DNA from: Bacteroidetes bacterium 46-16
GTDB taxonomy: Bacteria; Bacteroidota; Bacteroidia; Chitinophagales; Chitinophagaceae
Direction: 5' to 3'
Length of the DNA: 64,000 nt
Assembly: GCA_001897835.1 (NCBI GenBank)
Contig: MKUN01000028.1
Location: forward strand, 248,001 to 312,000
Positions 1 through 64,000 of this stretch are shown piece after piece. Position 1 is the stretch's first letter; each line of letters starts with the position of its first letter. The notes below the pieces were generated by a model. That model saw only the letters and a list, made by a program, of their open reading frames with translations, searched no databases and was not told the origin of the DNA. The position numbers and the translations under genes were made by a program.

Positions 1-639
1 AGGGAATTGTCTGCAGATGAAAAAAAATATTGCGAACAGAACAATATTGTACCGGTTACAGTTCCCCTTGCCAAAGATGCCGTGGCCATAGTGCTTAATC
101 CTTCGTCCGAAGACACGATACTTGATGTCAATTCCGTAAAGGGGATACTTACCGGCGTGTATAAAAAGAAATATACCGTGGTCTTTGACAACCCGGGCTC
201 CAGTACATTAAGGTATATACAGGATTCCCTTCTTGGCGGACAGAAGTTAGGTGCAAATGTATTTGCAGCCAAAGGCAATGAAGAGGTCATAGACTATGTA
301 GCAAAAAATCCTGATGCCATTGGCTTTGTAGGTTTGGGCTATGTGGGTACACACAGCGATAGTACCGGTGTTAACGAATTTATAAATAAAGTAAAGGTAG
401 CAGGCATATATAATGATAGTGCCCGCCGTGTTTATAAGCCCTACCAGGCCTACATTGCACTCAAATTATACCCTTTCACACGCAGGCTTTATTACATCAA
501 CCGCGAAACCTATCCCGGTCTCGGCACGGGATTTGCAAATTTCTTGTATGGAGGAAGAGGGCAACTTATTTTTGGGCACGCTCATTTATTCCCCTTACAG
601 ATGAATATGGTTATAAGGGATGCGGCTATAAACCAATGA
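1..639 (+). CDS. PstS-like phosphate-binding protein, 5' partial
   Basis: The reading frame is open to the window edge, so the gene begins upstream. The TTG at position 7 used by the ORF track is not the true start. The visible 210 residues look like the C-terminal lobe of a periplasmic binding protein of the PstS superfamily: a KYTVVFDNPGS-type segment, an IGFVGLGYV strand, and a C-terminal RLYYINRET...GTGFANF...GRGQLI stretch typical of Bacteroidota PstS-like proteins. Expected role: binding phosphate or a related anion in the periplasm. No ABC permease is visible. In Bacteroidota such a gene followed by a TPR gene often sits behind exbB/exbD/tonB, so a TonB-system context upstream is plausible but unseen. 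Family call fairly sure, substrate inferred. Confidence 0.75.
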   Translation, partial: RELSADEKKYCEQNNIVPVTVPLAKDAVAIVLNPSSEDTILDVNSVKGILTGVYKKKYTVVFDNPGSSTLRYIQDSLLGGQKLGANVFAAKGNEEVIDYVAKNPDAIGFVGLGYVGTHSDSTGVNEFINKVKVAGIYNDSARRVYKPYQAYIALKLYPFTRRLYYINRETYPGLGTGFANFLYGGRGQLIFGHAHLFPLQMNMVIRDAAINQ

Positions 640-729
640 TAATATCGTGACAGTTTGCTTGAAATAATTATTGGATAAAAACGTTTGGAATATATTAAAA
701 TAGCATTACGCTACAATTTTTAAGAAAAA

Positions 730-2313
730 ATGAAAAGAACCATTGCATTTATCGCAGCATTGTTATTTGCTGCAGGGCTTAAGGCACAGTCGCTTGATGA
801 AGGGATAAAGATGTACCGTTACGAACGCTACATGTCAGCTGAGAGAATTCTTACACCATTGGCAGCTTCCGATGCCAAAGCCAATTATTATCTTGGTCTT
901 GCCCAGCTCGATCATGGGAATACCGCTGCGGCACAGGCTACATTTGCCAAATATCCCGAAGATGTGGCCAATATAGCAGGCACTGCACGTGTTGCTTTTG
1001 AAAACAAAAATACCACCCAGGCTATGCAGATAGCCGAGGCAGTGGCCGGTAAAGCAAAAAGGAAAAACTGGGAACCGCTTTTTTATGCGGCCGATGCTAT
1101 CACTTATACCGAAGGTGGTAATTACCAGCAGGCTATTGACTGGTACAAAAAAGCATTGGAATCGATACAGAACGACCCTTACGTTTTTATATCGCTCGGT
1201 GATGCCTACCAAAAGATACAAGGTGGTGGTGGTGAAGCGATGAACAGTTACGAAAAAGCCGTTTCTATCGATCCTAAGAATTCGCTCGCTTATTCACGCA
1301 TCGGCAGGTTATGGTATGATGCGCGTAATTATCCGCTTGCCCTTGAAAATTTTGGTAAAGCAAAGGATGCAGACCCCGCTAACCCCCTGCCTTATCGCGA
1401 TCTCGCTAATGCATACTACCGTAGCGGTAAATATGAATTGGCCAAGCAAAACATTGAGAAATACAGGGAACTGTCTGATCCTTCATATGATGTGGAACGC
1501 TACTACCTCGATATCCTGTACCAGTCTAAATATTTTAAAGAAGCAATACAGAAAGCTGCCGAATTACTCGATTCTGGTAAAAAAGACTGTCTGATATATG
1601 GTGTTAAAGGCTTTAGTGAACAGCAAATTGGTGATACGGTAAATGCGCTGAAAGATATGAAGGTGTTTTTCAACTGCCCCGGTAAAAAAGTGTTCCCGTC
1701 CGACTATATCACATTTGGCAGTGCGTTCCTGATGAATAGTTTTCCCGATTCAGCAGACTTTTATTTTGGCAAAGCTATAAGTATAGATACAGCTAAGGAT
1801 AAGTCCGATACTTATCGCCAGATAGCTGAAGCATTTAAAGACAGGAAAGAATATAAGAAGTCGGCACAATGGTATGAGAAACTGGTTACTGAATATCCCG
1901 AAACACAGCCGGTTGATTACTTCTGGGCCGGTGCTATGTATTATTATTCGCAGGACTATACCAATGCCGACCGTCTCTTCGAGATGATGGAGAAAAAATA
2001 TCCCGATCAGCCTTCTGCCACATACTGGCGCGGCCGTGTAGGCGCAGCACAGGATCCCCAGGGCGATACCTGTAAAGCAGCCCCCTTCTTTTCAAAATGG
2101 CTCGATATGGTAGGCCCTAATTATGATAAGAAGAACGACCTTAAACTGGCATATGAATACCTGGTGCTTTGTGCCTACAAAAGCAAGAATAAAGACACCA
2201 TGCATAAGTATATGGACCTCCTCAGGGCACTGGAACCCGAAGATTCTTTGCTGAAGCAGATCGAAGAAGCCGAGAAAGCCGAAAAGGCAGCAGGCTCCAA
2301 AGGGAAAAAATAA
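730..2313 (+). CDS. exported TPR-repeat protein
   Basis: The 527-residue protein starts with a signal peptide (MKRTIAFIAALLFAAGLKAQ, cleavage after about residue 20). Tandem tetratricopeptide repeats follow, clearest at about residues 135-250 (YQQAIDWYKKALE, AMNSYEKAVSIDP, YPLALENFGKAKDADP, KYELAKQNIEKY), with more divergent ones to about residue 500. The C-terminus is a charged KAEKAAGSKGKK tail. It probably acts as a periplasmic protein-interaction scaffold. It lies 90 bp downstream of the PstS-like gene on the same strand and is closed by a strong terminator, so the two may form the end of one operon. Specific partners are unknown. Confidence 0.8.
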   Translation: MKRTIAFIAALLFAAGLKAQSLDEGIKMYRYERYMSAERILTPLAASDAKANYYLGLAQLDHGNTAAAQATFAKYPEDVANIAGTARVAFENKNTTQAMQIAEAVAGKAKRKNWEPLFYAADAITYTEGGNYQQAIDWYKKALESIQNDPYVFISLGDAYQKIQGGGGEAMNSYEKAVSIDPKNSLAYSRIGRLWYDARNYPLALENFGKAKDADPANPLPYRDLANAYYRSGKYELAKQNIEKYRELSDPSYDVERYYLDILYQSKYFKEAIQKAAELLDSGKKDCLIYGVKGFSEQQIGDTVNALKDMKVFFNCPGKKVFPSDYITFGSAFLMNSFPDSADFYFGKAISIDTAKDKSDTYRQIAEAFKDRKEYKKSAQWYEKLVTEYPETQPVDYFWAGAMYYYSQDYTNADRLFEMMEKKYPDQPSATYWRGRVGAAQDPQGDTCKAAPFFSKWLDMVGPNYDKKNDLKLAYEYLVLCAYKSKNKDTMHKYMDLLRALEPEDSLLKQIEEAEKAEKAAGSKGKK

Positions 2314-2338
2314 TAAGTAACCTTAATTATTATATTAA

Positions 2339-2376
2339 ATGTGCCACACTCATTACAGTGTGGCACATCTTTTTTT
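2339..2376 (+). terminator. Rho-independent terminator after TPR gene
   Basis: A perfect 11-bp inverted repeat, ATGTGCCACAC / GTGTGGCACAT, with an 8-nt loop is followed by CTTTTTTT. The same core GTGTGGCACA recurs in the tandem repeats near 50.2 kb. Confidence 0.9.
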
Positions 2377-2507
2377 AGCAAAAAATGTGGATATCATTAT
2401 TTGGAAGCGCCTTATCAAATATCGTAACTTGCTGGGGCAGGTAGCCGTTTTTTGAGCTTAAAGCTATCGGCTGTCATATCAGGTATTTACCTGTAAAATG
2501 CCTGGGA

Positions 2508-2619
2508 TCGGGCACGGTTCGGGCATGCTGATTTTGATTTAGATTATTCATTATCAGTAATTTGATTGTAAACAGATGCCCGGTTTTTATTTTTTTGTGT
2601 AAATCGGGCATTCGGGCAT
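2508..2619. repeat. TCGGGCAT repeat cluster upstream of uvrB
   Basis: The 372-nt gap between the TPR gene and uvrB contains no gene. It has TCGGGCAC at 2508, TCGGGCAT at 2519, 2604 and 2612 (the last two abutting), and one inverted copy, ATGCCCG, at 2576. The inverted copy and the 2604 copy can form a stem (ATGCCCGGTTT with AAATCGGGCAT, one mismatch). The cluster could be an operator for uvrB or a structured leader; no known operator is recognised. Confidence 0.4.
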
Positions 2620-2685
2620 TTCTGTTATACGCTATTCGTAAATAGCTATGGTATCATTTCCCTAAAATCATGAAATTTGTAAACT

Positions 2686-4716
2686 ATGCGATTTAATATA
2701 GAACGGCCATATCCGCCTGCAGGTGACCAGCCCGAAGCCATAAAGCAATTGGTTGAAGGTATAAACGATGGCGAGAAGTTCCATGCGCTCCTTGGGGTTA
2801 CCGGCTCGGGTAAGACCTTTACCATGGCCAATGTGGTGCAGGAAGTCCAGAAGCCTACTCTGGTATTAACGCATAACAAAACCCTTGTAGCCCAGTTGTA
2901 TGGTGAGTTCAGGGCTTTCTTCCCCAACAATGCAGTGGAATATTTCGTTTCGTACTACGACTATTACCAGCCCGAGGCATACATGCCCACGAGCGATACC
3001 TATATCGAGAAAGATCTTTCTATAAATGAAGAACTGGAAAAACTGAGATTACGGGCAACCTCCAGTTTGCTGAGTGGCAGGCGCGATATTATCGTAGTGG
3101 CCTCCGTATCCTGTATTTATGGTATGGGTAACCCTACCGAATATGAGAACGGTATCATACGCTTCAACAGGGGCGATAATATAGGCCGCAATGCTTTTCT
3201 TCATAGCCTCGTCAATTCATTATACAATCGCAGCCAGGGCGATTTTACAAGAGGCACCTTCCGGGTAAAAGGCGATACGGTCGATATCAACCTGCCTTAT
3301 GTGGATTACGGTTACCGCATTACCTTTTTTGGCGATGAAGTGGAAGAGATAGAAAGCTTTGAGACAGATACGGGAAAGCGTATCGGTACAATGGAAAATG
3401 CGGCCATTTTTCCTGCCAATCTATACTTGGCACCCCGCAACCAGATCACGCAGATCATTTACGAGATACAGGACGAGATGAATGCACAGGTAGAGTATTT
3501 CAAAAGCATAGATAAGCCACTGGAAGCGCAGCGCATCAAGGAGCGGGTGAGCTATGATCTTGAGATGATACAGGAACTGGGCTATTGCAGCGGTATCGAG
3601 AACTACTCGCGCTTCCTCGACAGGCGCAGGCCCGGCACACGGCCCTTTTGCCTGCTCGATTATTTTCCCAAAGATTACCTGCTCATCATCGACGAAAGCC
3701 ATGTGACCATACCTCAGATCAGCGGCATGTATGGCGGCGACCGCTCCCGTAAACTGACCCTTGTCGATTTTGGTTTCCGCCTGCCTTCGGCACTTGATAA
3801 CCGCCCGCTCAACTTTCATGAGTTTGAGCAGCAGCTCAACCAGGTAGTATTTGTTAGTGCCACGCCCGGCAGGTATGAGCTGGAGCAGACAGGCGGCGTG
3901 GTAGTAGAACAGGTAGTGCGACCCACTGGCCTGCTTGACCCGCCAATTGAGATACGCCCCAGTATCAACCAGGTCGATGACCTGCTCGATGAGATAGATA
4001 AGCGGGTACAGAAAGGTCATCGCATACTGGTCACCACGCTTACCAAGCGCATGGCCGAGGAAATGGATAAATACCTCAAGCGTATAAACATTAAATCCCG
4101 ATACATACATTCCGAGGTTGACACGCTGGAACGGGTAGAGATACTGCGCGATCTGCGTCTGGGCAATATAGATGTATTGGTCGGTGTCAACCTTTTACGT
4201 GAGGGCCTCGATCTGCCCGAAGTTTCTTTAATGGCCATATTGGATGCAGATAAAGAAGGCTTCCTGCGCGATGAGCGCTCACTTACCCAGATGGCAGGCC
4301 GTGCTGCCCGTAATGTGGATGGTCTCGTCATCTTCTATGCCGACAGGATGACCGAAAGTATGCAGCGCACTATTGACGAGACCAATCGCCGCAGGGAAAA
4401 GCAATTGAGGTATAACAGCGAGAATGGCATCATGCCACAAACTGTTATAAAGTCTAAAGAGCAGATTTTCAGGCAAACATCTGTACTCGACATAAAAGGA
4501 TACGATGAGCAAAGCAAGTATGCAGTTAATGATGAAACCCTGACCATTGCTGCTGAGGACAATGTAGAATACAAGAATGTGGCTCAACTGGATAAACTGA
4601 TAGCGCAGGCAAAAAAAGCAATGGAAAAAGCCGCGAAAGACCTGGACTTTATGGAAGCTGCCCGTCTCAGGGATAAATTCCTGCTATTGCAAAAAGAAAG
4701 AGAAGCACTGAAATAA
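2686..4716 (+). CDS. uvrB: excinuclease ABC subunit B
   Basis: UvrB is the damage-verifying helicase-like subunit of the UvrABC nucleotide excision repair complex in the cytoplasm. The protein has 676 residues, normal for the family. Visible features: Walker A GVTGSGKT near residue 38, the conserved beta-hairpin region YYDYYQPEAYMP near residue 90, the DESH helicase motif II, a motif VI-like QMAGRAARN near residue 540, and a C-terminal UVR domain (KDLDFMEAARLRDKF) that contacts UvrC. The gene stands alone. Its upstream region carries the TCGGGCAT repeats, which may regulate it. The ATG at 2686 matches the family N-terminus (MRFNIERPYPPAGDQPEAI). Confidence 0.97.
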   Translation: MRFNIERPYPPAGDQPEAIKQLVEGINDGEKFHALLGVTGSGKTFTMANVVQEVQKPTLVLTHNKTLVAQLYGEFRAFFPNNAVEYFVSYYDYYQPEAYMPTSDTYIEKDLSINEELEKLRLRATSSLLSGRRDIIVVASVSCIYGMGNPTEYENGIIRFNRGDNIGRNAFLHSLVNSLYNRSQGDFTRGTFRVKGDTVDINLPYVDYGYRITFFGDEVEEIESFETDTGKRIGTMENAAIFPANLYLAPRNQITQIIYEIQDEMNAQVEYFKSIDKPLEAQRIKERVSYDLEMIQELGYCSGIENYSRFLDRRRPGTRPFCLLDYFPKDYLLIIDESHVTIPQISGMYGGDRSRKLTLVDFGFRLPSALDNRPLNFHEFEQQLNQVVFVSATPGRYELEQTGGVVVEQVVRPTGLLDPPIEIRPSINQVDDLLDEIDKRVQKGHRILVTTLTKRMAEEMDKYLKRINIKSRYIHSEVDTLERVEILRDLRLGNIDVLVGVNLLREGLDLPEVSLMAILDADKEGFLRDERSLTQMAGRAARNVDGLVIFYADRMTESMQRTIDETNRRREKQLRYNSENGIMPQTVIKSKEQIFRQTSVLDIKGYDEQSKYAVNDETLTIAAEDNVEYKNVAQLDKLIAQAKKAMEKAAKDLDFMEAARLRDKFLLLQKEREALK

Positions 4717-4900
4717 AATCAGCACCTTGCGTTTTCACTTCTGTCATTAAGCTTTATTAACTTTTGATGCAGGCGACTGCGGTAAAAAGTTATTGATCTG
4801 CTAAATATTTGTTACATTTATGAGACCTTTTTGCTCCTTGCCCCAAACTAAACAAGGAGTATGAGCAGTCTATATTAGTACCACTACTTCGAATTATGTT

Positions 4901-7663
4901 ATGAAAAACATACTTACACCAAAAGTTATAATTCTTATTTGCTTGCTGGCAGGCGCTTTACAGGTTGCTGCTCAACCTCTTCCCTGCCCTCCGGGCAATA
5001 CTACCGCTTCCGAATCATCGGGTGATACCACGATATGTAATGGCGGTTGTGCTACGATACATGCCACAGGTACTACAACGCTCAGGTCCACATCTGATTA
5101 TACCATTTCTACCATTCCATACCTGCCTACCAACTACGATACGGGTACCCAGATACTGGCTAACCAGGATGATATCTACAGTCCTGTTATCGATCTTCCT
5201 TTCCCCTTTTGTTACTTTGGCACTAAATACACGCAGTGCGTTATAGGCTCTAATGGCCAGATATGTTTCGACATAGCCAATGCCAATGGCTTTTGCCCCT
5301 GGAGTATACCCGGCCCTGCCCCGGTTAACAATGCGGCAATGAAGAACTGTATTATGGGTTGCTACTATGATATGCTCCCCGCTACAGGTATTCGCTGGGC
5401 TGTATACGGCCAGGCTCCTTGCCGAACTTTTGTCGTGTCCTGGTACAATATCCCGGAGTTTAGCTGTACCAATCTCATCGGTACGCACCAGATAGTGCTT
5501 TATGAAAGCACTTACGCGATCGATGTTTTTATAGAAACCAAGCCTATATGTGCTAACTGGAATGGCGGCAAAGCCATACAGGGTATAGAAGATCAGACAG
5601 CTACTACTGCACTCTGTGTTGCAGGCAGGAATGCTACACAATGGACCCCTGATGTAGGGGGCGATGGCAAAAGGTTTACACCTAATGGTTCACCCACCTG
5701 GACATTTACCTGGACCGATGAGAATAATGCTGTAATAGGAACTTATACAACTACTGGCGATACTGCAAATACAAGTGTTGTTGTTTGTCCTACGGTTCAA
5801 TCTGTATATTATGTAACGGCAGTAGCCAGTTCCAATTGCGATTCGCTTACCTATGTTGATAGTGTTATAGTTCGTCTTGGTTTAGGACCGGAAATTGACT
5901 CTACGGCCATAACCAACCCAACAGGCTGTGGCTACCATGATGGTACTATCTCGCTGCACGGGGTCAAACCGGGTGATTCATTTGTTGTCAATTATAACCT
6001 GAACAATGTGGCCCAGCCACCTGTCATATTAGTGGGCAATGCTTTTGGGGTTATTACGCTCACGGGCCTTGGTGCCGGTACTTACGACAATGTTATTGTA
6101 AGCACAATTACGGGTTGCCTGTCAGATCCCGTAGGTCCTTTTACGCTAGTGGACCCGGTAGTTACTATATCGGGTTCTTCAAAGATCGACCCTTCGATCT
6201 GCGGTGCTCACGATGCCTCGGTGACCTTACAGGGCCTTGTGCCGGATAGTACCTATGCCATTCATTATACTTTTAATAACGTGGCGCAGCCTACGATACA
6301 AAAGGCCACCGATGCTTCAGGCAATGTAACGATAGATAGCCTGGGTGGTGGTGCCTATGCATTTTATGTTACTTACCGGGGTTGTACATCCAATACAATT
6401 AATGTAAATATTGTTGATCCGCCGTTCCAGGCCGATTTCACTTACGTTACGCACCTTGGTTGCGATGCGGATACGGTTGTCTTCCAGAACAATTCCATTG
6501 GTGGGTTCTACTTTGGCTGGAATTATGGTGATAATTCACCGATAGATACAACGTTTAGCCCCGTACACATTTATAATGTACACCAGCTATACGATGTCAC
6601 CTTGTTTAGTACAAATAACCTGTGTAACGACAGCCTGACAAAGCAAATAGATCTCAATCACCCGCTCCAGGCTGATTATGCTGTTAGTGCCGATAGTATC
6701 TGCCAGCACGGTTCTGTTGATTTTACCAATAATTCTATTGGTACTGCACCGGTATCCTACTTCTGGAGTTTTGGTGATGGCGCGGTTGATAGCAGCATGA
6801 CACCACCGGCACACTTTTATGATAATGTGGGTATATATACCACTATGCTGGCTATAACCGATTTCCTCTCCTGCCACGATACTGCCTATCATACTATCGT
6901 GGTGGATACGATACCCTATGCATTTATACATGCTACTGATACCAGTATCTGCCAGGGAAAGAACGTATCCTTTGATGCCGACTTCTCAGACAGGGGCAGC
7001 ACAGGACTTAGCTGGGATTTTACAGACGGGCAATATAGCTACAACCAATGGCCTGTTACCCATTCCTTTGATGCACCGGGCATCTATAGTGTAAAGCTGA
7101 ACATTACTTACAGTTATTGTCCCGATACCTTTGCCATACAAAAAATAATAGTGAAGCCTTACCCGATCATAAATCTTGGCCCTGATACCACTATGTGTCC
7201 CAATGCGGGGGATATCCTGCTTGCCGATCATATTAACTCAGGCAACCCGCTTGCAACATGGTTATGGAACAATGGCGCAAAGACCAATTATATACATGTA
7301 ACCGAACCGGGTGAGTATTCTGCTACTGTGTCTATTGACGGCTGTAGTACTGCAGATACCGTATCTGTTAAGAAAGATTGTTACCTCGACATCCCCAATA
7401 CTTTCACACCTAACGGTGATGGTACTAACGATTACTTCTTCCCCCGCGGACTATTGTCTGCAGGCGTTACTACGTTTAAAATGAACATATTCAACCGTTG
7501 GGGACAGGAAATATTTAAAACTACAAATATTGAGGGCCGTGGCTGGGATGGTAAATTCAATGATGTACCACAGCCCGTTGGTGTATATGTATATGTGATC
7601 GATGTATCATTCAAAGACGGGCGCTCTGAGCACTACCAGGGCAATGTAACACTGCTTAAATAA
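4901..7663 (+). CDS. PKD-repeat secreted protein with T9SS type B sorting domain
   Basis: This 920-residue exported protein has a signal peptide at residues 1-24 (ending QVAAQ). After a Cys-rich N-terminal part with a beta-sandwich look, residues about 340-510 hold two similar repeats (each containing YNLNNVAQPP or YTFNNVAQPT). PKD-type domains follow, recognisable by FGWNYGDNSP, FWSFGDGAVDS and LSWDFTDGQYS. The last ~85 residues (FTPNGDGTNDYF ... FNRWGQEIF ... PVGVYVYVIDV) are a gliding-motility-type type B C-terminal domain, the T9SS export and anchoring signal. It should be exported through the T9SS whose PorU/PorV/GldJ lie in this window. Function is probably a surface adhesin or matrix protein; no enzyme domain is seen. 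Confidence 0.85.
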   Translation: MKNILTPKVIILICLLAGALQVAAQPLPCPPGNTTASESSGDTTICNGGCATIHATGTTTLRSTSDYTISTIPYLPTNYDTGTQILANQDDIYSPVIDLPFPFCYFGTKYTQCVIGSNGQICFDIANANGFCPWSIPGPAPVNNAAMKNCIMGCYYDMLPATGIRWAVYGQAPCRTFVVSWYNIPEFSCTNLIGTHQIVLYESTYAIDVFIETKPICANWNGGKAIQGIEDQTATTALCVAGRNATQWTPDVGGDGKRFTPNGSPTWTFTWTDENNAVIGTYTTTGDTANTSVVVCPTVQSVYYVTAVASSNCDSLTYVDSVIVRLGLGPEIDSTAITNPTGCGYHDGTISLHGVKPGDSFVVNYNLNNVAQPPVILVGNAFGVITLTGLGAGTYDNVIVSTITGCLSDPVGPFTLVDPVVTISGSSKIDPSICGAHDASVTLQGLVPDSTYAIHYTFNNVAQPTIQKATDASGNVTIDSLGGGAYAFYVTYRGCTSNTINVNIVDPPFQADFTYVTHLGCDADTVVFQNNSIGGFYFGWNYGDNSPIDTTFSPVHIYNVHQLYDVTLFSTNNLCNDSLTKQIDLNHPLQADYAVSADSICQHGSVDFTNNSIGTAPVSYFWSFGDGAVDSSMTPPAHFYDNVGIYTTMLAITDFLSCHDTAYHTIVVDTIPYAFIHATDTSICQGKNVSFDADFSDRGSTGLSWDFTDGQYSYNQWPVTHSFDAPGIYSVKLNITYSYCPDTFAIQKIIVKPYPIINLGPDTTMCPNAGDILLADHINSGNPLATWLWNNGAKTNYIHVTEPGEYSATVSIDGCSTADTVSVKKDCYLDIPNTFTPNGDGTNDYFFPRGLLSAGVTTFKMNIFNRWGQEIFKTTNIEGRGWDGKFNDVPQPVGVYVYVIDVSFKDGRSEHYQGNVTLLK

Positions 7664-7680
7664 TTAATTTTCAATTTAAT

Positions 7681-7717
7681 AGGCGTCTTGCGGATAAGCA
7701 AGGCGCCTGTTTTTTTG
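7681..7717 (+). terminator. terminator after PKD protein gene
   Basis: AGGCGTCTTGC / GCAAGGCGCCT (one G-U pair, 6-nt loop) is followed by GTTTTTTTG. Confidence 0.85.
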
Positions 7718-7816
7718 TGTCAATCATATGCTCACGGTTTTGTTAATGACTTGTTGCAGATTTGGTAAGCATACGTTAACAGCCACCCGCGGTTATAAAA
7801 AACTGGAGTGGATGAG

Positions 7817-7824
7817 TACTTTTG
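7817..7824 (+). promoter_or_regulatory. Bacteroidota -7 promoter box, polysaccharide block
   Basis: TACTTTTG matches the Bacteroidota primary-sigma -7 consensus TAnnTTTG, 37 bp before the ATG of the epimerase gene. No clear -33 TTTG is seen at the usual distance, so the call rests on the -7 box and its position. Confidence 0.5.
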
Positions 7825-7860
7825 TTTACATATAAGAGAACTATCATCATTTAAAAAAAT

Positions 7861-8838
7861 ATGGTCAAAAGGATACTTGTTACAGGGGGAGCCGGGTATA
7901 TTGGTTCAGTATTAACACGGCAATTGCTTGAGAAAGGCTATACCGTTCGTGTATTGGATAACCTGATGTACGGCGGTGAGCCAATTATTGATCTGCTTAA
8001 TTATCCCAGTTTTGAATTTGTAAAGGGCGATATAAGGCTTGAGGCCGATGTGCGCGAAGCTATGAAAGACGTGCAGGCCGTGGCCCATCTCGCGGCTATC
8101 GTAGGCGATCCTGCCTGTGCAAAGCATGCCGAGCTTGCATCATCTACCAATCTTGAGGGCAGTAAGTTATTATATACTATAGCTAATGAAATGGGCGTGG
8201 AAAAATTCGTATTTGCGTCAACCTGCAGTAACTATGGCAAAATGGATGACCCGGATGCTTATGTGAATGAAGACTCGAAACTGGCGCCGGTATCCTTATA
8301 TGCAGAGACGAAGGTAGCCGTGGAACAGTTCCTTTTGTCGCAGCCTAATGATAATACATGCAAGCCCACGTGCCTGCGCTTTTCTACCGTGTACGGTCTG
8401 TCATTAAGGCCTCGTTTTGACCTTACGGTCAATGAGTTTACCAAAGAGCTGGCTATGGGCAGGGAATTGCTGGTATTCGGCGAGCAGTTCTGGCGTCCGT
8501 ATTGCCACGTCTTCGACCTGGCAAGGTCGGTGGTAAGTGTGATAGAAGCTCCGGCAGAGCTGGTGGCTTTTGATGTATTTAATGTAGGCGATACATCAGA
8601 GAACTACCAGAAAAAAATGATCGTGGATGAAGTGATGAAAGTGCTCCCCGGTGCTAAAGTAAAATATGTATCGAAGAATGAGGACCCGCGGGATTACAGG
8701 GTCTCCTTTGAAAAAATAAATAACAAGCTTGGATTTAAGCTCATGTTCAAAGTACCTGACGGTATCAGGCAGATAGCTAAAGTGCTTGATGATGGCTTTA
8801 TTTTAAATCCGGACGATAGCAAGTACAAAAATGTATAA
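7861..8838 (+). CDS. NAD-dependent nucleotide-sugar epimerase/dehydratase
   Basis: The protein is a 325-residue extended short-chain dehydrogenase. The Rossmann motif GGAGYIGS is at residues 8-15, with an acidic residue after beta-2 (VLDN). The active site is a STCSNYG segment followed by Tyr-x3-Lys (YAETK) near residue 145. It probably epimerises or dehydrates an NDP-sugar for surface polysaccharide. It is the first gene of a polysaccharide block and overlaps the next gene by 8 bp, indicating translational coupling. The exact sugar cannot be read from sequence; the neighbouring LegC-type and PtmE-type genes hint at a nonulosonic acid or rare amino sugar. Confidence 0.85.
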   Translation: MVKRILVTGGAGYIGSVLTRQLLEKGYTVRVLDNLMYGGEPIIDLLNYPSFEFVKGDIRLEADVREAMKDVQAVAHLAAIVGDPACAKHAELASSTNLEGSKLLYTIANEMGVEKFVFASTCSNYGKMDDPDAYVNEDSKLAPVSLYAETKVAVEQFLLSQPNDNTCKPTCLRFSTVYGLSLRPRFDLTVNEFTKELAMGRELLVFGEQFWRPYCHVFDLARSVVSVIEAPAELVAFDVFNVGDTSENYQKKMIVDEVMKVLPGAKVKYVSKNEDPRDYRVSFEKINNKLGFKLMFKVPDGIRQIAKVLDDGFILNPDDSKYKNV

Positions 8839-10033
8839 GGAGGTAATAGCACATATACGCACACTGTTTGGTACAGGGGACGAATTCGTTCCGCTGCATG
8901 CCCCATATTTTGGTGGCAATGAAAAGAAATATGTGCTTGATACCATCGATTCCACATTTGTTTCGTCGGTAGGCGCCTATGTGAACCGTTTCGAGGAAAT
9001 GATGGCTGAGATAACGGGGGCAAAGTATGCGGTGGCTACTACCAGTGGCACTACAGCCCTGCACCTGGCCCTTATAGTTGGTGGTGTGCAGCCGGGTGAA
9101 GAGGTGATCAGCCAGCCACTAACCTTTGTAGCAACGGCCAATGCGATAGCCCATGCCGGGGCTATACCGGTATTTGTTGATGTGGACCGCGATACTATGG
9201 GCATGTCGCCTGTGGCGCTTAAAGCCTTTTTGGCAGAGCATGTCACGATGCAGGATGGTATGGCTATAAACAAACACAGCGGCAGGCGTATTGCTGCCTG
9301 CGTGCCCATGCATACATTCGGTTTCCCGCTGCGTATCGATGAAGTGCAGGAAATATGTGCACAATACAATATTATGCTTATTGAGGATGCTGCCGAATCA
9401 TTGGGCAGCACTTACAAGGGCAAGCATACGGGTACCTTTGGCCAGGTCGGTATCTTCAGCTTCAATGGTAATAAAACAGTTACCTGTGGAGGTGGCGGTG
9501 CAATAGTGACCGATGATGAAACGATAGCCAAACATGCCAGGCACCTGTCAACCACAGCTAAAGTGGCCCATCCATGGGAGTTTGTACACGATGAGGTAGG
9601 TTATAATTACCGCATGCCAAATATAAATGCAGCCCTGGCCTGCGCACAATTGGAACAACTGCCGGCAATACTTGATAACAAAAGGATGCTGGCCGATGCA
9701 TATAATGAGTTTTTCAGAGAGCGAAATATCAGTTTTGTAAAGGGGATAGAAGAGAGTTCACCTAATCACTGGCTTAATACGATCATACTGGATAGTATAG
9801 AGGCCCGTGATGCTTTTTTGCAGGAAACCAATACGCAAAAAGTAATGACAAGGCCCATCTGGCAACTAATGAATAAGTTGCCGATGTATGCTGCATCAAT
9901 GTGCGGCAGTCTTAGCAATGCGGAATGGCTGGAAGCAAGAGCGGTGAATATACCCAGCAGCTACAGGCCCGGAACAAATAATATTGCGATCACCTCAAAA
10001 ACTTCAGATCTTGTACCTCAACAATTACCTTGA
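8831..10033 (+). CDS. LegC-family PLP aminotransferase (DegT/DnrJ/EryC1/StrS)
   Basis: This 400-residue sugar aminotransferase is of the LegC subgroup, which in the legionaminic acid pathway transfers an amino group to the C4 keto position of a nucleotide-linked 6-deoxy sugar. Evidence: the FVPLHAPYFGGNEKKYV N-terminus, the PLP phosphate loop TSGTTALHLAL, the acidic pair in LIEDAAESLGS, and the Schiff-base lysine in FSFNGNKTVTCGGGG (around residue 214). It overlaps the epimerase gene and is followed immediately by a PtmE-like nucleotidyltransferase, a pairing known from legionaminic acid clusters. Other pathway genes (legB, legI, legG) are not in the window, so the final product is inferred. 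The start ATG at 8831 is coupled to the previous stop. Confidence 0.8.
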   Translation: MYKEVIAHIRTLFGTGDEFVPLHAPYFGGNEKKYVLDTIDSTFVSSVGAYVNRFEEMMAEITGAKYAVATTSGTTALHLALIVGGVQPGEEVISQPLTFVATANAIAHAGAIPVFVDVDRDTMGMSPVALKAFLAEHVTMQDGMAINKHSGRRIAACVPMHTFGFPLRIDEVQEICAQYNIMLIEDAAESLGSTYKGKHTGTFGQVGIFSFNGNKTVTCGGGGAIVTDDETIAKHARHLSTTAKVAHPWEFVHDEVGYNYRMPNINAALACAQLEQLPAILDNKRMLADAYNEFFRERNISFVKGIEESSPNHWLNTIILDSIEARDAFLQETNTQKVMTRPIWQLMNKLPMYAASMCGSLSNAEWLEARAVNIPSSYRPGTNNIAITSKTSDLVPQQLP

Positions 10034-10046
10034 TTACGACACTGTA

Positions 10047-11114
10047 ATGACAACGCCAATGCAGGCAAGAGAAACACAGAAGCATACGATCAATAAGCGC
10101 TTATCGGTGCGCGATGCATTGCTGAAGCTTAACGACCTGAGGGCCGATGCCATCTTATTTGTTGTAGATGATAATGACAGGTTGCTTGGCGCACTTACTG
10201 ATGGCGACCTTCGCCGCGGTTTCATCAAAGGCCTCACCTTCGATACGCCGATATTGGACTATATCCAGCCCGATCCGCTTTTCGTGTACCAGGACGAGGT
10301 GCACCTTGCAGATCTTAATGACCTGAGGAAGCGTAACTTTCTTATCATCCCCATAGTTGACAGGGACAAGATCGTAGTTAAGATACTTAACCTCCGTATC
10401 AACTATTCGGTGATACCCGCCGATGTGATCATCATGGCCGGCGGCAAAGGCCAGCGCCTGATGCCCCTTACGCGCGATACCCCAAAGCCTATGTTGCCGG
10501 TAGGTGACAAGCCTATACTGGAGCATACTATCGGGCATTTATCAAAATACGGTATCAAAAATATTTATATCAGCGTCAACTATCTGGCCGATAAGATCAT
10601 CAACTACTTCGGCGATGGCAGCGACAGGGGGCTAAGCATAAATTATATACATGAGGACAAACCATTGGGCACGCTAGGCTCTGTAAAGCTGGCTGAAGAC
10701 CTGGAGCATGAATATGTATTGGTGATGAACTCGGATGTATTGACCAATATCGATTTTGCCGGCTTCTTCCAGGCATTTATCAAGTCGGGTGCTGATATGG
10801 CCGTAGCGGCCAGTACCTACCATGTAGAAGTGCCATATGGTGTGCTTGAGGTGGATGGAAACAACCTCGTGAATTCATTAAGAGAAAAGCCGAGCTATAC
10901 GTATTACTCCAATGCAGGTATATATCTTGCTAAAAAAGAACTGGTGAACATCATCCCGGATGATGAGTTCTATAACGTTACCGACCTGATGAGCCACCTG
11001 ATCAATGAAGGTAAAAAGGTGATGTCTTTCCCGATATTAGGTTATTGGCTGGATATAGGCAAACATGAAGACTACCGTAAAGCGCAGGAAGATATAAAAT
11101 ATATAAGCCTGTAA
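10047..11114 (+). CDS. sugar-1-phosphate nucleotidyltransferase with N-terminal CBS pair (PtmE-like)
   Basis: The ORF track begins at a TTG inside the previous gene. The ATG at 10047 gives 355 residues and a normal N-terminus. Residues about 10-120 form a CBS pair (LLGALTDGDLRRGFI in the first CBS), and residues about 125-350 a nucleotidyltransferase of the GlmU/RmlA superfamily with the NTP-binding signature MAGGKGQRLMPLTRDTPKPM. The same CBS-NTP_transferase order occurs in PtmE, which makes GDP-GlcNAc in Campylobacter legionaminic acid synthesis. The role here is therefore probably activation of a hexosamine-1-phosphate, with CBS ligand control. The LegC neighbour supports this. The donor nucleotide is not determined. 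Confidence 0.8.
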   Translation: MTTPMQARETQKHTINKRLSVRDALLKLNDLRADAILFVVDDNDRLLGALTDGDLRRGFIKGLTFDTPILDYIQPDPLFVYQDEVHLADLNDLRKRNFLIIPIVDRDKIVVKILNLRINYSVIPADVIIMAGGKGQRLMPLTRDTPKPMLPVGDKPILEHTIGHLSKYGIKNIYISVNYLADKIINYFGDGSDRGLSINYIHEDKPLGTLGSVKLAEDLEHEYVLVMNSDVLTNIDFAGFFQAFIKSGADMAVAASTYHVEVPYGVLEVDGNNLVNSLREKPSYTYYSNAGIYLAKKELVNIIPDDEFYNVTDLMSHLINEGKKVMSFPILGYWLDIGKHEDYRKAQEDIKYISL

Positions 11115-11180
11115 GATAAAGCGCTTAAGGCAAGCTTGCGGTTGCATATTTTCGCATTATAAATAAATCACCAGTTTTAT

Positions 11181-11188
11181 TACTTTTG
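11181..11188 (+). promoter_or_regulatory. Bacteroidota -7 promoter box before wza-like gene
   Basis: TACTTTTG fits TAnnTTTG and lies 14 bp before the ATG at 11203, within the 88-bp gap after the nucleotidyltransferase gene. This suggests a new transcription start for the export gene. Confidence 0.45.
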
Positions 11189-11202
11189 CGAAAAATAAGA
11201 GG

Positions 11203-12039
11203 ATGCTAAATTTAAAAGGACGAAGTGCCGAACTGCGTCTCTACCTGCTGATATCACTGTGTATCACCAGCCTTTTCACCGCCTGCAGTAGTAATAAAAA
11301 GATCACCTATTTTAAAAACGTCCCTGACTCTTTGTATCATGCAATGTCGATGCAACATGCACCGTATACCGACCCGCGTATACAGCCCAACGACATATTG
11401 CAGATCAATATCCAGACCATAGATACGAAGACCTCTTCGGAATTGCAGGGGGCTCCATCACCGGGTCTGCCGGGTGTGTCTGCGGCCAATTCGTCTATGG
11501 GGGCTTCTGCGCCAGTTATTACCGGTTTTCTTGTGGATAAGGACGGAAATGTAGCCATACCGCTTGTAGGCAAAATAAAGATAGGCGGGCTGAGCACTGC
11601 CGAAGCCCGCGACCTGATTACCCAAAAGGTATCGGTATACTATAAAGAACCGGTGGTGAATGTACGCTTTGCGAATTTCAGCATCACGGTACTTGGAGAA
11701 GTAACACGTCCCGGCACATATATCATCAGCAATGAAAAAGTGAGCCTGCTCGATGCGATCGGCATAGCCGGCGACCTTACTATATACGGCAAGCGTAATA
11801 ATGTGATGCTGATACGGGAGGAAAATAATAATAAAACTTTCGTGCGCTTTAACCTTAACTCCAACGAAATTTTCAAATCGCCCTATTATTACCTGAAACA
11901 AGGCGATGTGGTATATGTGGAGCCCAATAAGGCCCGCACAAAGTTAGGTACTACCGACCCAACCCGCGACCGCATATTGACGATAGGCATTACCGCATTA
12001 TCGCTGCTGGTAGCTATTTTTTCAGCAACAAGAAATTAA
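11203..12039 (+). CDS. Wza-like polysaccharide export lipoprotein
   Basis: The 278-residue lipoprotein has lipobox LFTAC with Cys28 as the probable acylated residue. A Poly_export (PES) domain begins at about residue 55 (IQPNDILQINIQTID...GFLVDKDGNVAIPLVGKIKIGGLS), followed by an SLBB domain at about residue 155 (VLGEVTRPGTYIISNEKVSLLDAI). A C-terminal hydrophobic helix (ILTIGITALSLLVAIFSA) probably spans the outer membrane. It forms the outer-membrane translocon for capsule or exopolysaccharide together with a Wzc-type co-polymerase, which is not in this window. It is followed 28 bp later by the UDP-sugar dehydrogenase, so it is part of the same pathway block. Confidence 0.88.
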   Translation: MLNLKGRSAELRLYLLISLCITSLFTACSSNKKITYFKNVPDSLYHAMSMQHAPYTDPRIQPNDILQINIQTIDTKTSSELQGAPSPGLPGVSAANSSMGASAPVITGFLVDKDGNVAIPLVGKIKIGGLSTAEARDLITQKVSVYYKEPVVNVRFANFSITVLGEVTRPGTYIISNEKVSLLDAIGIAGDLTIYGKRNNVMLIREENNNKTFVRFNLNSNEIFKSPYYYLKQGDVVYVEPNKARTKLGTTDPTRDRILTIGITALSLLVAIFSATRN

Positions 12040-12067
12040 TTCACGCAACATTTGAATTGAGTAAACC

Positions 12068-13357
12068 ATGGAACAAAAACCACACATTGCCGTTATTGGC
12101 CTTGGCTATGTAGGCCTGCCGCTTGCAGTTGAATTTGCGAAACATCATCCCGTTACCGGTTTTGATATCAATGGCCCGCGCATCAACGAATTGCGCAATG
12201 GCAATGACCATACCCTTGAAGTGGAAAGCGATAAGCTGAAAGAAGTGAATGTAGATAAGCCGGGTGGGAGCAAAGGCTTGTACTGTTCTGATAAGCTGGA
12301 AGACATAAAAGATTGCAATTTTTATATCGTAACGGTGCCCACGCCGGTAGATAAATATAACCGCCCCGACCTGACACCGCTCTATAAAGCGAGTGAAACA
12401 GTGGGTAAAGTGCTGAAGAAAGGCGATATAGTAGTATATGAATCGACCGTGTATCCCGGTGTGACAGAAGATGAGTGTGTACCGGTGCTGGAACATGTGT
12501 CGGGCATGAAGTATAATGTGGATTTTTATTGCGGCTACTCACCCGAAAGAATAAACCCCGGCGATAAGAACCATACGGTGACCAAGATAAAGAAAGTGAC
12601 CTCAGGCTCTACACCAGGGGTAGCTGAACAAGTAGATGCCCTGTACCGCTCTATAATTGTGGCGGGTACACACAAAGCCTCTTCAATAAAAGTTGCCGAA
12701 GCGGCTAAGGTGATCGAGAATGCCCAGCGCGATATCAATATCGCCTTTGTGAACGAACTGGCCAAGATATTCAACAGGCTGGAGATAGATACGCACGAGG
12801 TGCTGGCAGCATCGGGTACCAAATGGAATTTCCTGCCCTTCAAACCGGGCCTTGTAGGCGGCCACTGTATCGGTGTAGACCCTTACTACCTGGCGCAGAA
12901 AGCACAGGAGGCGGGTTACCACCCCGAAATAATACTGGCAGGACGCAGGCTGAACGATGGTATGGGTGAATACATAGCCAATGAAGTGGTGCGCCTGATG
13001 ATAAAGAACAATGTGGGGGTAAAGAATGCCGATATCCTGCTGCTGGGCATCACTTTTAAGGAGAACTGCCCCGATGTGCGCAATACGAAAGTAGTGGATA
13101 TAGTAAGGGGGCTAAGTACCTACGATATCAATGTAACGGTATATGACCCATGGGCCAACCCCGAAGAAGTAGCTCATGAATATGGCATACAAACCATAGA
13201 TAAACTGCCTGAAGGCAATAAGTATGATGCCGTAGTGCTGGCCGTGGCCCATAACGAATTCACCGGGAACGACTGGAAGAAATGGGTGAAAAAGGATGGC
13301 ATCATATATGATGTAAAGGGCTGCCTGGATAAAGAAACAGTGGATGCAAGGCTGTAA
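12068..13357 (+). CDS. UDP-N-acetylhexosamine 6-dehydrogenase (TviB/WbpO family)
   Basis: This cytoplasmic NAD-dependent dehydrogenase of 429 residues oxidises C6 of a UDP-(N-acetyl)hexosamine to the uronate in two steps. Visible: dinucleotide-binding [17 protein letters not shown] at about residue 10, the substrate-binding lysine region [20 protein letters not shown], the catalytic cysteine in [12 protein letters not shown] (Cys267), and the C-terminal UDP-binding domain starting [20 protein letters not shown]. The family includes WbpA, WbpO and TviB; which isomer is used cannot be told. The product would feed the exported polysaccharide. Confidence 0.9.
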
Positions 13358-13461
13358 AATTCAGGATCTTGAGGATGCATGACACAGGTCATATATCATA
13401 CAGGCCAAAGTTTCAGTATATTTACTATGCAATTTTTGCCTGTATCCTAAAATAGTGTCAT

Positions 13462-13863
13462 ATGCGATATCCCGGTTATTTTAAGTTGTTCCTGGTTTTC
13501 ACTGCATTGGTTGTTGGCTGCACCAAAGAGAAGGGCGATGACGGCCCCGGCAAAGGGGGGAGTGCCAACCTTACCATTTATCCGCAGCACCACCTTGTGG
13601 CTAAAAACCTGCGGAACATGATGGTATATATTAAGTACAATACGTCCGTTCCTCCTGCCAATGGTATTTATGATGATTCTATTGCCTGCACCCGGAATGA
13701 TACGGTTTCAGTAGCCATGTTCAATGGCCTGAAAAACGGTGCATATTATCTCTATGGTTACGGATATGATACCTCCATCTTCCAGAACGTGAAGGGTGGT
13801 ATACCTTATACTATTTCGCAACAAAATGATCAAAGCGTTTACCTGCCGGTAAGCGAAGATTGA
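13462..13863 (+). CDS. small lipoprotein of unknown function
   Basis: The 133-residue protein has a lipoprotein signal peptide (lipobox VVGC, Cys20) followed by a glycine- and charge-rich linker (TKEKGDDGPGKGGSAN). A beta-rich domain follows (LTIYPQHHLVAKNLRNMMVYIKYN, GAYYLYGYGYD) that resembles the small carboxypeptidase-like or FN3-like folds common in Bacteroidota surface lipoproteins. No enzyme motif is seen. It is a single gene with a strong terminator right after it. Not recognised; function unknown. Confidence 0.7.
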   Translation: MRYPGYFKLFLVFTALVVGCTKEKGDDGPGKGGSANLTIYPQHHLVAKNLRNMMVYIKYNTSVPPANGIYDDSIACTRNDTVSVAMFNGLKNGAYYLYGYGYDTSIFQNVKGGIPYTISQQNDQSVYLPVSED

Positions 13864-13883
13864 CAGACTGTTTAAAGCAGATA

Positions 13884-13923
13884 AAAAGCTTTTAGTATTT
13901 TTACCGGTACTAAAAGCTTTTTT
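13884..13923 (+). terminator. terminator abutting the next start codon
   Basis: A perfect 14-bp stem, AAAAGCTTTTAGTA / TACTAAAAGCTTTT, with a 10-nt loop ends in TTTTTT. The following gene's ATG is at 13925, only one or two bases beyond the T-run. Confidence 0.88.
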
Positions 13924-13924
13924 C

Positions 13925-15280
13925 ATGTTGTGTAAACGCTTACTGAGTATCGCGATCTTACTCTTTGGACCATATCTCTATGCACAGGCACAGGTAATTA
14001 ATACAATAGCAGGCAATGGCAATATTGGCTACAGTGGTGACGGCGGGCCTGCTATGATGGCGCAGCTTAATGCACTGGGTGTTACAGTGGCAGGTAACGG
14101 CGATATTTATATACCGGACGCTGCCAATAACCGGGTGCGTAAAATAGATGCGGACAGCATCATTAATACTATAGCAGGCACTGGTACTGCCGGCTATAAT
14201 GTGGACAGTGGAGCTGCATTGACCACCTTATTATACAATCCAAGCAGTGTGGCGATAGATACCGCAGGTAATATCTATATCGCCGATCAGCGTAACCAAC
14301 GCATACGTAAAGTAGATACGGGCGGTGTAATGACCGTTATTGCAGGCATTGGACTTACGGGCTATAGTGGCGATGACAGCGCAGCGATAAATGCAAAACT
14401 CAATAACCCGGTAGGTGTAGCGGCAGATACCTTTGGTAATATCTATATTGCAGATTATGGCAATAACCGTATTCGTAAGATCAATGCGGCAGGTATCATA
14501 AGTACCGTAGCTGGCACTGGCATAGCGGGCCATAGTGGTGATGGTGCAGCAGCAACTGCTGCCACGATCGATTCGCCTACCAGTGTAACAGTGGACCTAT
14601 CTGGTAACATCTACATAGCCGACCGGAATAATAACTGTATCCGTATGGTGGATACAGACGGGATTATGAACAATTTTGCAGGCGATGGTACGAATGGTTT
14701 TAGTGGTGATGGCAGTGCGGCAACGGCCGCCCAACTGGCTCATCCTTATGGTGTTGCCGTGGATAAGTGGGGCAATGTATATATAGCCGATGAAGAGAAC
14801 CAGCGCATACGTAAAGTGAATACTTCGGGTATCATCAGTACGATTGCAGGCTCGGGTACTTTATCTTTTTGCGGTGATGGGGGAGATCCCTTGCTGGCAT
14901 GCCTCAACCATCCTAAAGGTGTAGCCCTTGATAATGCGGGTAACATATACATAGCCGATGCCCTCAATAACCGCATCCGTAAGATCACGGTGCCGCTTGC
15001 GGTGAAAAATGTGGCAAATGATGCAAAGAATATAAAACTTTATCCCGACCCGAATAATGGCTTTTTCAGCATTGATGGGAATATAAACGCGAAGAATGGC
15101 ATAGCACGGGTGCAGGTATTGGACCTTGTGGGTCATGTCGTAGCCAGCCGGATACTGCCGGTGACCAATGGCAGGATAAACGGGGATATGCAAATGCCAC
15201 AAAATGTGCCGGGAGGAATATATCTCCTGAGGATCAATACAGACAGCGAAATGATACCGCTGCGTTTTGTACTTAATTAA
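13925..15280 (+). CDS. NHL-repeat secreted protein with T9SS type A sorting domain
   Basis: The 451-residue exported protein has signal peptide MLCKRLLSIAILLFGPYLYAQAQ. Six or so NHL repeats follow from about residue 25 to 360; each repeats the pattern TIAGxGxxGYSGDGGxA...LNNPxGVAxDxxGNIYIADxxNNRIRKI, predicting a six-bladed beta-propeller. The last ~80 residues (LYPDPNNGFFSI...GGIYLLRINTDSEMIPLRFVLN) are a type A T9SS C-terminal domain. It probably acts at the cell surface in binding. The ATG is directly behind a terminator hairpin, leaving no room for a conventional leader, so either the start is leaderless-like, transcription initiates within the hairpin region, or read-through is used. 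Confidence 0.85.
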   Translation: MLCKRLLSIAILLFGPYLYAQAQVINTIAGNGNIGYSGDGGPAMMAQLNALGVTVAGNGDIYIPDAANNRVRKIDADSIINTIAGTGTAGYNVDSGAALTTLLYNPSSVAIDTAGNIYIADQRNQRIRKVDTGGVMTVIAGIGLTGYSGDDSAAINAKLNNPVGVAADTFGNIYIADYGNNRIRKINAAGIISTVAGTGIAGHSGDGAAATAATIDSPTSVTVDLSGNIYIADRNNNCIRMVDTDGIMNNFAGDGTNGFSGDGSAATAAQLAHPYGVAVDKWGNVYIADEENQRIRKVNTSGIISTIAGSGTLSFCGDGGDPLLACLNHPKGVALDNAGNIYIADALNNRIRKITVPLAVKNVANDAKNIKLYPDPNNGFFSIDGNINAKNGIARVQVLDLVGHVVASRILPVTNGRINGDMQMPQNVPGGIYLLRINTDSEMIPLRFVLN

Positions 15281-15292
15281 GTGCAGGCAGGA

Positions 15293-16204
15293 TCAATCAT
15301 CATCTATGTTCACCGGTTTTATTCGGTACCGGGCAGCATGTGCCAGGGGGTGTATGGGCCTTCCTGTATGCCTGCCCCAGGCTTTGGTAAAGGCAGCGCC
15401 AAAGTATAGAATGAGGGATGAGTAGAATACAAATAAAAGCAGGAAGACCATTGCCCCGGATGTGCCATAAAGACTGCCAAGATTCCCTTGTGACAAGAGC
15501 ATCCGCACCAGCAACTTACCTATAGTGAACAATATGCCGGTTACCAAAGCTCCCGCCAGTGCTACCTTAGGCGCAGGGCGCCCGTCGGGCAGGTACATGA
15601 ACAATACGAAGAACCAGAGTGTGACCACAATAATGGAAACCAACTGGCTGAAAACAGCATTGATATAATAGGTAGTGACAGGGGCTATTTTGATAAAATA
15701 TTCGCCGATGATAGACTGCAGGCCATCGGCCAGCAACACCCCGAGGAATAAAATGCCGGTGAATAAAATGATGACAATGGAGTTGATCCGGGAGCTGAAC
15801 CGCTGTTTGATATTTCTTTTCGCGGCAATCCTGATATCCCATATCTGGTTCAGCGAATTTTTGATAACCCGGAAAAGTGTGGTAGCGATGAACAGGAGAA
15901 AGATAAAGCTACCTGCTGTTATCAGCCAGTTGTGCTGCAGGGCCCTGAAGCTGCGTATAGTGGTTATTACCTGTTCAGCACTTTCCCGGCCTATTACTTC
16001 ATTCAACTTTTCAAATATCTGCCTGCCAAGGCTGCGCTTATTAAAAAAAATGCCTAAAGTGCGGATGATGATGATGATGATGGGTGGCAGGGCAAAAGTG
16101 GTAAAGAAGGAAGTGGCGCCTGCCATACGCAGGGGATCGTTCTCCAGCAATACTGCAAGTGTATTTTTAAGCAAGTGATAAACTGTTGAAAAGAATTTTT
16201 TCAT
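15293..16204 (-). CDS. YihY/BrkB-family inner membrane protein
   Basis: The 303-residue polytopic membrane protein has about six hydrophobic segments (ATSFFTTFALPPIIIIIIRTLGIFF, WLITAGSFIFLLFIATTLF, INSIVIILFTGILFLGVLLADGL, and others). The family pattern includes FFTTFALPP near residue 34, IKNSLNQIWDI near residue 115, LYGTSGAMVFLLLFVFYSSLILYFGAAFTKAW near residue 250. The family (UPF0761/BrkB) was once mis-described as RNase BN; its transport role is unclear. It is convergent with the NHL gene, 12 bp apart. Confidence 0.88.
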   Translation of the reverse strand: MKKFFSTVYHLLKNTLAVLLENDPLRMAGATSFFTTFALPPIIIIIIRTLGIFFNKRSLGRQIFEKLNEVIGRESAEQVITTIRSFRALQHNWLITAGSFIFLLFIATTLFRVIKNSLNQIWDIRIAAKRNIKQRFSSRINSIVIILFTGILFLGVLLADGLQSIIGEYFIKIAPVTTYYINAVFSQLVSIIVVTLWFFVLFMYLPDGRPAPKVALAGALVTGILFTIGKLLVRMLLSQGNLGSLYGTSGAMVFLLLFVFYSSLILYFGAAFTKAWGRHTGRPIHPLAHAARYRIKPVNIDDD

Positions 16205-16371
16205 CGTTTTACAGTTTCATTCTTTTAGCCCCTAATTACCCACAAGTTAAAATGAATTTTGAAGCGCGGCCGGCAATTGGAATATTAATATCTAAATATC
16301 ATGCCAGTCAGCTATTTAAGTAATGTAGCAAAATCCGGAAGTTCTTTGTTACTTTAATACCACAATTCAAT

Positions 16372-17613
16372 ATGCAGTCATATTACATATTAACGGTTAT
16401 CATTACTATCTGTGCCGGGTTTGCCTATTTGAACCACAGGATCATAAAGCTGCCGCCTACTATAGGTATCATGGTGTTATCGCTCATAACCTCGCTGGCA
16501 GTAGTAGCTGCGGGCAAGGTCATGCCATCTATTTCGCAGCCCCTTACCGAAATGATATCCACCATTGACTTTCACGACCTGCTGATGAAGATCATGCTGA
16601 GCTTCCTGCTGTTTGCAGGGGCCATACATATAGATGCTGCCAAACTTAAAGCAGAGCGCCTGCCCGTTATCGTACTGGCTACTGTGGGTACGCTTATATC
16701 CACTTTTTTAGTTGGGGGGCTGATATACTTTTTATTTGGCTTCTTCGATGCGCATATCGATTTCATTTATTGTTTATTGTTTGGCGCCCTCATATCGCCT
16801 ACCGACCCGATAGCCGTGCTGGGCATATTGAAGCGCACTAAAATACCCGGTTCGCTGCAATTAAAGATAGCCGGGGAATCTTTATTCAATGACGGTGTGG
16901 CAGTGGTGATCTTTCTTACGATAATGGAAGTATCGGTAAAGGGAACGGATAATTTAACCTTCTCAGGGGTCAGTCTTCTTTTTTTGAGAGAAGCGGTAGG
17001 CGGATTGATCTATGGCGCCCTGTTAGGCTATGCCGGCTTTTTCCTGCTGCGCTCAATTGACAATTATAAAACCGAGGTGCTGATCACTATTGCCATGGTA
17101 ATGGGGGGCTATATGCTGGCCGATGAGCTGCATATCTCAGGCCCCATAGCTATGGTAGTGGCCGGGCTGATCACCGGCAATAAAGGAAAAGAACTGGCCA
17201 TGTCGGACACTACGAGGGATTATATAGGCAAGTTTTGGGAGTTAATAGATGAGATACTCAATGCAATATTGTTCCTTCTTGTAGGCTTTGAGATGCTGGT
17301 TGTCAAAGTGAATATTGGCATTATGATCATTGGTGTCATTACTATATTCGTGGTACTGCTGGCCAGGTGGATATCTGTAGCCTTACCTATTACCCTGCTA
17401 CGGCCCTTCGCCCGGTTCGAGAAGCATGCCATCAGTATACTTGCGTGGGGCGGCCTGCGCGGCGGCATATCCGTAGCACTGGCTTTATCATTGCCTGCAG
17501 AGATGTACCGCGACCAGTTTGTATCCATTACCTATTCTGTAGTGATATTCTCAATAATTGTCCAGGGCCTTACCATTGAGCGCGTGGCAAAAAAACTGGT
17601 CAATACCGACTGA
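16372..17613 (+). CDS. CPA1-type Na+(K+)/H+ antiporter, NhaP-like
   Basis: The 413-residue inner-membrane antiporter has about 12 hydrophobic segments. Diagnostic motifs are FGALISPTDPIAVLGILKR (about residue 138) and the ion-binding GESLFNDGVAVVIFLT (about residue 168), plus AWGGLRGGISVALALSLP near residue 363, all typical of CPA1/NhaP. No large C-terminal regulatory domain is present. It exchanges monovalent cations for protons in pH and salt homeostasis. The DUF389 gene starts one base after its stop, so the two are co-translated. Confidence 0.9.
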   Translation: MQSYYILTVIITICAGFAYLNHRIIKLPPTIGIMVLSLITSLAVVAAGKVMPSISQPLTEMISTIDFHDLLMKIMLSFLLFAGAIHIDAAKLKAERLPVIVLATVGTLISTFLVGGLIYFLFGFFDAHIDFIYCLLFGALISPTDPIAVLGILKRTKIPGSLQLKIAGESLFNDGVAVVIFLTIMEVSVKGTDNLTFSGVSLLFLREAVGGLIYGALLGYAGFFLLRSIDNYKTEVLITIAMVMGGYMLADELHISGPIAMVVAGLITGNKGKELAMSDTTRDYIGKFWELIDEILNAILFLLVGFEMLVVKVNIGIMIIGVITIFVVLLARWISVALPITLLRPFARFEKHAISILAWGGLRGGISVALALSLPAEMYRDQFVSITYSVVIFSIIVQGLTIERVAKKLVNTD

Positions 17614-17614
17614 T

Positions 17615-18937
17615 ATGAAAAGGATAATGGTGATCATAAGGGCGGCTTTGCGCAACCTTTTCAACCTTCATTATGATAAGGATGATGATGCTACGATCAT
17701 AGAATCCATATCGCGGAATGTGAATTTTAAGGGTGCGAATATATGGGCGCTTATATTTGCCATATTCATAGCGTCGATAGGCCTGAATGTGAACTCTGCG
17801 GCTGTGGTGATAGGCGCTATGTTAATATCACCGCTTATGGGTCCTATAATGGGCATAGGCCTGGGTATAGGCATCAATAATTTCGACCTGGTAAAACGTG
17901 GTATTACCAATTTCCTTACAGCAATGGTGGTGAGTATCATCACATCCACCCTATACTTTTCACTAACACCGCTGCATGATGCCGGCTCTGAGTTGCTGGC
18001 ACGTACCACACCGTCGATATGGGACGTGTTTATAGCCTTCTTTGGCGGGCTGGCAGGTATCGTGGCCAGTACGCGAAAAGAAAAGACCAATGTGATTCCC
18101 GGTGTGGCGATAGCAACTGCGCTCATGCCACCGCTCTGCACGGCAGGATATGGCCTTGCCAATGGCCAGTTCTTTTACTTCCTTGGCGCCCTGTATCTCT
18201 TTTTTATCAACAGCGTATTCATTTGCCTGGCCACTTACCTGATCGTACGTTCACTGAAGCTGAACAAAACACAATTTGAGGATGAAGCGCGGGAGAAACG
18301 TGTTAAAAGGTATATACTCATTATTGTTACCATTACGGTACTGCCCAGTATCTATATGGCCTACCGTATAGTGGACAAAAGCATATTCGAGAGCAATGCG
18401 AATAATTTCATAACGCAGGAGTTCAATTATAAGAATACCCAGGTGGTGAACAGGTCTTTTAACTATGACAATGGTAAAAAGCAGATAGATGTGCTGCTGA
18501 TAGGCGAAGAACTGGATAAGGCGCAGATAGATTCGCTGAAGAAGAAAATGGATGCCTATAACATTGGTAAGGCGAAGCTGAATATCAAACAGGGACTTAA
18601 TGCCAAGCAGGAGATAGACTTTGCACAGGTAAAGGCAAGCATACTGGAAGATGTGTTCAATAAAGAACAAAAAGAAAAGGAGTTGCAGAAAGCTAAGGCC
18701 GATTCAGCAGGCCCTTATCCCGGTTTGCGGGAAGAACTGCGCTCACTGTACCCTGCATTACAGCGATATACAGTAACGAAGACAGTATTCAACTACACCG
18801 ACAGTATGCGCAGGGATACCGTGATATTATTTGTGGGAGATTTCTCAAAACCCTTTGCTAAGAAAGACAGGGAACTCTTGCAGAACTGGTTAAAGTTCCG
18901 CATACATGCCGATTCGGTAAAACTTGTAATAGAATGA
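17615..18937 (+). CDS. DUF389 membrane protein
   Basis: The ORF track starts inside the antiporter gene. The ATG at 17615 follows the antiporter stop by one base (TGATATG) and gives 440 residues. Residues about 30-235 form a DUF389 domain with the family motifs NVNSAAVVIGAMLISPLMGPIMGIGLG and GVAIATALMPPLCTAGYGLA and about five to six TM segments. The remaining ~200 residues are soluble, with charged, Lys-rich helices and two related alpha/beta segments (QVVNRSFNYDNGKKQIDVLLIG and YTVTKTVFNYTDSMRRDTVILFVGD). Function is unknown; tight coupling to an antiporter suggests a shared ion or stress role. Confidence 0.88.
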   Translation: MKRIMVIIRAALRNLFNLHYDKDDDATIIESISRNVNFKGANIWALIFAIFIASIGLNVNSAAVVIGAMLISPLMGPIMGIGLGIGINNFDLVKRGITNFLTAMVVSIITSTLYFSLTPLHDAGSELLARTTPSIWDVFIAFFGGLAGIVASTRKEKTNVIPGVAIATALMPPLCTAGYGLANGQFFYFLGALYLFFINSVFICLATYLIVRSLKLNKTQFEDEAREKRVKRYILIIVTITVLPSIYMAYRIVDKSIFESNANNFITQEFNYKNTQVVNRSFNYDNGKKQIDVLLIGEELDKAQIDSLKKKMDAYNIGKAKLNIKQGLNAKQEIDFAQVKASILEDVFNKEQKEKELQKAKADSAGPYPGLREELRSLYPALQRYTVTKTVFNYTDSMRRDTVILFVGDFSKPFAKKDRELLQNWLKFRIHADSVKLVIE

Positions 18938-19182
18938 TAACATTGCCTTACTCTTTGCGTTTTGGGATGAAGTGATATAAATTGTACCTTTACCGTATTA
19001 CTATCCCGCAACACAGGTATCATTCGTTATTGCCCGGCTCCATACCTGCAGCAATTGTGTTCCGGAATCTTCTGAAGCAATTGCTTCTCTATTTTTACAG
19101 ACTTAATGAAAGGCCCGGCATAGGCAGCGAAGCATTGCATTTGTGTTGCTGATAATGATTAAGTCGTTACCATGGACGATCT

Positions 19183-21447
19183 ATGACGAAAAAAAGGCTT
19201 TTTATCGTATCGAACCGCTTACCTGTTAACGTAGAAGTAGTTAACGACAAGACAGAAATACATCCGTCTTCAGGTGGCCTTGTTTCGGCTATAAGCAGTT
19301 TCCTCGACGATGAGAAGGAGAAGAAGTTGAATAAGTATTCGGATACTTATTGGGTTGGCGTACCCGGGTGCACTGCGCCTGTATGGTCGGCTGCGGGGCA
19401 AGATCTTAACGATGATAATTATAAATTCCTGCCCGTATTCATCAGCAAAAAGGTTTATGATGCTTATTACAATGGCCTTTCCAATTCTATGCTCTGGCCC
19501 TTGTTCCATTATTTTCCTTCTTATGCCGAATTTAACAGCGATGCATATACCAGCTATAAAAAAGCCAATGAAGAGTTTCTCGAAGTGTTGCTGAAGCACC
19601 TTGGTCCCGGTGACGTGGTGTGGATACACGACTACCATTTGCTGCCTCTTGCAGGGATGATAAGAAATGAATTGCCGGAGATAACTATCGGTTTTTTCCT
19701 GCATATACCTTTCCCATCGCACGAGATATTTAAGATAATGCCCAAAGAATGGCAGGAGCATATACTGGAAGGGATGCTGGGCGCCGATCTTATTGGCTTT
19801 CATACGATTGACTATGCTGCACATTTTCTCAAAACCGTGCAAATGGTCTTTGGGCTGCAGAATGAGAAGAATATCATAGAATATAAGAACCGGCTGGTAA
19901 AAGCTGAAGTATTCCCGATAAGCATCGACTACGACAAGTTTCATGATGCATGGGACGATCCAGCTGTGCGTGAAAAACGGCATGCTTTAAAAAAACAGTT
20001 CAATGAGCGGAAAATTATTTTTTCTGTTGACCGGCTTGATTATACCAAGGGGGTATACAATCGCCTTAAAGCCTATGAATATTTTTTAAGTAATTATCCC
20101 GAATACCATGGTAAGGTGGTGTTCATTATGAATGTAGTGCCCTCGAGAGACAGTATATCAAAATATGCAGAGCGTAAGAAGATAATAGACGAATATGTAG
20201 GCAACCTGCTTAGCACAGTGGGCACGGTTACATGGCAGCCTATAATTTACCAATATGCCAACCTGGATTTTGATGAACTTGTGGCCATGTACACCAGTTG
20301 CGACCTGGCACTGATAACACCAATAAGAGATGGTATGAACCTTGTGGCCAAGGAATTTGTTGCCAGCAGGAGGGACGAGCGGGGTGTACTGGTGCTCAGC
20401 GAAATGGCCGGTGCCGCACGCGAGCTTACTTATGCGCTTGTGATTAACCCCATAGATACAGAAGAGATAGCGCTCAAGATAAAAGAAGGTCTTGAGATGA
20501 CCGGGGCAGAGCAGGCTATGCGTATGAAAGCCATGCAGAAGGCAGTGCAACGATATAGTGTGAATACATGGGCTGCAGACTTTTTTAAAAAACTGGAAGG
20601 GATCAGGAAAAAACAAAAAGAATTCGAAGTGAGATTTTTAGACAACGACTCAAGAATAGAACTGTTAGGTAGTTTTAACAATGCAAAGAGCAGGTTGCTG
20701 CTGCTCGATTATGATGGCACCTTAAAGCCCTTTGTTTCACATCCTGCACTGGCAAAGCCTGATGATAACCTTTTGGAGATATTGCGCGCGCTTGCTGAAG
20801 ACAAGCGTAATCATATATACATCATTAGTGGCCGCGATAGTACTACCTTAGGCAGTTGGATAGGGCATTTGCCGATCAATATAGTGGCTGAGCACGGGGC
20901 GAAATTCAGGGATGCAGGACAGGACTGGCAAAATGAGCCATCGATAAACACAGAATGGCTGCCGGTGGTGGAAGAGATCATGATGAACCATGCCAGGCAA
21001 TGCGAAAGGTCGTTTGTGGAGAAAAAGGAATTCTCCATTGCATGGCATTACCGCAATGCAGAAACAGCCCCCGGCAAGCTGGTAGCCGATGAACTGTATA
21101 ATGAATTGCAACAATACACCAGTAGCCTGAAGATAAAAGTGGTGAAAGGCAATAAGATAATAGAGGTGCGGAATAAAGGCATCAATAAAGGTGTAGCCGT
21201 GAACCGGATATTGAAAACAGGCAAATATGATTTTACCTTAGCCTGCGGCGACGATACCACAGATGAAGATATGTTCCGCCAGTTAGCAGATATTAAAAGT
21301 GCTTATACTATAAAGATCGGCCCGGAAGCCTCCTATGCAAAATATAACCTGTACACTCCCCAAATGGTAACATCCTTGCTGAATACTCTCAAGGATATCG
21401 TGGAGCACTCCGGTAAGCCGGCCCAGCTAAAGGCTACAGGTGATTAG
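19183..21447 (+). CDS. bifunctional trehalose-6-phosphate synthase/phosphatase
   Basis: The 754-residue fusion makes trehalose from UDP-glucose and glucose-6-phosphate. Residues 1 to about 470 are the GT20 synthase (OtsA-like): [10 protein letters not shown], the [10 protein letters not shown] loop, [23 protein letters not shown] and [15 protein letters not shown]. Residues about 495-745 are the HAD-type phosphatase (OtsB-like), with nucleophile motif [12 protein letters not shown] near residue 508, IISGRD, and the metal-binding [11 protein letters not shown]. The fused form is common in Bacteroidota. Product role: osmotic and desiccation protection. It is a single gene with 245 bp upstream that hold no recognised element. 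Confidence 0.95.
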
Positions 21448-21508
21448 CCAATTTATACACTATGGTTTAATGTTTTATATGACAGGCAATATAAACAGGC
21501 ACCCTGCG

Positions 21509-21538
21509 TTTAAACTTCTTCATTAAAACGTACTTTTG
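21509..21538 (+). promoter_or_regulatory. promoter of the Kdo8N operon
   Basis: A -33-like GTTTA (TTTA at 21509) and a -7 box TACTTTTG at 21531-21538 are separated by 18 nt, fitting the Bacteroidota TTTG-N~19-TAnnTTTG arrangement. The kdnA ATG is 19 bp further on. Confidence 0.6.
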
Positions 21539-21557
21539 TAACCTAAAAATTGATAAA

Positions 21558-22766
21558 ATGCCGGGAACAGAACTGTTTGGAAGCGAAGAACGCAAGGAGA
21601 TACTGGATGTGGTGGATAATGGTGTCCTTTTCAGGTATGGGCACGACCAGCAACGTAACGGGATATGGAAGACCCGTGAGTTTGAAGCCGAAGTGTGTAA
21701 AATAACAGGGGCTAAATATGCCCATGCCCTCTCAAGTGGCTCTGCCGCTGTGGCAGTAGCACTTGCAGCATCGGGTATAGGTACAGGCGACGAGGTCATT
21801 GTCCCTCCTTTTACCTTCATTGCCACCATTGAGGCGGTATTGTTCCTTGGTGCTATCCCGGTATTTGCCGAGATCGATGAGTCCCTCTGTCTTAGTGCCG
21901 AAGGGATAAAGAAGGCCCTCACAAGCAAAACAAAAGCCATTTGCCTGGTGCACATGTGTGGTGCTATGGCTGATATGGATGCCGTTATGCAGGTAGTGAA
22001 TGAGCACGACCTGGTACTGGTGGAAGACGCGGGACAGGCCTTTGCTGCTTCATATAAGGGCAAGGCTGCGGGCCTTTTTGGTAAAGCAGGTAGTTTCTCT
22101 TTCGATTTTTTTAAAATAGCAACCGCAGGAGAGGGTGGTGTATTTGTGACCAATGATGAGGCCACCTATAAAATTGCCGATGCTTATTCCGACCATGGCC
22201 ATAATCATGAAGGCAATAACCGGGGTATGGAACAACACCCCGTTCTGGGCTTTAATTACCGTATTAGCGAACTGCATGCTGCGGTGGGCCTGGCCCAAAC
22301 CCGTAAAGTACCGCAAATACTTAAAGCGAACAGGGAACATAAAAAGCTGCTGTGTGAGATACTTTTAGAAACAGACGGTATCTCATTTGCGCGCGTTGCT
22401 GATCCGGAAGGTGATTCGGCCACATTCCTCAATTTATTGCTGCCCGATACCGAAACGGCAAAGCGCACTGTAGAACATTTGAATAAGGCAGGTATCGGCG
22501 GTTTTAATTATTGGTACACCAATATGTACCATTTCATTAATCAATGGGACCATTTGAAAGAAATGCGGACAGCGTCAAAACTGCCCGTTGAGTTATTGGG
22601 CAGCCCGCAGGATTATGCAAAACTGGAATTACCCAAATCGCAGGAGGTAATGGGCAGGCTTATATCATTTGGCATCCGTTGCACATGGACAGATGTGGAT
22701 GTGAGGATGCTTGCGGCAGGCATTTCAGGCTGTGTGAAACTGGCAATGGGCGTGCCTGCCCTTTAA
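21558..22766 (+). CDS. kdnA: 8-amino-3,8-dideoxy-manno-octulosonate transaminase
   Basis: The 402-residue DegT/StrS-fold PLP aminotransferase starts MPGTELFGSEERKEILDV. PLP motifs: ALSSGSAAVAVAL, VLVEDAGQAFAAS, and the Schiff-base lysine in FSFDFFKIATAGEGG (Lys186). In the Kdo8N pathway KdnA transfers an amino group from glutamate to the C8 aldehyde made by KdnB, giving 8-amino-Kdo, which replaces Kdo in lipid A core and changes envelope charge. Assignment rests on family resemblance plus the adjacent kdnB, kdsA, kdsC and kdsB, 14 bp or less to a few hundred bp apart on one strand. It is the first gene of the operon, with a matching promoter. Confidence 0.88.
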   Translation: MPGTELFGSEERKEILDVVDNGVLFRYGHDQQRNGIWKTREFEAEVCKITGAKYAHALSSGSAAVAVALAASGIGTGDEVIVPPFTFIATIEAVLFLGAIPVFAEIDESLCLSAEGIKKALTSKTKAICLVHMCGAMADMDAVMQVVNEHDLVLVEDAGQAFAASYKGKAAGLFGKAGSFSFDFFKIATAGEGGVFVTNDEATYKIADAYSDHGHNHEGNNRGMEQHPVLGFNYRISELHAAVGLAQTRKVPQILKANREHKKLLCEILLETDGISFARVADPEGDSATFLNLLLPDTETAKRTVEHLNKAGIGGFNYWYTNMYHFINQWDHLKEMRTASKLPVELLGSPQDYAKLELPKSQEVMGRLISFGIRCTWTDVDVRMLAAGISGCVKLAMGVPAL

Positions 22767-22780
22767 TACAATAGATATAA

Positions 22781-23860
22781 ATGCACAAGAACTTTAAGAA
22801 TATTGAGAAAGTAGTATTCGGACGCGGCAGCTTCGATATGATGGATAGCATCCTCTCGGAGCGCAGGACGGATAATGCAAGATTTATACTGTTTATCGTT
22901 GATGATTTCTTCCGCAGCAAGGAGCTGGAGCGCCGCCTGCCGGTAAGAGATGAAGATGTTGTCCGCTTTATTGATGTGGACCCGCAGGAGCCCACAACCG
23001 AGCAAATAGATACCCTGCGCGATGAAGTGCTTGTATCCAGGGGCATACCTGCCGGTGTAGTGGGCATTGGCGGGGGTAGCATCATGGATATTGCCAAGGC
23101 AGTATCGCTTATGTTCACCAATGAAGGCTCTTCTACATTATACCAGGGCCTTAATCTTATAAAAAATCCCGGTATCTATCATTTGGGTGTGCCTACTATT
23201 TCGGGCACAGGGGCCGAGGTATCTATGACCGCGGTGCTTACAGGGCCAGAGAAGAAACTGGGCCTTAAGTGCGACTGGACGGTATTTAACCAGGTGATAC
23301 TGGACCCTGAATTGATAGCTACCGTCCCCACCGATAAGTGGTTCTATACCGGTATGGATACTTACATCCATTGTATTGAATCGGAAAATGGCATCCTGAA
23401 TAATGCATACAGCCATGCCTATGCCGAACAATCGCTGAAGTTGTGCCGCGAAATATACCTGGGTGATAGTGCAGGACAAACGCCGGAAAATAATGATAAG
23501 CTCATGGTGGCGTCTATGATGGGCGGGCTTAGCCTCACTTATTCCGAAGTTGGGGTATGCCATGCCTTGTCGTATGGTTTATCCAAGATACATGGTGAAA
23601 AGCATTGCTATGCCAATTGTCTTGCTTTCCAGCATCTTGAGGACTATTATCCCGAAGGTGTAAAAGAGTTTAAACAAATGCTGGCTAAGCATAAGGTAAG
23701 CCTGCCCCAGGGTCTTAGCAAAGAGTGGAGCGACGATGAGATAACAGCAATGGCACAGGTGGCCTACAACCTGCATCATATGTGGAACCACGCTATTGGC
23801 ACCGATTGGCAGGAGAAAATAAGCCTCGATACCATCAAAAAGCTTTACGAAAGAATGTAA
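22781..23860 (+). CDS. kdnB: 3-deoxy-manno-octulosonate 8-oxidase
   Basis: The 359-residue protein belongs to the iron-containing alcohol dehydrogenase superfamily. Visible: nucleotide-binding GIGGGSIMDIAKAVS near residue 90, PTISGTGAEVSMTAV near residue 140, and metal-ligand regions TGMDTYIHCIE, VCHALSYGLSKIHGEKH. KdnB oxidises the C8 hydroxyl of Kdo to the aldehyde used by KdnA. It lies 14 bp behind kdnA, the standard pairing for Kdo8N synthesis. Its stop is directly followed by the kdsA start (2 bp). Family certain; the specific substrate is inferred from the operon. Confidence 0.9.
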   Translation: MHKNFKNIEKVVFGRGSFDMMDSILSERRTDNARFILFIVDDFFRSKELERRLPVRDEDVVRFIDVDPQEPTTEQIDTLRDEVLVSRGIPAGVVGIGGGSIMDIAKAVSLMFTNEGSSTLYQGLNLIKNPGIYHLGVPTISGTGAEVSMTAVLTGPEKKLGLKCDWTVFNQVILDPELIATVPTDKWFYTGMDTYIHCIESENGILNNAYSHAYAEQSLKLCREIYLGDSAGQTPENNDKLMVASMMGGLSLTYSEVGVCHALSYGLSKIHGEKHCYANCLAFQHLEDYYPEGVKEFKQMLAKHKVSLPQGLSKEWSDDEITAMAQVAYNLHHMWNHAIGTDWQEKISLDTIKKLYERM

Positions 23861-23862
23861 TT

Positions 23863-24696
23863 ATGAGCGACAAAAAAATTAGGGTCGGCAATATAGAATG
23901 TGGTGCAAATGAGTTATTTCTCATTTCAGGCCCTTGTGTGATAGAGGATGAGACCACGATGATGAAAACGGCTGAAACGCTGAAAGAAGTTAGCGAACGG
24001 ATGAACATCCCCATCATCTATAAGTCGTCGTTCACAAAGGATAACCGCAGCAGCCTTAAATATTATGACGGCCCGGGCCTTGAAAAGGGCGTAAAAATAC
24101 TGGCTAAAATAAAAGAGCAGTTCGGTTTCCCGGTATTGACCGATATACATTACCCGGAGCAGGCAGCACCTGCCGCCGAAGTATGCGATGTGTTACAGAT
24201 CCCGGCATATCTCTGTATGCAATCTGGCCTCTTGGTAGCGGCCGCTAAAACAGGGGCCGTCATTAATATAAAGCACGGCCAGTTCCTTGCACCGGAGAAT
24301 ATGAAACACCCTGTTGGCAAATGCATAGATGCCGGTAATGACAAGATCATCCTCACTGAGCGGGGCTATACCATGGGGTATAACGACCTTGTTGTCGATC
24401 CCCGAAGCTTTTATCACCTGGGGCAATTAGGCTACCCGGTAGTATTTGATATTACACATTCCATACGTAAGTATGGCATACCGAGTGCTGATGCAAAAGG
24501 TGGTGCCCGTGAATTTTTGCCTGTTTTGAGCAGGGCTGGGGTAGCGGCCGGTGTGGATGGTGTGTTCATTGAAACGCACCCGGAGCCGGAAAAAGCACTT
24601 TGCGATGCTGCCAGCCAGTTATGTGTTTATGACCTTGAGGAGTTTTTGAAACCATTGCTGGAGCTGCATGCGCTTGAAGTAAAGTACAGGAAATAA
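23863..24696 (+). CDS. kdsA: 3-deoxy-8-phosphooctulonate (Kdo-8-P) synthase
   Basis: The ORF track start lies within kdnB. The ATG at 23863 gives 277 residues, normal for KdsA. The enzyme condenses phosphoenolpyruvate with D-arabinose-5-phosphate to Kdo-8-phosphate. Motifs: FLISGPCVIEDE, IYKSSFTKDNRSS, the PEP-binding lysines, VLTDIHYPEQA, VINIKHGQFLAPENM, VVFDITHSIRKYG and FIETHPEP. The ITH(S)...ETHP pattern with no extra Cys-based metal site in the N-terminus is compatible with either class; PCVIE contains a Cys as in metal-dependent forms. Its substrate arabinose-5-P should come from a nearby source, which makes the downstream transaldolase-CBS gene notable. Confidence 0.96.
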   Translation: MSDKKIRVGNIECGANELFLISGPCVIEDETTMMKTAETLKEVSERMNIPIIYKSSFTKDNRSSLKYYDGPGLEKGVKILAKIKEQFGFPVLTDIHYPEQAAPAAEVCDVLQIPAYLCMQSGLLVAAAKTGAVINIKHGQFLAPENMKHPVGKCIDAGNDKIILTERGYTMGYNDLVVDPRSFYHLGQLGYPVVFDITHSIRKYGIPSADAKGGAREFLPVLSRAGVAAGVDGVFIETHPEPEKALCDAASQLCVYDLEEFLKPLLELHALEVKYRK

Positions 24697-24701
24697 TGAG
24701 T

Positions 24702-24740
24702 TTTGTTTTGTACGTATAGTTTTTATAATTTTGTCGTATA
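24702..24740 (+). promoter_or_regulatory. promoter and direct-repeat operator of the toxin-antitoxin pair
   Basis: TTTG at 24702 and TAATTTTG at 24726-24733 form a -33/-7 pair with a 20-nt spacer. A direct repeat, TTTTGTACGTATA (24706-24718) and TTTTGTCGTATA (24729-24740), covers this promoter, as expected for a site bound by the ribbon-helix-helix antitoxin encoded next. Start codon of the antitoxin is at 24754. Confidence 0.55.
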
Positions 24741-24753
24741 AACGGGCTTAGCG

Positions 24754-25011
24754 ATGGATGCCAAGATAACGATGAGTTTTGATGCTGCAGTAATAAACAA
24801 GGCCAAGGAGTATGCCGAAAGTCACGGCATGAGCCTGAGCCGCCTTACCGAGGTTTTACTTCGTAAGGTAGTGGCTGGTGATTACCGCAATATAGAAGAT
24901 ATGCCGGTAGCTGATTGGGTATCAATGGTGTCTGAAGGGGAAGTCGAGTATCATACCCGCTCCCGCAGCCGTAAAAAACTGAAAAACGAATATTACAATA
25001 ATAAGAAATGA
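24754..25011 (+). CDS. VapB-like/DUF6364-type antitoxin
   Basis: The 85-residue protein begins with a ribbon-helix-helix-like segment (AKITMSFDAAVINKAKEYAESHGMSLSRLTEVLLRKVV) and ends in a basic, probably disordered tail (YHTRSRSRKKLKNEYYNNKK) that would wrap the toxin. It should dimerise, bind the direct repeats at its own promoter and neutralise the downstream PIN toxin. Its end overlaps the toxin start by 4 bp (ATGA). The pair sits inside the Kdo operon between kdsA and the transaldolase-CBS gene, in the same direction. Confidence 0.8.
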   Translation: MDAKITMSFDAAVINKAKEYAESHGMSLSRLTEVLLRKVVAGDYRNIEDMPVADWVSMVSEGEVEYHTRSRSRKKLKNEYYNNKK

Positions 25012-25424
25012 GGCTTTTCCTCGACGCTAACATTCTCGTTTCGGTACTGAATAAGGAATACCCCGTATATCCATACACGGCAAGAATATTGAGCCTTGCC
25101 GATAATAAAAGATACACCTTGGTAACCTCATCTATTTGCCTTGCCATAGCATATTACTTTGCTGAAAAGAAGCATGGCGATGTAAGTGCAAAACAGAAGA
25201 TAAGTATACTGCTACAGCATATGGATATAGCGGATTGTGGAAAAAAAGAAGCAGTGCTTGCTGCGCAGGATAAAAAAGTGCATGATTTTGAGGACGGCTT
25301 GCAGTATTATGCCGCAAGAAATTCAAAGTGTAGTTGTATCATTACAAGCGATATGGATGATTTTTATTTTTCTGAGCTGGATGTTTTTGAACCTGAAGTA
25401 TTTTTAAGGAAACATATAAAATAA
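25008..25424 (+). CDS. PIN-domain toxin (VapC-like)
   Basis: The 138-residue protein has the PIN nuclease signature: MRLFLDANILVSVL (Asp6), an internal acidic residue after the helical part, DFEDGLQYYAA near residue 93, and a final IITSDMDDF. These acidic residues coordinate metal in RNases of the VapC type. It is longer than many VapC proteins mainly at the C-terminus. Translational coupling to the antitoxin (4-bp overlap) ensures matched synthesis. Target RNA unknown. It is followed after 18 bp by the transaldolase-CBS gene, so transcripts from the TA promoter may run into the LPS genes. Confidence 0.85.
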   Translation: MRLFLDANILVSVLNKEYPVYPYTARILSLADNKRYTLVTSSICLAIAYYFAEKKHGDVSAKQKISILLQHMDIADCGKKEAVLAAQDKKVHDFEDGLQYYAARNSKCSCIITSDMDDFYFSELDVFEPEVFLRKHIK

Positions 25425-25442
25425 CAAAGCAATACACAATAC

Positions 25443-26456
25443 ATGGAATTATATCTTGATTCTGCCAACCTGAAGGAAATAGAAGAAGGCTTTAAGCTGG
25501 GTTTCCTCAATGGTCTCACTACCACGCCTACGTTCATGCAGCGGGAGGGTATCACCGATATTGACGCTACGATTGTAAAGCTCTCGCAGATGGTGCCTGT
25601 GCTGCAAATAGAGGCTTTGGGTAATTCTGCAGAGGATATACTCAGGGAGGCCCGCCGCCAGCTCGATCTTGGGCTTGATCCCAAGCGTACCGTATTCAAG
25701 ATACCTGTATCGCTCGAAGGGGTGCGGGCTTGCCACATGCTGCGTCGCGAAGGCCTGCTGGTCAATGTGCACCTGGTATATACCCTGCAGCAGGCATATA
25801 TGGCCATGCATGCAGGGGCTACGTATGTATGTCCCCTCGTTGGCCGCCTGCAAGACCAGGGTCATGATGCACTGGCGCTGGTGGAGCAGTGTGTAAATGC
25901 TGTTTACCAATACGGTTATGATACCAAAATAATGTTCAGTTCGGTGCGCAATGTAGAGCATGTGCGCAATGCCATCAATATTGGTGTGCATACCATCACC
26001 GTTCCGCTCAAGATATTGAAACTGCTTACGGAGAATAATTTCACAACACTCGGTACGGAGCAGTTCATCAGTGATACGCGACTAATGACCGTAAGGGTAA
26101 AGGATGCCCTGAATGGCCTAAACCCATTGGTGCAGGCTGATGCCAGCATGAAAGATGCTATCGTAAAGATGACCGGCTACGGCTTTGGCGCTATAACGGT
26201 TGTGGATAGTGAGGGCAACCTGGAAGGAGTTTTTACAGATGGCGACCTGAGGCGTTTATTGCAAAATGAAGGAGAACATATCCTTGATAAAAAGCTGGGC
26301 GATATGGACTACAAAACCCCGGTAAGCATAGATGCCGGTGCCCTCCTGAATGATGCCGCAGCCTTATTTAAGAAAACGAACGTAGATACCATATTGGTTA
26401 CGGATAATGGCAAACCATATGGTATGCTGGATATACAAGACCTTAAGAACGACTGA
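25443..26456 (+). CDS. transaldolase/FSA-like domain fused to a CBS pair
   Basis: This 337-residue protein lies between kdsA and kdsC. Residues 1 to about 215 align by eye with fructose-6-phosphate aldolase/transaldolase: MELYLDSANLKEIEEG (Asp6), TVFKIPVSLEG with the Schiff-base lysine (Lys86), LVYTLQQAYMAMHAGATYVCPLVGRLQDQG, and ITVPLKILKLL. The usual TTNPS loop reads TTTPT, so the active-site Asn28 of FSA is Thr. Residues about 225-335 are a CBS pair (LEGVFTDGDLRRLLQN; TILVTDNGKPYGMLDIQDL), the same accessory module found in arabinose-5-P isomerase KdsD. No KdsD is in the operon. FSA-type enzymes can join glycolaldehyde and glyceraldehyde-3-P to arabinose-5-P, so this may be an alternative source of the KdsA substrate; this is inference. 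It could instead be a regulatory or isomerase-like homologue. Confidence 0.82.
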   Translation: MELYLDSANLKEIEEGFKLGFLNGLTTTPTFMQREGITDIDATIVKLSQMVPVLQIEALGNSAEDILREARRQLDLGLDPKRTVFKIPVSLEGVRACHMLRREGLLVNVHLVYTLQQAYMAMHAGATYVCPLVGRLQDQGHDALALVEQCVNAVYQYGYDTKIMFSSVRNVEHVRNAINIGVHTITVPLKILKLLTENNFTTLGTEQFISDTRLMTVRVKDALNGLNPLVQADASMKDAIVKMTGYGFGAITVVDSEGNLEGVFTDGDLRRLLQNEGEHILDKKLGDMDYKTPVSIDAGALLNDAAALFKKTNVDTILVTDNGKPYGMLDIQDLKND

Positions 26457-26473
26457 TTTTTGATAAGCCCCTA

Positions 26474-27181
26474 ATGGATAAACTCAGCGAGATAAAAAAG
26501 AAATTCACAGGTAGTTTTCTTGCAGAACCCGCAGTGCTGCAGGAAAAGCTATCGCATATAAAAGCTTTTATCTTCGACTGGGATGGTGTGTTTAATGATG
26601 GTCGTAAAGATGAGCATGGTTCCAGTCCCTTCAGCGAGGTAGATTCAATGGGGGTCAATATGCTGCGTTTCAATCATTACCTGCATATGGCTACGCTGCC
26701 TTCAGCGGCCATCATATCGGGTGAGCGAAACAAGGCATCGTTTACATTTGGCGCCCGCGAGCATTTTCACTCGGTTTATTATAAAGTGTTGAGTAAGGTT
26801 GATGCATTAGGGCATGTTTGTAACAAGCATGGTATATTACCCCATGAGATAGCATACTTTTTTGATGATGTGCTCGACCTGGCCTTTGCTGAGCAATGCG
26901 GGCTGCGCATTATGGTTGGCAGGTCCTGTAATCCATTTCTTATTGAATATGCAGACAGGAAGGGCCTGGCTGACTATATAACTGCAGCAGATGGAGGAAA
27001 CCATGCTGTTAGAGAGGCTTCAGAGCTTATTATGGGCCTGCGTGGACTATATGACGATACTATAGAGCAGCGCACTTATTTTTCCGATAAGTATAAAGAA
27101 TACCTCAGGCTGCGTAATATGGTAGAACCTGTATTTTATTCTACCGTGCATTCCGAAATAAAAGAACAAGTACCCCAATGA
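26474..27181 (+). CDS. kdsC: HAD-family Kdo-8-phosphate phosphatase
   Basis: The 235-residue HAD phosphatase has nucleophile motif FIFDWDGVFNDGRKDE near residue 35 (DxDGV form with Trp), SAAIISGERN near residue 80 as motif II, and FFDDVLDLAFAEQCG near residue 140 as motif IV. KdsC removes phosphate from Kdo-8-P. Compared with the usual ~180 residues it has an N-terminal extension of ~30 and a longer C-terminal part (DDTIEQRTYFSDKYKEYLRLRN). It overlaps kdsB by 4 bp. Assignment is by HAD motifs and operon position. Confidence 0.85.
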   Translation: MDKLSEIKKKFTGSFLAEPAVLQEKLSHIKAFIFDWDGVFNDGRKDEHGSSPFSEVDSMGVNMLRFNHYLHMATLPSAAIISGERNKASFTFGAREHFHSVYYKVLSKVDALGHVCNKHGILPHEIAYFFDDVLDLAFAEQCGLRIMVGRSCNPFLIEYADRKGLADYITAADGGNHAVREASELIMGLRGLYDDTIEQRTYFSDKYKEYLRLRNMVEPVFYSTVHSEIKEQVPQ

Positions 27182-27921
27182 TAGTTGGCATCATCCCCGC
27201 ACGTTATGCATCTACCCGTTTCCCGGGTAAGCCGCTTATCGAAATAGAAGGGCGGAGTATGATACAGCGCGTATATGAGCAGGCTGCAAAGAGTTCATTC
27301 CTAAGGAAAGTAGTGGTAGCCACCGATGATGAAAGGATATTGCAGCACGTAAGGGCTTTTGGCGGAGAGGCGGTGATGACGGCAATGCACCATCCCAGCG
27401 GTACCGACCGTTGTTGGGATGCCTTGCAGCAGTTGCAGGAAGATTACAGTTATGTGATAAACATACAGGGAGATGAACCTTTCATATCACCTGGACAGGT
27501 AGACGAGCTGGCGATAGCATTACAGGATGGCAGTACAGAGCTGGCTACGCAGATGATCGCTGTTGGCAGCCATGAATTGCTATTTGATAAAGGGGAAGTG
27601 AAAATAGTGTTGAATGACAGGAACGAGGCGCTGTATTTCAGCCGTTCGGTCATCCCTTTTCTCAAGGGTATTGATGAAAAAGAATGGCACCTCCATCATA
27701 TTTACTACCGGCATGTAGGTATGTATGCATACAGGAGGGATGTACTGGAAGCAATAACCAAACTACCGGTATCCGCTCTTGAAAAAGCAGAATCGCTGGA
27801 GCAACTGCGCTGGCTGGAGCATGGGTTTAAGATAAAATGCGTGCCTACCAAATACGATAGCCATTGTATAGATACCCCGGAGGACATAGACAAAGTATTG
27901 GCCATGATAAGAAAAAAATAA
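27178..27921 (+). CDS. kdsB: CMP-Kdo synthetase
   Basis: The 247-residue 3-deoxy-manno-octulosonate cytidylyltransferase activates Kdo (or Kdo8N) with CTP for transfer to lipid A. Motifs: IIPARYASTRFPGKPL at the N-terminus, VVVATDDERI, HPSGTDRCWDAL, INIQGDEPFI and ALYFSRSVIPF, HVGMYAYRRDVLE. Full length for the family. It is the last gene of the operon, its ATG overlapping the kdsC stop, and the stop runs straight into a strong terminator. Confidence 0.96.
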   Translation: MIVGIIPARYASTRFPGKPLIEIEGRSMIQRVYEQAAKSSFLRKVVVATDDERILQHVRAFGGEAVMTAMHHPSGTDRCWDALQQLQEDYSYVINIQGDEPFISPGQVDELAIALQDGSTELATQMIAVGSHELLFDKGEVKIVLNDRNEALYFSRSVIPFLKGIDEKEWHLHHIYYRHVGMYAYRRDVLEAITKLPVSALEKAESLEQLRWLEHGFKIKCVPTKYDSHCIDTPEDIDKVLAMIRKK

Positions 27922-27948
27922 AAAATGCCCCGGTACCGGGGCATTTTT
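27921..27948. terminator. bidirectional terminator between kdsB and the convergent gene
   Basis: A perfect palindrome, AAAAATGCCCCGG-TA-CCGGGGCATTTTT, has an A-run on one side and a T-run on the other, so it serves both kdsB and the minus-strand gene ending at 27971. Confidence 0.92.
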
Positions 27949-27970
27949 TATTAGATATTATTTACGCTGT

Positions 27971-28903
27971 TTAGTTCTTTACAAATTTCAGTTTGTTGCT
28001 GCTAATGCCCTTGTCATCGGTCACTGTTACATAATAGATACCGGCGTTCAGCGATGCGATATTGATATGCGCATTTTTGTCTTCACAGTTTGTTATGTAC
28101 ACTTTCTGGCCGCTTATGTTGTAGATGGCTATAGTTTTCATACCCTCTACTTGACCGGCTATAGTGATAACACTGCCGGCAGGGTTAGGATATAATGAGT
28201 ACTGTCCATGCTTTGAAACAACTTCAGCTGTGCTGGTCGGGATGACTATGCTGTCACCGTCCACCGTTACATTATCAAACCTGTTGTTGCCGCTAGTGCC
28301 AGTGTTGGGTGTACCTAATTTTATACGCAATACCAGTTTAGCATTATTTTTTATCATGGTATCGGCAGCAGAGGACAGGTGCAGTGTTACCAGTTCCCAG
28401 TCATTTGATTGCGCAAAAGTGAAAGAAGTACTGTCGAGGCCGGTAGTCACCCATGTAGCACCGCTATCTACGCTGTAGTCATACATTTGACTTCCCGGGC
28501 CGTTGCTCGATTTCTGGGTGGCAAACTTGATCACGATATTTTCAAAACCATTGGTAGGCATGTATATAAGGCACTCCATGCTATCGTTAGGATTACGCAG
28601 CCTGATGCCCTCATGTATACCGCCGGGCGTATCGGCACCCATTCTCACGTTCAGCGTGGTATCTCCCGGATCAAAGTTGTCCACATAGCCGGTATCGGCA
28701 CCGGCACCGGGCACAGCCTGGTTAACGATCATAGCACCGGCAACAATAGAATAGTCAGGTACCAGGTTGTTAAGATGGTCGCCGCTCACGGTGTCATTAT
28801 TAAAGTGCCAGTAATGGACCAAAGTTTGTCCCTTCACATTTTGGGTCAGGCAAATTGCGATAGCAATAAAGGATAATAATAATTGTACATTTTTTTTCAT
28901 CAT
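27971..28903 (-). CDS. secreted protein with T9SS type A sorting domain
   Basis: The 310-residue protein has signal peptide MKKNVQLLLSFIAIAICLTQNVKGQ (starting from the second Met). The main domain (residues about 27-210) is beta-rich and begins LVHYWHFNNDTVSGDHLNNLVPDYS, resembling the lectin/laminin-G-like jelly-rolls seen in many Bacteroidota surface proteins. The last ~75 residues (YSLYPNPAGSVITIAGQVEGMKTIAIYNISGQKVY...GIYYVTVTDDKGISSNKLKFVK) are a clear type A sorting domain. T9SS cargo of unknown binding target. It is convergent with the Kdo operon and has its own 250-bp upstream region. Confidence 0.82.
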   Translation of the reverse strand: MMKKNVQLLLSFIAIAICLTQNVKGQTLVHYWHFNNDTVSGDHLNNLVPDYSIVAGAMIVNQAVPGAGADTGYVDNFDPGDTTLNVRMGADTPGGIHEGIRLRNPNDSMECLIYMPTNGFENIVIKFATQKSSNGPGSQMYDYSVDSGATWVTTGLDSTSFTFAQSNDWELVTLHLSSAADTMIKNNAKLVLRIKLGTPNTGTSGNNRFDNVTVDGDSIVIPTSTAEVVSKHGQYSLYPNPAGSVITIAGQVEGMKTIAIYNISGQKVYITNCEDKNAHINIASLNAGIYYVTVTDDKGISSNKLKFVKN

Positions 28904-29154
28904 GTATTTTTTTTATTCACTGCAAAGGAACGCCGCTACAGTATTAACCACAGTATTGGCTACATTATTTTAATGTTAATTGTTAGCTGTTGGACTGATA
29001 GCCATTTTTTTATGCAAGTGTATATATTGTAATTTAAAAACAAGGTCGTTGATGTAAAATATATACGCCAGGCGAAGAAGCTGTATGATTGTAGCGTCTA
29101 AAATGCATTGATACTTTCCCGTTTCACTTTATTATTGAGAAGGAGTACTTTTAT

Positions 29155-30228
29155 ATGGTAGCGTATTCAGCAAGTAAATCTGACACCATCATGAATGAAG
29201 TATTGATCAAAGCCGTATTTACCAAAATGGCTGAGTATAAACCTGCCCTGCAAAAGTACCTCATAACAGACGATGATGAGGAGGAAGAAATAGATACAAG
29301 AATACTCGGCGACCTGGTCATTAAGAATCTCCCCTGGCCCATAGGGGTGGAACTGAGGCGGCTTTTGTCAGGTTCCATGCGCCAGCTCGACCGGGCCCGC
29401 CTCGACCAGTTGTTCAAGACCATAGAGCGTACCATGCAATTCCTCTCCTTTGTACTGGTAGCCCAGCTTTGGGAAGAGTGCATAAAAAAGCAAATAACCC
29501 TTTCCGATGATTTTGTCAACCAGTTCCGCAACAGGTTTACCGTGCTTACGATGGGTAACTATACCTGGCTGATAAGGGGTATCTGCAAAGTCTTCTCTGA
29601 GAACAATACCGACCATTTTATTATAGAAAAGAAAGATATTTTCAATAAAAAGTTTTTCGATATGCTCGATTTCTGGGTGCCCGAACGCAATGATATCGGG
29701 CATTACCAGATAAACCTCACCCAGGACGAGATAGAGCGACGCTGCGTGGAGTACGAAGAAAAATTGAAACTGATACTGGAGGCCATAGCATTTTTTGCCC
29801 GCTATAAACTGGTGACTGTGCGCCAGATAAGCGTGATGAAGCAGAAACACCGTGAGGCTACTTTCAATCACTTTTTCGACCTGCTCAACAGCTCCGATTC
29901 AGATTTTAAAAGCACAGAGATACAGCACGATGTATATGTGGACAGTAATGCCGTGCTGGTGATGAAGGATTTTAAAAGCCCCAACGAATTTCTTAATCTT
30001 TCACCGCTTGTGATAGATACACGAACCGAGATCATTGACAGTAAAGATAAATTCAGCATAAAGAAAGATATATTCCTGTTCACCAAATTCCAGAACGATA
30101 AGATATTTTATGTAGGGACAGAGGTGACCAGCAAATGCGACCTCTCGTACCTCAGCAGTTACAAAGACCTTGTTGAGCAGTATAAAGAGCTGGCCACCAC
30201 TATTGAACAATCACGTAACCCCGCATGA
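29155..30228 (+). CDS. unknown protein with HEPN-like RxxxxH motif
   Basis: The 357-residue protein is mostly alpha-helical, without signal peptide or TM segments. The second in-frame ATG at 29191 is an alternative start. Residues 178-183 read RNDIGH, which fits the HEPN-type R-x4-H RNase motif, in the context WVPERNDIGHYQINLT preceded by helical segments. An acidic patch DDDEEEEIDT lies near residue 43. The C-terminal ~100 residues are beta-rich (VLVMKDFKSPNEFLNLSPLVID...KDIFLFTKFQNDKIFYVGTEV). It lies 10 bp upstream of a STAND NTPase. A conflict or signalling effector is therefore possible. No family recognised. Confidence 0.7.
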   Translation: MVAYSASKSDTIMNEVLIKAVFTKMAEYKPALQKYLITDDDEEEEIDTRILGDLVIKNLPWPIGVELRRLLSGSMRQLDRARLDQLFKTIERTMQFLSFVLVAQLWEECIKKQITLSDDFVNQFRNRFTVLTMGNYTWLIRGICKVFSENNTDHFIIEKKDIFNKKFFDMLDFWVPERNDIGHYQINLTQDEIERRCVEYEEKLKLILEAIAFFARYKLVTVRQISVMKQKHREATFNHFFDLLNSSDSDFKSTEIQHDVYVDSNAVLVMKDFKSPNEFLNLSPLVIDTRTEIIDSKDKFSIKKDIFLFTKFQNDKIFYVGTEVTSKCDLSYLSSYKDLVEQYKELATTIEQSRNPA

Positions 30229-30238
30229 GACCAGGCTT

Positions 30239-33082
30239 ATGTTAAAGACACCTTTTAAATTTCTTGATTCTTACACCAGCGATGATAAGGACATCTTTTT
30301 CGGGCGCGAGAAGGAAGTGGAGGAGTTGTATTATAAGATATTCGATGGCGACCTGCTTATTGTTTACGGTTCCAGCGGCACCGGCAAAACCTCGCTGATA
30401 CAATGCGGCCTTGCCGGCAAGTTTGAGGATGCCGACTGGATGCCCGTTATTATACGCAGGGCCGGCAATATTAATGAGTCGATTAGGAAAACACTCCGTA
30501 ATATTGCGATTACCCCCCTTAAAGAAAAGAATACGCTTGCACAGGATGTACAGTCCATATACCTCGATTACTTCAAGCCGGTATTCCTGCTGTTCGACCA
30601 GTTTGAAGAACTCTTCATTTTTGGTAGCGATGAGGAAATAGAACAGTTTGTTGACTCTTTAAAGGAGTGCCTTGAGGCAAAGCAGAGCTGCAAATTCATT
30701 TTCGTCATTCGCGGTGAGTACCTGGAGCATATATCCCGATTTGAGGATAAGATACCGGAGTTCTTCAATAACCGTATGCGTATAGAACGCATGACCCGCC
30801 GCAATGCCGAAAGAGTGATCACCGAGCCTTGTAAACTGTTCAATATAGAGGTTGCCGATGGGTTCCCGTCTAAAGTGCTCGAGCGTCTCGGCCATGATAA
30901 AACTGCCTCTATAGAGCTTACCTATTTGCAGGTGTACCTCGATAAGTTATACAAGAAGGCAGCCACAAAAGACCCTGGTCATATTGTTTTTGACGATTCT
31001 TTATTGGAAGAGTCAGGACGGATAGATGATGTGCTTTCGGAATTTCTTGATGAGCAGATAGCCCGCACGGAGAACCCTGAAGATGCCCTCACGATCCTGA
31101 AATCATTTGTGTCCAATGAGGGTACGAAGAAACAAATGTCGGCCGGTGATGTATCGGATTTTATTAAAACGCTGGGCAAAAAGCTGCCTGGTGAGACCAT
31201 TGAAAAATACCTGCGCCAGTTCGTAGATCTGCGCATCCTTAAAGATAAAGACGACAACAATAAGTATGAGCTGCGCCACGATTCGCTGGCAGCAAAGATA
31301 TTTGAGCAGATAAGCTATTCAGAAAAGGAAATGCTGGAGGTGCGCCAGTTCATCATCAATCGTTATAACGATTATGAAAAACGTGGCACTCATTTACAGG
31401 AATCGGATATACAATATATACTGCCCTATGAGAACAAAATGTTCCTCAACGAGGAGCAAAAGGCTTTTGTGGAAGAGAGTATCCGCAGTGCAAAAGCGAA
31501 GAAGAACCGCAGGCGTAATGTATTTATAGTGGGTGCCACCCTTTTGCTGGTCACCCTTACAGGTTTCTCCATATTTGCCATGAAGCAGCGCGATGCGGCC
31601 CTTGCGCAAAAACGTATCGCAGAGCAAAAAACGAGAGAGGCCCTTAACCAGAAGGAACTGGCTGAAAAAGCCAAAGACCTGTCCCTAAAGGCCTCCCAAC
31701 AGGCGCTCGATGCCAAATCTTATGCAGAACTACAGTCTAATATAGCGGTAGAGCAGAAAAAACTCGCCCAGCAACAGGCCATGAAGGCGCAGGAACAATC
31801 GGAAATCGCCAACCAGCAAAAGAGCATTGCAGAAGAACAAACTGCAATGGCCACACAGGAAAAGAATAAAGCTGACGAAGAAAAAGAAAAAGCGGAAAAG
31901 GCCCAGACCGAGGCCAACCGCCTTCGCCTGCTGGCGCTCAGCCAGAATGTAGCTTTTAAATCCTTGCAATTGAAGAATGAGCCGCAGTTGGCTGCGTTGC
32001 TCAGTACCGAAGCCTACAACCTTGCACAGGAGAACGGCGGCAATATACAGGATGCACAGCTTTACGCATCATTATACCAGTCGCTAAAGAATTTTGATCC
32101 TGCCAATTATCCCAATACGATACAGGGCCCCGCCGAAATACTGGCAATGAATACATCGCCCGATGGCAACACTATGGTACTATATGCCAATGGCAGCATA
32201 GCATATTATACCGGCGATGGTGCAGCACCTGTAAAAACGGTCCCGGTAAAAGGTCCCGTCATTAACACGGGTTACATAAGCAGCAATGGCAAGTATGTAT
32301 TGACCGCCTATGAAGACAATTCGGCCAAAGTGTGGAATATGGCTGATGGTGGGGCTGGTTCTCCGCTGATGAAAGGTCACACCGGGCTGATACGGGCCGC
32401 AGCGTTTAGTGCTGATGGCAGTACCCTGGTAACAGGTGGCCGCGATAGCCTGGTGCTTGTGTGGGACGACTATAAAATGACCAAAAAAATAAAATATCCC
32501 TCGCGGGTTCGCTCGGTAGCTATAAGTAATAATAAAAAGAAGATACTTGTAGGCTGCGAGGATGGTATTGTATATGAGAATGAACTGGGCAGCAACGACA
32601 GGGGTATTCTTACCTCCTATACAGGGGCCCGTGTTCAAAACGTTATGTACAGCAGCAATGGTAAATATATGATCACTGCTGCGTCCAATGGCGAGATGAG
32701 CATTTTCTCTTCGGCAGGTAAATTGCTGAAGAACATAGCCGGTAGCAGCAGTGCCGATCATATTGTGGCTGATGATGCTACAGGCCTGCTAGTTGAAGCT
32801 GCTGCCAACCGCAGGGTACATATTTACGATCTCAACGAGCTGTCTGCCAAGCCCATCGAGCTTGCTGACATCAATAGCTTTATCAGGGATATTGCCCTGT
32901 CGCCTGCCGGTATAGTTTCAGTAGGCATGGCGAACAACAACATCAGGCAATATTCGGTCAAGACTCCTGTTATACAAAAGAAACTTGCCGGGCACATCCG
33001 GCGCAATATGTCGGCTGACGAATGGAATACCTATGTAGGAAAGGACGTGCCTTACCGCAAGATCAATACAAGTTTACCTTAA
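30239..33082 (+). CDS. membrane-anchored STAND NTPase with WD40-like repeats
   Basis: The track starts at an upstream TTG; the ATG at 30239, 10 bp after the previous stop, gives 947 residues. Residues about 1-400 are an nSTAND1-type AAA/STAND NTPase: TPFKFLDSYTSDDKDIFFGRE entry motif, Walker A GSSGTGKTS (44-52), Walker B VFLLFDQFEEL (about 117-127), and a winged-helix-like ELRHDSLAAKIFEQI. A single TM segment (VFIVGATLLLVTLTGFSIFAM, about 427-447) is followed by a long Gln/Lys/Glu/Ala coiled coil (about 455-565). WD40-type repeats to the end include GLIRAAAFSADGSTLVTGGRDSLVLVWDD. STAND proteins are ATP-driven switches that oligomerise on sensing a ligand. Here the sensor would be the propeller, on the opposite membrane side from the NTPase. 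Confidence 0.85.
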   Translation: MLKTPFKFLDSYTSDDKDIFFGREKEVEELYYKIFDGDLLIVYGSSGTGKTSLIQCGLAGKFEDADWMPVIIRRAGNINESIRKTLRNIAITPLKEKNTLAQDVQSIYLDYFKPVFLLFDQFEELFIFGSDEEIEQFVDSLKECLEAKQSCKFIFVIRGEYLEHISRFEDKIPEFFNNRMRIERMTRRNAERVITEPCKLFNIEVADGFPSKVLERLGHDKTASIELTYLQVYLDKLYKKAATKDPGHIVFDDSLLEESGRIDDVLSEFLDEQIARTENPEDALTILKSFVSNEGTKKQMSAGDVSDFIKTLGKKLPGETIEKYLRQFVDLRILKDKDDNNKYELRHDSLAAKIFEQISYSEKEMLEVRQFIINRYNDYEKRGTHLQESDIQYILPYENKMFLNEEQKAFVEESIRSAKAKKNRRRNVFIVGATLLLVTLTGFSIFAMKQRDAALAQKRIAEQKTREALNQKELAEKAKDLSLKASQQALDAKSYAELQSNIAVEQKKLAQQQAMKAQEQSEIANQQKSIAEEQTAMATQEKNKADEEKEKAEKAQTEANRLRLLALSQNVAFKSLQLKNEPQLAALLSTEAYNLAQENGGNIQDAQLYASLYQSLKNFDPANYPNTIQGPAEILAMNTSPDGNTMVLYANGSIAYYTGDGAAPVKTVPVKGPVINTGYISSNGKYVLTAYEDNSAKVWNMADGGAGSPLMKGHTGLIRAAAFSADGSTLVTGGRDSLVLVWDDYKMTKKIKYPSRVRSVAISNNKKKILVGCEDGIVYENELGSNDRGILTSYTGARVQNVMYSSNGKYMITAASNGEMSIFSSAGKLLKNIAGSSSADHIVADDATGLLVEAAANRRVHIYDLNELSAKPIELADINSFIRDIALSPAGIVSVGMANNNIRQYSVKTPVIQKKLAGHIRRNMSADEWNTYVGKDVPYRKINTSLP

Positions 33083-33094
33083 TTAAGCATTAGC

Positions 33095-34132
33095 ATGAGA
33101 TATACCAGCTCATTTATTATTGGCCTTTTGTTCTGTATGTGCAGCAATACATCCAGTGCACAGACAGATACCTGTATCCTGCACCTTAAGGATGCAGGTA
33201 ACAAATATGAACAGGGTAATTTTGATGATGCTATTACGCTGCTTAAAAGCACTATAGAACATTGCCAGTTGGCTAAAGATGATGAGATACAGGCCAGCAA
33301 GATCCTCATACTTTGTTATCAAAATATAGATAACCTTGAAGCCGCAGATAGAACAGCAAGGGCAGTACTTAAGCTCGACCCCAATTACCGTCCCGATAAA
33401 TTTAAAGATGATGCATCGCTCATAAAGCTATTTGATAAATACCAGCCGCAACCAACTTTTTCAATCGGCCTCAGTGGTGGTATCAATATGCCATTCGTTA
33501 AAACAATAAATAAGTATTCCATTGTTCATCCTGATGCCGATCCGCAGACAAATTATAAGAACAGGTATAACCTCCAGCTTGGTTTGCAAATGGAGAAAAG
33601 GATCTACAAGGGCTTTTGGCTGCAACTGGGTTATCGTTACCGGGTAACAAAATATGAGCATGAGTTATTGGACGTGAACAATACTACTGTTGATTACGTT
33701 GAAAAACTGACCTATTCAGATATACCGCTTTCACTTAAGTATTACTTCGGCTCCGCTGCTATAGTGCCTTACGTGCAGGCAGGTGCTGAAGCGGCGCTCT
33801 TAGCCGGTGCACTTAGCACCACTACCCGCGACGATCAGAAGGATATCATCAACCGTACAGCCCTTCGCAACAAGTTTTCTGTAGGCTTCTCAGCTGGGGC
33901 AGGGGCTGCTTACAGGCTCAGGGCATTGCTCCTGTTTGCCGATCTCCGCTATACCTATTTTTCCCGCAGGGTAAATAAAAACGGTACTCGTTATGATGAT
34001 CCTGTTAACCTCTATAAGTATTATTATATCGATGACGATTTCAGGATGGATAACCTGCAGCTTAATGTAGGCGTATCGCTTATACTTTCTTATAAGAATA
34101 TGAAGGTAGGTAAAGACAAACGACACAACTGA
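33095..34132 (+). CDS. TPR plus outer-membrane beta-barrel protein
   Basis: The 345-residue exported protein has a signal peptide (MRYTSSFIIGLLFCMCSNTSSAQ). Residues about 25-120 hold a TPR-like helical region (NKYEQGNFDDAITLLKSTIEH, AADRTARAVLKLDPNYRPDK). The rest is an OMP beta-barrel with alternating aromatic strands (LQLGLQMEKRIYKGFWLQLGYRYRVTKYEHE...VPYVQAGAEAALLAG...LFADLRYTYF), PorT/OmpW-like. It lies 12 bp behind the STAND gene and its stop overlaps the next ATG (TGATG). It may be the outer-membrane partner of the STAND protein. Specific function unknown. Confidence 0.75.
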   Translation: MRYTSSFIIGLLFCMCSNTSSAQTDTCILHLKDAGNKYEQGNFDDAITLLKSTIEHCQLAKDDEIQASKILILCYQNIDNLEAADRTARAVLKLDPNYRPDKFKDDASLIKLFDKYQPQPTFSIGLSGGINMPFVKTINKYSIVHPDADPQTNYKNRYNLQLGLQMEKRIYKGFWLQLGYRYRVTKYEHELLDVNNTTVDYVEKLTYSDIPLSLKYYFGSAAIVPYVQAGAEAALLAGALSTTTRDDQKDIINRTALRNKFSVGFSAGAGAAYRLRALLLFADLRYTYFSRRVNKNGTRYDDPVNLYKYYYIDDDFRMDNLQLNVGVSLILSYKNMKVGKDKRHN

Positions 34133-35484
34133 TGAGTTTTTTGAAGAACATAGTATTACTTGTATGCGTTGCGGCCACGGTCTGTTCCTGTAAAAAGAGC
34201 AATACCACACCGCAGGGCAATACGTTTATAAAAGTTTTCGAGGAGCCTACTTTGGCCTTTAATGCCGGGCCTAATTCTTTCCAGTCCAATACCGGGGATG
34301 TAGTAAGCGATGATGCGGGAAATTATTATTGCTGGTATTACGAGCAAAATACGGCAGCGGGCGGATGGGCTACAAAGCTGGCCATACTTAAAACAGACCC
34401 TAATGGCAATAAGCTCTGGAGCCGGGTTTATTTCAGTTTTCACGTAGCTGCTTATTCCTGGAACAGGAGAGCGATCATGTATAACAACTTCATTTGCGAC
34501 GGACAATCGCTTTATATCGCCGGTACCAATACCGATGGTGCACCTTATATGCTTAAGTTTAATTCCGATGGTGATGTGATTGCCCAAATGCCTTTGGATA
34601 TCATACCGCAGGGTCGAACATTGCATGCTTTATACAATTTATGGCCCTTGAGCAATGGTAACTTTATGATCAATGGCACTTACTCCATAGCTACAGGGCC
34701 AACCAAGGGCGATGATGGGGGAACAATACCCTTCGTTGCTATGATATCTCCTTCCGGCGGCATATTATGGCAAAATAATGAACTTCCTTTTCCGCTGCAG
34801 GATACCAATGCTGATAATGCTACTATCGAAGGTATGGCCGAAATGCCCGATGGAGGCTATATCTTCTCAGGTACAGGTGCCTACTCTACAGATAACACTA
34901 CTTTGTCTGGCAAAAAGACCACTTTCATCAATGTATATAAATTGAACTCAGGTGGGCAACTGGAATATAACAAGACCTTGTATGGCGGGCAATATATCGA
35001 GACCCGTGGTTCATCAACTACTTTCGCTTTGCTTACCGATCATGATCTGCAATTCTCACAGGTGTTAATGATGCCTTCGGGTGATCCCCTGCTTATCATG
35101 GCTATCCTGCAAAACAATTCCGGCGATTTTTCGATACGGCTCATGAAGCTGGATGCTTCTTCCGGTTCACCGGTCGATTCTTCCGATATCAATGGAGGCG
35201 ATGCCCTGTATTTGCGCAAAGCCATCAACAGGTCCGATGGCAACATATTGATCAATGCCTGCACAAGGTTTAATACTACCACGCAGTCTAAGCTATATAC
35301 AGTGGGTTCAGATCTGCATATTATGAATACAGCAACGTTTTCTTTCCCTAATGAATCTATTTATACATCCGGGCTTTGCGAGGTGGGAGGCGATCACTAC
35401 CTGCTCCCGGGTACGATACAGACGTTCGGAAATGATTCCAGCAGTTTAATGATGATCAAAACGAATGGCAATGGGCAATATTAA
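34132..35484 (+). CDS. beta-propeller-like lipoprotein A
   Basis: The 450-residue lipoprotein (VCSCKKS lipobox, Cys at about residue 20) has a body of repeated propeller-blade-like units of the form ILKTDPNGNKLWSRVY, MLKFNSDGDVIAQ, AMISPSGGILWQN, and VYKLNSGGQLEYNKTLYGG, typical of PQQ-like or delta-60-type beta-propellers. Its start overlaps the upstream OMP stop by one base and its end overlaps its paralogue by 20 bp, so the three are co-translated. Probably surface- or periplasm-facing. Ligand unknown. Confidence 0.75.
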   Translation: MSFLKNIVLLVCVAATVCSCKKSNTTPQGNTFIKVFEEPTLAFNAGPNSFQSNTGDVVSDDAGNYYCWYYEQNTAAGGWATKLAILKTDPNGNKLWSRVYFSFHVAAYSWNRRAIMYNNFICDGQSLYIAGTNTDGAPYMLKFNSDGDVIAQMPLDIIPQGRTLHALYNLWPLSNGNFMINGTYSIATGPTKGDDGGTIPFVAMISPSGGILWQNNELPFPLQDTNADNATIEGMAEMPDGGYIFSGTGAYSTDNTTLSGKKTTFINVYKLNSGGQLEYNKTLYGGQYIETRGSSTTFALLTDHDLQFSQVLMMPSGDPLLIMAILQNNSGDFSIRLMKLDASSGSPVDSSDINGGDALYLRKAINRSDGNILINACTRFNTTTQSKLYTVGSDLHIMNTATFSFPNESIYTSGLCEVGGDHYLLPGTIQTFGNDSSSLMMIKTNGNGQY

Positions 35485-36742
35485 AGGGGCTATATGTTTG
35501 GTATGCCTGTTATGTTTCTTTTCCTGCAAAAAGAGCACGCCGGACACTTATACCAAATTCAAAAGTTACCGTATAGGTTACGAGCTTGCTTCAGCTATAC
35601 CATCTATACAGCTAAGCGATGGAAGTTTTATAACGGCTACACTTGATGAACATGGTGCCTGCTTGATCATCAGGCTTGATGCAAAAGGTAATAAGGTATG
35701 GGAAAGGAATATTTCAGAATCCTCGCTGCATCCTACCTGCCTTACAGCTACCACAGATGGTAATTTTGTACTTTCTGGTTATAACACGGTGAGCCGTAGC
35801 AGCCTTTTTGCTACCATGTACAGCCCGGGTAATGATAGCCTTTGGCATGTCGACTACGATTTTCAGCCGGGTAATGCAAATAATATGGCGGCTTGCAATG
35901 CCGCTGATGGCAATATCCTTTTCAGCATTGGTGCCAGCAGCAACGATATGGCCAACCCGGCTACTTTTATATTGAAAGTGAACCGTGCCGATGGCAGCCT
36001 GCAGTATATGAAGCCATTACAGGGTATTCCGGATAGCGTCAGGTTTCAGCCCCTGAGTATGGTTGCCCGCAATAATGCGGTCTATATTACAGGCTCCTAT
36101 TTTGTGGCACAACAAATGGGGCCGCTGCTCAATGGCAGCTCATGCACTGTGGCTACTAACGAAAATGGCGACTCGCTATGGCAGGTCACGAAACCACCGG
36201 TTTTGAATGATGTAGTTGCGGGTATTTACAATATTGGGGAATCCATAGCATGTTCCGCAGATGCGGGGTCAGTTGTTGCAGGTTATGTTTCCGGTCCCTT
36301 TGGCTACCGGGCACTCAATATTCTGCCCAATTCCATCAATCAGGTGTGCGGCGCTGATATAGTCCTTGAAGCATACGATGCGGCAACAGGTTACCGCTCC
36401 GATACGGCCTCTTTTACTTTCGAAGATCAGTCATCCCTGACCATAATAAAAAATGCAACGGATGGTGGCTATATCCTTGCCGCCACCGATAACTTTTTCC
36501 TTGCCAATGAGAATTCCACTACCCATATTGCACTAGCCAAAACCGATGCACATTTTAATGTCAACTGGCAAAGGACCATCAACCTGCCCGATGCGTCTAC
36601 CATGCCATTAGGCATATTCCCGGTCGACAATGGTTATGTGATCATTGCTTATGTTATTTCCGACCCTAAGAACGATGGCAGTTATTCCGATCTGGTATTC
36701 CTGAAGACCGATATGAACGGCAACCTTGTTGATGGCAACTAA
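35465..36742 (+). CDS. beta-propeller-like lipoprotein B
   Basis: The 425-residue paralogue of the preceding lipoprotein has lipobox LCFFSCKKS. The ATG at 35471 is an equally good start. Blade-like units include LIIRLDAKGNKVWERNIS, FVLSGYNTVSRSSLFATMYSPGND, TFILKVNRADGSLQYMK and HIALAKTDAHFNVNWQR. It overlaps the previous gene by 20 bp and is the last gene of the rightward STAND cluster. Tandem duplication with divergence is the simplest origin. Function unknown. Confidence 0.75.
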   Translation: MAMGNIKGAICLVCLLCFFSCKKSTPDTYTKFKSYRIGYELASAIPSIQLSDGSFITATLDEHGACLIIRLDAKGNKVWERNISESSLHPTCLTATTDGNFVLSGYNTVSRSSLFATMYSPGNDSLWHVDYDFQPGNANNMAACNAADGNILFSIGASSNDMANPATFILKVNRADGSLQYMKPLQGIPDSVRFQPLSMVARNNAVYITGSYFVAQQMGPLLNGSSCTVATNENGDSLWQVTKPPVLNDVVAGIYNIGESIACSADAGSVVAGYVSGPFGYRALNILPNSINQVCGADIVLEAYDAATGYRSDTASFTFEDQSSLTIIKNATDGGYILAATDNFFLANENSTTHIALAKTDAHFNVNWQRTINLPDASTMPLGIFPVDNGYVIIAYVISDPKNDGSYSDLVFLKTDMNGNLVDGN

Positions 36743-36770
36743 AAAGAGGGCTTTATGCCCCCTTTACTTC
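36743..36770. terminator. weak hairpin between convergent genes
   Basis: AAAGAGGGC / GCCCCCTTT (one mismatch, 5-nt loop) directly follows the lipoprotein B stop, with ACTTCTTTT after it. Possible terminator. Confidence 0.5.
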
Positions 36771-36791
36771 TTTTGATATTTATTTATCAAC

Positions 36792-38348
36792 TTACCATCC
36801 GGCTTTATCAACCCCGCCCTTTTTGAATCCTGCATCATGGGGCAGGTCTTCTTTTTTCAGGTAAGAGCGTGCTGCCAGGTAATATTCCTTGTATATACGT
36901 ATGGCAAATGGTATCAGTGTGATCATCAGCAGGGATGAGAACACGAACAGCCCGTAAGTCAGAATAGTATGATGTTCTAATGGGAAATTTATTTCAAATA
37001 CATGCGCCAGCATGCTCAGGAACTCGAACACTATTTCAGGTATCAGCAGCATAGCGATCATCACTTCCAGTATCCTGTCTTTTTTCTCACGTTTCTTTTC
37101 TCTTTCCTTCTCTTCTTCCTCCATATGTTCCTGCAGTATCCGGCTTATATCGGCAAGCTTATCTTTTATGTTGCTGAACATTTCGCCCAGTTTCAGGTTG
37201 TTCCTGCAAAAATCAAAGAAGTCATTGTGCTGGCTGAAGTAAGATACCTGCATAAAGAAGGTGCGCAGCTCTATTTTCGATAAGTTAGATGATGCTTTTA
37301 ACAGCTTTTCTTTCTTAGGTTGGCCTTCATCATAGAGGTAAGATAGCTGCTCGTCCATTTCTATGAGTGCAAGCCTTTGGTAATAGGCAAGGAAGTAGGT
37401 CCATATATAGCGGTTCTTCACCACAAGGTCATAGTCTTTCAGGAAAGCCGGTAATTTGTCGGCATCCTCGTTCACGATAACGGCACAGCCCTCTATCGAG
37501 GCGCCGAAGTGTATCTGCTCGAACATTTGTTCCGATTCTATGGCTTTATTGATATAAGCCCTGCCCGGTGTATAATTCAGGTTATATACATGCCTCAGCC
37601 TGAAGGAGGCTATTTGCAGTTCTTCCTCATCCAGCTTTTGCTCCAGTTGGGCGTAAGTGAACGCCTGCAGGCGGTTGGGCGATAAAATATTCACCTTGCC
37701 GGTTGGTATTTCCTGCATGAGGATATTCACCAGGGTATTCACATTCCAGTTGTGTTCTGTGCCTGCTTCGTTTTTGCCCCCGGTATAGAACTGGCTAAGC
37801 TTTTCGGCCAGCTTGTTTTCCTGCTCCTGCGCAGCAGGGTGTTCATTCCTTGCTATACTAAAGTCGCCGGAGTCGCCCCTGCCGAATACACGCAGCTTAT
37901 AATTCAGGTTGATCAGGTTCTCGAGCGTGTTGTCTTCCTTCATCAGCACAAAGCCGAATGATAATATACCTATCCCCGTCAGCGGGTTGTATAATATCCT
38001 CGGGCTCAGTATCGATTTATCTGTGCATAATTTGAACTGTATCGGCTTTTCTTTTTTATCATAGGTTTGCGATGGGCGGGATAATAATTGGGTAATGAGC
38101 CCCAACTTATCTTTTTGCGCATCACTTAGCTTGTTGCTGTCAAGTTCATAGCCCAGGCAGCACGATTCATCGGTTATCGCTGTATCGTCACCATTATTCT
38201 TAATGAAGAAATCCTGTACGTGGCGGAAGTAGAAATTCTTTTCAGGTTCCAGCCCCGACCGTTTCCACATAGAATCAGCCTTGTTCAGTTCTGTAGCTTC
38301 AGTTTTGAATGCATATAGGAAGAGTGAGAAAGAATCTGCCAGTTTCAT
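36792..38348 (-). CDS. unknown protein with C-terminal coiled coil and two TM segments
   Basis: The 518-residue protein has a large soluble N-terminal part (about 1-400) followed by a highly charged coiled coil (LQEHMEEEEKEREKKREKKDRIL). Two closely spaced TM helices follow (ILEVMIAMLLIPEIVFEFLSMLAHVF; ILTYGLFVFSSLLMITLIPFAIRI), then a short basic tail. This layout recalls CorA-type channels (soluble domain, long helix, two C-terminal TMs), but no GMN motif is seen, so a metal-channel role is not supported. It converges on the STAND cluster. Own promoter region upstream; not recognised. Confidence 0.7.
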   Translation of the reverse strand: MKLADSFSLFLYAFKTEATELNKADSMWKRSGLEPEKNFYFRHVQDFFIKNNGDDTAITDESCCLGYELDSNKLSDAQKDKLGLITQLLSRPSQTYDKKEKPIQFKLCTDKSILSPRILYNPLTGIGILSFGFVLMKEDNTLENLINLNYKLRVFGRGDSGDFSIARNEHPAAQEQENKLAEKLSQFYTGGKNEAGTEHNWNVNTLVNILMQEIPTGKVNILSPNRLQAFTYAQLEQKLDEEELQIASFRLRHVYNLNYTPGRAYINKAIESEQMFEQIHFGASIEGCAVIVNEDADKLPAFLKDYDLVVKNRYIWTYFLAYYQRLALIEMDEQLSYLYDEGQPKKEKLLKASSNLSKIELRTFFMQVSYFSQHNDFFDFCRNNLKLGEMFSNIKDKLADISRILQEHMEEEEKEREKKREKKDRILEVMIAMLLIPEIVFEFLSMLAHVFEINFPLEHHTILTYGLFVFSSLLMITLIPFAIRIYKEYYLAARSYLKKEDLPHDAGFKKGGVDKAGW

Positions 38349-38431
38349 TTAATATAATGCTGTAGTACAGGGGCTAATATAAGGCATATTGCCGATAACC
38401 CCGCCTTTACAGGCCATTGCTTACACACATT

Positions 38432-38462
38432 AAAAAAGCATGGTTTCAAACCATGCTTTTTT
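38432..38462 (-). terminator. terminator downstream of porV
   Basis: A near-perfect 15-bp stem, AAAAAAGCATGGTTT / AAACCATGCTTTTTT, has a one-base apparent spacer (a real loop of about 5 nt). On the minus strand it follows the porV stop at 38488 and ends in a T-run. Confidence 0.8.
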
Positions 38463-38487
38463 ATATCGTTATATTACCTGTTCTGTA

Positions 38488-39678
38488 TTATTGGTCGCCG
38501 CCTTCGCTCTTGTTTATTTTATCAAATTCAAACATCAGCGAGAAACGAAGTGTGTTCGATAATGGGTTGCGGTTGATACCCGATCCTGAGGGTACAAGGT
38601 AAGCAACATTCAGTGCAAAGACATTGTAGCGCACACCCAGGCCACAGGTGAAGTATTTGCGGTCACCCTTTGTTTTAGGCTCGTAGAAATAACCCGCACG
38701 TACGGCAAACTGGTTTTGATACCAGTATTCAAGGCCTGCAGATATGTCTATTTCTTTCAGCTCTTCGTTAAAACCGCCCGGTGCATCACCAAATGAGCCC
38801 AGCATACCTGCTACCACACCTTTGTCAGGATAATATTGATTGCCTGCGACATCAAATTGTGGGCTTGGTACCAGCAGCTTGTTAAAGTCAAGTGCAGCAG
38901 TGATCTTATTATAGGCATCGGCCTGGTACGTATAGGCAGCGCCTATGCCCAGGTTGATCGGTATAAAATCTTTGTGTGTTGAGTTGTAAGATATTTTTGA
39001 ACCCGCATTGGTAAGGGCAGCGCCTATGCTGATATTGGTCTTGCGGTCTTCTTCAAGCTCGGTGGTCTTGTTGAAATATACACCTATGTCAGCGCCAAAT
39101 GCATTCCCCGGTTTGTAATCGGTGCCTGCAGTAACGCTAAGACCGGTAATAATGGCTGAGTGTATATAACGCAGGCTTACCCCGGTTGACAAATATGGAG
39201 AAAGACGGCGGGAGTAACCTAAGTCGAAGGAATATTCGCGTGGCTTACCCGTACCAAGCGATTGTGCAAACTGGTCGGTATAATTGATATCACCAAGTGA
39301 AAAGTAGCGCATCGACATGCTGATGGCCTGGTTGTCATCCTGGCCGAATTTAGCATAGCCGGCAAGGTAAGCAAGGAATATATCCGGTACCAGGTCTTTC
39401 AGCCATGGGGTATAAGTAACAGATATACCATACTTTTTCTCTGCAAATGGTATTTTGCCCACATTCCAGTATTGCGCATTCGCGTCTGCTGTTGTGGCAA
39501 GTCCTACATCTCCCATCGCTCCTGCCCTTGCATCAGGCGATATTCTTAAAAAAGGTACTGCTGTGGTAATAGTATTCGTTGTGCCGTTCAGGTTCACATT
39601 CGAGCCTTGTGCATAACTTTTGCTGCACAATAGCCCCGTTATTATACTTATCCCAATAAAAGCAAAGCGTTTCGCCAT
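38488..39678 (-). CDS. porV: type IX secretion system outer-membrane protein PorV
   Basis: The 396-residue OMP has signal peptide MAKRFAFIGISIITGLLCSKSYAQ. The family start follows: AVPFLRISPDARAGAMGDVGLATTADANAQYWNVGKI. FadL/PorV-like beta-barrel strands continue to a final aromatic residue-rich strand (NTLRFSLMFEFDKI). PorV (LptO) is the shuttle that hands T9SS cargo from the SprA translocon to the PorU sortase complex. It is 98 bp downstream of porU on the same strand, a conserved pairing. Confidence 0.93.
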   Translation of the reverse strand: MAKRFAFIGISIITGLLCSKSYAQGSNVNLNGTTNTITTAVPFLRISPDARAGAMGDVGLATTADANAQYWNVGKIPFAEKKYGISVTYTPWLKDLVPDIFLAYLAGYAKFGQDDNQAISMSMRYFSLGDINYTDQFAQSLGTGKPREYSFDLGYSRRLSPYLSTGVSLRYIHSAIITGLSVTAGTDYKPGNAFGADIGVYFNKTTELEEDRKTNISIGAALTNAGSKISYNSTHKDFIPINLGIGAAYTYQADAYNKITAALDFNKLLVPSPQFDVAGNQYYPDKGVVAGMLGSFGDAPGGFNEELKEIDISAGLEYWYQNQFAVRAGYFYEPKTKGDRKYFTCGLGVRYNVFALNVAYLVPSGSGINRNPLSNTLRFSLMFEFDKINKSEGGDQ

Positions 39679-39776
39679 TATTATATTTATTTTAAAACTA
39701 TTTAAGGTCCCTGTTTTCGGTTTGCAATATTACGCCTTAATTCTCTAAAAATCAGGAACAACATTGCTTATTTATA

Positions 39777-42700
39777 TTAACGTAGCAATACCAGCTTTTG
39801 GTATGCACTGCTTTGTGCACCTGTTGCGGTAGCTATGTTCACGCGATACACATATACGCCCGCAGGCAGCTTGGCACCGCGGTCACTCGTTCCGTCCCAT
39901 GTTATTTCATTACTCCGGCTGTTAGTGGGGGTAAAGCTCTGCCTGATCTTCCGCACGGCCACACCTGCTGTGCTGTATATATTTATTTCCACATCCAGCG
40001 CCTCTCCGGGATGATTGTGCTCAAAGAAGAAATGAGTGACATCCTTAAAGGGGTTAGGGTAGTTGATAAGGTCCTGCACTTTTACAATAGCGCCGTCCAC
40101 CACTTCAAAGTTCACCACGCCCTCTCCCGAATTGTTGTTCACGTCCCATGCTTTTACTACTATGGTATGCTTGCCCACGCTCAGTCCGTTGAGCGGGAAG
40201 TACACATGCCCGCGTTGGTACGTATTAGGCTCTGTTTCATAATAGTCGTTCAGTATATAAGGCACTTCAATATCTCCGTCCATCACTGCCGTAAGGTCAT
40301 GGCCCACTGCATTGCCTGAAACATTGATGCCTATTTCGTCTTCCAGGCTCACATACAGCAGGGTATTAGGCCCGGTTATACCCCCGTCTTTGAACAGGCT
40401 GTCCCCTATGTAAGGCTTTACTATAGGTGCTACATTATCTGTCACAGGGTTGTCAGAATAACCGCCTATAGAAAAAGTAGTGTCTGCACCCGCAGCATCG
40501 GTGATGCCGTTTTCGGCATATGAGCTTAATTTGCCTTTGCCAAATTCATAGTTAATGTCCTTAGGCACGATAAAAGCATAGGAAAATTGCCCGTTCGTTA
40601 CAGTAGCCTTCCCCTTGTATATGATGTTATTCTGTGTTTGGAATGATTTATTACCATAGTAAGTGGTCACATTAGTGGTCCTGGGCTTGTCATAAAACGA
40701 CACATATAGCTTACCGTTAAAATCCGTCAGCACCTCGCCATTATCACCCCTTACGCTACCATAAACCATATAGGACCCAAGGGCGCTCAGGGTATCAACA
40801 ACTGATGATGAACTGCTGTTCTTTATAGAATCGGTAACCACAGTATATTGGGGGAAATCGGGTAGTAGTGCCGGGTCGCCTAAAAGAGCAAATTTCCTGA
40901 AGTTGATCAGTGTGCCCGCATCCTGTACCGTATGGTAGGTCTCATTCTTGCCAATACGGAATGCATCCCCGAAGCGGTACCATTTATTGTTGGGCAGGTG
41001 CGTGAATTGCGACCTCAGGAATGCTTCGTTCAATATCCTGTTTGAGTACTGGTACACTAATTGCGTAGTGGTGAGCCCTGCTATTGCACCGCCATTATGT
41101 TTTAATACCAGTGCCTCTCCCGCCGATACATACGATGGCTGGTCAAAGCGGCCAAAATCACATGTCGCGGTCACCATAAAGGGCAGATGATCGTAGTTGG
41201 TCCAGGCATTGTAATCATCAGAGGTTAATATTCGTTTCCCCGACCATACTGAAGTATTGCCATGACCGCTGTAATTCACAAAAAAGCAGCCTTTGTATAT
41301 CTGGTCGTTGATGATCTTATTCGCCTGCGGGCACCTGGCACCTCCCGGGCTCGATACCGTTGGCAGTGCATCGAGGAACACCTTCGTATGGTTATAAATG
41401 ATACTGCCGTTGGTTACCGTTTGGCACATAAGTTTACCATCATCCATATGGGGGCCTGCAGGGTCTTCATTATCAGCTACAACAAGGTCTTGCAGCCGCC
41501 AGGGGCCAAGCGATGCGGGGCTTTTATAATGTTTGATCTTTTCCACCATCGCCATCGCATCCGCTTCGCTGTTAACAGGGAAGCGTCCCATTCCCAGGTC
41601 CAGAGTATTGGCAATGCTGGTATTGCTGATATTTTCATTGTCGTCCAGGAAACCAAAAAAGTCATCATTGCAGAAACTGCTGATCAGGTAATGTGATTCT
41701 TCCGACTCGTATATCGGCACATAATCATTGTTGTTGGTCACCCTGTTTTTAGGGTCATAAGAGGCATCTCCTATCAGCAGCAGGTAGCGGGGCATTTGAG
41801 TAGTGTCATTGCCTGCCCGCACATAGAACATACGTGCAAAATCCCTTATGGCGCTTATGTCCTTTGAGCCTGATGAGAACTCATTATATACCTGTGGGGT
41901 CGTGGCTACAGCTACCCGCATATTATCCTGCGTGCGGTGAAAATCGGCTATTGCATTGGCCGCATCAAGGAAATCGGGATGCGTAACGATGATCAGGTCC
42001 ACCTGTCCCGCTCCGTGCAGGTTTTGATTGGCCACACCGCCTACATATTCCGGTACATTTAATTGGCTGCTGTTCAGGGCCGCGAATTCATGCAATGTAT
42101 CCGCATATTGCGAAAAGCTGTAAGTACTGCCCGATAGCGTACCGCTCATGCGTACAGGTTCCAGCGGGTTGGTCACATCCCACACTTGTGTATTGCTGCT
42201 GGCATTGGCTATCTGGTAACTGGCTTTGTTGCCTGCACCCGTACTGTTAAGATCGCGGAAGGTGAATTGTGAGGCATTAAAACTTAAACCGCGTCGTGTA
42301 TTGATTTCTATATAGTCAAGATACCCTTTGTCATCGCTGGAGTACGGCTGGTACGTAAGCGCTACTGTAGCAGTACCGCTAAGCGCCATATTGAAATCGG
42401 CATTTTTTTCCAGTATGGTATTCATTTCATCGGTCTGCCCGGCTTGCGAATCAAATACAATGGTACTTTTTAGATTGCCGTTCACAGTAACCTTAAAGGT
42501 ATTACTAAGTGCTGCAGAGCGTGAGCCCAGTACGATGTGGAATTTCGCGGAGTCAACCGTATTGCCCAGGTCAAAAGTAAAAGAGCCAGTGGTCGTAAAT
42601 CCAGGGCCGCTGCTATAGGCTTCGCCCCACCATTGTTTGCCGAAACCGCCCATATTCACAAGGTCCTGCTCATGCAGGGCATAGTCATTATAGCTGTTTA

Positions 42701-43535
42701 CGGTTACGTTGCTTTGCGGTATATCGCTTTGGTTCGCCACACGCTCCCCGGGGGCATCGAAATTGATGAAATAATAGGCCTTGTCGTCATACAGGTTGCC
42801 CTTATGACGAAAAACGGGATAGAAGGGGTCTTTGGTCCATGCCACAGGTCCCTGGGCGTAGAACACTACATAATCTCCCTGGTTAAAAGCATTGTCACCA
42901 CCGTCATTTACCCATATGGCATTTTCTGTCAGGCCATCGGGCCTGGCTATGGCATTGTTTTCCGGCAGCATATGGCCGCCATTCCCGAATACACGGATGT
43001 TGGCCGGGTTAATGTTGGCGGGGTTCACACCCATCTGGCTCAGCAGGTTGTAATCAATTTTATAAAAGCCGGTCTCGGAAACAGATATTTTATACCAGGT
43101 ACCACTTGCCAGCGGCGAGTTGGTGGCAGTGCCTTTGGCTGCTGTTTTGCTGTAGCTGAAAGGAGCTTCACCACCGGCATCCTCTTTGACAACAGCAGTA
43201 AAACTGCTGAGCTGCTTTACCTCCTGGCTACCGGTAGCTGCACTGTATGCAGGTACCGATATGAGGGCAAAGGGGCGTTTGCGGTCCTTACCCAGCGTTA
43301 CATTAAATTTTGAGGGGTCGGCAGGGATAGCATCCACAGGCAAAGCCACACCGCCGGTATAGCTTACATCCTCCAGGCTGATCTTGGGCATCCTGTAATG
43401 GTCAAGCCATATTTTTTTGGTTACATAGCCATCATGTATCTCGTCTTTTGATACGCCGAATGCATGGTCAGGTCCGGCCTTCGCTGAAAAGAAGGCTATG
43501 GATGATACCGCAATTGTTATTGCAACTTTTCTCAT
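39777..43535 (-). CDS. porU: type IX secretion system sortase PorU (C25-like)
   Basis: The 1252-residue protein has a signal peptide (about 1-20). PorU removes the C-terminal sorting domain of T9SS cargo and joins it to the anchor. The gingipain-like C25 domain spans about residues 520-900 and contains the catalytic pair: His758 in NYSGHGNTSVW and Cys792 in TATCDFGRF. A beta-sandwich and its own CTD-like end follow (DVEINIYSTAGVAVRKIRQSF...LPAGVYVYRVNIAT), typical of PorU. The size agrees with Bacteroidota PorU. It is transcribed with porV and divergently from gldJ; 254 bp lie between. Confidence 0.95.
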   Translation of the reverse strand: MRKVAITIAVSSIAFFSAKAGPDHAFGVSKDEIHDGYVTKKIWLDHYRMPKISLEDVSYTGGVALPVDAIPADPSKFNVTLGKDRKRPFALISVPAYSAATGSQEVKQLSSFTAVVKEDAGGEAPFSYSKTAAKGTATNSPLASGTWYKISVSETGFYKIDYNLLSQMGVNPANINPANIRVFGNGGHMLPENNAIARPDGLTENAIWVNDGGDNAFNQGDYVVFYAQGPVAWTKDPFYPVFRHKGNLYDDKAYYFINFDAPGERVANQSDIPQSNVTVNSYNDYALHEQDLVNMGGFGKQWWGEAYSSGPGFTTTGSFTFDLGNTVDSAKFHIVLGSRSAALSNTFKVTVNGNLKSTIVFDSQAGQTDEMNTILEKNADFNMALSGTATVALTYQPYSSDDKGYLDYIEINTRRGLSFNASQFTFRDLNSTGAGNKASYQIANASSNTQVWDVTNPLEPVRMSGTLSGSTYSFSQYADTLHEFAALNSSQLNVPEYVGGVANQNLHGAGQVDLIIVTHPDFLDAANAIADFHRTQDNMRVAVATTPQVYNEFSSGSKDISAIRDFARMFYVRAGNDTTQMPRYLLLIGDASYDPKNRVTNNNDYVPIYESEESHYLISSFCNDDFFGFLDDNENISNTSIANTLDLGMGRFPVNSEADAMAMVEKIKHYKSPASLGPWRLQDLVVADNEDPAGPHMDDGKLMCQTVTNGSIIYNHTKVFLDALPTVSSPGGARCPQANKIINDQIYKGCFFVNYSGHGNTSVWSGKRILTSDDYNAWTNYDHLPFMVTATCDFGRFDQPSYVSAGEALVLKHNGGAIAGLTTTQLVYQYSNRILNEAFLRSQFTHLPNNKWYRFGDAFRIGKNETYHTVQDAGTLINFRKFALLGDPALLPDFPQYTVVTDSIKNSSSSSVVDTLSALGSYMVYGSVRGDNGEVLTDFNGKLYVSFYDKPRTTNVTTYYGNKSFQTQNNIIYKGKATVTNGQFSYAFIVPKDINYEFGKGKLSSYAENGITDAAGADTTFSIGGYSDNPVTDNVAPIVKPYIGDSLFKDGGITGPNTLLYVSLEDEIGINVSGNAVGHDLTAVMDGDIEVPYILNDYYETEPNTYQRGHVYFPLNGLSVGKHTIVVKAWDVNNNSGEGVVNFEVVDGAIVKVQDLINYPNPFKDVTHFFFEHNHPGEALDVEINIYSTAGVAVRKIRQSFTPTNSRSNEITWDGTSDRGAKLPAGVYVYRVNIATATGAQSSAYQKLVLLR

Positions 43536-43593
43536 TTTTTATAACTTAGCCGGGTTAAGGGATATATTTTCAAAATTAAGCAATAAAAATAAG

Positions 43594-43615
43594 CCGTAGA
43601 TATTGCTGTCTACGG
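43594..43615. promoter_or_regulatory. inverted repeat in the porU-gldJ divergent region
   Basis: CCGTAGA-N8-TCTACGG lies between the divergent starts of porU (43535) and gldJ (43790). It could be an operator or a small hairpin in the leader of one of them. No known regulator site is recognised. Confidence 0.35.
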
Positions 43616-43789
43616 TAATATATTAACGCCGGATTTGAAAAAATAGTATAAATACAGGTAAAATGCCTTAAAAACTGCTTTTTTTTTATTCAAAACCTGG
43701 AAAGCTTGACATTTTGAAAAGAATGCTCTAACATTGTAACACTTTTAGGAGTTATCAACAAATTTGTAGCAAAATATTTTTCTCTGATT

Positions 43790-45325
43790 ATGAAAAAATC
43801 TGTTATCGGCCTGAGCTTGCTGTATTTAGGAGCAGCTACTCTTTTCTCAGCTTGCTCTTCGAACAAATCCAGTCACCCGTCCAATGTTTCTACTGCGACA
43901 GGGTGGGATTATAACGATAAGCGCTTAGGTGGCTTCCCCCTTGCAGATTATCCCGGGCAGCAAACTGGTCCAGGCCTGACATTTGTAATGGGTGGCCGTT
44001 TTACTATGGGCCAGACTCAGGATGACCTCCCTACTTATGAGCACAATAATATACCTCGTACCGTGTCGGTATCGTCTTTTTACATGGACGAAACTGAAGT
44101 TGCGAACGTTCACTATCGTGAATATATATATTGGCTAAGGCGTACCTATGGTTCGGATTATCCCGAATTAATAGCTAAAGCCTATCCCGATACTACTTGC
44201 TGGCGCCAGGCCCTTTCTTACAACGAGCCACTGGTAAAATATTATTTCAGCCACGCTGCATATAACTTTTATCCGGTTGTAGGTGTTAACTGGAACCAGG
44301 CACAGGAGTTTTGTAACTGGCGTACTGACCGCGTTAATGAAATGATCCTCATTAAAGAAGGTAAGCTGAAAAGAAATCCTAACCAGGTGAACGAAGACGT
44401 GTTCAATACAGAAACATATGCTTATGGCCAGTACGAAGGTACTGTTGGTAAAAAACGTATGAGGGATCTCGATCCAAGCGGTTCAGGCACACGTAACGTA
44501 AACTTCGGTGATGGTTACCTCCTTCCTGCTTACCGCCTCCCTACAGAAGCTGAATGGGAATATGCAGCTATCGGGCAGTTAGGCAATAACCCCGAGCCGG
44601 CTACTAAACGCCGTCGTGGTGAAGAAGTTTATACAAACCGTAATATATACGCTTGGGGCGATGCAGGCAATACTCGTTATGAAGTACGTAACGAATATCA
44701 GGGTCAGTTCTTCGGCAACTTTAAGCGTGGCCGTGGTGACGTAATGGGTATAGCCGGTGGTCTTAATGATAACGCCGATATCCCTGCTCCTGTTTATTCA
44801 TTCAATCCTAACGTTTATGGCTTGTACAACATGTCGGGTAACGTGAGCGAATGGACATTGGATACTTACCGTCCTACTTACGACGATCTTAACGATTTCC
44901 GTCCCTTCCGTGGTAATGTTTATGAAACATACAAGCGTATTGCTGAAGATAATTCACTGGAAGATAAAGATAGCATTGGTCATATCCCTACACGTCCTAT
45001 GACAAGGGATGAGATCACTGCTACTAATAACTATGACTCCAGGGATGCAGATGCACGCGACTACAGGGATGGCGATACACTGTCTCAGTTTGTGTACAGC
45101 TTCGGTACCAATACCCTCGTGAGCAATGAAGCTAAAGTGATCAAAGGTGGTTCATGGGCCGATCGCGCTTACTGGATGTCACCCGGCACACGTCGTTTCA
45201 TGCAGGCTAACCAGTCTAGCCCAACAGTTGGTTTCCGTTGCGTAATGGATCGCCTCGGTAGCCCCGACAAAGACGATGATCCGCTGAAAGGTGGTAACCG
45301 CTTTGGCAAACAAAAGAGGAAATAG
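43790..45325 (+). CDS. gldJ: gliding/T9SS lipoprotein GldJ
   Basis: The 511-residue lipoprotein has lipobox FSAC, Cys22. Its body has the formylglycine-generating-enzyme/sulfatase-modifying fold: FVMGGRFTMGQTQDD, FYMDETEVANVHYREYIYWL, PVVGVNWNQAQEFCNWRTDRVNEM, YRLPTEAEWEYAA, GLYNMSGNVSEWTLD, VIKGGSWADRAYWMSPGTRR. GldJ (and the paralogue GldK/PorK) use this fold structurally in the T9SS ring and gliding apparatus. The TMGQTQDDLPTYEHN part and adjacency to porU/porV favour GldJ over GldK. Single gene with its own terminator. Tail is basic (KGGNRFGKQKRK). Confidence 0.88.
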   Translation: MKKSVIGLSLLYLGAATLFSACSSNKSSHPSNVSTATGWDYNDKRLGGFPLADYPGQQTGPGLTFVMGGRFTMGQTQDDLPTYEHNNIPRTVSVSSFYMDETEVANVHYREYIYWLRRTYGSDYPELIAKAYPDTTCWRQALSYNEPLVKYYFSHAAYNFYPVVGVNWNQAQEFCNWRTDRVNEMILIKEGKLKRNPNQVNEDVFNTETYAYGQYEGTVGKKRMRDLDPSGSGTRNVNFGDGYLLPAYRLPTEAEWEYAAIGQLGNNPEPATKRRRGEEVYTNRNIYAWGDAGNTRYEVRNEYQGQFFGNFKRGRGDVMGIAGGLNDNADIPAPVYSFNPNVYGLYNMSGNVSEWTLDTYRPTYDDLNDFRPFRGNVYETYKRIAEDNSLEDKDSIGHIPTRPMTRDEITATNNYDSRDADARDYRDGDTLSQFVYSFGTNTLVSNEAKVIKGGSWADRAYWMSPGTRRFMQANQSSPTVGFRCVMDRLGSPDKDDDPLKGGNRFGKQKRK

Positions 45326-45343
45326 ATAATTGCTGAAAGATAA

Positions 45344-45381
45344 AAAGAGAAGTCCCCGCATATTGCGGGGCTTCTCTTTTT
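45344..45381 (+). terminator. terminator after gldJ
   Basis: AAAGAGAAG-T-CCCCGCA / TGCGGGG-C-TTCTCTTT with a 3-nt loop, followed by TT. Confidence 0.9.
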
Positions 45382-45442
45382 ATAATAATGTTTTACTTAT
45401 TTGCGCTTATTGTCTAATGAAATAAATGCAGGAGAAGCGTAC

Positions 45443-45733
45443 TTATTCTTTATCCAATACGCTGTCGATCTTCTGTGCCAGTTCTTTGAGGTTTTCCTGC
45501 AAAATCGGGTCCATTACTGCATCTAAGGCATGGTCGGCGGCATAAGACAGCAGGCACATCGCGATAAAGTCCTGGTCATCTTTTCCAGCATAGCTGTTAC
45601 GCATTTCCTGTACCTTCAGGTCGGCCAGCTTCACCGCTTTACGCACGGCTTCTTCCTCCTCCTGTTTGATACGGATGCGGTAGCTGCGGCCAGACAGCCA
45701 TACATTTATCGATATGTAACCTTCGTCACTCAT
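45443..45733 (-). CDS. zapA: cell division protein ZapA
   Basis: The 96-residue protein (MSDEGYISINVWLSGRSYRIRIKQEEEEAVRKAVKLADLKV) has the ZapA N-terminal beta domain and C-terminal coiled-coil helix (LLSYAADHALDAV...NLKELAQKIDSVLDKE). ZapA bundles FtsZ filaments at the division site. It lies 3 bp downstream of lspA on the same strand and is probably co-transcribed. Small size and pattern agree with Bacteroidota ZapA. Confidence 0.85.
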   Translation of the reverse strand: MSDEGYISINVWLSGRSYRIRIKQEEEEAVRKAVKLADLKVQEMRNSYAGKDDQDFIAMCLLSYAADHALDAVMDPILQENLKELAQKIDSVLDKE

Positions 45734-45736
45734 ATA

Positions 45737-46366
45737 TTATTGTGTTACGGTAGCAGGGGTAGCTTTTTTATGTACAAGCCTCTTTTGAAAGAATACTAAA
45801 GTTAACACGCCAATGGAAATAGCCGCATCGGCTATATTGAATACCGGTTCAAAGAATTCAAATTTTTCTCCCCCTGCAAATGGTACCCATGAGGGAAGAT
45901 GTACCGTAAATAAAGGGAAATAAAGCATGTCAACAACCCGGCCATGCAAAAATTTACCATAACCATGCCCCATTGCGGTCAGGTGGGCAAGGTCAAAAGT
46001 GCTTTCGGTAAATATAAGCCCGTAGAACATACTGTCTATCAGGTTGCCCATAGCACCAGCAAGGATCAGCGCACCGCATATGATGGTACCCCTGCTGTAT
46101 TTTTTTATAACGAGTTTCTTTAGCAGGAAAAAACCAAATATCACAGCCCCAAGCCTGAAGAGGGTAAGCACTACTTTCCCAATATCGGCCTGGCTTAGCT
46201 TCATGCCGAAGGCCATACCTTCATTCTCTATAAAATGCAGCCGGAACCAGTGTCCCATCACATTTACTTCCTGCCCATAGTAGAAATGAGTCTTAATATA
46301 AAACTTCAATAACTGGTCAAAAAATATGACGAGCAATACTATGATTATGGCGTGCCGGTACTTCAC
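45737..46366 (-). CDS. lspA: lipoprotein signal peptidase
   Basis: The 209-residue inner-membrane aspartyl peptidase has about four TM helices and removes signal peptides from prolipoproteins, of which this window encodes many. Catalytic Asp motifs: AMGNLIDSMFYG and VFNIADAAISIGV. The N-terminal FFDQLLKFYIKTHFYYGQEVNV and FIENEGMAFGM match the family. It is longer than the E. coli enzyme because of a loop between the third TM and the second Asp motif, as is usual in Bacteroidota. It is upstream of zapA in the same unit. Confidence 0.95.
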   Translation of the reverse strand: MKYRHAIIIVLLVIFFDQLLKFYIKTHFYYGQEVNVMGHWFRLHFIENEGMAFGMKLSQADIGKVVLTLFRLGAVIFGFFLLKKLVIKKYSRGTIICGALILAGAMGNLIDSMFYGLIFTESTFDLAHLTAMGHGYGKFLHGRVVDMLYFPLFTVHLPSWVPFAGGEKFEFFEPVFNIADAAISIGVLTLVFFQKRLVHKKATPATVTQ

Positions 46367-46432
46367 TGTTTTTACTTTATTGCGCCAAAGATAACCATTG
46401 GCAATTTATGATTACTGATTTTTGTGCTTAAA

Positions 46433-47437
46433 TTAACTTACTGCTGCGGCCCGCTCAAAGATCACCTGTAGTAATGTTTGCCCCACAGCTTTCAGCGTGT
46501 TTTTATCAATAATGCTCATGTTGTCATTGTGTGTGTGCCAGTGGGCAGCAAAAGGGCTTTCCGTCATCAGCGAAAGGTTTATAATGTCGATAGTGGGTAT
46601 ATGTGCCAGCTCATTTACATATTCATGGTCGTCTGTAATGGCAGCACCCTTTGCATAGGTGAAGTAAGAGGAATAACCGGCCCTGCCGGCAGCAGCCCAT
46701 ACCTGTTGCTGCACATCATGCGCATACCTTCCCGATAGCTCTTCCATCGGGAATTGTGCATTCTTAGCCCCTGCCATATCCAGTAATATCCCGAAGTCTG
46801 CATGATACCCCGGCACATGCGGATGCAAAGCCCAGTATTGGGTACCCAGGCAATAGGAGTCATCCCCCCATTCAGTTTTACCGTAGTCTTCCACGTCGGT
46901 AAAGAGTATATCTATACCTGTTTCCGGCGATAAATTGTTGATTTTCAATTGTCGGGCCACTTCAAGCAATATGCCGACCCCGCTGCCTGCATCATCGGCG
47001 GCATCTATAGGCTTATCCTTGTCTTTGGTATCCATGTCGGCCCACATGCGGCTATCCCAGTGGGTCAGCAGCAATATCCTTTTGCTGGCTTTGGGATTAA
47101 TGACCCCTATAAGATTGATACATGGCAGTATTTTACCATCACCGCCCCTTACGCTCGTCTCCTGCCGGTAAACGGTATCACAATAGGCCTTCAGTCTATC
47201 TTCCATCCAGGCTGCACATTTTTGCTGGGCCTGCGATCCCGGGGTTCTCGGCCCGAAGGCCACTTGCGTGGCTACGCTTTGGTAAGCACTGTCTGCATTG
47301 AAGGGAGGCACATTAATAACCGGGGTGTTTTTTTCACTTGCAGTATTACCGGGGGCTTGCTGCTCGCCACTATTACATCCTGCGGTCATAAGCAGGCTGC
47401 AGGCCATGAGCGGCAGCATATAATATCGTATTTGCAT
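46433..47437 (-). CDS. M28-family lipoprotein, glutaminyl-peptide cyclotransferase-like
   Basis: The 334-residue lipoprotein has Cys21 in TAGC. The zinc-dependent M28 fold is visible in LLLTHWDSRMWADMD (metal-ligand region), AADDAGSGVGILLEVARQL, DILFTDVEDYG and DDHEYVNELAHIPTIDIINL. This arrangement, with WDS in place of HxD and an N-terminal FGPRTPGS motif, matches bacterial glutaminyl cyclases. These convert N-terminal Gln to pyroglutamate, a common modification after signal-peptide cleavage at Gln in Bacteroidota exported proteins (many here end ...AQ). An aminopeptidase role is the alternative. Confidence 0.85.
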   Translation of the reverse strand: MQIRYYMLPLMACSLLMTAGCNSGEQQAPGNTASEKNTPVINVPPFNADSAYQSVATQVAFGPRTPGSQAQQKCAAWMEDRLKAYCDTVYRQETSVRGGDGKILPCINLIGVINPKASKRILLLTHWDSRMWADMDTKDKDKPIDAADDAGSGVGILLEVARQLKINNLSPETGIDILFTDVEDYGKTEWGDDSYCLGTQYWALHPHVPGYHADFGILLDMAGAKNAQFPMEELSGRYAHDVQQQVWAAAGRAGYSSYFTYAKGAAITDDHEYVNELAHIPTIDIINLSLMTESPFAAHWHTHNDNMSIIDKNTLKAVGQTLLQVIFERAAAVS

Positions 47438-47445
47438 CTTTCCTT

Positions 47446-47483
47446 AAAAATATTTGCCTCATCCGTTAAGACAAGGCAAATAT
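47446..47483 (-). terminator. terminator downstream of the Omp28-like gene
   Basis: ATATTTGCC / GGCAAATAT with a 16-nt loop; on the minus strand it is followed by TTTTTAAGG, 24 bp after the stop at 47508. Confidence 0.6.
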
Positions 47484-47507
47484 CATTTTTTTTATAAAAA
47501 GCTTTTG

Positions 47508-48395
47508 TTATTGTTTCAACTCAGTTTCTGCTGCCTGCAGCACGCGCTTATCGTTCGTTTCTGCATTCGAGATAAAGGCTACTACCTTGCAGTGCTCCGC
47601 TTTCCATTCCGGGTTTACCTTATACAGGTAGCTGCGGGTGAATACCCTCCCGGCGGTTTTAGTATTCAGGCTGTCCAGTACCGGTGATCCCAGTGTGGCC
47701 GATACAAAGCCACGTAATACAGCCTTGAAATTATAGCTCGAGTCTATCGGGTCGGGGGCAGCTGCAGGGTCCTCCTGGTAGTCGATCAGGTCGCTCTCCG
47801 TTATGGCCACAGATAGCGTATTTTTTGTGCTCACATCTTGGGTATAAGCCGCTTTTACAACAATATAGGCAGTGTCACCTGCTGTGTTCAGTGAGCTGCT
47901 TATAGTAAGGTTTACAGAAGGTACACTATCCAGGTATTTATTGATAATACCTGACCATTGGGTACTGAAAAACAGTTCGGGTGTGCTCGACGTCACAGCC
48001 AGGCGGTTGATGCCCGCAACAGGCATACCGCTTATTCCATTATACACGCTGTTACCAAGGTCGGTTCCCTCCTGTGTCCGGAAGTCATACTTTGCTCCTT
48101 CCCATGGTTCCGATTGCGTAAAGTTGAAAATATGCAGCCCAAGGCTCGCTATCCTGTTGGGATGTTGTGTTTCCAGCGAGCTCAAAATTTCTCTTGCTGC
48201 CGGGCAGTTAGAGCAGCTTGCACCGGTAAACTCTTCTACCAGTACCACGCGTTGCTGTGGTGCTTCGGTAGCCGCAGTATAAGTTGAATCTTTTGCTGTG
48301 TGGCCGCCAAGGTCTATGATCGGGCCTTTTTCTTTACACGAACTTAATATTGCTAATGCAATGATGAAGCTGGCATATGATATTTTCTTCGTCAC
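47508..48395 (-). CDS. Omp28-related thioredoxin-like lipoprotein
   Basis: The 295-residue lipoprotein has lipobox ILSSC, Cys20. After residue 45 a thioredoxin-like domain carries a CxxC motif: VVLVEFTGASCSNCPAAREIL. A beta-rich C-terminal domain follows (INLTISSSLNTAGDTAYIVVKAAY-like strands), which fits the Omp28-related outer-membrane protein family of Bacteroidota. It may take part in envelope thiol chemistry or adhesion. It is divergent from rbfA, 120 bp away. Confidence 0.82.
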   Translation of the reverse strand: MTKKISYASFIIALAILSSCKEKGPIIDLGGHTAKDSTYTAATEAPQQRVVLVEEFTGASCSNCPAAREILSSLETQHPNRIASLGLHIFNFTQSEPWEGAKYDFRTQEGTDLGNSVYNGISGMPVAGINRLAVTSSTPELFFSTQWSGIINKYLDSVPSVNLTISSSLNTAGDTAYIVVKAAYTQDVSTKNTLSVAITESDLIDYQEDPAAAPDPIDSSYNFKAVLRGFVSATLGSPVLDSLNTKTAGRVFTRSYLYKVNPEWKAEHCKVVAFISNAETNDKRVLQAAETELKQ

Positions 48396-48515
48396 TTATA
48401 TATATTTTGTGGCTACGAATTTACTAAACATAATACAATTACTCAGACGGTAAGCGTAAAAATCCTGTCATAAAGCTGCATTTAGTTAACTTTACCTTTC
48501 GGTAAACAGCTAATC

Positions 48516-48902
48516 ATGGAAGAAAGTAAGCGGCAAAAGCAGGTGGCACAGGTGGTGCTCGAAGAAATGAGCGATATTTTTCAGCGCGAAGGTATGAATA
48601 TAGTTGATGGTGGTATGGTGTCTATATCAAAGGTCATGGTCACCCCCGACCTGCTTGAGGCCCGTATCTACATCAGCTTTTTCCAGGTAGGCGACCAGGC
48701 TAAATTATTGCAGGAGATAAAGGACCGTAGTGGTGAATGGCGTAACCTGCTGGGCCGCAGGGTTAGGAACCAACTGCGCCGTGTGCCCGAATTGCATTTC
48801 TTCACCGACGATACATTGGACCACGTCTTCCGGATGGAAGAACTCTTTAAAAAGATCAATGAAGAGCGCGCCGGGCGTGGTCAGGATACAGATAATCAGT
48901 AA
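48516..48902 (+). CDS. rbfA: 30S ribosome-binding factor A
   Basis: The 128-residue RbfA has the single KH-like fold: MEESKRQKQVAQVVLEEMSDIF, VMVTPDLLEARIYISFF, and the C-terminal RRVPELHFFTDDTLDHVFRMEELFKKI. It helps mature the 5' end of 16S rRNA in the 30S subunit. Its stop overlaps the start of the downstream permease gene by one base (TAATG), indicating coupling. Confidence 0.95.
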   Translation: MEESKRQKQVAQVVLEEMSDIFQREGMNIVDGGMVSISKVMVTPDLLEARIYISFFQVGDQAKLLQEIKDRSGEWRNLLGRRVRNQLRRVPELHFFTDDTLDHVFRMEELFKKINEERAGRGQDTDNQ

Positions 48903-50140
48903 TGAACAATACCTTGGTATGGCAGCTCGCCTTCAGGTACCTGCGGGGTAAGCGCACGGCAAATGCAGTGCCTGTCTTGTCACGCATAAGTATGGTGGCC
49001 ATAGCCGTAGGCAGTTGTGCCATGATCGTGCTCTTCTCCGTTTTCAATGGCTTCGAATACCTGGTTAAAGATCTCTACAAAGCCTTCTACCCCGATATAA
49101 AGATCAGCCCGGCTAAAGGCAAGTTTTTTAAACTTGAAGATACGAAGCTGGCTAGCATAAAAGCATTGCCGGGTGTAGCCGCATTAAGCTATGTGCTCGA
49201 AGATAAGGTCTACGTGATCACCGACAATAACGATCAGAACGTAGCCACCATTAAGGGTATCGACAACAATTATTTCAAGGTCAATAATGTAGGCCCGTAC
49301 ATTACTGATGGGCGCGATTCGGTTGTCGCCGGCGATATACCCACCGCCATCATTGGCGAGCAAATGGCCAATAGGTTAGGCCTCGATCCTAATAGCGCCT
49401 TTAGTAAACTAATTGCCTATTATCCCAATGCACACGCTACTAATATCGCACTCGATCCCGCAGCGGCATTCCGCTCCTTACAGTTAAAGGCCGATGGCGT
49501 TTTCCGGGTGCAGGACGAGTTCGACAGCAAGTATATACTTGCCCCCCTCACCCTTGTGCAGTATCTCCTGCAGCAGGATGGCAGCTATTCTTCCATTGAG
49601 ATAAAACTGGCCGAAGGGGCCGATAAAGATGCATTGAAAAAGCAGGTACAGCAGATTACAGGCCCTTCATTGCATACACAGACACGCTTTGAGCAGAATA
49701 AGACCCTTTACCTGGTAATGCGTACCGAAAAATGGGCTGTGTATGCGATACTGCTCCTTGTCCTGCTTATTGCATCCTTCAATATGATCGGTGCATTGTC
49801 ACTCCTCGTGCTTGAAAAAAGGAAAGATATGGCCATACTCAGGGCCATTGGTGCCCAGCCAGCCGATGTGCGCAGGATATTTATTGCCGAAGGTGTTTTA
49901 TGGTCGCTTACTGGTGGCCTTACTGGCTTGCTATTTGGCTTGCTGCTCTGCCTCGGTCAAAAACAGTTTGGCTGGATAAAATTGCAGGGGTCATTTATTA
50001 TAGAGTCATATCCCGTACGCGTGCAGCCATTCGATCTGTTGCTTATCATAGCCACCATATTGCTGGTCGGGCTGATAGCTGCCTGGTTCCCTGCCATGCG
50101 TGCCATGAAGGGCACCGATATGCCCGGCTTAAAAAGCTAA
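48902..50140 (+). CDS. FtsX/LolC-E-type ABC transporter permease
   Basis: The 412-residue inner-membrane permease of the MacB/LolC/LolE type starts WQLAFRYLRGKRTANAVPVLSRISMVAIAVGSCAMIVLFSVFNGFEYLV (TM1). A large periplasmic domain (about 50-270) follows, then three TM helices (WAVYAILLLVLLIASFNMIGALSLLVLEKRKDMAILRAIGAQ; GLTGLLFGLLLCLGQ; LLLIIATILLVGLIAAWFPAMRAM). LolC/E-like proteins extract lipoproteins from the inner membrane, in keeping with the many lipoproteins here. The ATPase partner is not in the window. It is the last core gene before the accessory region. Confidence 0.85.
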   Translation: MNNTLVWQLAFRYLRGKRTANAVPVLSRISMVAIAVGSCAMIVLFSVFNGFEYLVKDLYKAFYPDIKISPAKGKFFKLEDTKLASIKALPGVAALSYVLEDKVYVITDNNDQNVATIKGIDNNYFKVNNVGPYITDGRDSVVAGDIPTAIIGEQMANRLGLDPNSAFSKLIAYYPNAHATNIALDPAAAFRSLQLKADGVFRVQDEFDSKYILAPLTLVQYLLQQDGSYSSIEIKLAEGADKDALKKQVQQITGPSLHTQTRFEQNKTLYLVMRTEKWAVYAILLLVLLIASFNMIGALSLLVLEKRKDMAILRAIGAQPADVRRIFIAEGVLWSLTGGLTGLLFGLLLCLGQKQFGWIKLQGSFIIESYPVRVQPFDLLLIIATILLVGLIAAWFPAMRAMKGTDMPGLKS

Positions 50141-50156
50141 TGACCGCCACCCCTCC

Positions 50157-50340
50157 CTAAGTATGCCACTGCTCTAAGTGTACCCCTCCCCAAAGTGTGC
50201 CACACCTCTATAGGCTACCACGTTGGTGTGGCACACTTTATTTCACTTCACGCTCCATCATATTTGGTGTGGCACACTTTATTTCACTTCATGCTCCATC
50301 ATATTGGTGTGGCACACTTTACTTCGCTTCATTCCCTTTC
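50157..50340. repeat. tandem 40-41-bp repeats with inverted GTGTGGCACAC core
   Basis: Three direct copies of a unit starting TTGGTGTGGCACACTTTA begin at 50223, 50264 and 50304 (periods 41 and 40); the third copy is degenerate at its end. Upstream, AAAGTGTGCCACACC at 50192-50206 is the exact inverse of GGTGTGGCACACTTT at 50225-50239, so a 15-bp stem can form. Weaker variants (CTAAGTATGCCACTG, CTAAGTGTACCCC) precede it from 50158. It may terminate the permease transcript, and it shares its core with the terminator at 2339. No gene is seen. Confidence 0.75.
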
Positions 50341-50385
50341 ATTTTATTAATACCTGATAATCACTTCTTTAATAGCTAAAATAGC

Positions 50386-50438
50386 GGTATGATACCCCTG
50401 GAAACAGGGTATCATACCCTCAAAATCGGGGTATCATA
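50386..50438. repeat. palindromic GGTATGATACCC box cluster
   Basis: GGTATGATACCC (50386-50397), its inverse GGGTATCATACC (50407-50418) and a third part-copy GGGGTATCATA (50428-50438) are closely spaced. Each is close to a palindrome itself (GGTAT-N-ATACC), which is the look of a repressor operator. From 50439 to 50754 no gene or clear signal is seen. Confidence 0.5.
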
Positions 50439-50754
50439 AAAATTCGATTTTCCCATTCCCCATCCCCGCCCGAACTTTGTTAGCTTATTAAGCTCCCCTC
50501 GGGTTGCTTTGCCCTTTTCCATGCTGGACAAGTGTGTTGTAAAGCCTTGTAAATCAAATAAAATGGAGTGCACGTTAAATTAAAGTACATTCTTTAACCT
50601 GAACTTGAATCCAATCCAAACTCATACCTTCGTTGCTTTTTTGCATGTGCGGATTGGGGTTGATTCGGAGAATATCATCAACTGGAAATTTCTACGTTTG
50701 TAGTCTCGCATTACGTTTTATCCCAAGATAATTGCATTCCTCGGATATAACCCT

Positions 50755-50949
50755 GTGCAGCACGAGCACAATGGAGGGCAAATACGAAATACCGGATTGA
50801 ACCATAGTTTGTCTCAGCAGGTCTTCGCAAATCTTAGCGGCCTCGATGAAAGCAGTATCTGCTTGTGCGAGAAAAATAATAAACAGCCGTTGCCGAGTAA
50901 GCGAAAAATCCTTGACGACCTATTGAAATCCAAAGAACTCTCAAAATGA
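50755..50949 (+). pseudogene. short XRE-like helix-turn-helix ORF, probably degenerate
   Basis: A 64-residue ORF from GTG contains IRNTGLNHSLSQQVFANLSG and a following LDESSICLCEKNNKQPLPS, which resembles an XRE/Cro helix-turn-helix (Q at helix 2, A-LSGL turn, S-I recognition helix, E-N--P end). An ATG at 50770 in another frame would give MEGK before a shift into this frame, so a one-base indel at the start is possible. It could be a small intact regulator or the remnant of one. It lies near palindromic boxes that could have been its sites. Confidence 0.4.
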
Positions 50950-51214
50950 GGGCCATTTATCTGAATAGTTAATCTTGTGCGAGACACTCGTTTTACCATG
51001 TGTTGCCTTTTACCGAGCACGAGGCCCGGATAAAAAGGCAAAAAAGAAAGACTATAAATGCTTATAAATCAAAAGCAACATAAAGGAAACGACGCTATGA
51101 CAAAAATATAGACAGGTATAAACGTTAGCTAGTCATGTAAAACACGTAGTACTAAGAATGTAAAATGAATTGACAAAGGGACTATCATTACTACTCCACA
51201 GTCAATAGCAAATT
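50950..51214. other. intergenic, no gene seen
   Basis: AT-rich stretch between the XRE-like ORF and the terminator of the minus-strand membrane gene. No convincing ORF or RNA was seen. Confidence 0.5.
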
Positions 51215-51243
51215 AAAAATGGCCTTTGAGAGGCCATTTTTTT
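51215..51243 (-). terminator. terminator of the 310-aa membrane protein gene
   Basis: AAAAATGGCC / GGCCATTTTT with a 7-nt loop and flanking A- and T-runs; it lies 19 bp past the minus-strand stop at 51262. Confidence 0.8.
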
Positions 51244-51261
51244 AACTGTCACTTAGTGGAT

Positions 51262-52194
51262 TTAGAGTGAATTCCAGAAATCTTCAAATAAGTTATCTGA
51301 AAGGTTGCCATCACCGTCTACTGCCATGTCGCTTGGGATTTTAGTAAGATACTGTTTCAGTACTTTCTTCTCCCGTGGATTGAATGGCTGCAAAATGCTA
51401 TTTATGTCAACTGTCTTAGCAGCTTGTTCGGTTTGCAAAATAAGCATCGATAATCGACCAATATCGCTAACTAAGATTGCTTTTACACTCCTAGCCTCTT
51501 CATTAATGCGTGCCTTCTCATCTTCGTCCGCTTTCCTTGTCTTTTCCGCTACAAGTTTCGTAGGTAATTGATGCTCAATTTCATCCCTTTTAGATAATGC
51601 ATATTCGCGTACTACCGCTGCAACGATCAGGGTTAACGCAGCGGTTATTGCAACAACTATGGCGTATTCTATAGGACTGATAAGACCTGCATCCTTATTT
51701 CCGATCATGTCCTTATGAAATACATCTAACTTCCGAAATAAGACTAATGCCGTAGCAGGGGGGAAAACAAACAAAGGTAAGAAGCTCAGGCCAGCAGAAG
51801 AGAAGACATCTATAAAATTTAATGATGGTGTTTTTTTGCGCTTAACATACCCCTCAACCAAGAACGTTGTAAGGGTTATGACAACTGATGACAGCACAAA
51901 GCCAGCAGCGTAAATAACTAAGGTATTTCCAGTAAAATTCAGGGGCATTAATGCAATGTACCTGATGTAAAAAAATGCTAACGCTGATCCAAAGGCACCA
52001 TCAAGAAAAATAATAAGCCTAAAGCTTATTTTAGTCTGTCGGTGCAAATTCTTATCTTCCTCGGTTAATGTGGGAGAAATAATGGGTGCTATGCTGAGGC
52101 GGTCAATAATTTCTTTAACCCTCTTCCACAACTTACCCAATTTATCGAAACCATCTCTGATTTTATTTACCTGTGCAAATATATGTGAGTCCAT
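51262..52194 (-). CDS. unknown four-TM membrane protein
   Basis: The 310-residue protein has a soluble N-terminus (about 1-55), four TM helices between about 57 and 205 (FRLIIFLDGAFGSALAFFYI; LVIYAAGFVLSSVVITLTTFL; GLSFLPLFVFPPATALVLF; YAIVVAITAALTLIVAAVV), then a Lys/Glu-rich helical region (EKTRKADEDEKARINEEARSV) and an acidic end. Not recognised. It lies 45 bp downstream of the lipoprotein gene on the same strand, so the two may be co-expressed. Part of the accessory segment. Confidence 0.6.
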   Translation of the reverse strand: MDSHIFAQVNKIRDGFDKLGKLWKRVKEIIDRLSIAPIISPTLTEEDKNLHRQTKISFRLIIFLDGAFGSALAFFYIRYIALMPLNFTGNTLVIYAAGFVLSSVVITLTTFLVEGYVKRKKTPSLNFIDVFSSAGLSFLPLFVFPPATALVLFRKLDVFHKDMIGNKDAGLISPIEYAIVVAITAALTLIVAAVVREYALSKRDEIEHQLPTKLVAEKTRKADEDEKARINEEARSVKAILVSDIGRLSMLILQTEQAAKTVDINSILQPFNPREKKVLKQYLTKIPSDMAVDGDGNLSDNLFEDFWNSL

Positions 52195-52239
52195 TTTGAA
52201 CCTGTTTTTAAAAATGTGTGAATAAATGTTTGATTGGTA

Positions 52240-53082
52240 CTACTGGAGCATTTCGCACACCGAATGCGAGTCTAAAGCATCCTTTTGGCTGCATAGAATT
52301 TCTACATTGTCGGTGCTACTGTTAGGGGTCACCTGATACAGTTTTACATCCGTTGAAAAGACTGGTTTCGGTGGATCGTAGTTATATGTACCAGGCAAAT
52401 CATGCTGTAGATCGCTAGCAGCTATTAGGGCTTTGACATCTGCCGATGACGCCTCTAGGTATCGTTTAATATTCAACAGTGCCCCTCTTATATCTGAAGC
52501 ATGGTGTGGCCGACTATAATAATTTTGTAAGTAATCAGAAATAGGTTGGGCCACACTGTCAACAAATTGATTGATTGAATGTGCAACTTCGGAACTGTCA
52601 TATAGGTACTGCTCAAGAGACGAATTATACAAGTCTACTTCCTTATAAAAGTCTTGATCCCCATATTTATTTACTGGAGAAAGTGGTCTTACCGGAATTG
52701 GAATATCTGGTAGTTGCAAAATAAATGGTTGAACCTTTCTTGCATCTTCAACCACAGGTTCAATGCGAAAACTCCGACCATGTCCGTAGAGAAGTTGTCG
52801 AATCATTAGTTGGACCTGATCGGTTTGCACCGAGGGTACTGCATGGCCTTTTTCTGCAGAGGGAGTGTTGTCTATCATGAGCGCTGCAGCATGAGTTGGC
52901 ATGGTGCCATTGTTGCGCACTGATGAACTATCAACCTGCATATCTTGAGTACAAGATACCAGACTGGTAGTGAGTAAAATCGTACACGAGATTGTGTACT
53001 GACATGCCACCTTTAAGCACCGATTAGAAAACAAAGCCAAGGGCACACCGGCCCCTGGCTTTGTTGTAATGTTTGGACGCAT
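52240..53082 (-). CDS. unknown lipoprotein, start uncertain
   Basis: The ORF opens with GTG at 53085 followed by ATG at 53082, but the lipoprotein signal (CTILLTTSLVSC) lies about 33 residues further in. A GTG at 53046 would give a normal-length signal peptide. The upstream codons lie within a repeat box and a hairpin that are probably non-coding. The mature part is helical and acidic with a Pro-rich segment (LPDIPIPVRPLSPVN) and ends CEMLQ. Not recognised. Probably transcribed with the four-TM gene. Confidence 0.5.
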   Translation of the reverse strand: MRPNITTKPGAGVPLALFSNRCLKVACQYTISCTILLTTSLVSCTQDMQVDSSSVRNNGTMPTHAAALMIDNTPSAEKGHAVPSVQTDQVQLMIRQLLYGHGRSFRIEPVVEDARKVQPFILQLPDIPIPVRPLSPVNKYGDQDFYKEVDLYNSSLEQYLYDSSEVAHSINQFVDSVAQPISDYLQNYYSRPHHASDIRGALLNIKRYLEASSADVKALIAASDLQHDLPGTYNYDPPKPVFSTDVKLYQVTPNSSTDNVEILCSQKDALDSHSVCEMLQ

Positions 53083-53266
53083 CACTTACAATTTTAGACG
53101 TTAAAAAATATTGAGAAATTGCCATAATTATTTTTCCTACAAACTTTGAAATTGCAACATAAAATTAATGAAGAAATGTATTCACCCAAAATATATTTTA
53201 AAAACGAGAGCCTTAGCTAAGGCTAAGGCTCTTTGCAATTTCCCAATTTGTGATGCGTCCAAACAT
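53034..53266. repeat. two hairpins with an inverted 17-bp box
   Basis: ATGTTTGGACGCATCAC at 53069-53085 recurs inverted as GTGATGCGTCCAAACAT at 53250-53266. Just left of each box on the plus strand is a hairpin: AAAGCCAAGGG / CCCCTGGCTTT (53034-53063) and AGAGCCTTAGC-taag-GCTAAGGCTCT (53207-53232, followed on the minus strand by CGTTTTT, a likely terminator for the CBASS operon). The rest of 53086-53572 holds no gene that can be supported. Confidence 0.6.
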
Positions 53267-53572
53267 CCTAACCGGAAACTCTGACTTGACTTTATGTCAA
53301 GAATATTGTAGATTAAGAGGGCCTGCAACTGTCCGTCAGGCCCACTTAAATTAAATGAATGTTTTATTTATTATATATAAGTAGCTGACACTGCGCAAGT
53401 AAGAGTGCATTGAGGATGTTTTAGTTCGTGCCGATTTTTTTTGATACACTACTCCCTAAGTTCGACTGCAAAGATAAACGAATTTTTAAGCAAATTTCCA
53501 AAGAATTTTGCTAAAATTTTCCATTTTGGGGCTTTGGAACCACAAAAATCGTTAGAAATGGCTGAAACTAAC

Positions 53573-54538
53573 TTAATTAAACCACTTACCTAATAGCCAT
53601 TTCCATGCTTCGATACATTGTTCTTTGGAATTGGATTCGAAAATTTTCACCGAAGACTGTATGAGTTCATCTAAGGCATATTTGAAATTTTTTCTCTGAT
53701 CCCAACTTAATTTTTGAATAACATTATCTTTGGGGACAACAGGCATAGCACAATCCCATTCATCTGTCTCGGTCCTCTTTAAGTATTTTAATAGCTTGTA
53801 AGCTGTTTTAATAAAGGAAATATCATCGCGTTTATCCTCACAATAAAATGTGTTAACCCAAAGTGTAAACGATAGGCCATTTGGCATTTTTTGCTGATTT
53901 CTTCCTTTTACAACATCTGCCCAGGCTTTAAAATACATAACCAATCGTTGTTGCTGCGTACCTATGACTTCGGTTTTGAGCCAGTCAGTAAATTGCTTGG
54001 GATCGGAGGGATGCCATTCCTTGCCTATACCTAAATAGATAGTACCTGTTTTGATGTCTATGTAGTAAACCGGCAAGTCTATATGGAAAAGATTTGCGTA
54101 GTACACTCTTACGCACTTTTGTCGGATTGATGCTTTTTCATTCGTATGATTTCCTATAGCCTTAACGATATTTGCTTGTATTGTTGCAGGTTTAATCCGA
54201 GGCTTTCCTTTAAAATATACTCCCACATCAATATCACAAGTGTCGTCTTGTTTTCGGATGACGGTGCCATGTTTTACCGATCCCTGTATGTAAAATAAAG
54301 GTGTAGTTGTATTCGTCTTTTCAGAAAAGTATTTTTTTATCTTGGTTTGTAGTACTGTGCGAGCTTTATTGAGCTGTCGCGCTTTTGTTGGACTAAGGTT
54401 GAGACGTTCAGCGAATGCCATAAATTCATCATGACAATCAGAGTCAGAAGATACTCTAAAATTAGACTCTCCAGATTGAGAAAACAGTAATCTTAGTCCG
54501 CTATAAACTACAATACCGGCTAATAATATTGGAACCAT
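53573..54538 (-). CDS. second CD-NTase (DncV-like cyclic oligonucleotide synthase) with hydrophobic N-terminus
   Basis: The 321-residue nucleotidyltransferase has a catalytic core of IQGSVKHGT (Gly86-Ser87), DIDVGVYF (Asp102, Asp104) and FHIDLPVYYID, followed by YLGIGKEWHPSDPKQFTDWL, a pattern seen in DncV-type CD-NTases that make cyclic di- or oligonucleotides on phage infection. Residues 1-20 (MVPILLAGIVVYSGLRLLF) form a TM-like helix, unusual for the family. The alternative start is Met40 at 54421, which would remove it. The gene overlaps the patatin stop by 38 bp. It is the last gene of the CBASS operon. Ends WLLGKWFN, with no glycine tail. Confidence 0.82.
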   Translation of the reverse strand: MVPILLAGIVVYSGLRLLFSQSGESNFRVSSDSDCHDEFMAFAERLNLSPTKARQLNKARTVLQTKIKKYFSEKTNTTTPLFYIQGSVKHGTVIRKQDDTCDIDVGVYFKGKPRIKPATIQANIVKAIGNHTNEKASIRQKCVRVYYANLFHIDLPVYYIDIKTGTIYLGIGKEWHPSDPKQFTDWLKTEVIGTQQQRLVMYFKAWADVVKGRNQQKMPNGLSFTLWVNTFYCEDKRDDISFIKTAYKLLKYLKRTETDEWDCAMPVVPKDNVIQKLSWDQRKNFKYALDELIQSSVKIFESNSKEQCIEAWKWLLGKWFN

Positions 54539-55520
54539 GGTTTTGGAACTCTATGTGAGCTTTTTCGGAGAGCTTTTCCAGCCTGCCCTTGTCGGTATCG
54601 TCCATTTCTATTAAGCACGTTTCATCCAAATCCGTATCAATACGGTTATAGATAAAGTTCTCCTTTTCTTGTTTGTCAATTCCTCGTAGTAATAGGCTTA
54701 TTAAATTTTGCACCTGTTGTGACTGGCCCTGCATGAATAACTCTATTATGCGCTTTTTATTATTCTGAGTGACCCAGTAATGAAGTCCCCACTTTTTCCG
54801 ACTACAGGCATCTGCAAACCGTTGGTGACCGGTTCCTAAAGACAAAACCTGTAAGTCAGCTAAATCGACACCAAAGGCCTTTTGCGCTTCAACTATACCC
54901 AACAAAGTTGGATTGTTGGCAAACACGCCGCCGTCAACTTTGTTACTAAAGGTCTGAACGACCCCTTTTAAATCTGTATACCTAGTGGAATACGGATCAA
55001 AATAAGTAGGTGCAGCTGACGTAGCTAGTGCTGCCTGATATGCGGGAATATGATAGTCGCGTATAAAGTTCGTATGATAGTTATTTTTCAGTACTGCCGG
55101 CTTTCCCTGCATAAGGTCATAGATTGGAACGCAGATATTGGTTTTGCAGTCTTTCAGAATGGGGTCTTCACCGTCTTTGGTTTCTTGAAACTTTGCACGT
55201 ATCAGAATTTCGAGAGCTGATCGATCATAAGCAGAATATAAGAACCGTCCCCAAAAGCCCCTCTTCGATCCGAAAATCTTTCGAGCATTCTCCATATACA
55301 GCTTATAGATATCAATCGCAGGTATGCCCAATGCCAATGCAATAGCTATAATCCCGCCCGTTGACGTACCACAAATGAGATCAAAATGCTGAAATATTTG
55401 AAATTTACTTGTACCTCTAGCTTCAAGTTCCTTTTCGAGATTGGCAAGAAACATCGCAGGAAATATTCCCCGTATACCTCCGCCGTCTATTGATAGTATT
55501 TTAAATAGCTTCTTCTCCAT
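54501..55520 (-). CDS. patatin-like phospholipase effector (CapV-like)
   Basis: The ORF track start at 55550 overlaps the upstream gene; the ATG at 55520, 4 bp after the E2 stop, gives 339 residues beginning MEKKLFKILSIDGGGIRGIFPA. Patatin motifs: oxyanion hole GGGIRG, nucleophile elbow GTSTGG (Ser), and the second catalytic residue in VDGGVFANNP (Asp). In CBASS such effectors bind the cyclic nucleotide and hydrolyse membrane phospholipids, killing the infected cell. It lies between the E2-like gene and the second CD-NTase. The C-terminal half should bind the signal; no motif is recognised there. Confidence 0.92.
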   Translation of the reverse strand: MEKKLFKILSIDGGGIRGIFPAMFLANLEKELEARGTSKFQIFQHFDLICGTSTGGIIAIALALGIPAIDIYKLYMENARKIFGSKRGFWGRFLYSAYDRSALEILIRAKFQETKDGEDPILKDCKTNICVPIYDLMQGKPAVLKNNYHTNFIRDYHIPAYQAALATSAAPTYFDPYSTRYTDLKGVVQTFSNKVDGGVFANNPTLLGIVEAQKAFGVDLADLQVLSLGTGHQRFADACSRKKWGLHYWVTQNNKKRIIELFMQGQSQQVQNLISLLLRGIDKQEKENFIYNRIDTDLDETCLIEMDDTDKGRLEKLSEKAHIEFQNHGSNIISRYCSL

Positions 55521-55524
55521 AGTA

Positions 55525-55944
55525 TTAGTTGTGTTTTTTCCCGCCTCCACTCCAAATACCGGAACCCACCCAAAGCTCGTAATGAAACAACCATTCGTGC
55601 GCCCAGGGAATTACTGTTTTTGTCAATAGTAAGCCTGGATTCCACTCCGTACCATCCGGGTAATACAAGCACAACTTTTGTTCTTCTGTTGAATACACAT
55701 GTGGTAGTTCGGCATGGCCATTAGCCAACTGCAATGGCTTAGGCTCTATTACATAAAAACTTAAACTCTTATTTTTTATGTAATGGAGTTTCACTTTATA
55801 CCAAGCGCCCAAAGGAGATGGCGTAATGGTATGCGTCCAGGTAAGATAAATTTCACGAAGTCTCTTTACCTCACTGTCGGGGTAGTCCTGCTTTAAGTGA
55901 ATAGTTTGTGTTGCTAGCGATAGCCATTTATTCTCCTGCCCCAT
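55525..55944 (-). CDS. stand-alone E2-like protein of type II-short CBASS
   Basis: The 139-residue protein has a single cysteine, Cys92, in KLCLYYPDGTEW, followed by TVIPWAHEWLFHYELWVGSGIWSGGG. This is the pattern of bacterial E2-like proteins encoded without an E1 in type II-short CBASS. Related proteins act on the partner CD-NTase through its C-terminus and regulate its activity. It overlaps the upstream CD-NTase by 17 bp and precedes the patatin by 4 bp. No JAB (Cap3) or E1 domain is encoded in the operon. Confidence 0.8.
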   Translation of the reverse strand: MGQENKWLSLATQTIHLKQDYPDSEVKRLREIYLTWTHTITPSPLGAWYKVKLHYIKNKSLSFYVIEPKPLQLANGHAELPHVYSTEEQKLCLYYPDGTEWNPGLLLTKTVIPWAHEWLFHYELWVGSGIWSGGGKKHN

Positions 55945-57163
55945 AAAAGTTATGATTCTTAATTAAAGTACCAGCGCTGTTTACGATACCGGTTTTAGGT
56001 GTAATGAACTGTTTGCCACTTTCTCTCAGTTCGCGTGTGTGCTCTGCATAGTTTGAAAATGCCTTGATAACTTCTGATCTGCCAAAAGGTGTTTGCATAG
56101 CCTCCCTGATGTAATGAACACCATTATCAATCTGCCCAAGAATGTTATATATATCATGGCGTAATTGTTTTACCCACATATAGAAGTTACGTTCCTTCTC
56201 AGGGTATTCTGCCCATTTATCCGCAAAGTTCTCTAAAGGATTCACCGGATTGGGAATCCATTTTACATATCGTCCCAAACGCTCATCGTAGCGTTCTTCT
56301 ATTGTCGTGTCTAACTCTCCTACTACATTTACTAATGCTGAGATAACATCAGTTTCTTTACTGTATATTCTAGCCGCCAGTGTAGTAATAATAATAGAGA
56401 TCGGTTTGTGCTGGTCACCATTGAACATCATGTCTCGATGCCGTTTCAGTATCTGTACAGCGCGTTGCAATGGGAGTTTATTCAACTGATATTTGGGTAC
56501 TGGTTTAACCGCTTCCGTTAAGGAGAATGATTTCATCAGGTCAAGAGAGGCACGTTGAAAAAACCACCTACCAAAGCCAAAAGGATTACACAAAAGCCAT
56601 TCATTTGGATTGATCGATGTGTCATAGTCAAGGCGTAACTTATCAGTTATTCTGATGGCCAGACTATCATAGTCACTACTATCAACTGCTGAAAAGGACT
56701 TCTCTAACGTATAATAACCCTGACTGATTAATGCAGGCAGGATGTCCAAATGGTAATTTGAATCCTCTGCATACATCAACGTCCAACACCTGCGACCATC
56801 AGGACTTAGGAGCATTTTCTTATACTGTTCATGTTCCTTTATTCTATTCCCGACAATCTGTTTTAGTTCCTTTTGAGTCCAGGTAGAATCCTTGCCTGTC
56901 AGCTGGCACACTAAATCAATATCCAAGTCATCGTTCTCATTAATCGGGCGTATCATCGTCCCGAGAAGAAATGAGCCCTGCGGTCGAATTAACGGCTGAT
57001 AAGGTGAAAGCAATGAATCTTCCTTTGATAACCATGCTCCAACTGCCTGATAACTTCGAACCGCAGCATCAAATTGTGCTTCCGTAATATCCAGCGTCTT
57101 ACCTAATTCTTCTAAAATATCGCTGAATTGTTCCCGTTGTTCTTTGGTAAGTTTTCTTTCCAT
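55928..57163 (-). CDS. CBASS CD-NTase (first cyclase)
   Basis: The 411-residue nucleotidyltransferase has active-site motifs PQGSFLLGTMIRP (Gly63-Ser64), DLDIDLVC (Asp81, Asp83) and YHLDILP (Asp140). A helical C-terminal half contains ILKRHRDMMFNG and PISIIITTLAARIYS. The C-terminus reads NFYGAGE, a near-terminal glycine that might be the E2 attachment point. It makes a cyclic nucleotide signal for the patatin. It is the first core gene of the operon, overlapping the E2 gene by 17 bp and 40 bp behind the DUF2188 gene. Base composition is more AT-rich than the core genes. Confidence 0.88.
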   Translation of the reverse strand: MERKLTKEQREQFSDILEELGKTLDITEAQFDAAVRSYQAVGAWLSKEDSLLSPYQPLIRPQGSFLLGTMIRPINENDDLDIDLVCQLTGKDSTWTQKELKQIVGNRIKEHEQYKKMLLSPDGRRCWTLMYAEDSNYHLDILPALISQGYYTLEKSFSAVDSSDYDSLAIRITDKLRLDYDTSINPNEWLLCNPFGFGRWFFQRASLDLMKSFSLTEAVKPVPKYQLNKLPLQRAVQILKRHRDMMFNGDQHKPISIIITTLAARIYSKETDVISALVNVVGELDTTIEERYDERLGRYVKWIPNPVNPLENFADKWAEYPEKERNFYMWVKQLRHDIYNILGQIDNGVHYIREAMQTPFGRSEVIKAFSNYAEHTRELRESGKQFITPKTGIVNSAGTLIKNHNFYGAGE

Positions 57164-57203
57164 TTATCTCTATATTTTACTTGATGCATAAATGCTCAAC
57201 GCA

Positions 57204-57446
57204 TTAATGCTTGGTATCTTTCGAAGTTTTGGGGTCATTACCCGGTTTTACAGTGTCACTATCCCGAATCTTTCCATCCAGGCCATGAATTCTGACCTCT
57301 CCACCCCCGTTATTGCCGGAGAAGTGCTTAGCCATTTTTTCTGCTTCCTTTTGGGTGTCAGCTGATCCGCTCGACTTCTGTCCACCTTCTTTTTGGATAT
57401 TCCATTTTCCTGTTTCTTTGTCTTTCGACACATGATAGTTTGCCAT
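57204..57446 (-). CDS. DUF2188 small protein
   Basis: The 80-residue protein MANYHVSKDKETGKWNIQKEGG...SADTQKEAEKMAKHFSGNNGGGEVRIHGLDGKIRDSDTV has the DUF2188 pattern (H-V-x-W-x-V/I-x-x-E-G ... A-x-x-x-A ... V-x-I-H-x-x-G). Members are small, of unknown function and often found near defence or stress genes. It lies 40 bp upstream of the CBASS cyclase on the same strand and may be the first gene of that operon. The end is Lys/Asp-rich and likely disordered. Confidence 0.78.
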   Translation of the reverse strand: MANYHVSKDKETGKWNIQKEGGQKSSGSADTQKEAEKMAKHFSGNNGGGEVRIHGLDGKIRDSDTVKPGNDPKTSKDTKH

Positions 57447-57574
57447 ATTCGTGCTTTTTAGTTACGCAGATTTGTTTTCAAGCGTAAATTTCGTTTAGTT
57501 TTAACAAAAAAGATGAATATTTTTATCCACAGGTTGGGTATTAAATGTTAATTTCGCTTATTTTAAAGCCTGGG

Positions 57575-58885
57575 ATGATTGTAAGCTTCACTTTAGAAAA
57601 TTTCCTATCTTTCGGATCGGTAAATACTTTATCCTTTATTGCTACCCCAATAAAAGATAAGGCAGATAAGACATTTACACCCCCAAGTTATCAGTGGGAT
57701 TATCGATTACTACGGTCTGTAGGAGTATTAGGGTTTAATTCGTCTGGGAAAAGTAATTTTCTTAAAGCGATAGCAGCGATGAAGTATGCAGTTCTTTACT
57801 CTGCAGCTAGCTCTACAAATGTCTTTTCTTCCAGCATTATACCCTTTTTATTAAAAAAAGAAAATCTCGATCCTACCCATCTTGAAATTGTATTCTTTCT
57901 TGGGAACCGAAAGTATAGGTATGGGTTTAAAATACTAAACGGCGTAGTTAGTGAAGAATGGCTCTACTATGCCGAGCCAAAAGTGCGGGAAAACAATCTT
58001 TTTTATAGACGTAATAAAGCAGTAAGTCATAATAAAAACTGGAATAAAGAGGTTGATAATAGTCTAGATACCCTGTTTAAAAGGGCCCAAGACAATACCT
58101 TATTCCTTTCTGTCCTTGGCGTTTTGAATGTTCAACCAGCAGTAGACATACTCAATTGGTTTAAGCGGATAACAGTTATAGAATCGTTTGATGTAGATAC
58201 CTTTATTGATTTTACGTCCGAGAGACTTCAGGATGATATTTTCAGATTGAACTTTTTAGGAATACTACGTGAAGCCTCTTTAGGGTTTAACGCAATAATC
58301 GAGACAAAAGCATTACAGCCCTCGCAAAATGTAAAAGTTGGGGCTGACTTCATGCAGTTTATGATACAAAACGAATTGCTGCCGAAAGCTCACTATATTG
58401 TACATACCGTACACTCTATGTATGACAATGATGGGGCAGAAGTTGGAACTGTGAGGTTTGATCTCCGAGAACAAGAATCTGCTGGCACTAAAAAATTCTT
58501 TGGCTTAATTGGCTTGCTTCTTGACTCGATGCTAAAAGGCAGCATATTGTTGTTTGATGAACTTGATGCCCAGTTTCATTTTGCAATGTACGAAACCCTT
58601 GTAGCCTTTTTCAACAATCCGAGAATCAACCCTAAAGGTGCTCAACTCATTTTCACGAGCCATAATACAACTTTACTTAAGAAGAGTAAGATTCGAAGAG
58701 ATCAACTTTACACAATCGTAAAAAATGCTAAGGCAGAATCAGAGCTACGTAGAATCCATGAGAAAGGCAACACAGTACGAACAGATGTATCAATCGAAAA
58801 AGAATTTACAGAAGGGAGCCTTAGAACACATCCTAATATTGATTTCAATTTATTTACTGGGATTTTAGATTTCCCTGACTATTAA
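57575..58885 (+). CDS. AAA15-family ATPase (RloA/AbiLii-like)
   Basis: The track start at 57545 is upstream of the better ATG at 57575, which gives 436 residues starting MIVSFTLENFLSFGSVNTLSF, the family N-terminus. Walker A GFNSSGKSN (about residues 58-66) and an ABC-type Walker B SILLFDELDAQFHF near residue 330, then TSHNTTLL as the switch His. This SMC/ABC-like ATPase family occurs in abortive infection modules, usually with an RloB-type nuclease, which is missing here. It is divergent from the DUF2188/CBASS operon, 128 bp apart. Function inferred as defence. Confidence 0.82.
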   Translation: MIVSFTLENFLSFGSVNTLSFIATPIKDKADKTFTPPSYQWDYRLLRSVGVLGFNSSGKSNFLKAIAAMKYAVLYSAASSTNVFSSSIIPFLLKKENLDPTHLEIVFFLGNRKYRYGFKILNGVVSEEWLYYAEPKVRENNLFYRRNKAVSHNKNWNKEVDNSLDTLFKRAQDNTLFLSVLGVLNVQPAVDILNWFKRITVIESFDVDTFIDFTSERLQDDIFRLNFLGILREASLGFNAIIETKALQPSQNVKVGADFMQFMIQNELLPKAHYIVHTVHSMYDNDGAEVGTVRFDLREQESAGTKKFFGLIGLLLDSMLKGSILLFDELDAQFHFAMYETLVAFFNNPRINPKGAQLIFTSHNTTLLKKSKIRRDQLYTIVKNAKAESELRRIHEKGNTVRTDVSIEKEFTEGSLRTHPNIDFNLFTGILDFPDY

Positions 58886-59097
58886 TTGGAATGCGTGGGA
58901 AGATAACTAGGCGTTTCTGACTCCTTGGCATTTTCTAAAAATAAAAGAAACTTATCTCAATATGAGTTGTTTTATAATTTGAGTACCTTCCGGTTACTTG
59001 TAATTACTGACAATTTTTTTCTGAATACTTAAATATTTTCCTACTTTAGATATATAAGCAGCAGAGATGCTGAAACTGGCTAAAATAAACCTTCGTT

Positions 59098-60561
59098 ATG
59101 AATCAAAAAAGTGAAAATAAATTTACTGATACAAATATTCGGAAAATATTCGGCTCTTATGACGGAGAAGGCGAAAATATTACTCGATTAACAGAGTACT
59201 TTCTAAAAACGGATGTATTTGATTCTATCACATCCGATTTACCTGTTCGAATATTGGTTGGAAGTAAAGGGGTCGGCAAATCAGCATTATTTCGAGTAGC
59301 AATCAAAGAAGCCAAAGAAGCCAAGACAACTGCCATACTAATAAAACCTGATGATATTGCTGAAATTGGGGAAACTCATGAAAGTCTAGTGCTCAGCATT
59401 CGAAAATGGAAATATGGATTGATAAGAATTATTGTGCGAAAATTCTTAGATGAATTTGATTTTTTTGATGCGAGTATTGTTGATACTCTTGCTGTTGATT
59501 CGGTAAGGGTTGGAGGAAAAGTTCGTTCAGCAATAAGGAATTTCATTTCTCAATATGAAGTAAGCCAAGCTATACCTGACGATATTAAAGCTAAAATTGA
59601 AGACGTTCTTCAACATCAGAAAATTGAAATTTATTTAGATGACTTAGATCGAGGATGGCAGAACAGGAAGGAAGGACTTATCATGATTTCAGCCTTAATC
59701 AATAGCATTAGAGATTTATCTAGCGAAAATGAAGATTTATTTTTTAAAGTAGCACTGAGAACCGATGTCTATTATGCAGTTAGAACTGCAGACGAATCAT
59801 CTGACAAGTTCGAGGGAGAAGTCGTTTATTATACATTTACCCTGCATGAAATTTTCGTGTTATTAATTAAACGAATTTTAACTTTCGAGGGTAAGCAAGT
59901 AAATGATGAAACCCTACTTCGAACAGAACAAAGGCATCTTGCTTTTCACATGGATTCAATTTTTGAAAAAAAATTCGCTGGGAAAGGTGCCTGGGAAAAC
60001 GCATACATGTCCAAAGTACTTCTTTCATTAATTCGAAATCGCCCAAGAGATTTGGTCAAATTATGCACTTTAGCCGCAAAAGAAGCCTATAGAAATAGAG
60101 ATTCACTTATTGGAGCCAAACACATACTTACAATTTTGCCCGATTATTCTAGAAATTTAATTGCCGATACAATTGCTGAATATAAATCTGAACTTCCCAC
60201 TATAGAGAGGCTTATTTATGGGATGAAGCCAGATAAAATCAAGAAAAGTGCTGCGGAAATTTACCTTTATACTACCCCTGATTTGCGAACTAAGCTTTTC
60301 AAACTAAAACAACATGGTGATTTTAAATTTGCATCTAATGATGTCGCAACTCCTCAAGAGCTAATTTCATTCCTCTATAAAATCGGGTTTCTAACAGCTC
60401 GGAAGAGAAACGATGATAACATTATTATCAGGAAGAGCTATGAGGAATACTATAGCCTAGCCATGACGACAGTAGATTTTGGATACGATTGGGAAGTTCA
60501 TATGGGATATAGATGGGCGATTCAACCCGAGACTTTAAATGATCTGTTTTCTAGATTATAG
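59098..60561 (+). CDS. P-loop ATPase, Sll1717-like
   Basis: The 487-residue protein begins FTDTNIRKIFGSYDGEGE. Walker A VGSKGVGKSALFR (about residues 55-67), Walker B IEIYLDDLDRGW near residue 180, and an arginine-rich sensor region SLIRNRPRDLVKLC near residue 315. A winged-helix-like C-terminal part follows (TPQELISFLYKIGFL). This matches the P-loop ATPase family typified by Sll1717, often found in defence islands. It overlaps the downstream membrane protein ORF slightly or abuts it. Effector not obvious. Confidence 0.72.
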   Translation: MNQKSENKFTDTNIRKIFGSYDGEGENITRLTEYFLKTDVFDSITSDLPVRILVGSKGVGKSALFRVAIKEAKEAKTTAILIKPDDIAEIGETHESLVLSIRKWKYGLIRIIVRKFLDEFDFFDASIVDTLAVDSVRVGGKVRSAIRNFISQYEVSQAIPDDIKAKIEDVLQHQKIEIYLDDLDRGWQNRKEGLIMISALINSIRDLSSENEDLFFKVALRTDVYYAVRTADESSDKFEGEVVYYTFTLHEIFVLLIKRILTFEGKQVNDETLLRTEQRHLAFHMDSIFEKKFAGKGAWENAYMSKVLLSLIRNRPRDLVKLCTLAAKEAYRNRDSLIGAKHILTILPDYSRNLIADTIAEYKSELPTIERLIYGMKPDKIKKSAAEIYLYTTPDLRTKLFKLKQHGDFKFASNDVATPQELISFLYKIGFLTARKRNDDNIIIRKSYEEYYSLAMTTVDFGYDWEVHMGYRWAIQPETLNDLFSRL

Positions 60562-60577
60562 GCCCAAAAGCTTAATT

Positions 60578-61276
60578 ATGAGGTCATACTTATCATGGCG
60601 CACAATCATTATTTGTTGTTTAATGTCTATTTTTTTCTCAGAGATGACATTAGCCCGCCCTTCCCACAATAATGATACAATTGTAGTTGACGCGAAAATA
60701 TATAGTGTTAAACCTTTGCACGCTAACGTTCCTAATTCCGGGTTTGATATCGGAAAAAACATGCCTTGGATTACAGTATTATTAATTGGTATTTTTACTG
60801 TATTTACGAATCTATATATCGGTCGCAAATCGAGAATTTCAAATTTATCAATTATTGAAAAGCAAATAACGAATGCTCAAGCTATTGCCTTAGATCAAAT
60901 AGAACAATCGCGGCTGAATAGCGAGAGGGATTTTAATAAAACTGTAATTACTGGGTCTAGACAAGTTTGGATAAACAATTTACGGGATTTCATTTCCAAT
61001 ATATTGGCATTGAACAGTAAATTCTTAATGTACCAGACTATTTCTAACGAGGATGCAAATGAACTATGGTTACAAGTTGCCAAGGTAGAACTCTTGCTAA
61101 TTGCATCGGATTACAGAAGTTTGTTAGGAATTGTGAAAGAGCTAGAACATTGTTGCAAGGAGGTGCAAACGGGAAATCAGTCCTACGAATGTATAGACGA
61201 CATACTGGCTAGACTAAAAGCACAAGCGTCCATCGTGCTTAGGGAAGAATGGCAGAAAATTAAAAGTGGCTTTTAA
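60578..61276 (+). CDS. unknown membrane protein with coiled coil
   Basis: The ATG at 60578 gives 232 residues; the track start at 60539 overlaps the ATPase gene. A signal-like helix (IIICCLMSIFFSEMTLA) is followed by a short periplasmic loop, a TM helix (WITVLLIGIFTVFTNLYI) and a cytoplasmic helical domain rich in Gln/Asn (EKQITNAQAIALDQIEQSRLNSERDFNK, LRDFISNILALNSKF). It starts 16 bp after the ATPase stop, so the two are probably co-expressed; it might be the membrane effector of the ATPase. Not recognised. Confidence 0.6.
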   Translation: MRSYLSWRTIIICCLMSIFFSEMTLARPSHNNDTIVVDAKIYSVKPLHANVPNSGFDIGKNMPWITVLLIGIFTVFTNLYIGRKSRISNLSIIEKQITNAQAIALDQIEQSRLNSERDFNKTVITGSRQVWINNLRDFISNILALNSKFLMYQTISNEDANELWLQVAKVELLLIASDYRSLLGIVKELEHCCKEVQTGNQSYECIDDILARLKAQASIVLREEWQKIKSGF

Positions 61277-61813
61277 AGGACTACTGAAATGCATTGATCA
61301 ATTTCCAGTTATGCACTAAAATTCATCGGTATGCTATGTATAAGTTTTATGATGTCCATTCCGCTATCGCTCTACAGACACTTAGGTAAAAAGGAATTTG
61401 GCTTCCCTGCTCAGCCAATATGCCGCCATGCCAGGCTGGCCCTTGCCAAGCAAGCACCAGCCTGCCCGAACTAAACGGCTGCTATCGCATACCCTTTAGA
61501 TCGGGTTCGCCTGTCACCATATTTGCAGCTCACAGGTAAGCCTCATGACAGCTCCCCGCGTCCTTACAAACGCTGTTCCAGCCTATATAAGTCCGCCCGC
61601 TGTCCCGCGTCAGTGCTCGCCTGCGAAGCCACCGGCTGCGTTACAGATTTTGCTACACCGCACCCCGCATATTTACATGCCATCGCAAAATCCTGCACTG
61701 TGCGACCTGGCACTACGTGACAAAGCAGGTCGCGCCAGCCTGTGGCGCTCGCACCTTCATTCACTCATTATAATCGTTCATTTCGGTTTTTACGGCGAGC
61801 TGGTTGGAATTGA
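61277..61813. other. GC-rich, hairpin-rich non-coding region
   Basis: No convincing gene is seen. Strong hairpins: CAGGCTGG-cc-CTTGC-caa-GCAAG-ca-CCAGCCTG (61432-61464); GCGACCTG / CAGGTCGC (61702-61733) with an inner CAC-tac-GTG; and GCGCCA-gcctg-TGGCGC (61732-61748). The stretch is richer in GC than the AT-rich genes on either side. Its place beside ssb and ardC suggests a conjugative-element structure such as oriT or a single-strand promoter. Confidence 0.5.
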
Positions 61814-61849
61814 TCAAAAATAAAAAGCCAGCCTGAGATCAGGCCAGCC
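61814..61849 (-). terminator. terminator of the 78-aa ORF
   Basis: On the minus strand GCTGGCCTGATCTCAGGCTGGC can fold with its inner GCCTGA/TCAGGC arms and is followed by TTTTTATTTTT. Confidence 0.5.
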
Positions 61850-61902
61850 CCTATAAACCCTATCACTATGAAGCTACAAATTTAATTCAAAACGGACACT
61901 TA

Positions 61903-62139
61903 TCAAACCTCATAGCTTATTGTGCAACGAACCACTTTAAAAAGCTTTTGCTCTTTCGGAGGATATTTAAACGCCTTGAACTCGTTGTTCATTACGGATA
62001 TTGCCTTCTTCCTGGATTCATAAATCTCTATCGACCGATTCCATGAAGCTATTCCGGGGGCTTGTCTTTTCCCGGCTCCCCCTTTTTGCGCTTTGTTACC
62101 CTTGTAATAGATAGCCCAGGCCTTTTGTGTTGTGGTCAT
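61903..62139 (-). CDS. small basic hypothetical protein
   Basis: The 78-residue ORF MTTTQKAWAIYYKGNKAQKGGAGKRQAPG... is Lys-rich and ends FKVVRCTISYEV. A terminator-like hairpin follows on the same strand. Its location in the mobile-element part, next to ssb and ardC, suggests a cargo or accessory gene. Not recognised. Confidence 0.5.
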   Translation of the reverse strand: MTTTQKAWAIYYKGNKAQKGGAGKRQAPGIASWNRSIEIYESRKKAISVMNNEFKAFKYPPKEQKLFKVVRCTISYEV

Positions 62140-62393
62140 GCAGGTATTTTACCATTATGCCTGTGCCGCCGCGAAGGTCTGCACGCAGTCAAGCCCAGAA
62201 AGGTCAAGCGTTGTTTAGCTGCGACAATCTCCAGTCTCCGCTACGGTGTTTCGTAAAATAACCTTCGCTTTCAACTTGTATTCTCTTAGCCAAAACCTTT
62301 CCAGTCTTTCCTTTTGTGCAAATGGATTGCTTACCACAGGCAATAAGGCTTTTTAAGCCGCATTCTTTTTTGTAACAGTTAAAATCCACAAGC
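62140..62393. other. intergenic, nothing supported
   Basis: The minus-strand ORF 62204-62395 overlaps the start of the plus-strand gene at 62394 and is not supported by any recognised family. Confidence 0.4.
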
Positions 62394-62606
62394 ATGGCAA
62401 CAAGAGTAGAAAGACTATCCCGCCTGATGACCATAAGTTGGGCCATCCAGAGGCGGCAACACAGTACACGCTCCAAAGCATTGTCCCAGGCATGGGGCAT
62501 TATCCAAAACGAGGATATTACCATTACCTATCTCGTACAGCGACTGAACCACAACAAACCAGTAAAGCCCGGAGTGCGCGGACAGTTCAGCTTATTTCAA
62601 CGGTAA
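62394..62606 (+). CDS. small hypothetical protein upstream of ssb
   Basis: The 70-residue basic protein MATRVERLSRLMTISWAIQRRQHSTRSKALSQAWGIIQNEDITITYLV lies 27 bp before ssb on the same strand. Small Arg-rich proteins with a SKALxxAW segment accompany ssb in Bacteroidota mobile elements, as far as I recall. Possibly DNA-binding. It shares the CATG start with an opposite-strand ORF that is probably not real. Confidence 0.6.
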   Translation: MATRVERLSRLMTISWAIQRRQHSTRSKALSQAWGIIQNEDITITYLVQRLNHNKPVKPGVRGQFSLFQR

Positions 62607-62633
62607 AGCATTTATTCACTAAAACTACACAGC

Positions 62634-63008
62634 ATGGAGATCATCGGAAGAGTAACCAAAGACGCACAGGTACGGAAATTAAAGGATGGCAGAGAACTGG
62701 TAGCGTTCTCTATTGCCATAAACGACCATTACAAGACAAAATCGGGAGAGAAACGCGAGGAGACCACCTATATTAATTGCAGCTATTGGGTCAATGTCAA
62801 AGCCGCCGAACTGATACGCAAAGGTGGTATTGTTTCCCTATTCGGGCGCATTGGCCTGAATGCCTATAAGAGCATGGATGGCGACTTTCATGCACACCTG
62901 ACCTTTCATGTGAACGCCTTTAAAGTCATCGCACAGCAAAAGAAAGGTACGGCAAAAGAGTATCAGCCAGTTAGTGCGGGAGCTGATAATGACGACCTGC
63001 CGTTTTAA
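62634..63008 (+). CDS. ssb: single-stranded DNA-binding protein
   Basis: The 124-residue SSB has an OB fold: MEIIGRVTKDAQVRKLKDGRELVAFSIAINDHY, TTYINCSYWVNVKAAELIRKGGIVSLFGRIGLNAYK. It ends with the acidic partner-binding tail DNDDLPF. It coats ssDNA during transfer or replication. The short linker and divergent core suggest a mobile-element SSB rather than the housekeeping one. It is followed by a strong hairpin. Confidence 0.92.
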   Translation: MEIIGRVTKDAQVRKLKDGRELVAFSIAINDHYKTKSGEKREETTYINCSYWVNVKAAELIRKGGIVSLFGRIGLNAYKSMDGDFHAHLTFHVNAFKVIAQQKKGTAKEYQPVSAGADNDDLPF

Positions 63009-63024
63009 GGCATCAAAGCCCAGG

Positions 63025-63052
63025 AGCGCTCCATCCGAATGGATGGAGCGCT
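63025..63052 (+). terminator. hairpin after ssb
   Basis: A perfect 12-bp stem, AGCGCTCCATCC-gaat-GGATGGAGCGCT, lies 17 bp after the ssb stop. There is no T-run, so termination is uncertain; it may serve as a 3' stabiliser. Confidence 0.6.
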
Positions 63053-63143
63053 GTATTCTAGATATTATAGGGTATGAATAAGAAAATAGCCCTGGCATTG
63101 GATAATGCAGGGCTTGGGTTTATCATGGTTATATCAGAACTAA

Positions 63144-64000
63144 TTACGCTTCCGTTTGCTCCTCTTCTTCTGTCTCCTGTTTCAGGTTCAGGATAAAGTC
63201 CACAGCAGCTTGGGCCTGCGCCGCGGTGATATAGATGAAGCGTTTGTCTCCCTTTAGCTTCCCTAACCAACCGGCGATATAGGCGGCACTTTGCTCATAT
63301 TCCTCGGTGATACCCGCATAGGACTGCAGGTAGCAGGCACCGATCTCCGCAGTAAGTTCTTCCTGGGAATAGGCATCTCCTCCGAATTCGGACATCTCAA
63401 TGATGTTCTTCCGGGCAAGGCGGCTATGGTGGCCGGTACTGTGGACCAGTTCATGGAAGAGGGTGAGGTAATAGCTCTCGGCAGTACCAAAGCTGCTTTT
63501 CTTTGGCATGTTGATGTAATCCATCAAGGGGTTATAGAACGCCTTTTGTTCCTTGTGCCTTATTGATGGACATTGGGGCATACCGGCTATTATGTCCTCA
63601 CAGGCCTGTATAGAGCCGATAACCTTTGTTGCGGCCGGAATATATCCATCCGGTATGTCCTCGCATTGGGAAACGTTGAAGACGGTGTAGTAGCGCAGGA
63701 TGGCCTTCTTTTTGGGTTCCTGTTCTTCCCCGTCTTCCGGCTTATCCTGTTTTTGGTCTACATAGTTCCAGTACACGACCGGGCAGCCCTTTTCTCCCTG
63801 TTTTACCTTACCGCCGATCTCTTTGAGCTGCTTAAAAGTGATGAACAGGTTTTGCTCGTACCCGAGCGCAGAGAGCAAGAGGAGGTTAATACCCCGGTAG
63901 TACTTCTTGGAAAATAGGTTGCGGGGCAGTCCTGCTTCTGTCCAGGGCCTTTGCCAGGGCACGGTCCCCTTTTCCAGTTGTTCGATGATACGCTCGGTGA
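63144..64000 (-). CDS. ArdC-like antirestriction zinc metallopeptidase, 5' partial
   Basis: The listed Met at 63962 is an internal GTG (Val): the frame stays open to the window edge (TERIIEQLEKGTVPWQRPW), so the start lies beyond. The N-terminal ssDNA-binding domain (YYRGINLLLLSALGY, VYWNYVDQKQ) is followed by a zincin-like metallopeptidase with HELVHSTGHHSRL (HExxH) and a downstream EELTAEIGA glutamate. ArdC-type proteins protect incoming conjugative DNA from restriction. Ends in a Glu-rich tail. It faces ssb convergently. Confidence 0.9.
   Translation of the reverse strand, partial: TERIIEQLEKGTVPWQRPWTEAGLPRNLFSKKYYRGINLLLLSALGYEQNLFITFKQLKEIGGKVKQGEKGCPVVYWNYVDQKQDKPEDGEEQEPKKKAILRYYTVFNVSQCEDIPDGYIPAATKVIGSIQACEDIIAGMPQCPSIRHKEQKAFYNPLMDYINMPKKSSFGTAESYYLTLFHELVHSTGHHSRLARKNIIEMSEFGGDAYSQEELTAEIGACYLQSYAGITEEYEQSAAYIAGWLGKLKGDKRFIYITAAQAQAAVDFILNLKQETEEEEQTEA

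Follow-up and report, generated by a model that had tools for sequence, protein, structure and literature searches.

A transaldolase-derived enzyme seems to have taken the place of KdsD in many Bacteroidota and some viruses

Many Bacteroidota and some of their viruses seem to have swapped KdsD, the standard source of the first precursor of the outer-membrane sugar Kdo, for an unrelated, transaldolase-derived enzyme to which this task had not been ascribed before. This enzyme, FSA-CBS, is encoded in the window, by which we mean the whole stretch of 64,000 nucleotides that we analysed, and comparative genomics shows its repeated exchange with kdsD and its linkage to kdsA. Its alternation with KdsD, together with its pairing with KdsA, leads us to infer that D-arabinose-5-phosphate (A5P) is very likely its product, and we consider FSA-CBS likely to be a dedicated A5P-forming enzyme that replaces KdsD. 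Its barrel would be that of a short transaldolase/FSA enzyme with its active site remodelled, and its CBS pair would have been carried over from KdsD. The A5P made by FSA-CBS would then pass to KdsA, KdsC and KdsB in turn.

The first committed step of Kdo synthesis is the formation of A5P, and the loss of both A5P isomerases, KdsD and GutQ, is reported to be lethal in E. coli (PMC10448790). A second solution to this step would close a gap in the pathway of many Bacteroidota genomes, where the gene at present passes for an ordinary transaldolase, and would serve as a warning that pathway predictions or inhibitors based on KdsD would miss these organisms. It would also give biocatalysis a natural enzyme evolved for A5P; the wish for an improved A5P aldolase has been voiced (PMC9947464). 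Beyond its use, FSA-CBS would be a clean case of a CBS module moved between unrelated catalytic domains. A literature search, with most subscription journals outside its reach, found no paper that describes such a replacement, and none joining A5P isomerase with a transaldolase and CBS, or A5P with a transaldolase and kdsA.

The gene, its domains and its operon

The gene at 25443-26456 (+) is a single open reading frame of 337 aa with an ATG start, and it stands in the order kdnA-kdnB-kdsA-(toxin/antitoxin)-FSA-CBS-kdsC-kdsB. The features are as follows.

21558..22766 (+): DegT/DnrJ-type aminotransferase, KdnA-like by context (Pfam 1.2e-79; no NCBIfam model over cut-off)
22781..23860 (+): iron-containing alcohol dehydrogenase, KdnB-like by context (Pfam Fe-ADH 4.9e-23)
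23863..24696 (+): kdsA, 3-deoxy-8-phosphooctulonate synthase, the A5P consumer (NF003543 347.7 bits, TIGR01362 330.8 bits, both over cut-off)
24754..25011 (+): RelB/ParD-like antitoxin candidate, outside the pathway (weak NCBIfam match, 0.021; overlaps the PIN gene)
25008..25424 (+): PIN-domain toxin candidate, outside the pathway (Pfam PIN_3 1.4e-13)
25443..26081 (+): TAL/FSA-like barrel of FSA-CBS, residues 1-213 (Pfam TAL_FSA; alignment with 27 canonical homologues; Foldseek 1vpx)
26082..26456 (+): KdsD-type CBS pair of FSA-CBS, residues 214-337, and stop codon (Pfam CBS, profile and PDB matches)
26474..27181 (+): KdsC-like HAD phosphatase, a conserved neighbour (NCBIfam KdsC 4e-15, below cut-off)
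27178..27921 (+): kdsB, CMP-Kdo synthetase (NF003952 314.6 bits, TIGR00466 211 bits, over cut-off)

An initial annotation, made from the sequence, had described an FSA-like barrel joined to a CBS pair with a TDGDLRR motif inside a Kdo operon, and the domain searches bear this description out. Pfam matched TAL_FSA over residues 3-201 (5.5e-35) and CBS in two stretches (7.7e-16), the motif is present in the CBS pair, and both kdsA and kdsB score over their NCBIfam cut-offs. A SIS domain was not found in the product by Pfam, which reported TAL_FSA instead, and the NCBIfam models for KpsF, GutQ and KdsD matched the protein solely over the CBS region (TIGR00393: 153-265). The NCBIfam FSA model gave 6.4e-46 but stayed under its cut-off (TIGR00875, 156.5 bits vs 245.95). 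The closest solved relatives of the barrel are the short transaldolases 1vpx, 3r8r and 3s0c, at 33-35% identity, and a structure model built on a 39-row homologue alignment (mean pLDDT 88.3, whereas single-sequence prediction reached only 41.8) was matched by Foldseek to 1vpx with a target-normalised TM of ~0.89. Since the window's genome has a canonical short transaldolase (226 aa) at another place (contig C29; L007), the operon gene is not the housekeeping transaldolase. We propose the barrel as the A5P-forming catalytic domain, with Lys86 as the putative Schiff-base lysine and a remodelled donor pocket.

The CBS module was probably taken over from KdsD, because both profile scores and PDB matches place it closest to that protein. 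A profile of the family's CBS pairs gave 53-80 bits for all 14 KdsD CBS pairs and at most 46.6 bits for every other CBS pair of four genomes, and the three best PDB sequences were CBS pairs of A5P isomerases. The pair is probably a regulatory module. Some of these A5P-isomerase structures were reportedly solved with CMP-Kdo; if so, end-product feedback would be the likely function. Another gene with CBS domains (388-aa frame) is located 15 kb upstream, at about 10044-10388 of the window, and its CBS pair (23.8 bits) is not especially KdsD-like.

For the remaining genes, the names KdnA and KdnB, of 8-amino-Kdo synthesis, fit the aminotransferase and the alcohol dehydrogenase by family and context; KdnB is an iron-containing alcohol dehydrogenase (PMC5125639). 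The start of kdsA is more likely at 23863, judging by the homologue in L010. The antitoxin and toxin candidates overlap by 4 bases and are inserted between kdsA and the FSA-CBS gene; about ten of the homologous operons have the PIN gene at this place, while most lack it.

Exchange with kdsD and linkage to kds genes

The initial annotation had suggested searching the whole genome for kdsD. Family searches of the window's genome (4.36 Mb, 98.6% complete) did not find the gene, and the KpsF model matched CBS regions only. The SIS domains of this genome are confined to a GlmS-like protein of 619 aa, which has two, and a 327-aa protein that, read from its sequence, appears to be phosphoglucose/phosphomannose-isomerase-like.

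The same picture emerged from other genomes. Within the order, FSA-CBS was found in 6 of 199 genomes at 63-100% identity, the next best matches dropping to 37% and being canonical; kdsD was absent from five of these six and present in 57/57 relatives that lack FSA-CBS. When 85,462 species genomes were scanned, at least 557 relatives could be confirmed, the best 80 of which were kept; these 80 are 77-91% identical and nearly all from Bacteroidota, and 46 of the 50 genomes examined from them were without kdsD, including the complete chromosome CP075895.1. Pooled, kdsD is absent from 51/56 genomes with FSA-CBS vs 0/57 relatives without it. In a sample of 393 genomes of the phylum, six genomes spread over four families and two classes carried FSA-CBS; none of them was among the 278 genomes with kdsD, all six kept kdsA, and their families contain kdsD-bearing members. 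Within the class, kdsD was missing in 5/5 FSA-CBS genomes vs 3/98 others (p = 6e-7, an optimistic value given the relatedness of the genomes).

Genomes lacking both genes are informative as well. Among 15 such genomes kdsA was also absent in 12, and a short SIS protein is present in two of the remaining three. Across the genomes tested, kdsA is thus accompanied by a SIS isomerase or by FSA-CBS, with G269 as a possible exception. That genome (L154) has kdsA, no over-threshold kdsD and no FSA-CBS, its SIS proteins being GlmS-like plus two weaker ones (199 and 311 aa frames), and it may hold yet another A5P source. Besides kdsA, L168 (G466), L178 (G582), L183 (G474) and L169 (G579) have short proteins (204-252 aa frames) with a SIS domain only, in place of the SIS-CBS type of KdsD; such proteins, found in one or two families of the class, would be a further variant of the A5P step.

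The swaps between kdsD and FSA-CBS are repeated, and both states occur within the single genus g5: FSA-CBS without kdsD in G063, and kdsD without FSA-CBS in G121, G133, G170 and G184. Five genomes with both genes (L097, L107, L119, L131 and G190, locus L010) may be intermediates. The FSA-CBS operons of L059 and L114, which bear the labels Azovibrio restrictus and Candidatus Saccharibacteria, share 79-84% identity with copies from Bacteroidota and probably lie on misbinned contigs.

An association of the homologues with Kdo genes, on which the initial annotation had made its proposal depend, was found at most loci. Among the loci of the best 80 of at least 557 relatives, 73 have one or more of kdsA, kdsB and kdsC within the fetched flanks, and no kds gene was found there at the other seven. 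A distant homologue, G607, has the order kdsB-kdsA-FSA-CBS adjoining kdnA/kdnB-like genes. The gene is kept at the Kdn-less loci L073 and L067, and L104 is unlinked although its genome likewise has no kdsD.

The association extends to three IMG/VR viral contigs that encode the barrel alone (213 aa, 61-64% identity, with the same pocket), each together with kdsA. On two of them the stop codon of the barrel gene overlaps the start of a KdsA-like gene (best NCBIfam match KDO8P synthase, somewhat below cut-off), and on the third KdsA and KdsB, both over cut-off, are encoded further upstream of the barrel. The Kdo genes lie at the following positions.

3980-4702, 9441-10274 and 17546-18187: viral contig L225 (IMG/VR 3300009000_001139)
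5001-6385: viral contigs L134 and L136

In a tree the FSA-CBS proteins and the viral barrels form neighbouring branches, which together make up a single clade (100/100). The viral cassette of barrel and kdsA without a CBS pair suggests that the barrel is sufficient for the function and that this function concerns the substrate of KdsA. The gene content suggests that uncultured viruses may make or boost CMP-Kdo during infection, and Type IX secretion tail domains near the viral genes point to probable hosts in the Bacteroidota. Neither a second alignment nor the pattern CPLVGRLQDQG recovered viral members beyond the same three contigs. The INPHARED phages held canonical transaldolases only, at <39% identity, and the viral form is known here from the IMG/VR contigs alone.

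We considered two explanations that would deprive FSA-CBS of this role. The missing kdsD could be an artefact of incomplete bins, and most FSA-CBS genomes are indeed metagenome bins, but the identical search detects kdsD in 57/57 relatives, and the gene is also absent from the complete chromosome CP075895.1, from G101 (3 contigs) and from genomes rated 98.6-100% complete. We therefore reject this explanation, to which we attach virtually no probability. It is also improbable that FSA-CBS only regulates Kdo/Kdo8N synthesis or acts beside it, say as a transaldolase controlled by CMP-Kdo, while kdsD-less genomes obtain A5P otherwise. The few genomes with both kdsD and FSA-CBS and the loci unlinked to kds genes would agree with such a role; the near-exclusive exchange with kdsD, which holds even where the gene is unlinked (L104), the bare barrel-kdsA pair on two viral contigs and the retention of the gene at the Kdn-less loci argue against it. 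The initial annotation had left the choice between a non-orthologous replacement and a regulated side-branch, and the kdsD exchange and kds linkage support the former much better than the latter.

Active site and candidate reactions

We aligned the pockets of 87 FSA-CBS and three viral sequences with those of 27 canonical homologues and four references. Across these 90 members 21 columns are invariant and never shared by the canonical homologues or references. Lys86 had been noted before, as had Thr in place of the active-site Asn28 of FSA (TTTPT), and the alignment agrees on both; Asn28 is present in 27/27 canonical homologues and the TTTPT motif, whose conservation was in question, is invariant in the family. 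The initial annotation had missed five more invariant changes, so that the FSA active-site substitutions found in 90/90 members are N28T, T109H, A/S129C, F/Y131L, D136Q and A165S. The positions of the FSA water triad and donor contact are here Leu132, Glu57, His110 and Thr28 in all 90, Glu57 standing at the FSA Gln59 position, where transaldolases also have Glu. Asp6, Thr26, Glu57, Lys86, Asn108, Arg135, Ser167 and Arg169 are retained, including the Schiff-base lysine and the phosphate-side arginines. Residues of the Asn28/Thr109/Ser129/Phe131 type occur in 25/27 canonical homologues, and the other two are FSA-like. In FSA, Asn28 and Asp6 touch the donor, Ala129 is in the donor pocket, and Gln59, Thr109 and Tyr131 hold the catalytic water (PMC13259622). 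As Tyr/Phe131 and Thr109 are lost, the known chemistry of FSA cannot simply be assumed.

Three routes to A5P could be envisaged: an aldol reaction of glycolaldehyde with glyceraldehyde-3-P (G3P), conversion of the C2 epimer ribose-5-P via a C1 imine, or isomerisation of ribulose-5-P. The reaction is the least certain part of our reading and, by reasoning, we lean tentatively towards a universal pentose phosphate, ribose-5-P being favoured. A universal metabolite is preferred over free glycolaldehyde because a single gene takes the place of kdsD in several lineages and also occurs in viruses; on a pentose-phosphate route a single gene would work in all of these settings with no new carbon supply. 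Ribose-5-P is preferred over ribulose-5-P because of the invariant Lys86 and the imine-to-phosphate spacing: A5P as a C1 imine would have the spacing of fructose-6-P as a C2 imine, minus the hydroxymethyl group held by the dihydroxyacetone pocket, and the pocket changes fit the loss of this group. Lys86 would form an imine at C1 of ribose-5-P and the enzyme would re-set C2, either by deprotonation and reprotonation or by retro-aldol cleavage and re-addition of the bound glycolaldehyde to G3P. With glycolaldehyde and G3P as substrates, the engineered TalB F178Y yields ribose-5-P as well as A5P (PMC9947464), and a transaldolase fold can therefore reach both epimers. The full proposal, somewhat speculative, is a natural aldose-phosphate 2-epimerase on a transaldolase fold, which would turn ribose-5-P into A5P via the Lys86 C1 imine, under the control of a KdsD-derived CBS pair and with a viral barrel-kdsA cassette. 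If true, Kdo synthesis would have a second way in, chemically distinct from the first.

The same role could be served by other chemistry. We regard it as unlikely that A5P is formed from free glycolaldehyde as donor and glyceraldehyde-3-P, as earlier proposed for this gene. FsaA and FsaB are reported to prefer glycolaldehyde as donor, with glyceraldehyde-3-P as acceptor, to give A5P (PMC6298115, PMC9947464). Lys86, Asp6 and both phosphate-side arginines are kept and the residues holding dihydroxyacetone (Asn28, Ala/Ser129) are changed, which speaks for this route, but Tyr131 and Thr109 are lost and neither a virus nor a single-gene swap would bring a supply of glycolaldehyde, which in its free form is not known to be abundant in these bacteria. 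KdsD-like chemistry, in which Lys86, His110 and Glu57 would serve as acid-base groups to convert ribulose-5-P into A5P with no lasting imine, would be the simplest one-for-one exchange, with substrate and product unchanged, and the new invariant His110, placed beside Glu57 by the alignment, could transfer protons. Against it, a C2 lysine imine of ribulose-5-P could not be hydrolysed to the aldose after the proton shift, and the imine-to-phosphate spacing would be one carbon off that of fructose-6-P, yet Lys86 is invariant; we find this route rather improbable.

Relation to known enzymes

FSA-CBS resembles KdsD/KpsF/GutQ (SIS plus CBS pair) in the kind of CBS pair, with its TDGDLRR motif, in the kdsA partner and, by co-occurrence, in pathway position, but the SIS catalytic domain of those isomerases is in FSA-CBS an unrelated transaldolase/FSA barrel with a Schiff-base lysine. 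E. coli FsaA, which can form A5P out of glycolaldehyde plus G3P both in vitro and inside engineered cells (PMC6298115, PMC9947464), differs from FSA-CBS in that its Asn28, Thr109, Ala129, Tyr131, Asp136 and Ala165 are replaced in FSA-CBS, where a CBS pair is added, and the two are about 24% identical. The fold and the residues Asp6, Thr26, Lys85, Arg134 and Ser166 of FsaA (1L6W) are common to both. FsaA is not known to have a natural role in A5P formation.

The short transaldolases of T. maritima (1vpx), B. subtilis (3r8r) and T. acidophilum (3s0c) share with FSA-CBS the Glu at the Gln59 position, Asn108 and the phosphate arginines, whereas their Asn28, Thr109, Ser129 and Phe131 are all replaced; each FSA-CBS genome sampled keeps its own canonical transaldolase. 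The A5P aldolase TalB F178Y is altered at the position of Leu132 in FSA-CBS, but it is an engineered enzyme with Tyr rather than Leu there and a pocket that is otherwise standard. As an aldolase-fold enzyme that would have been recruited to a known pathway step, FSA-CBS also recalls the L-ribulose-5-phosphate 4-epimerase AraD, in which an aldolase fold was turned into a sugar-phosphate epimerase via retro-aldol chemistry, although AraD belongs to a metal-dependent class II family, acts on another substrate and is not homologous.
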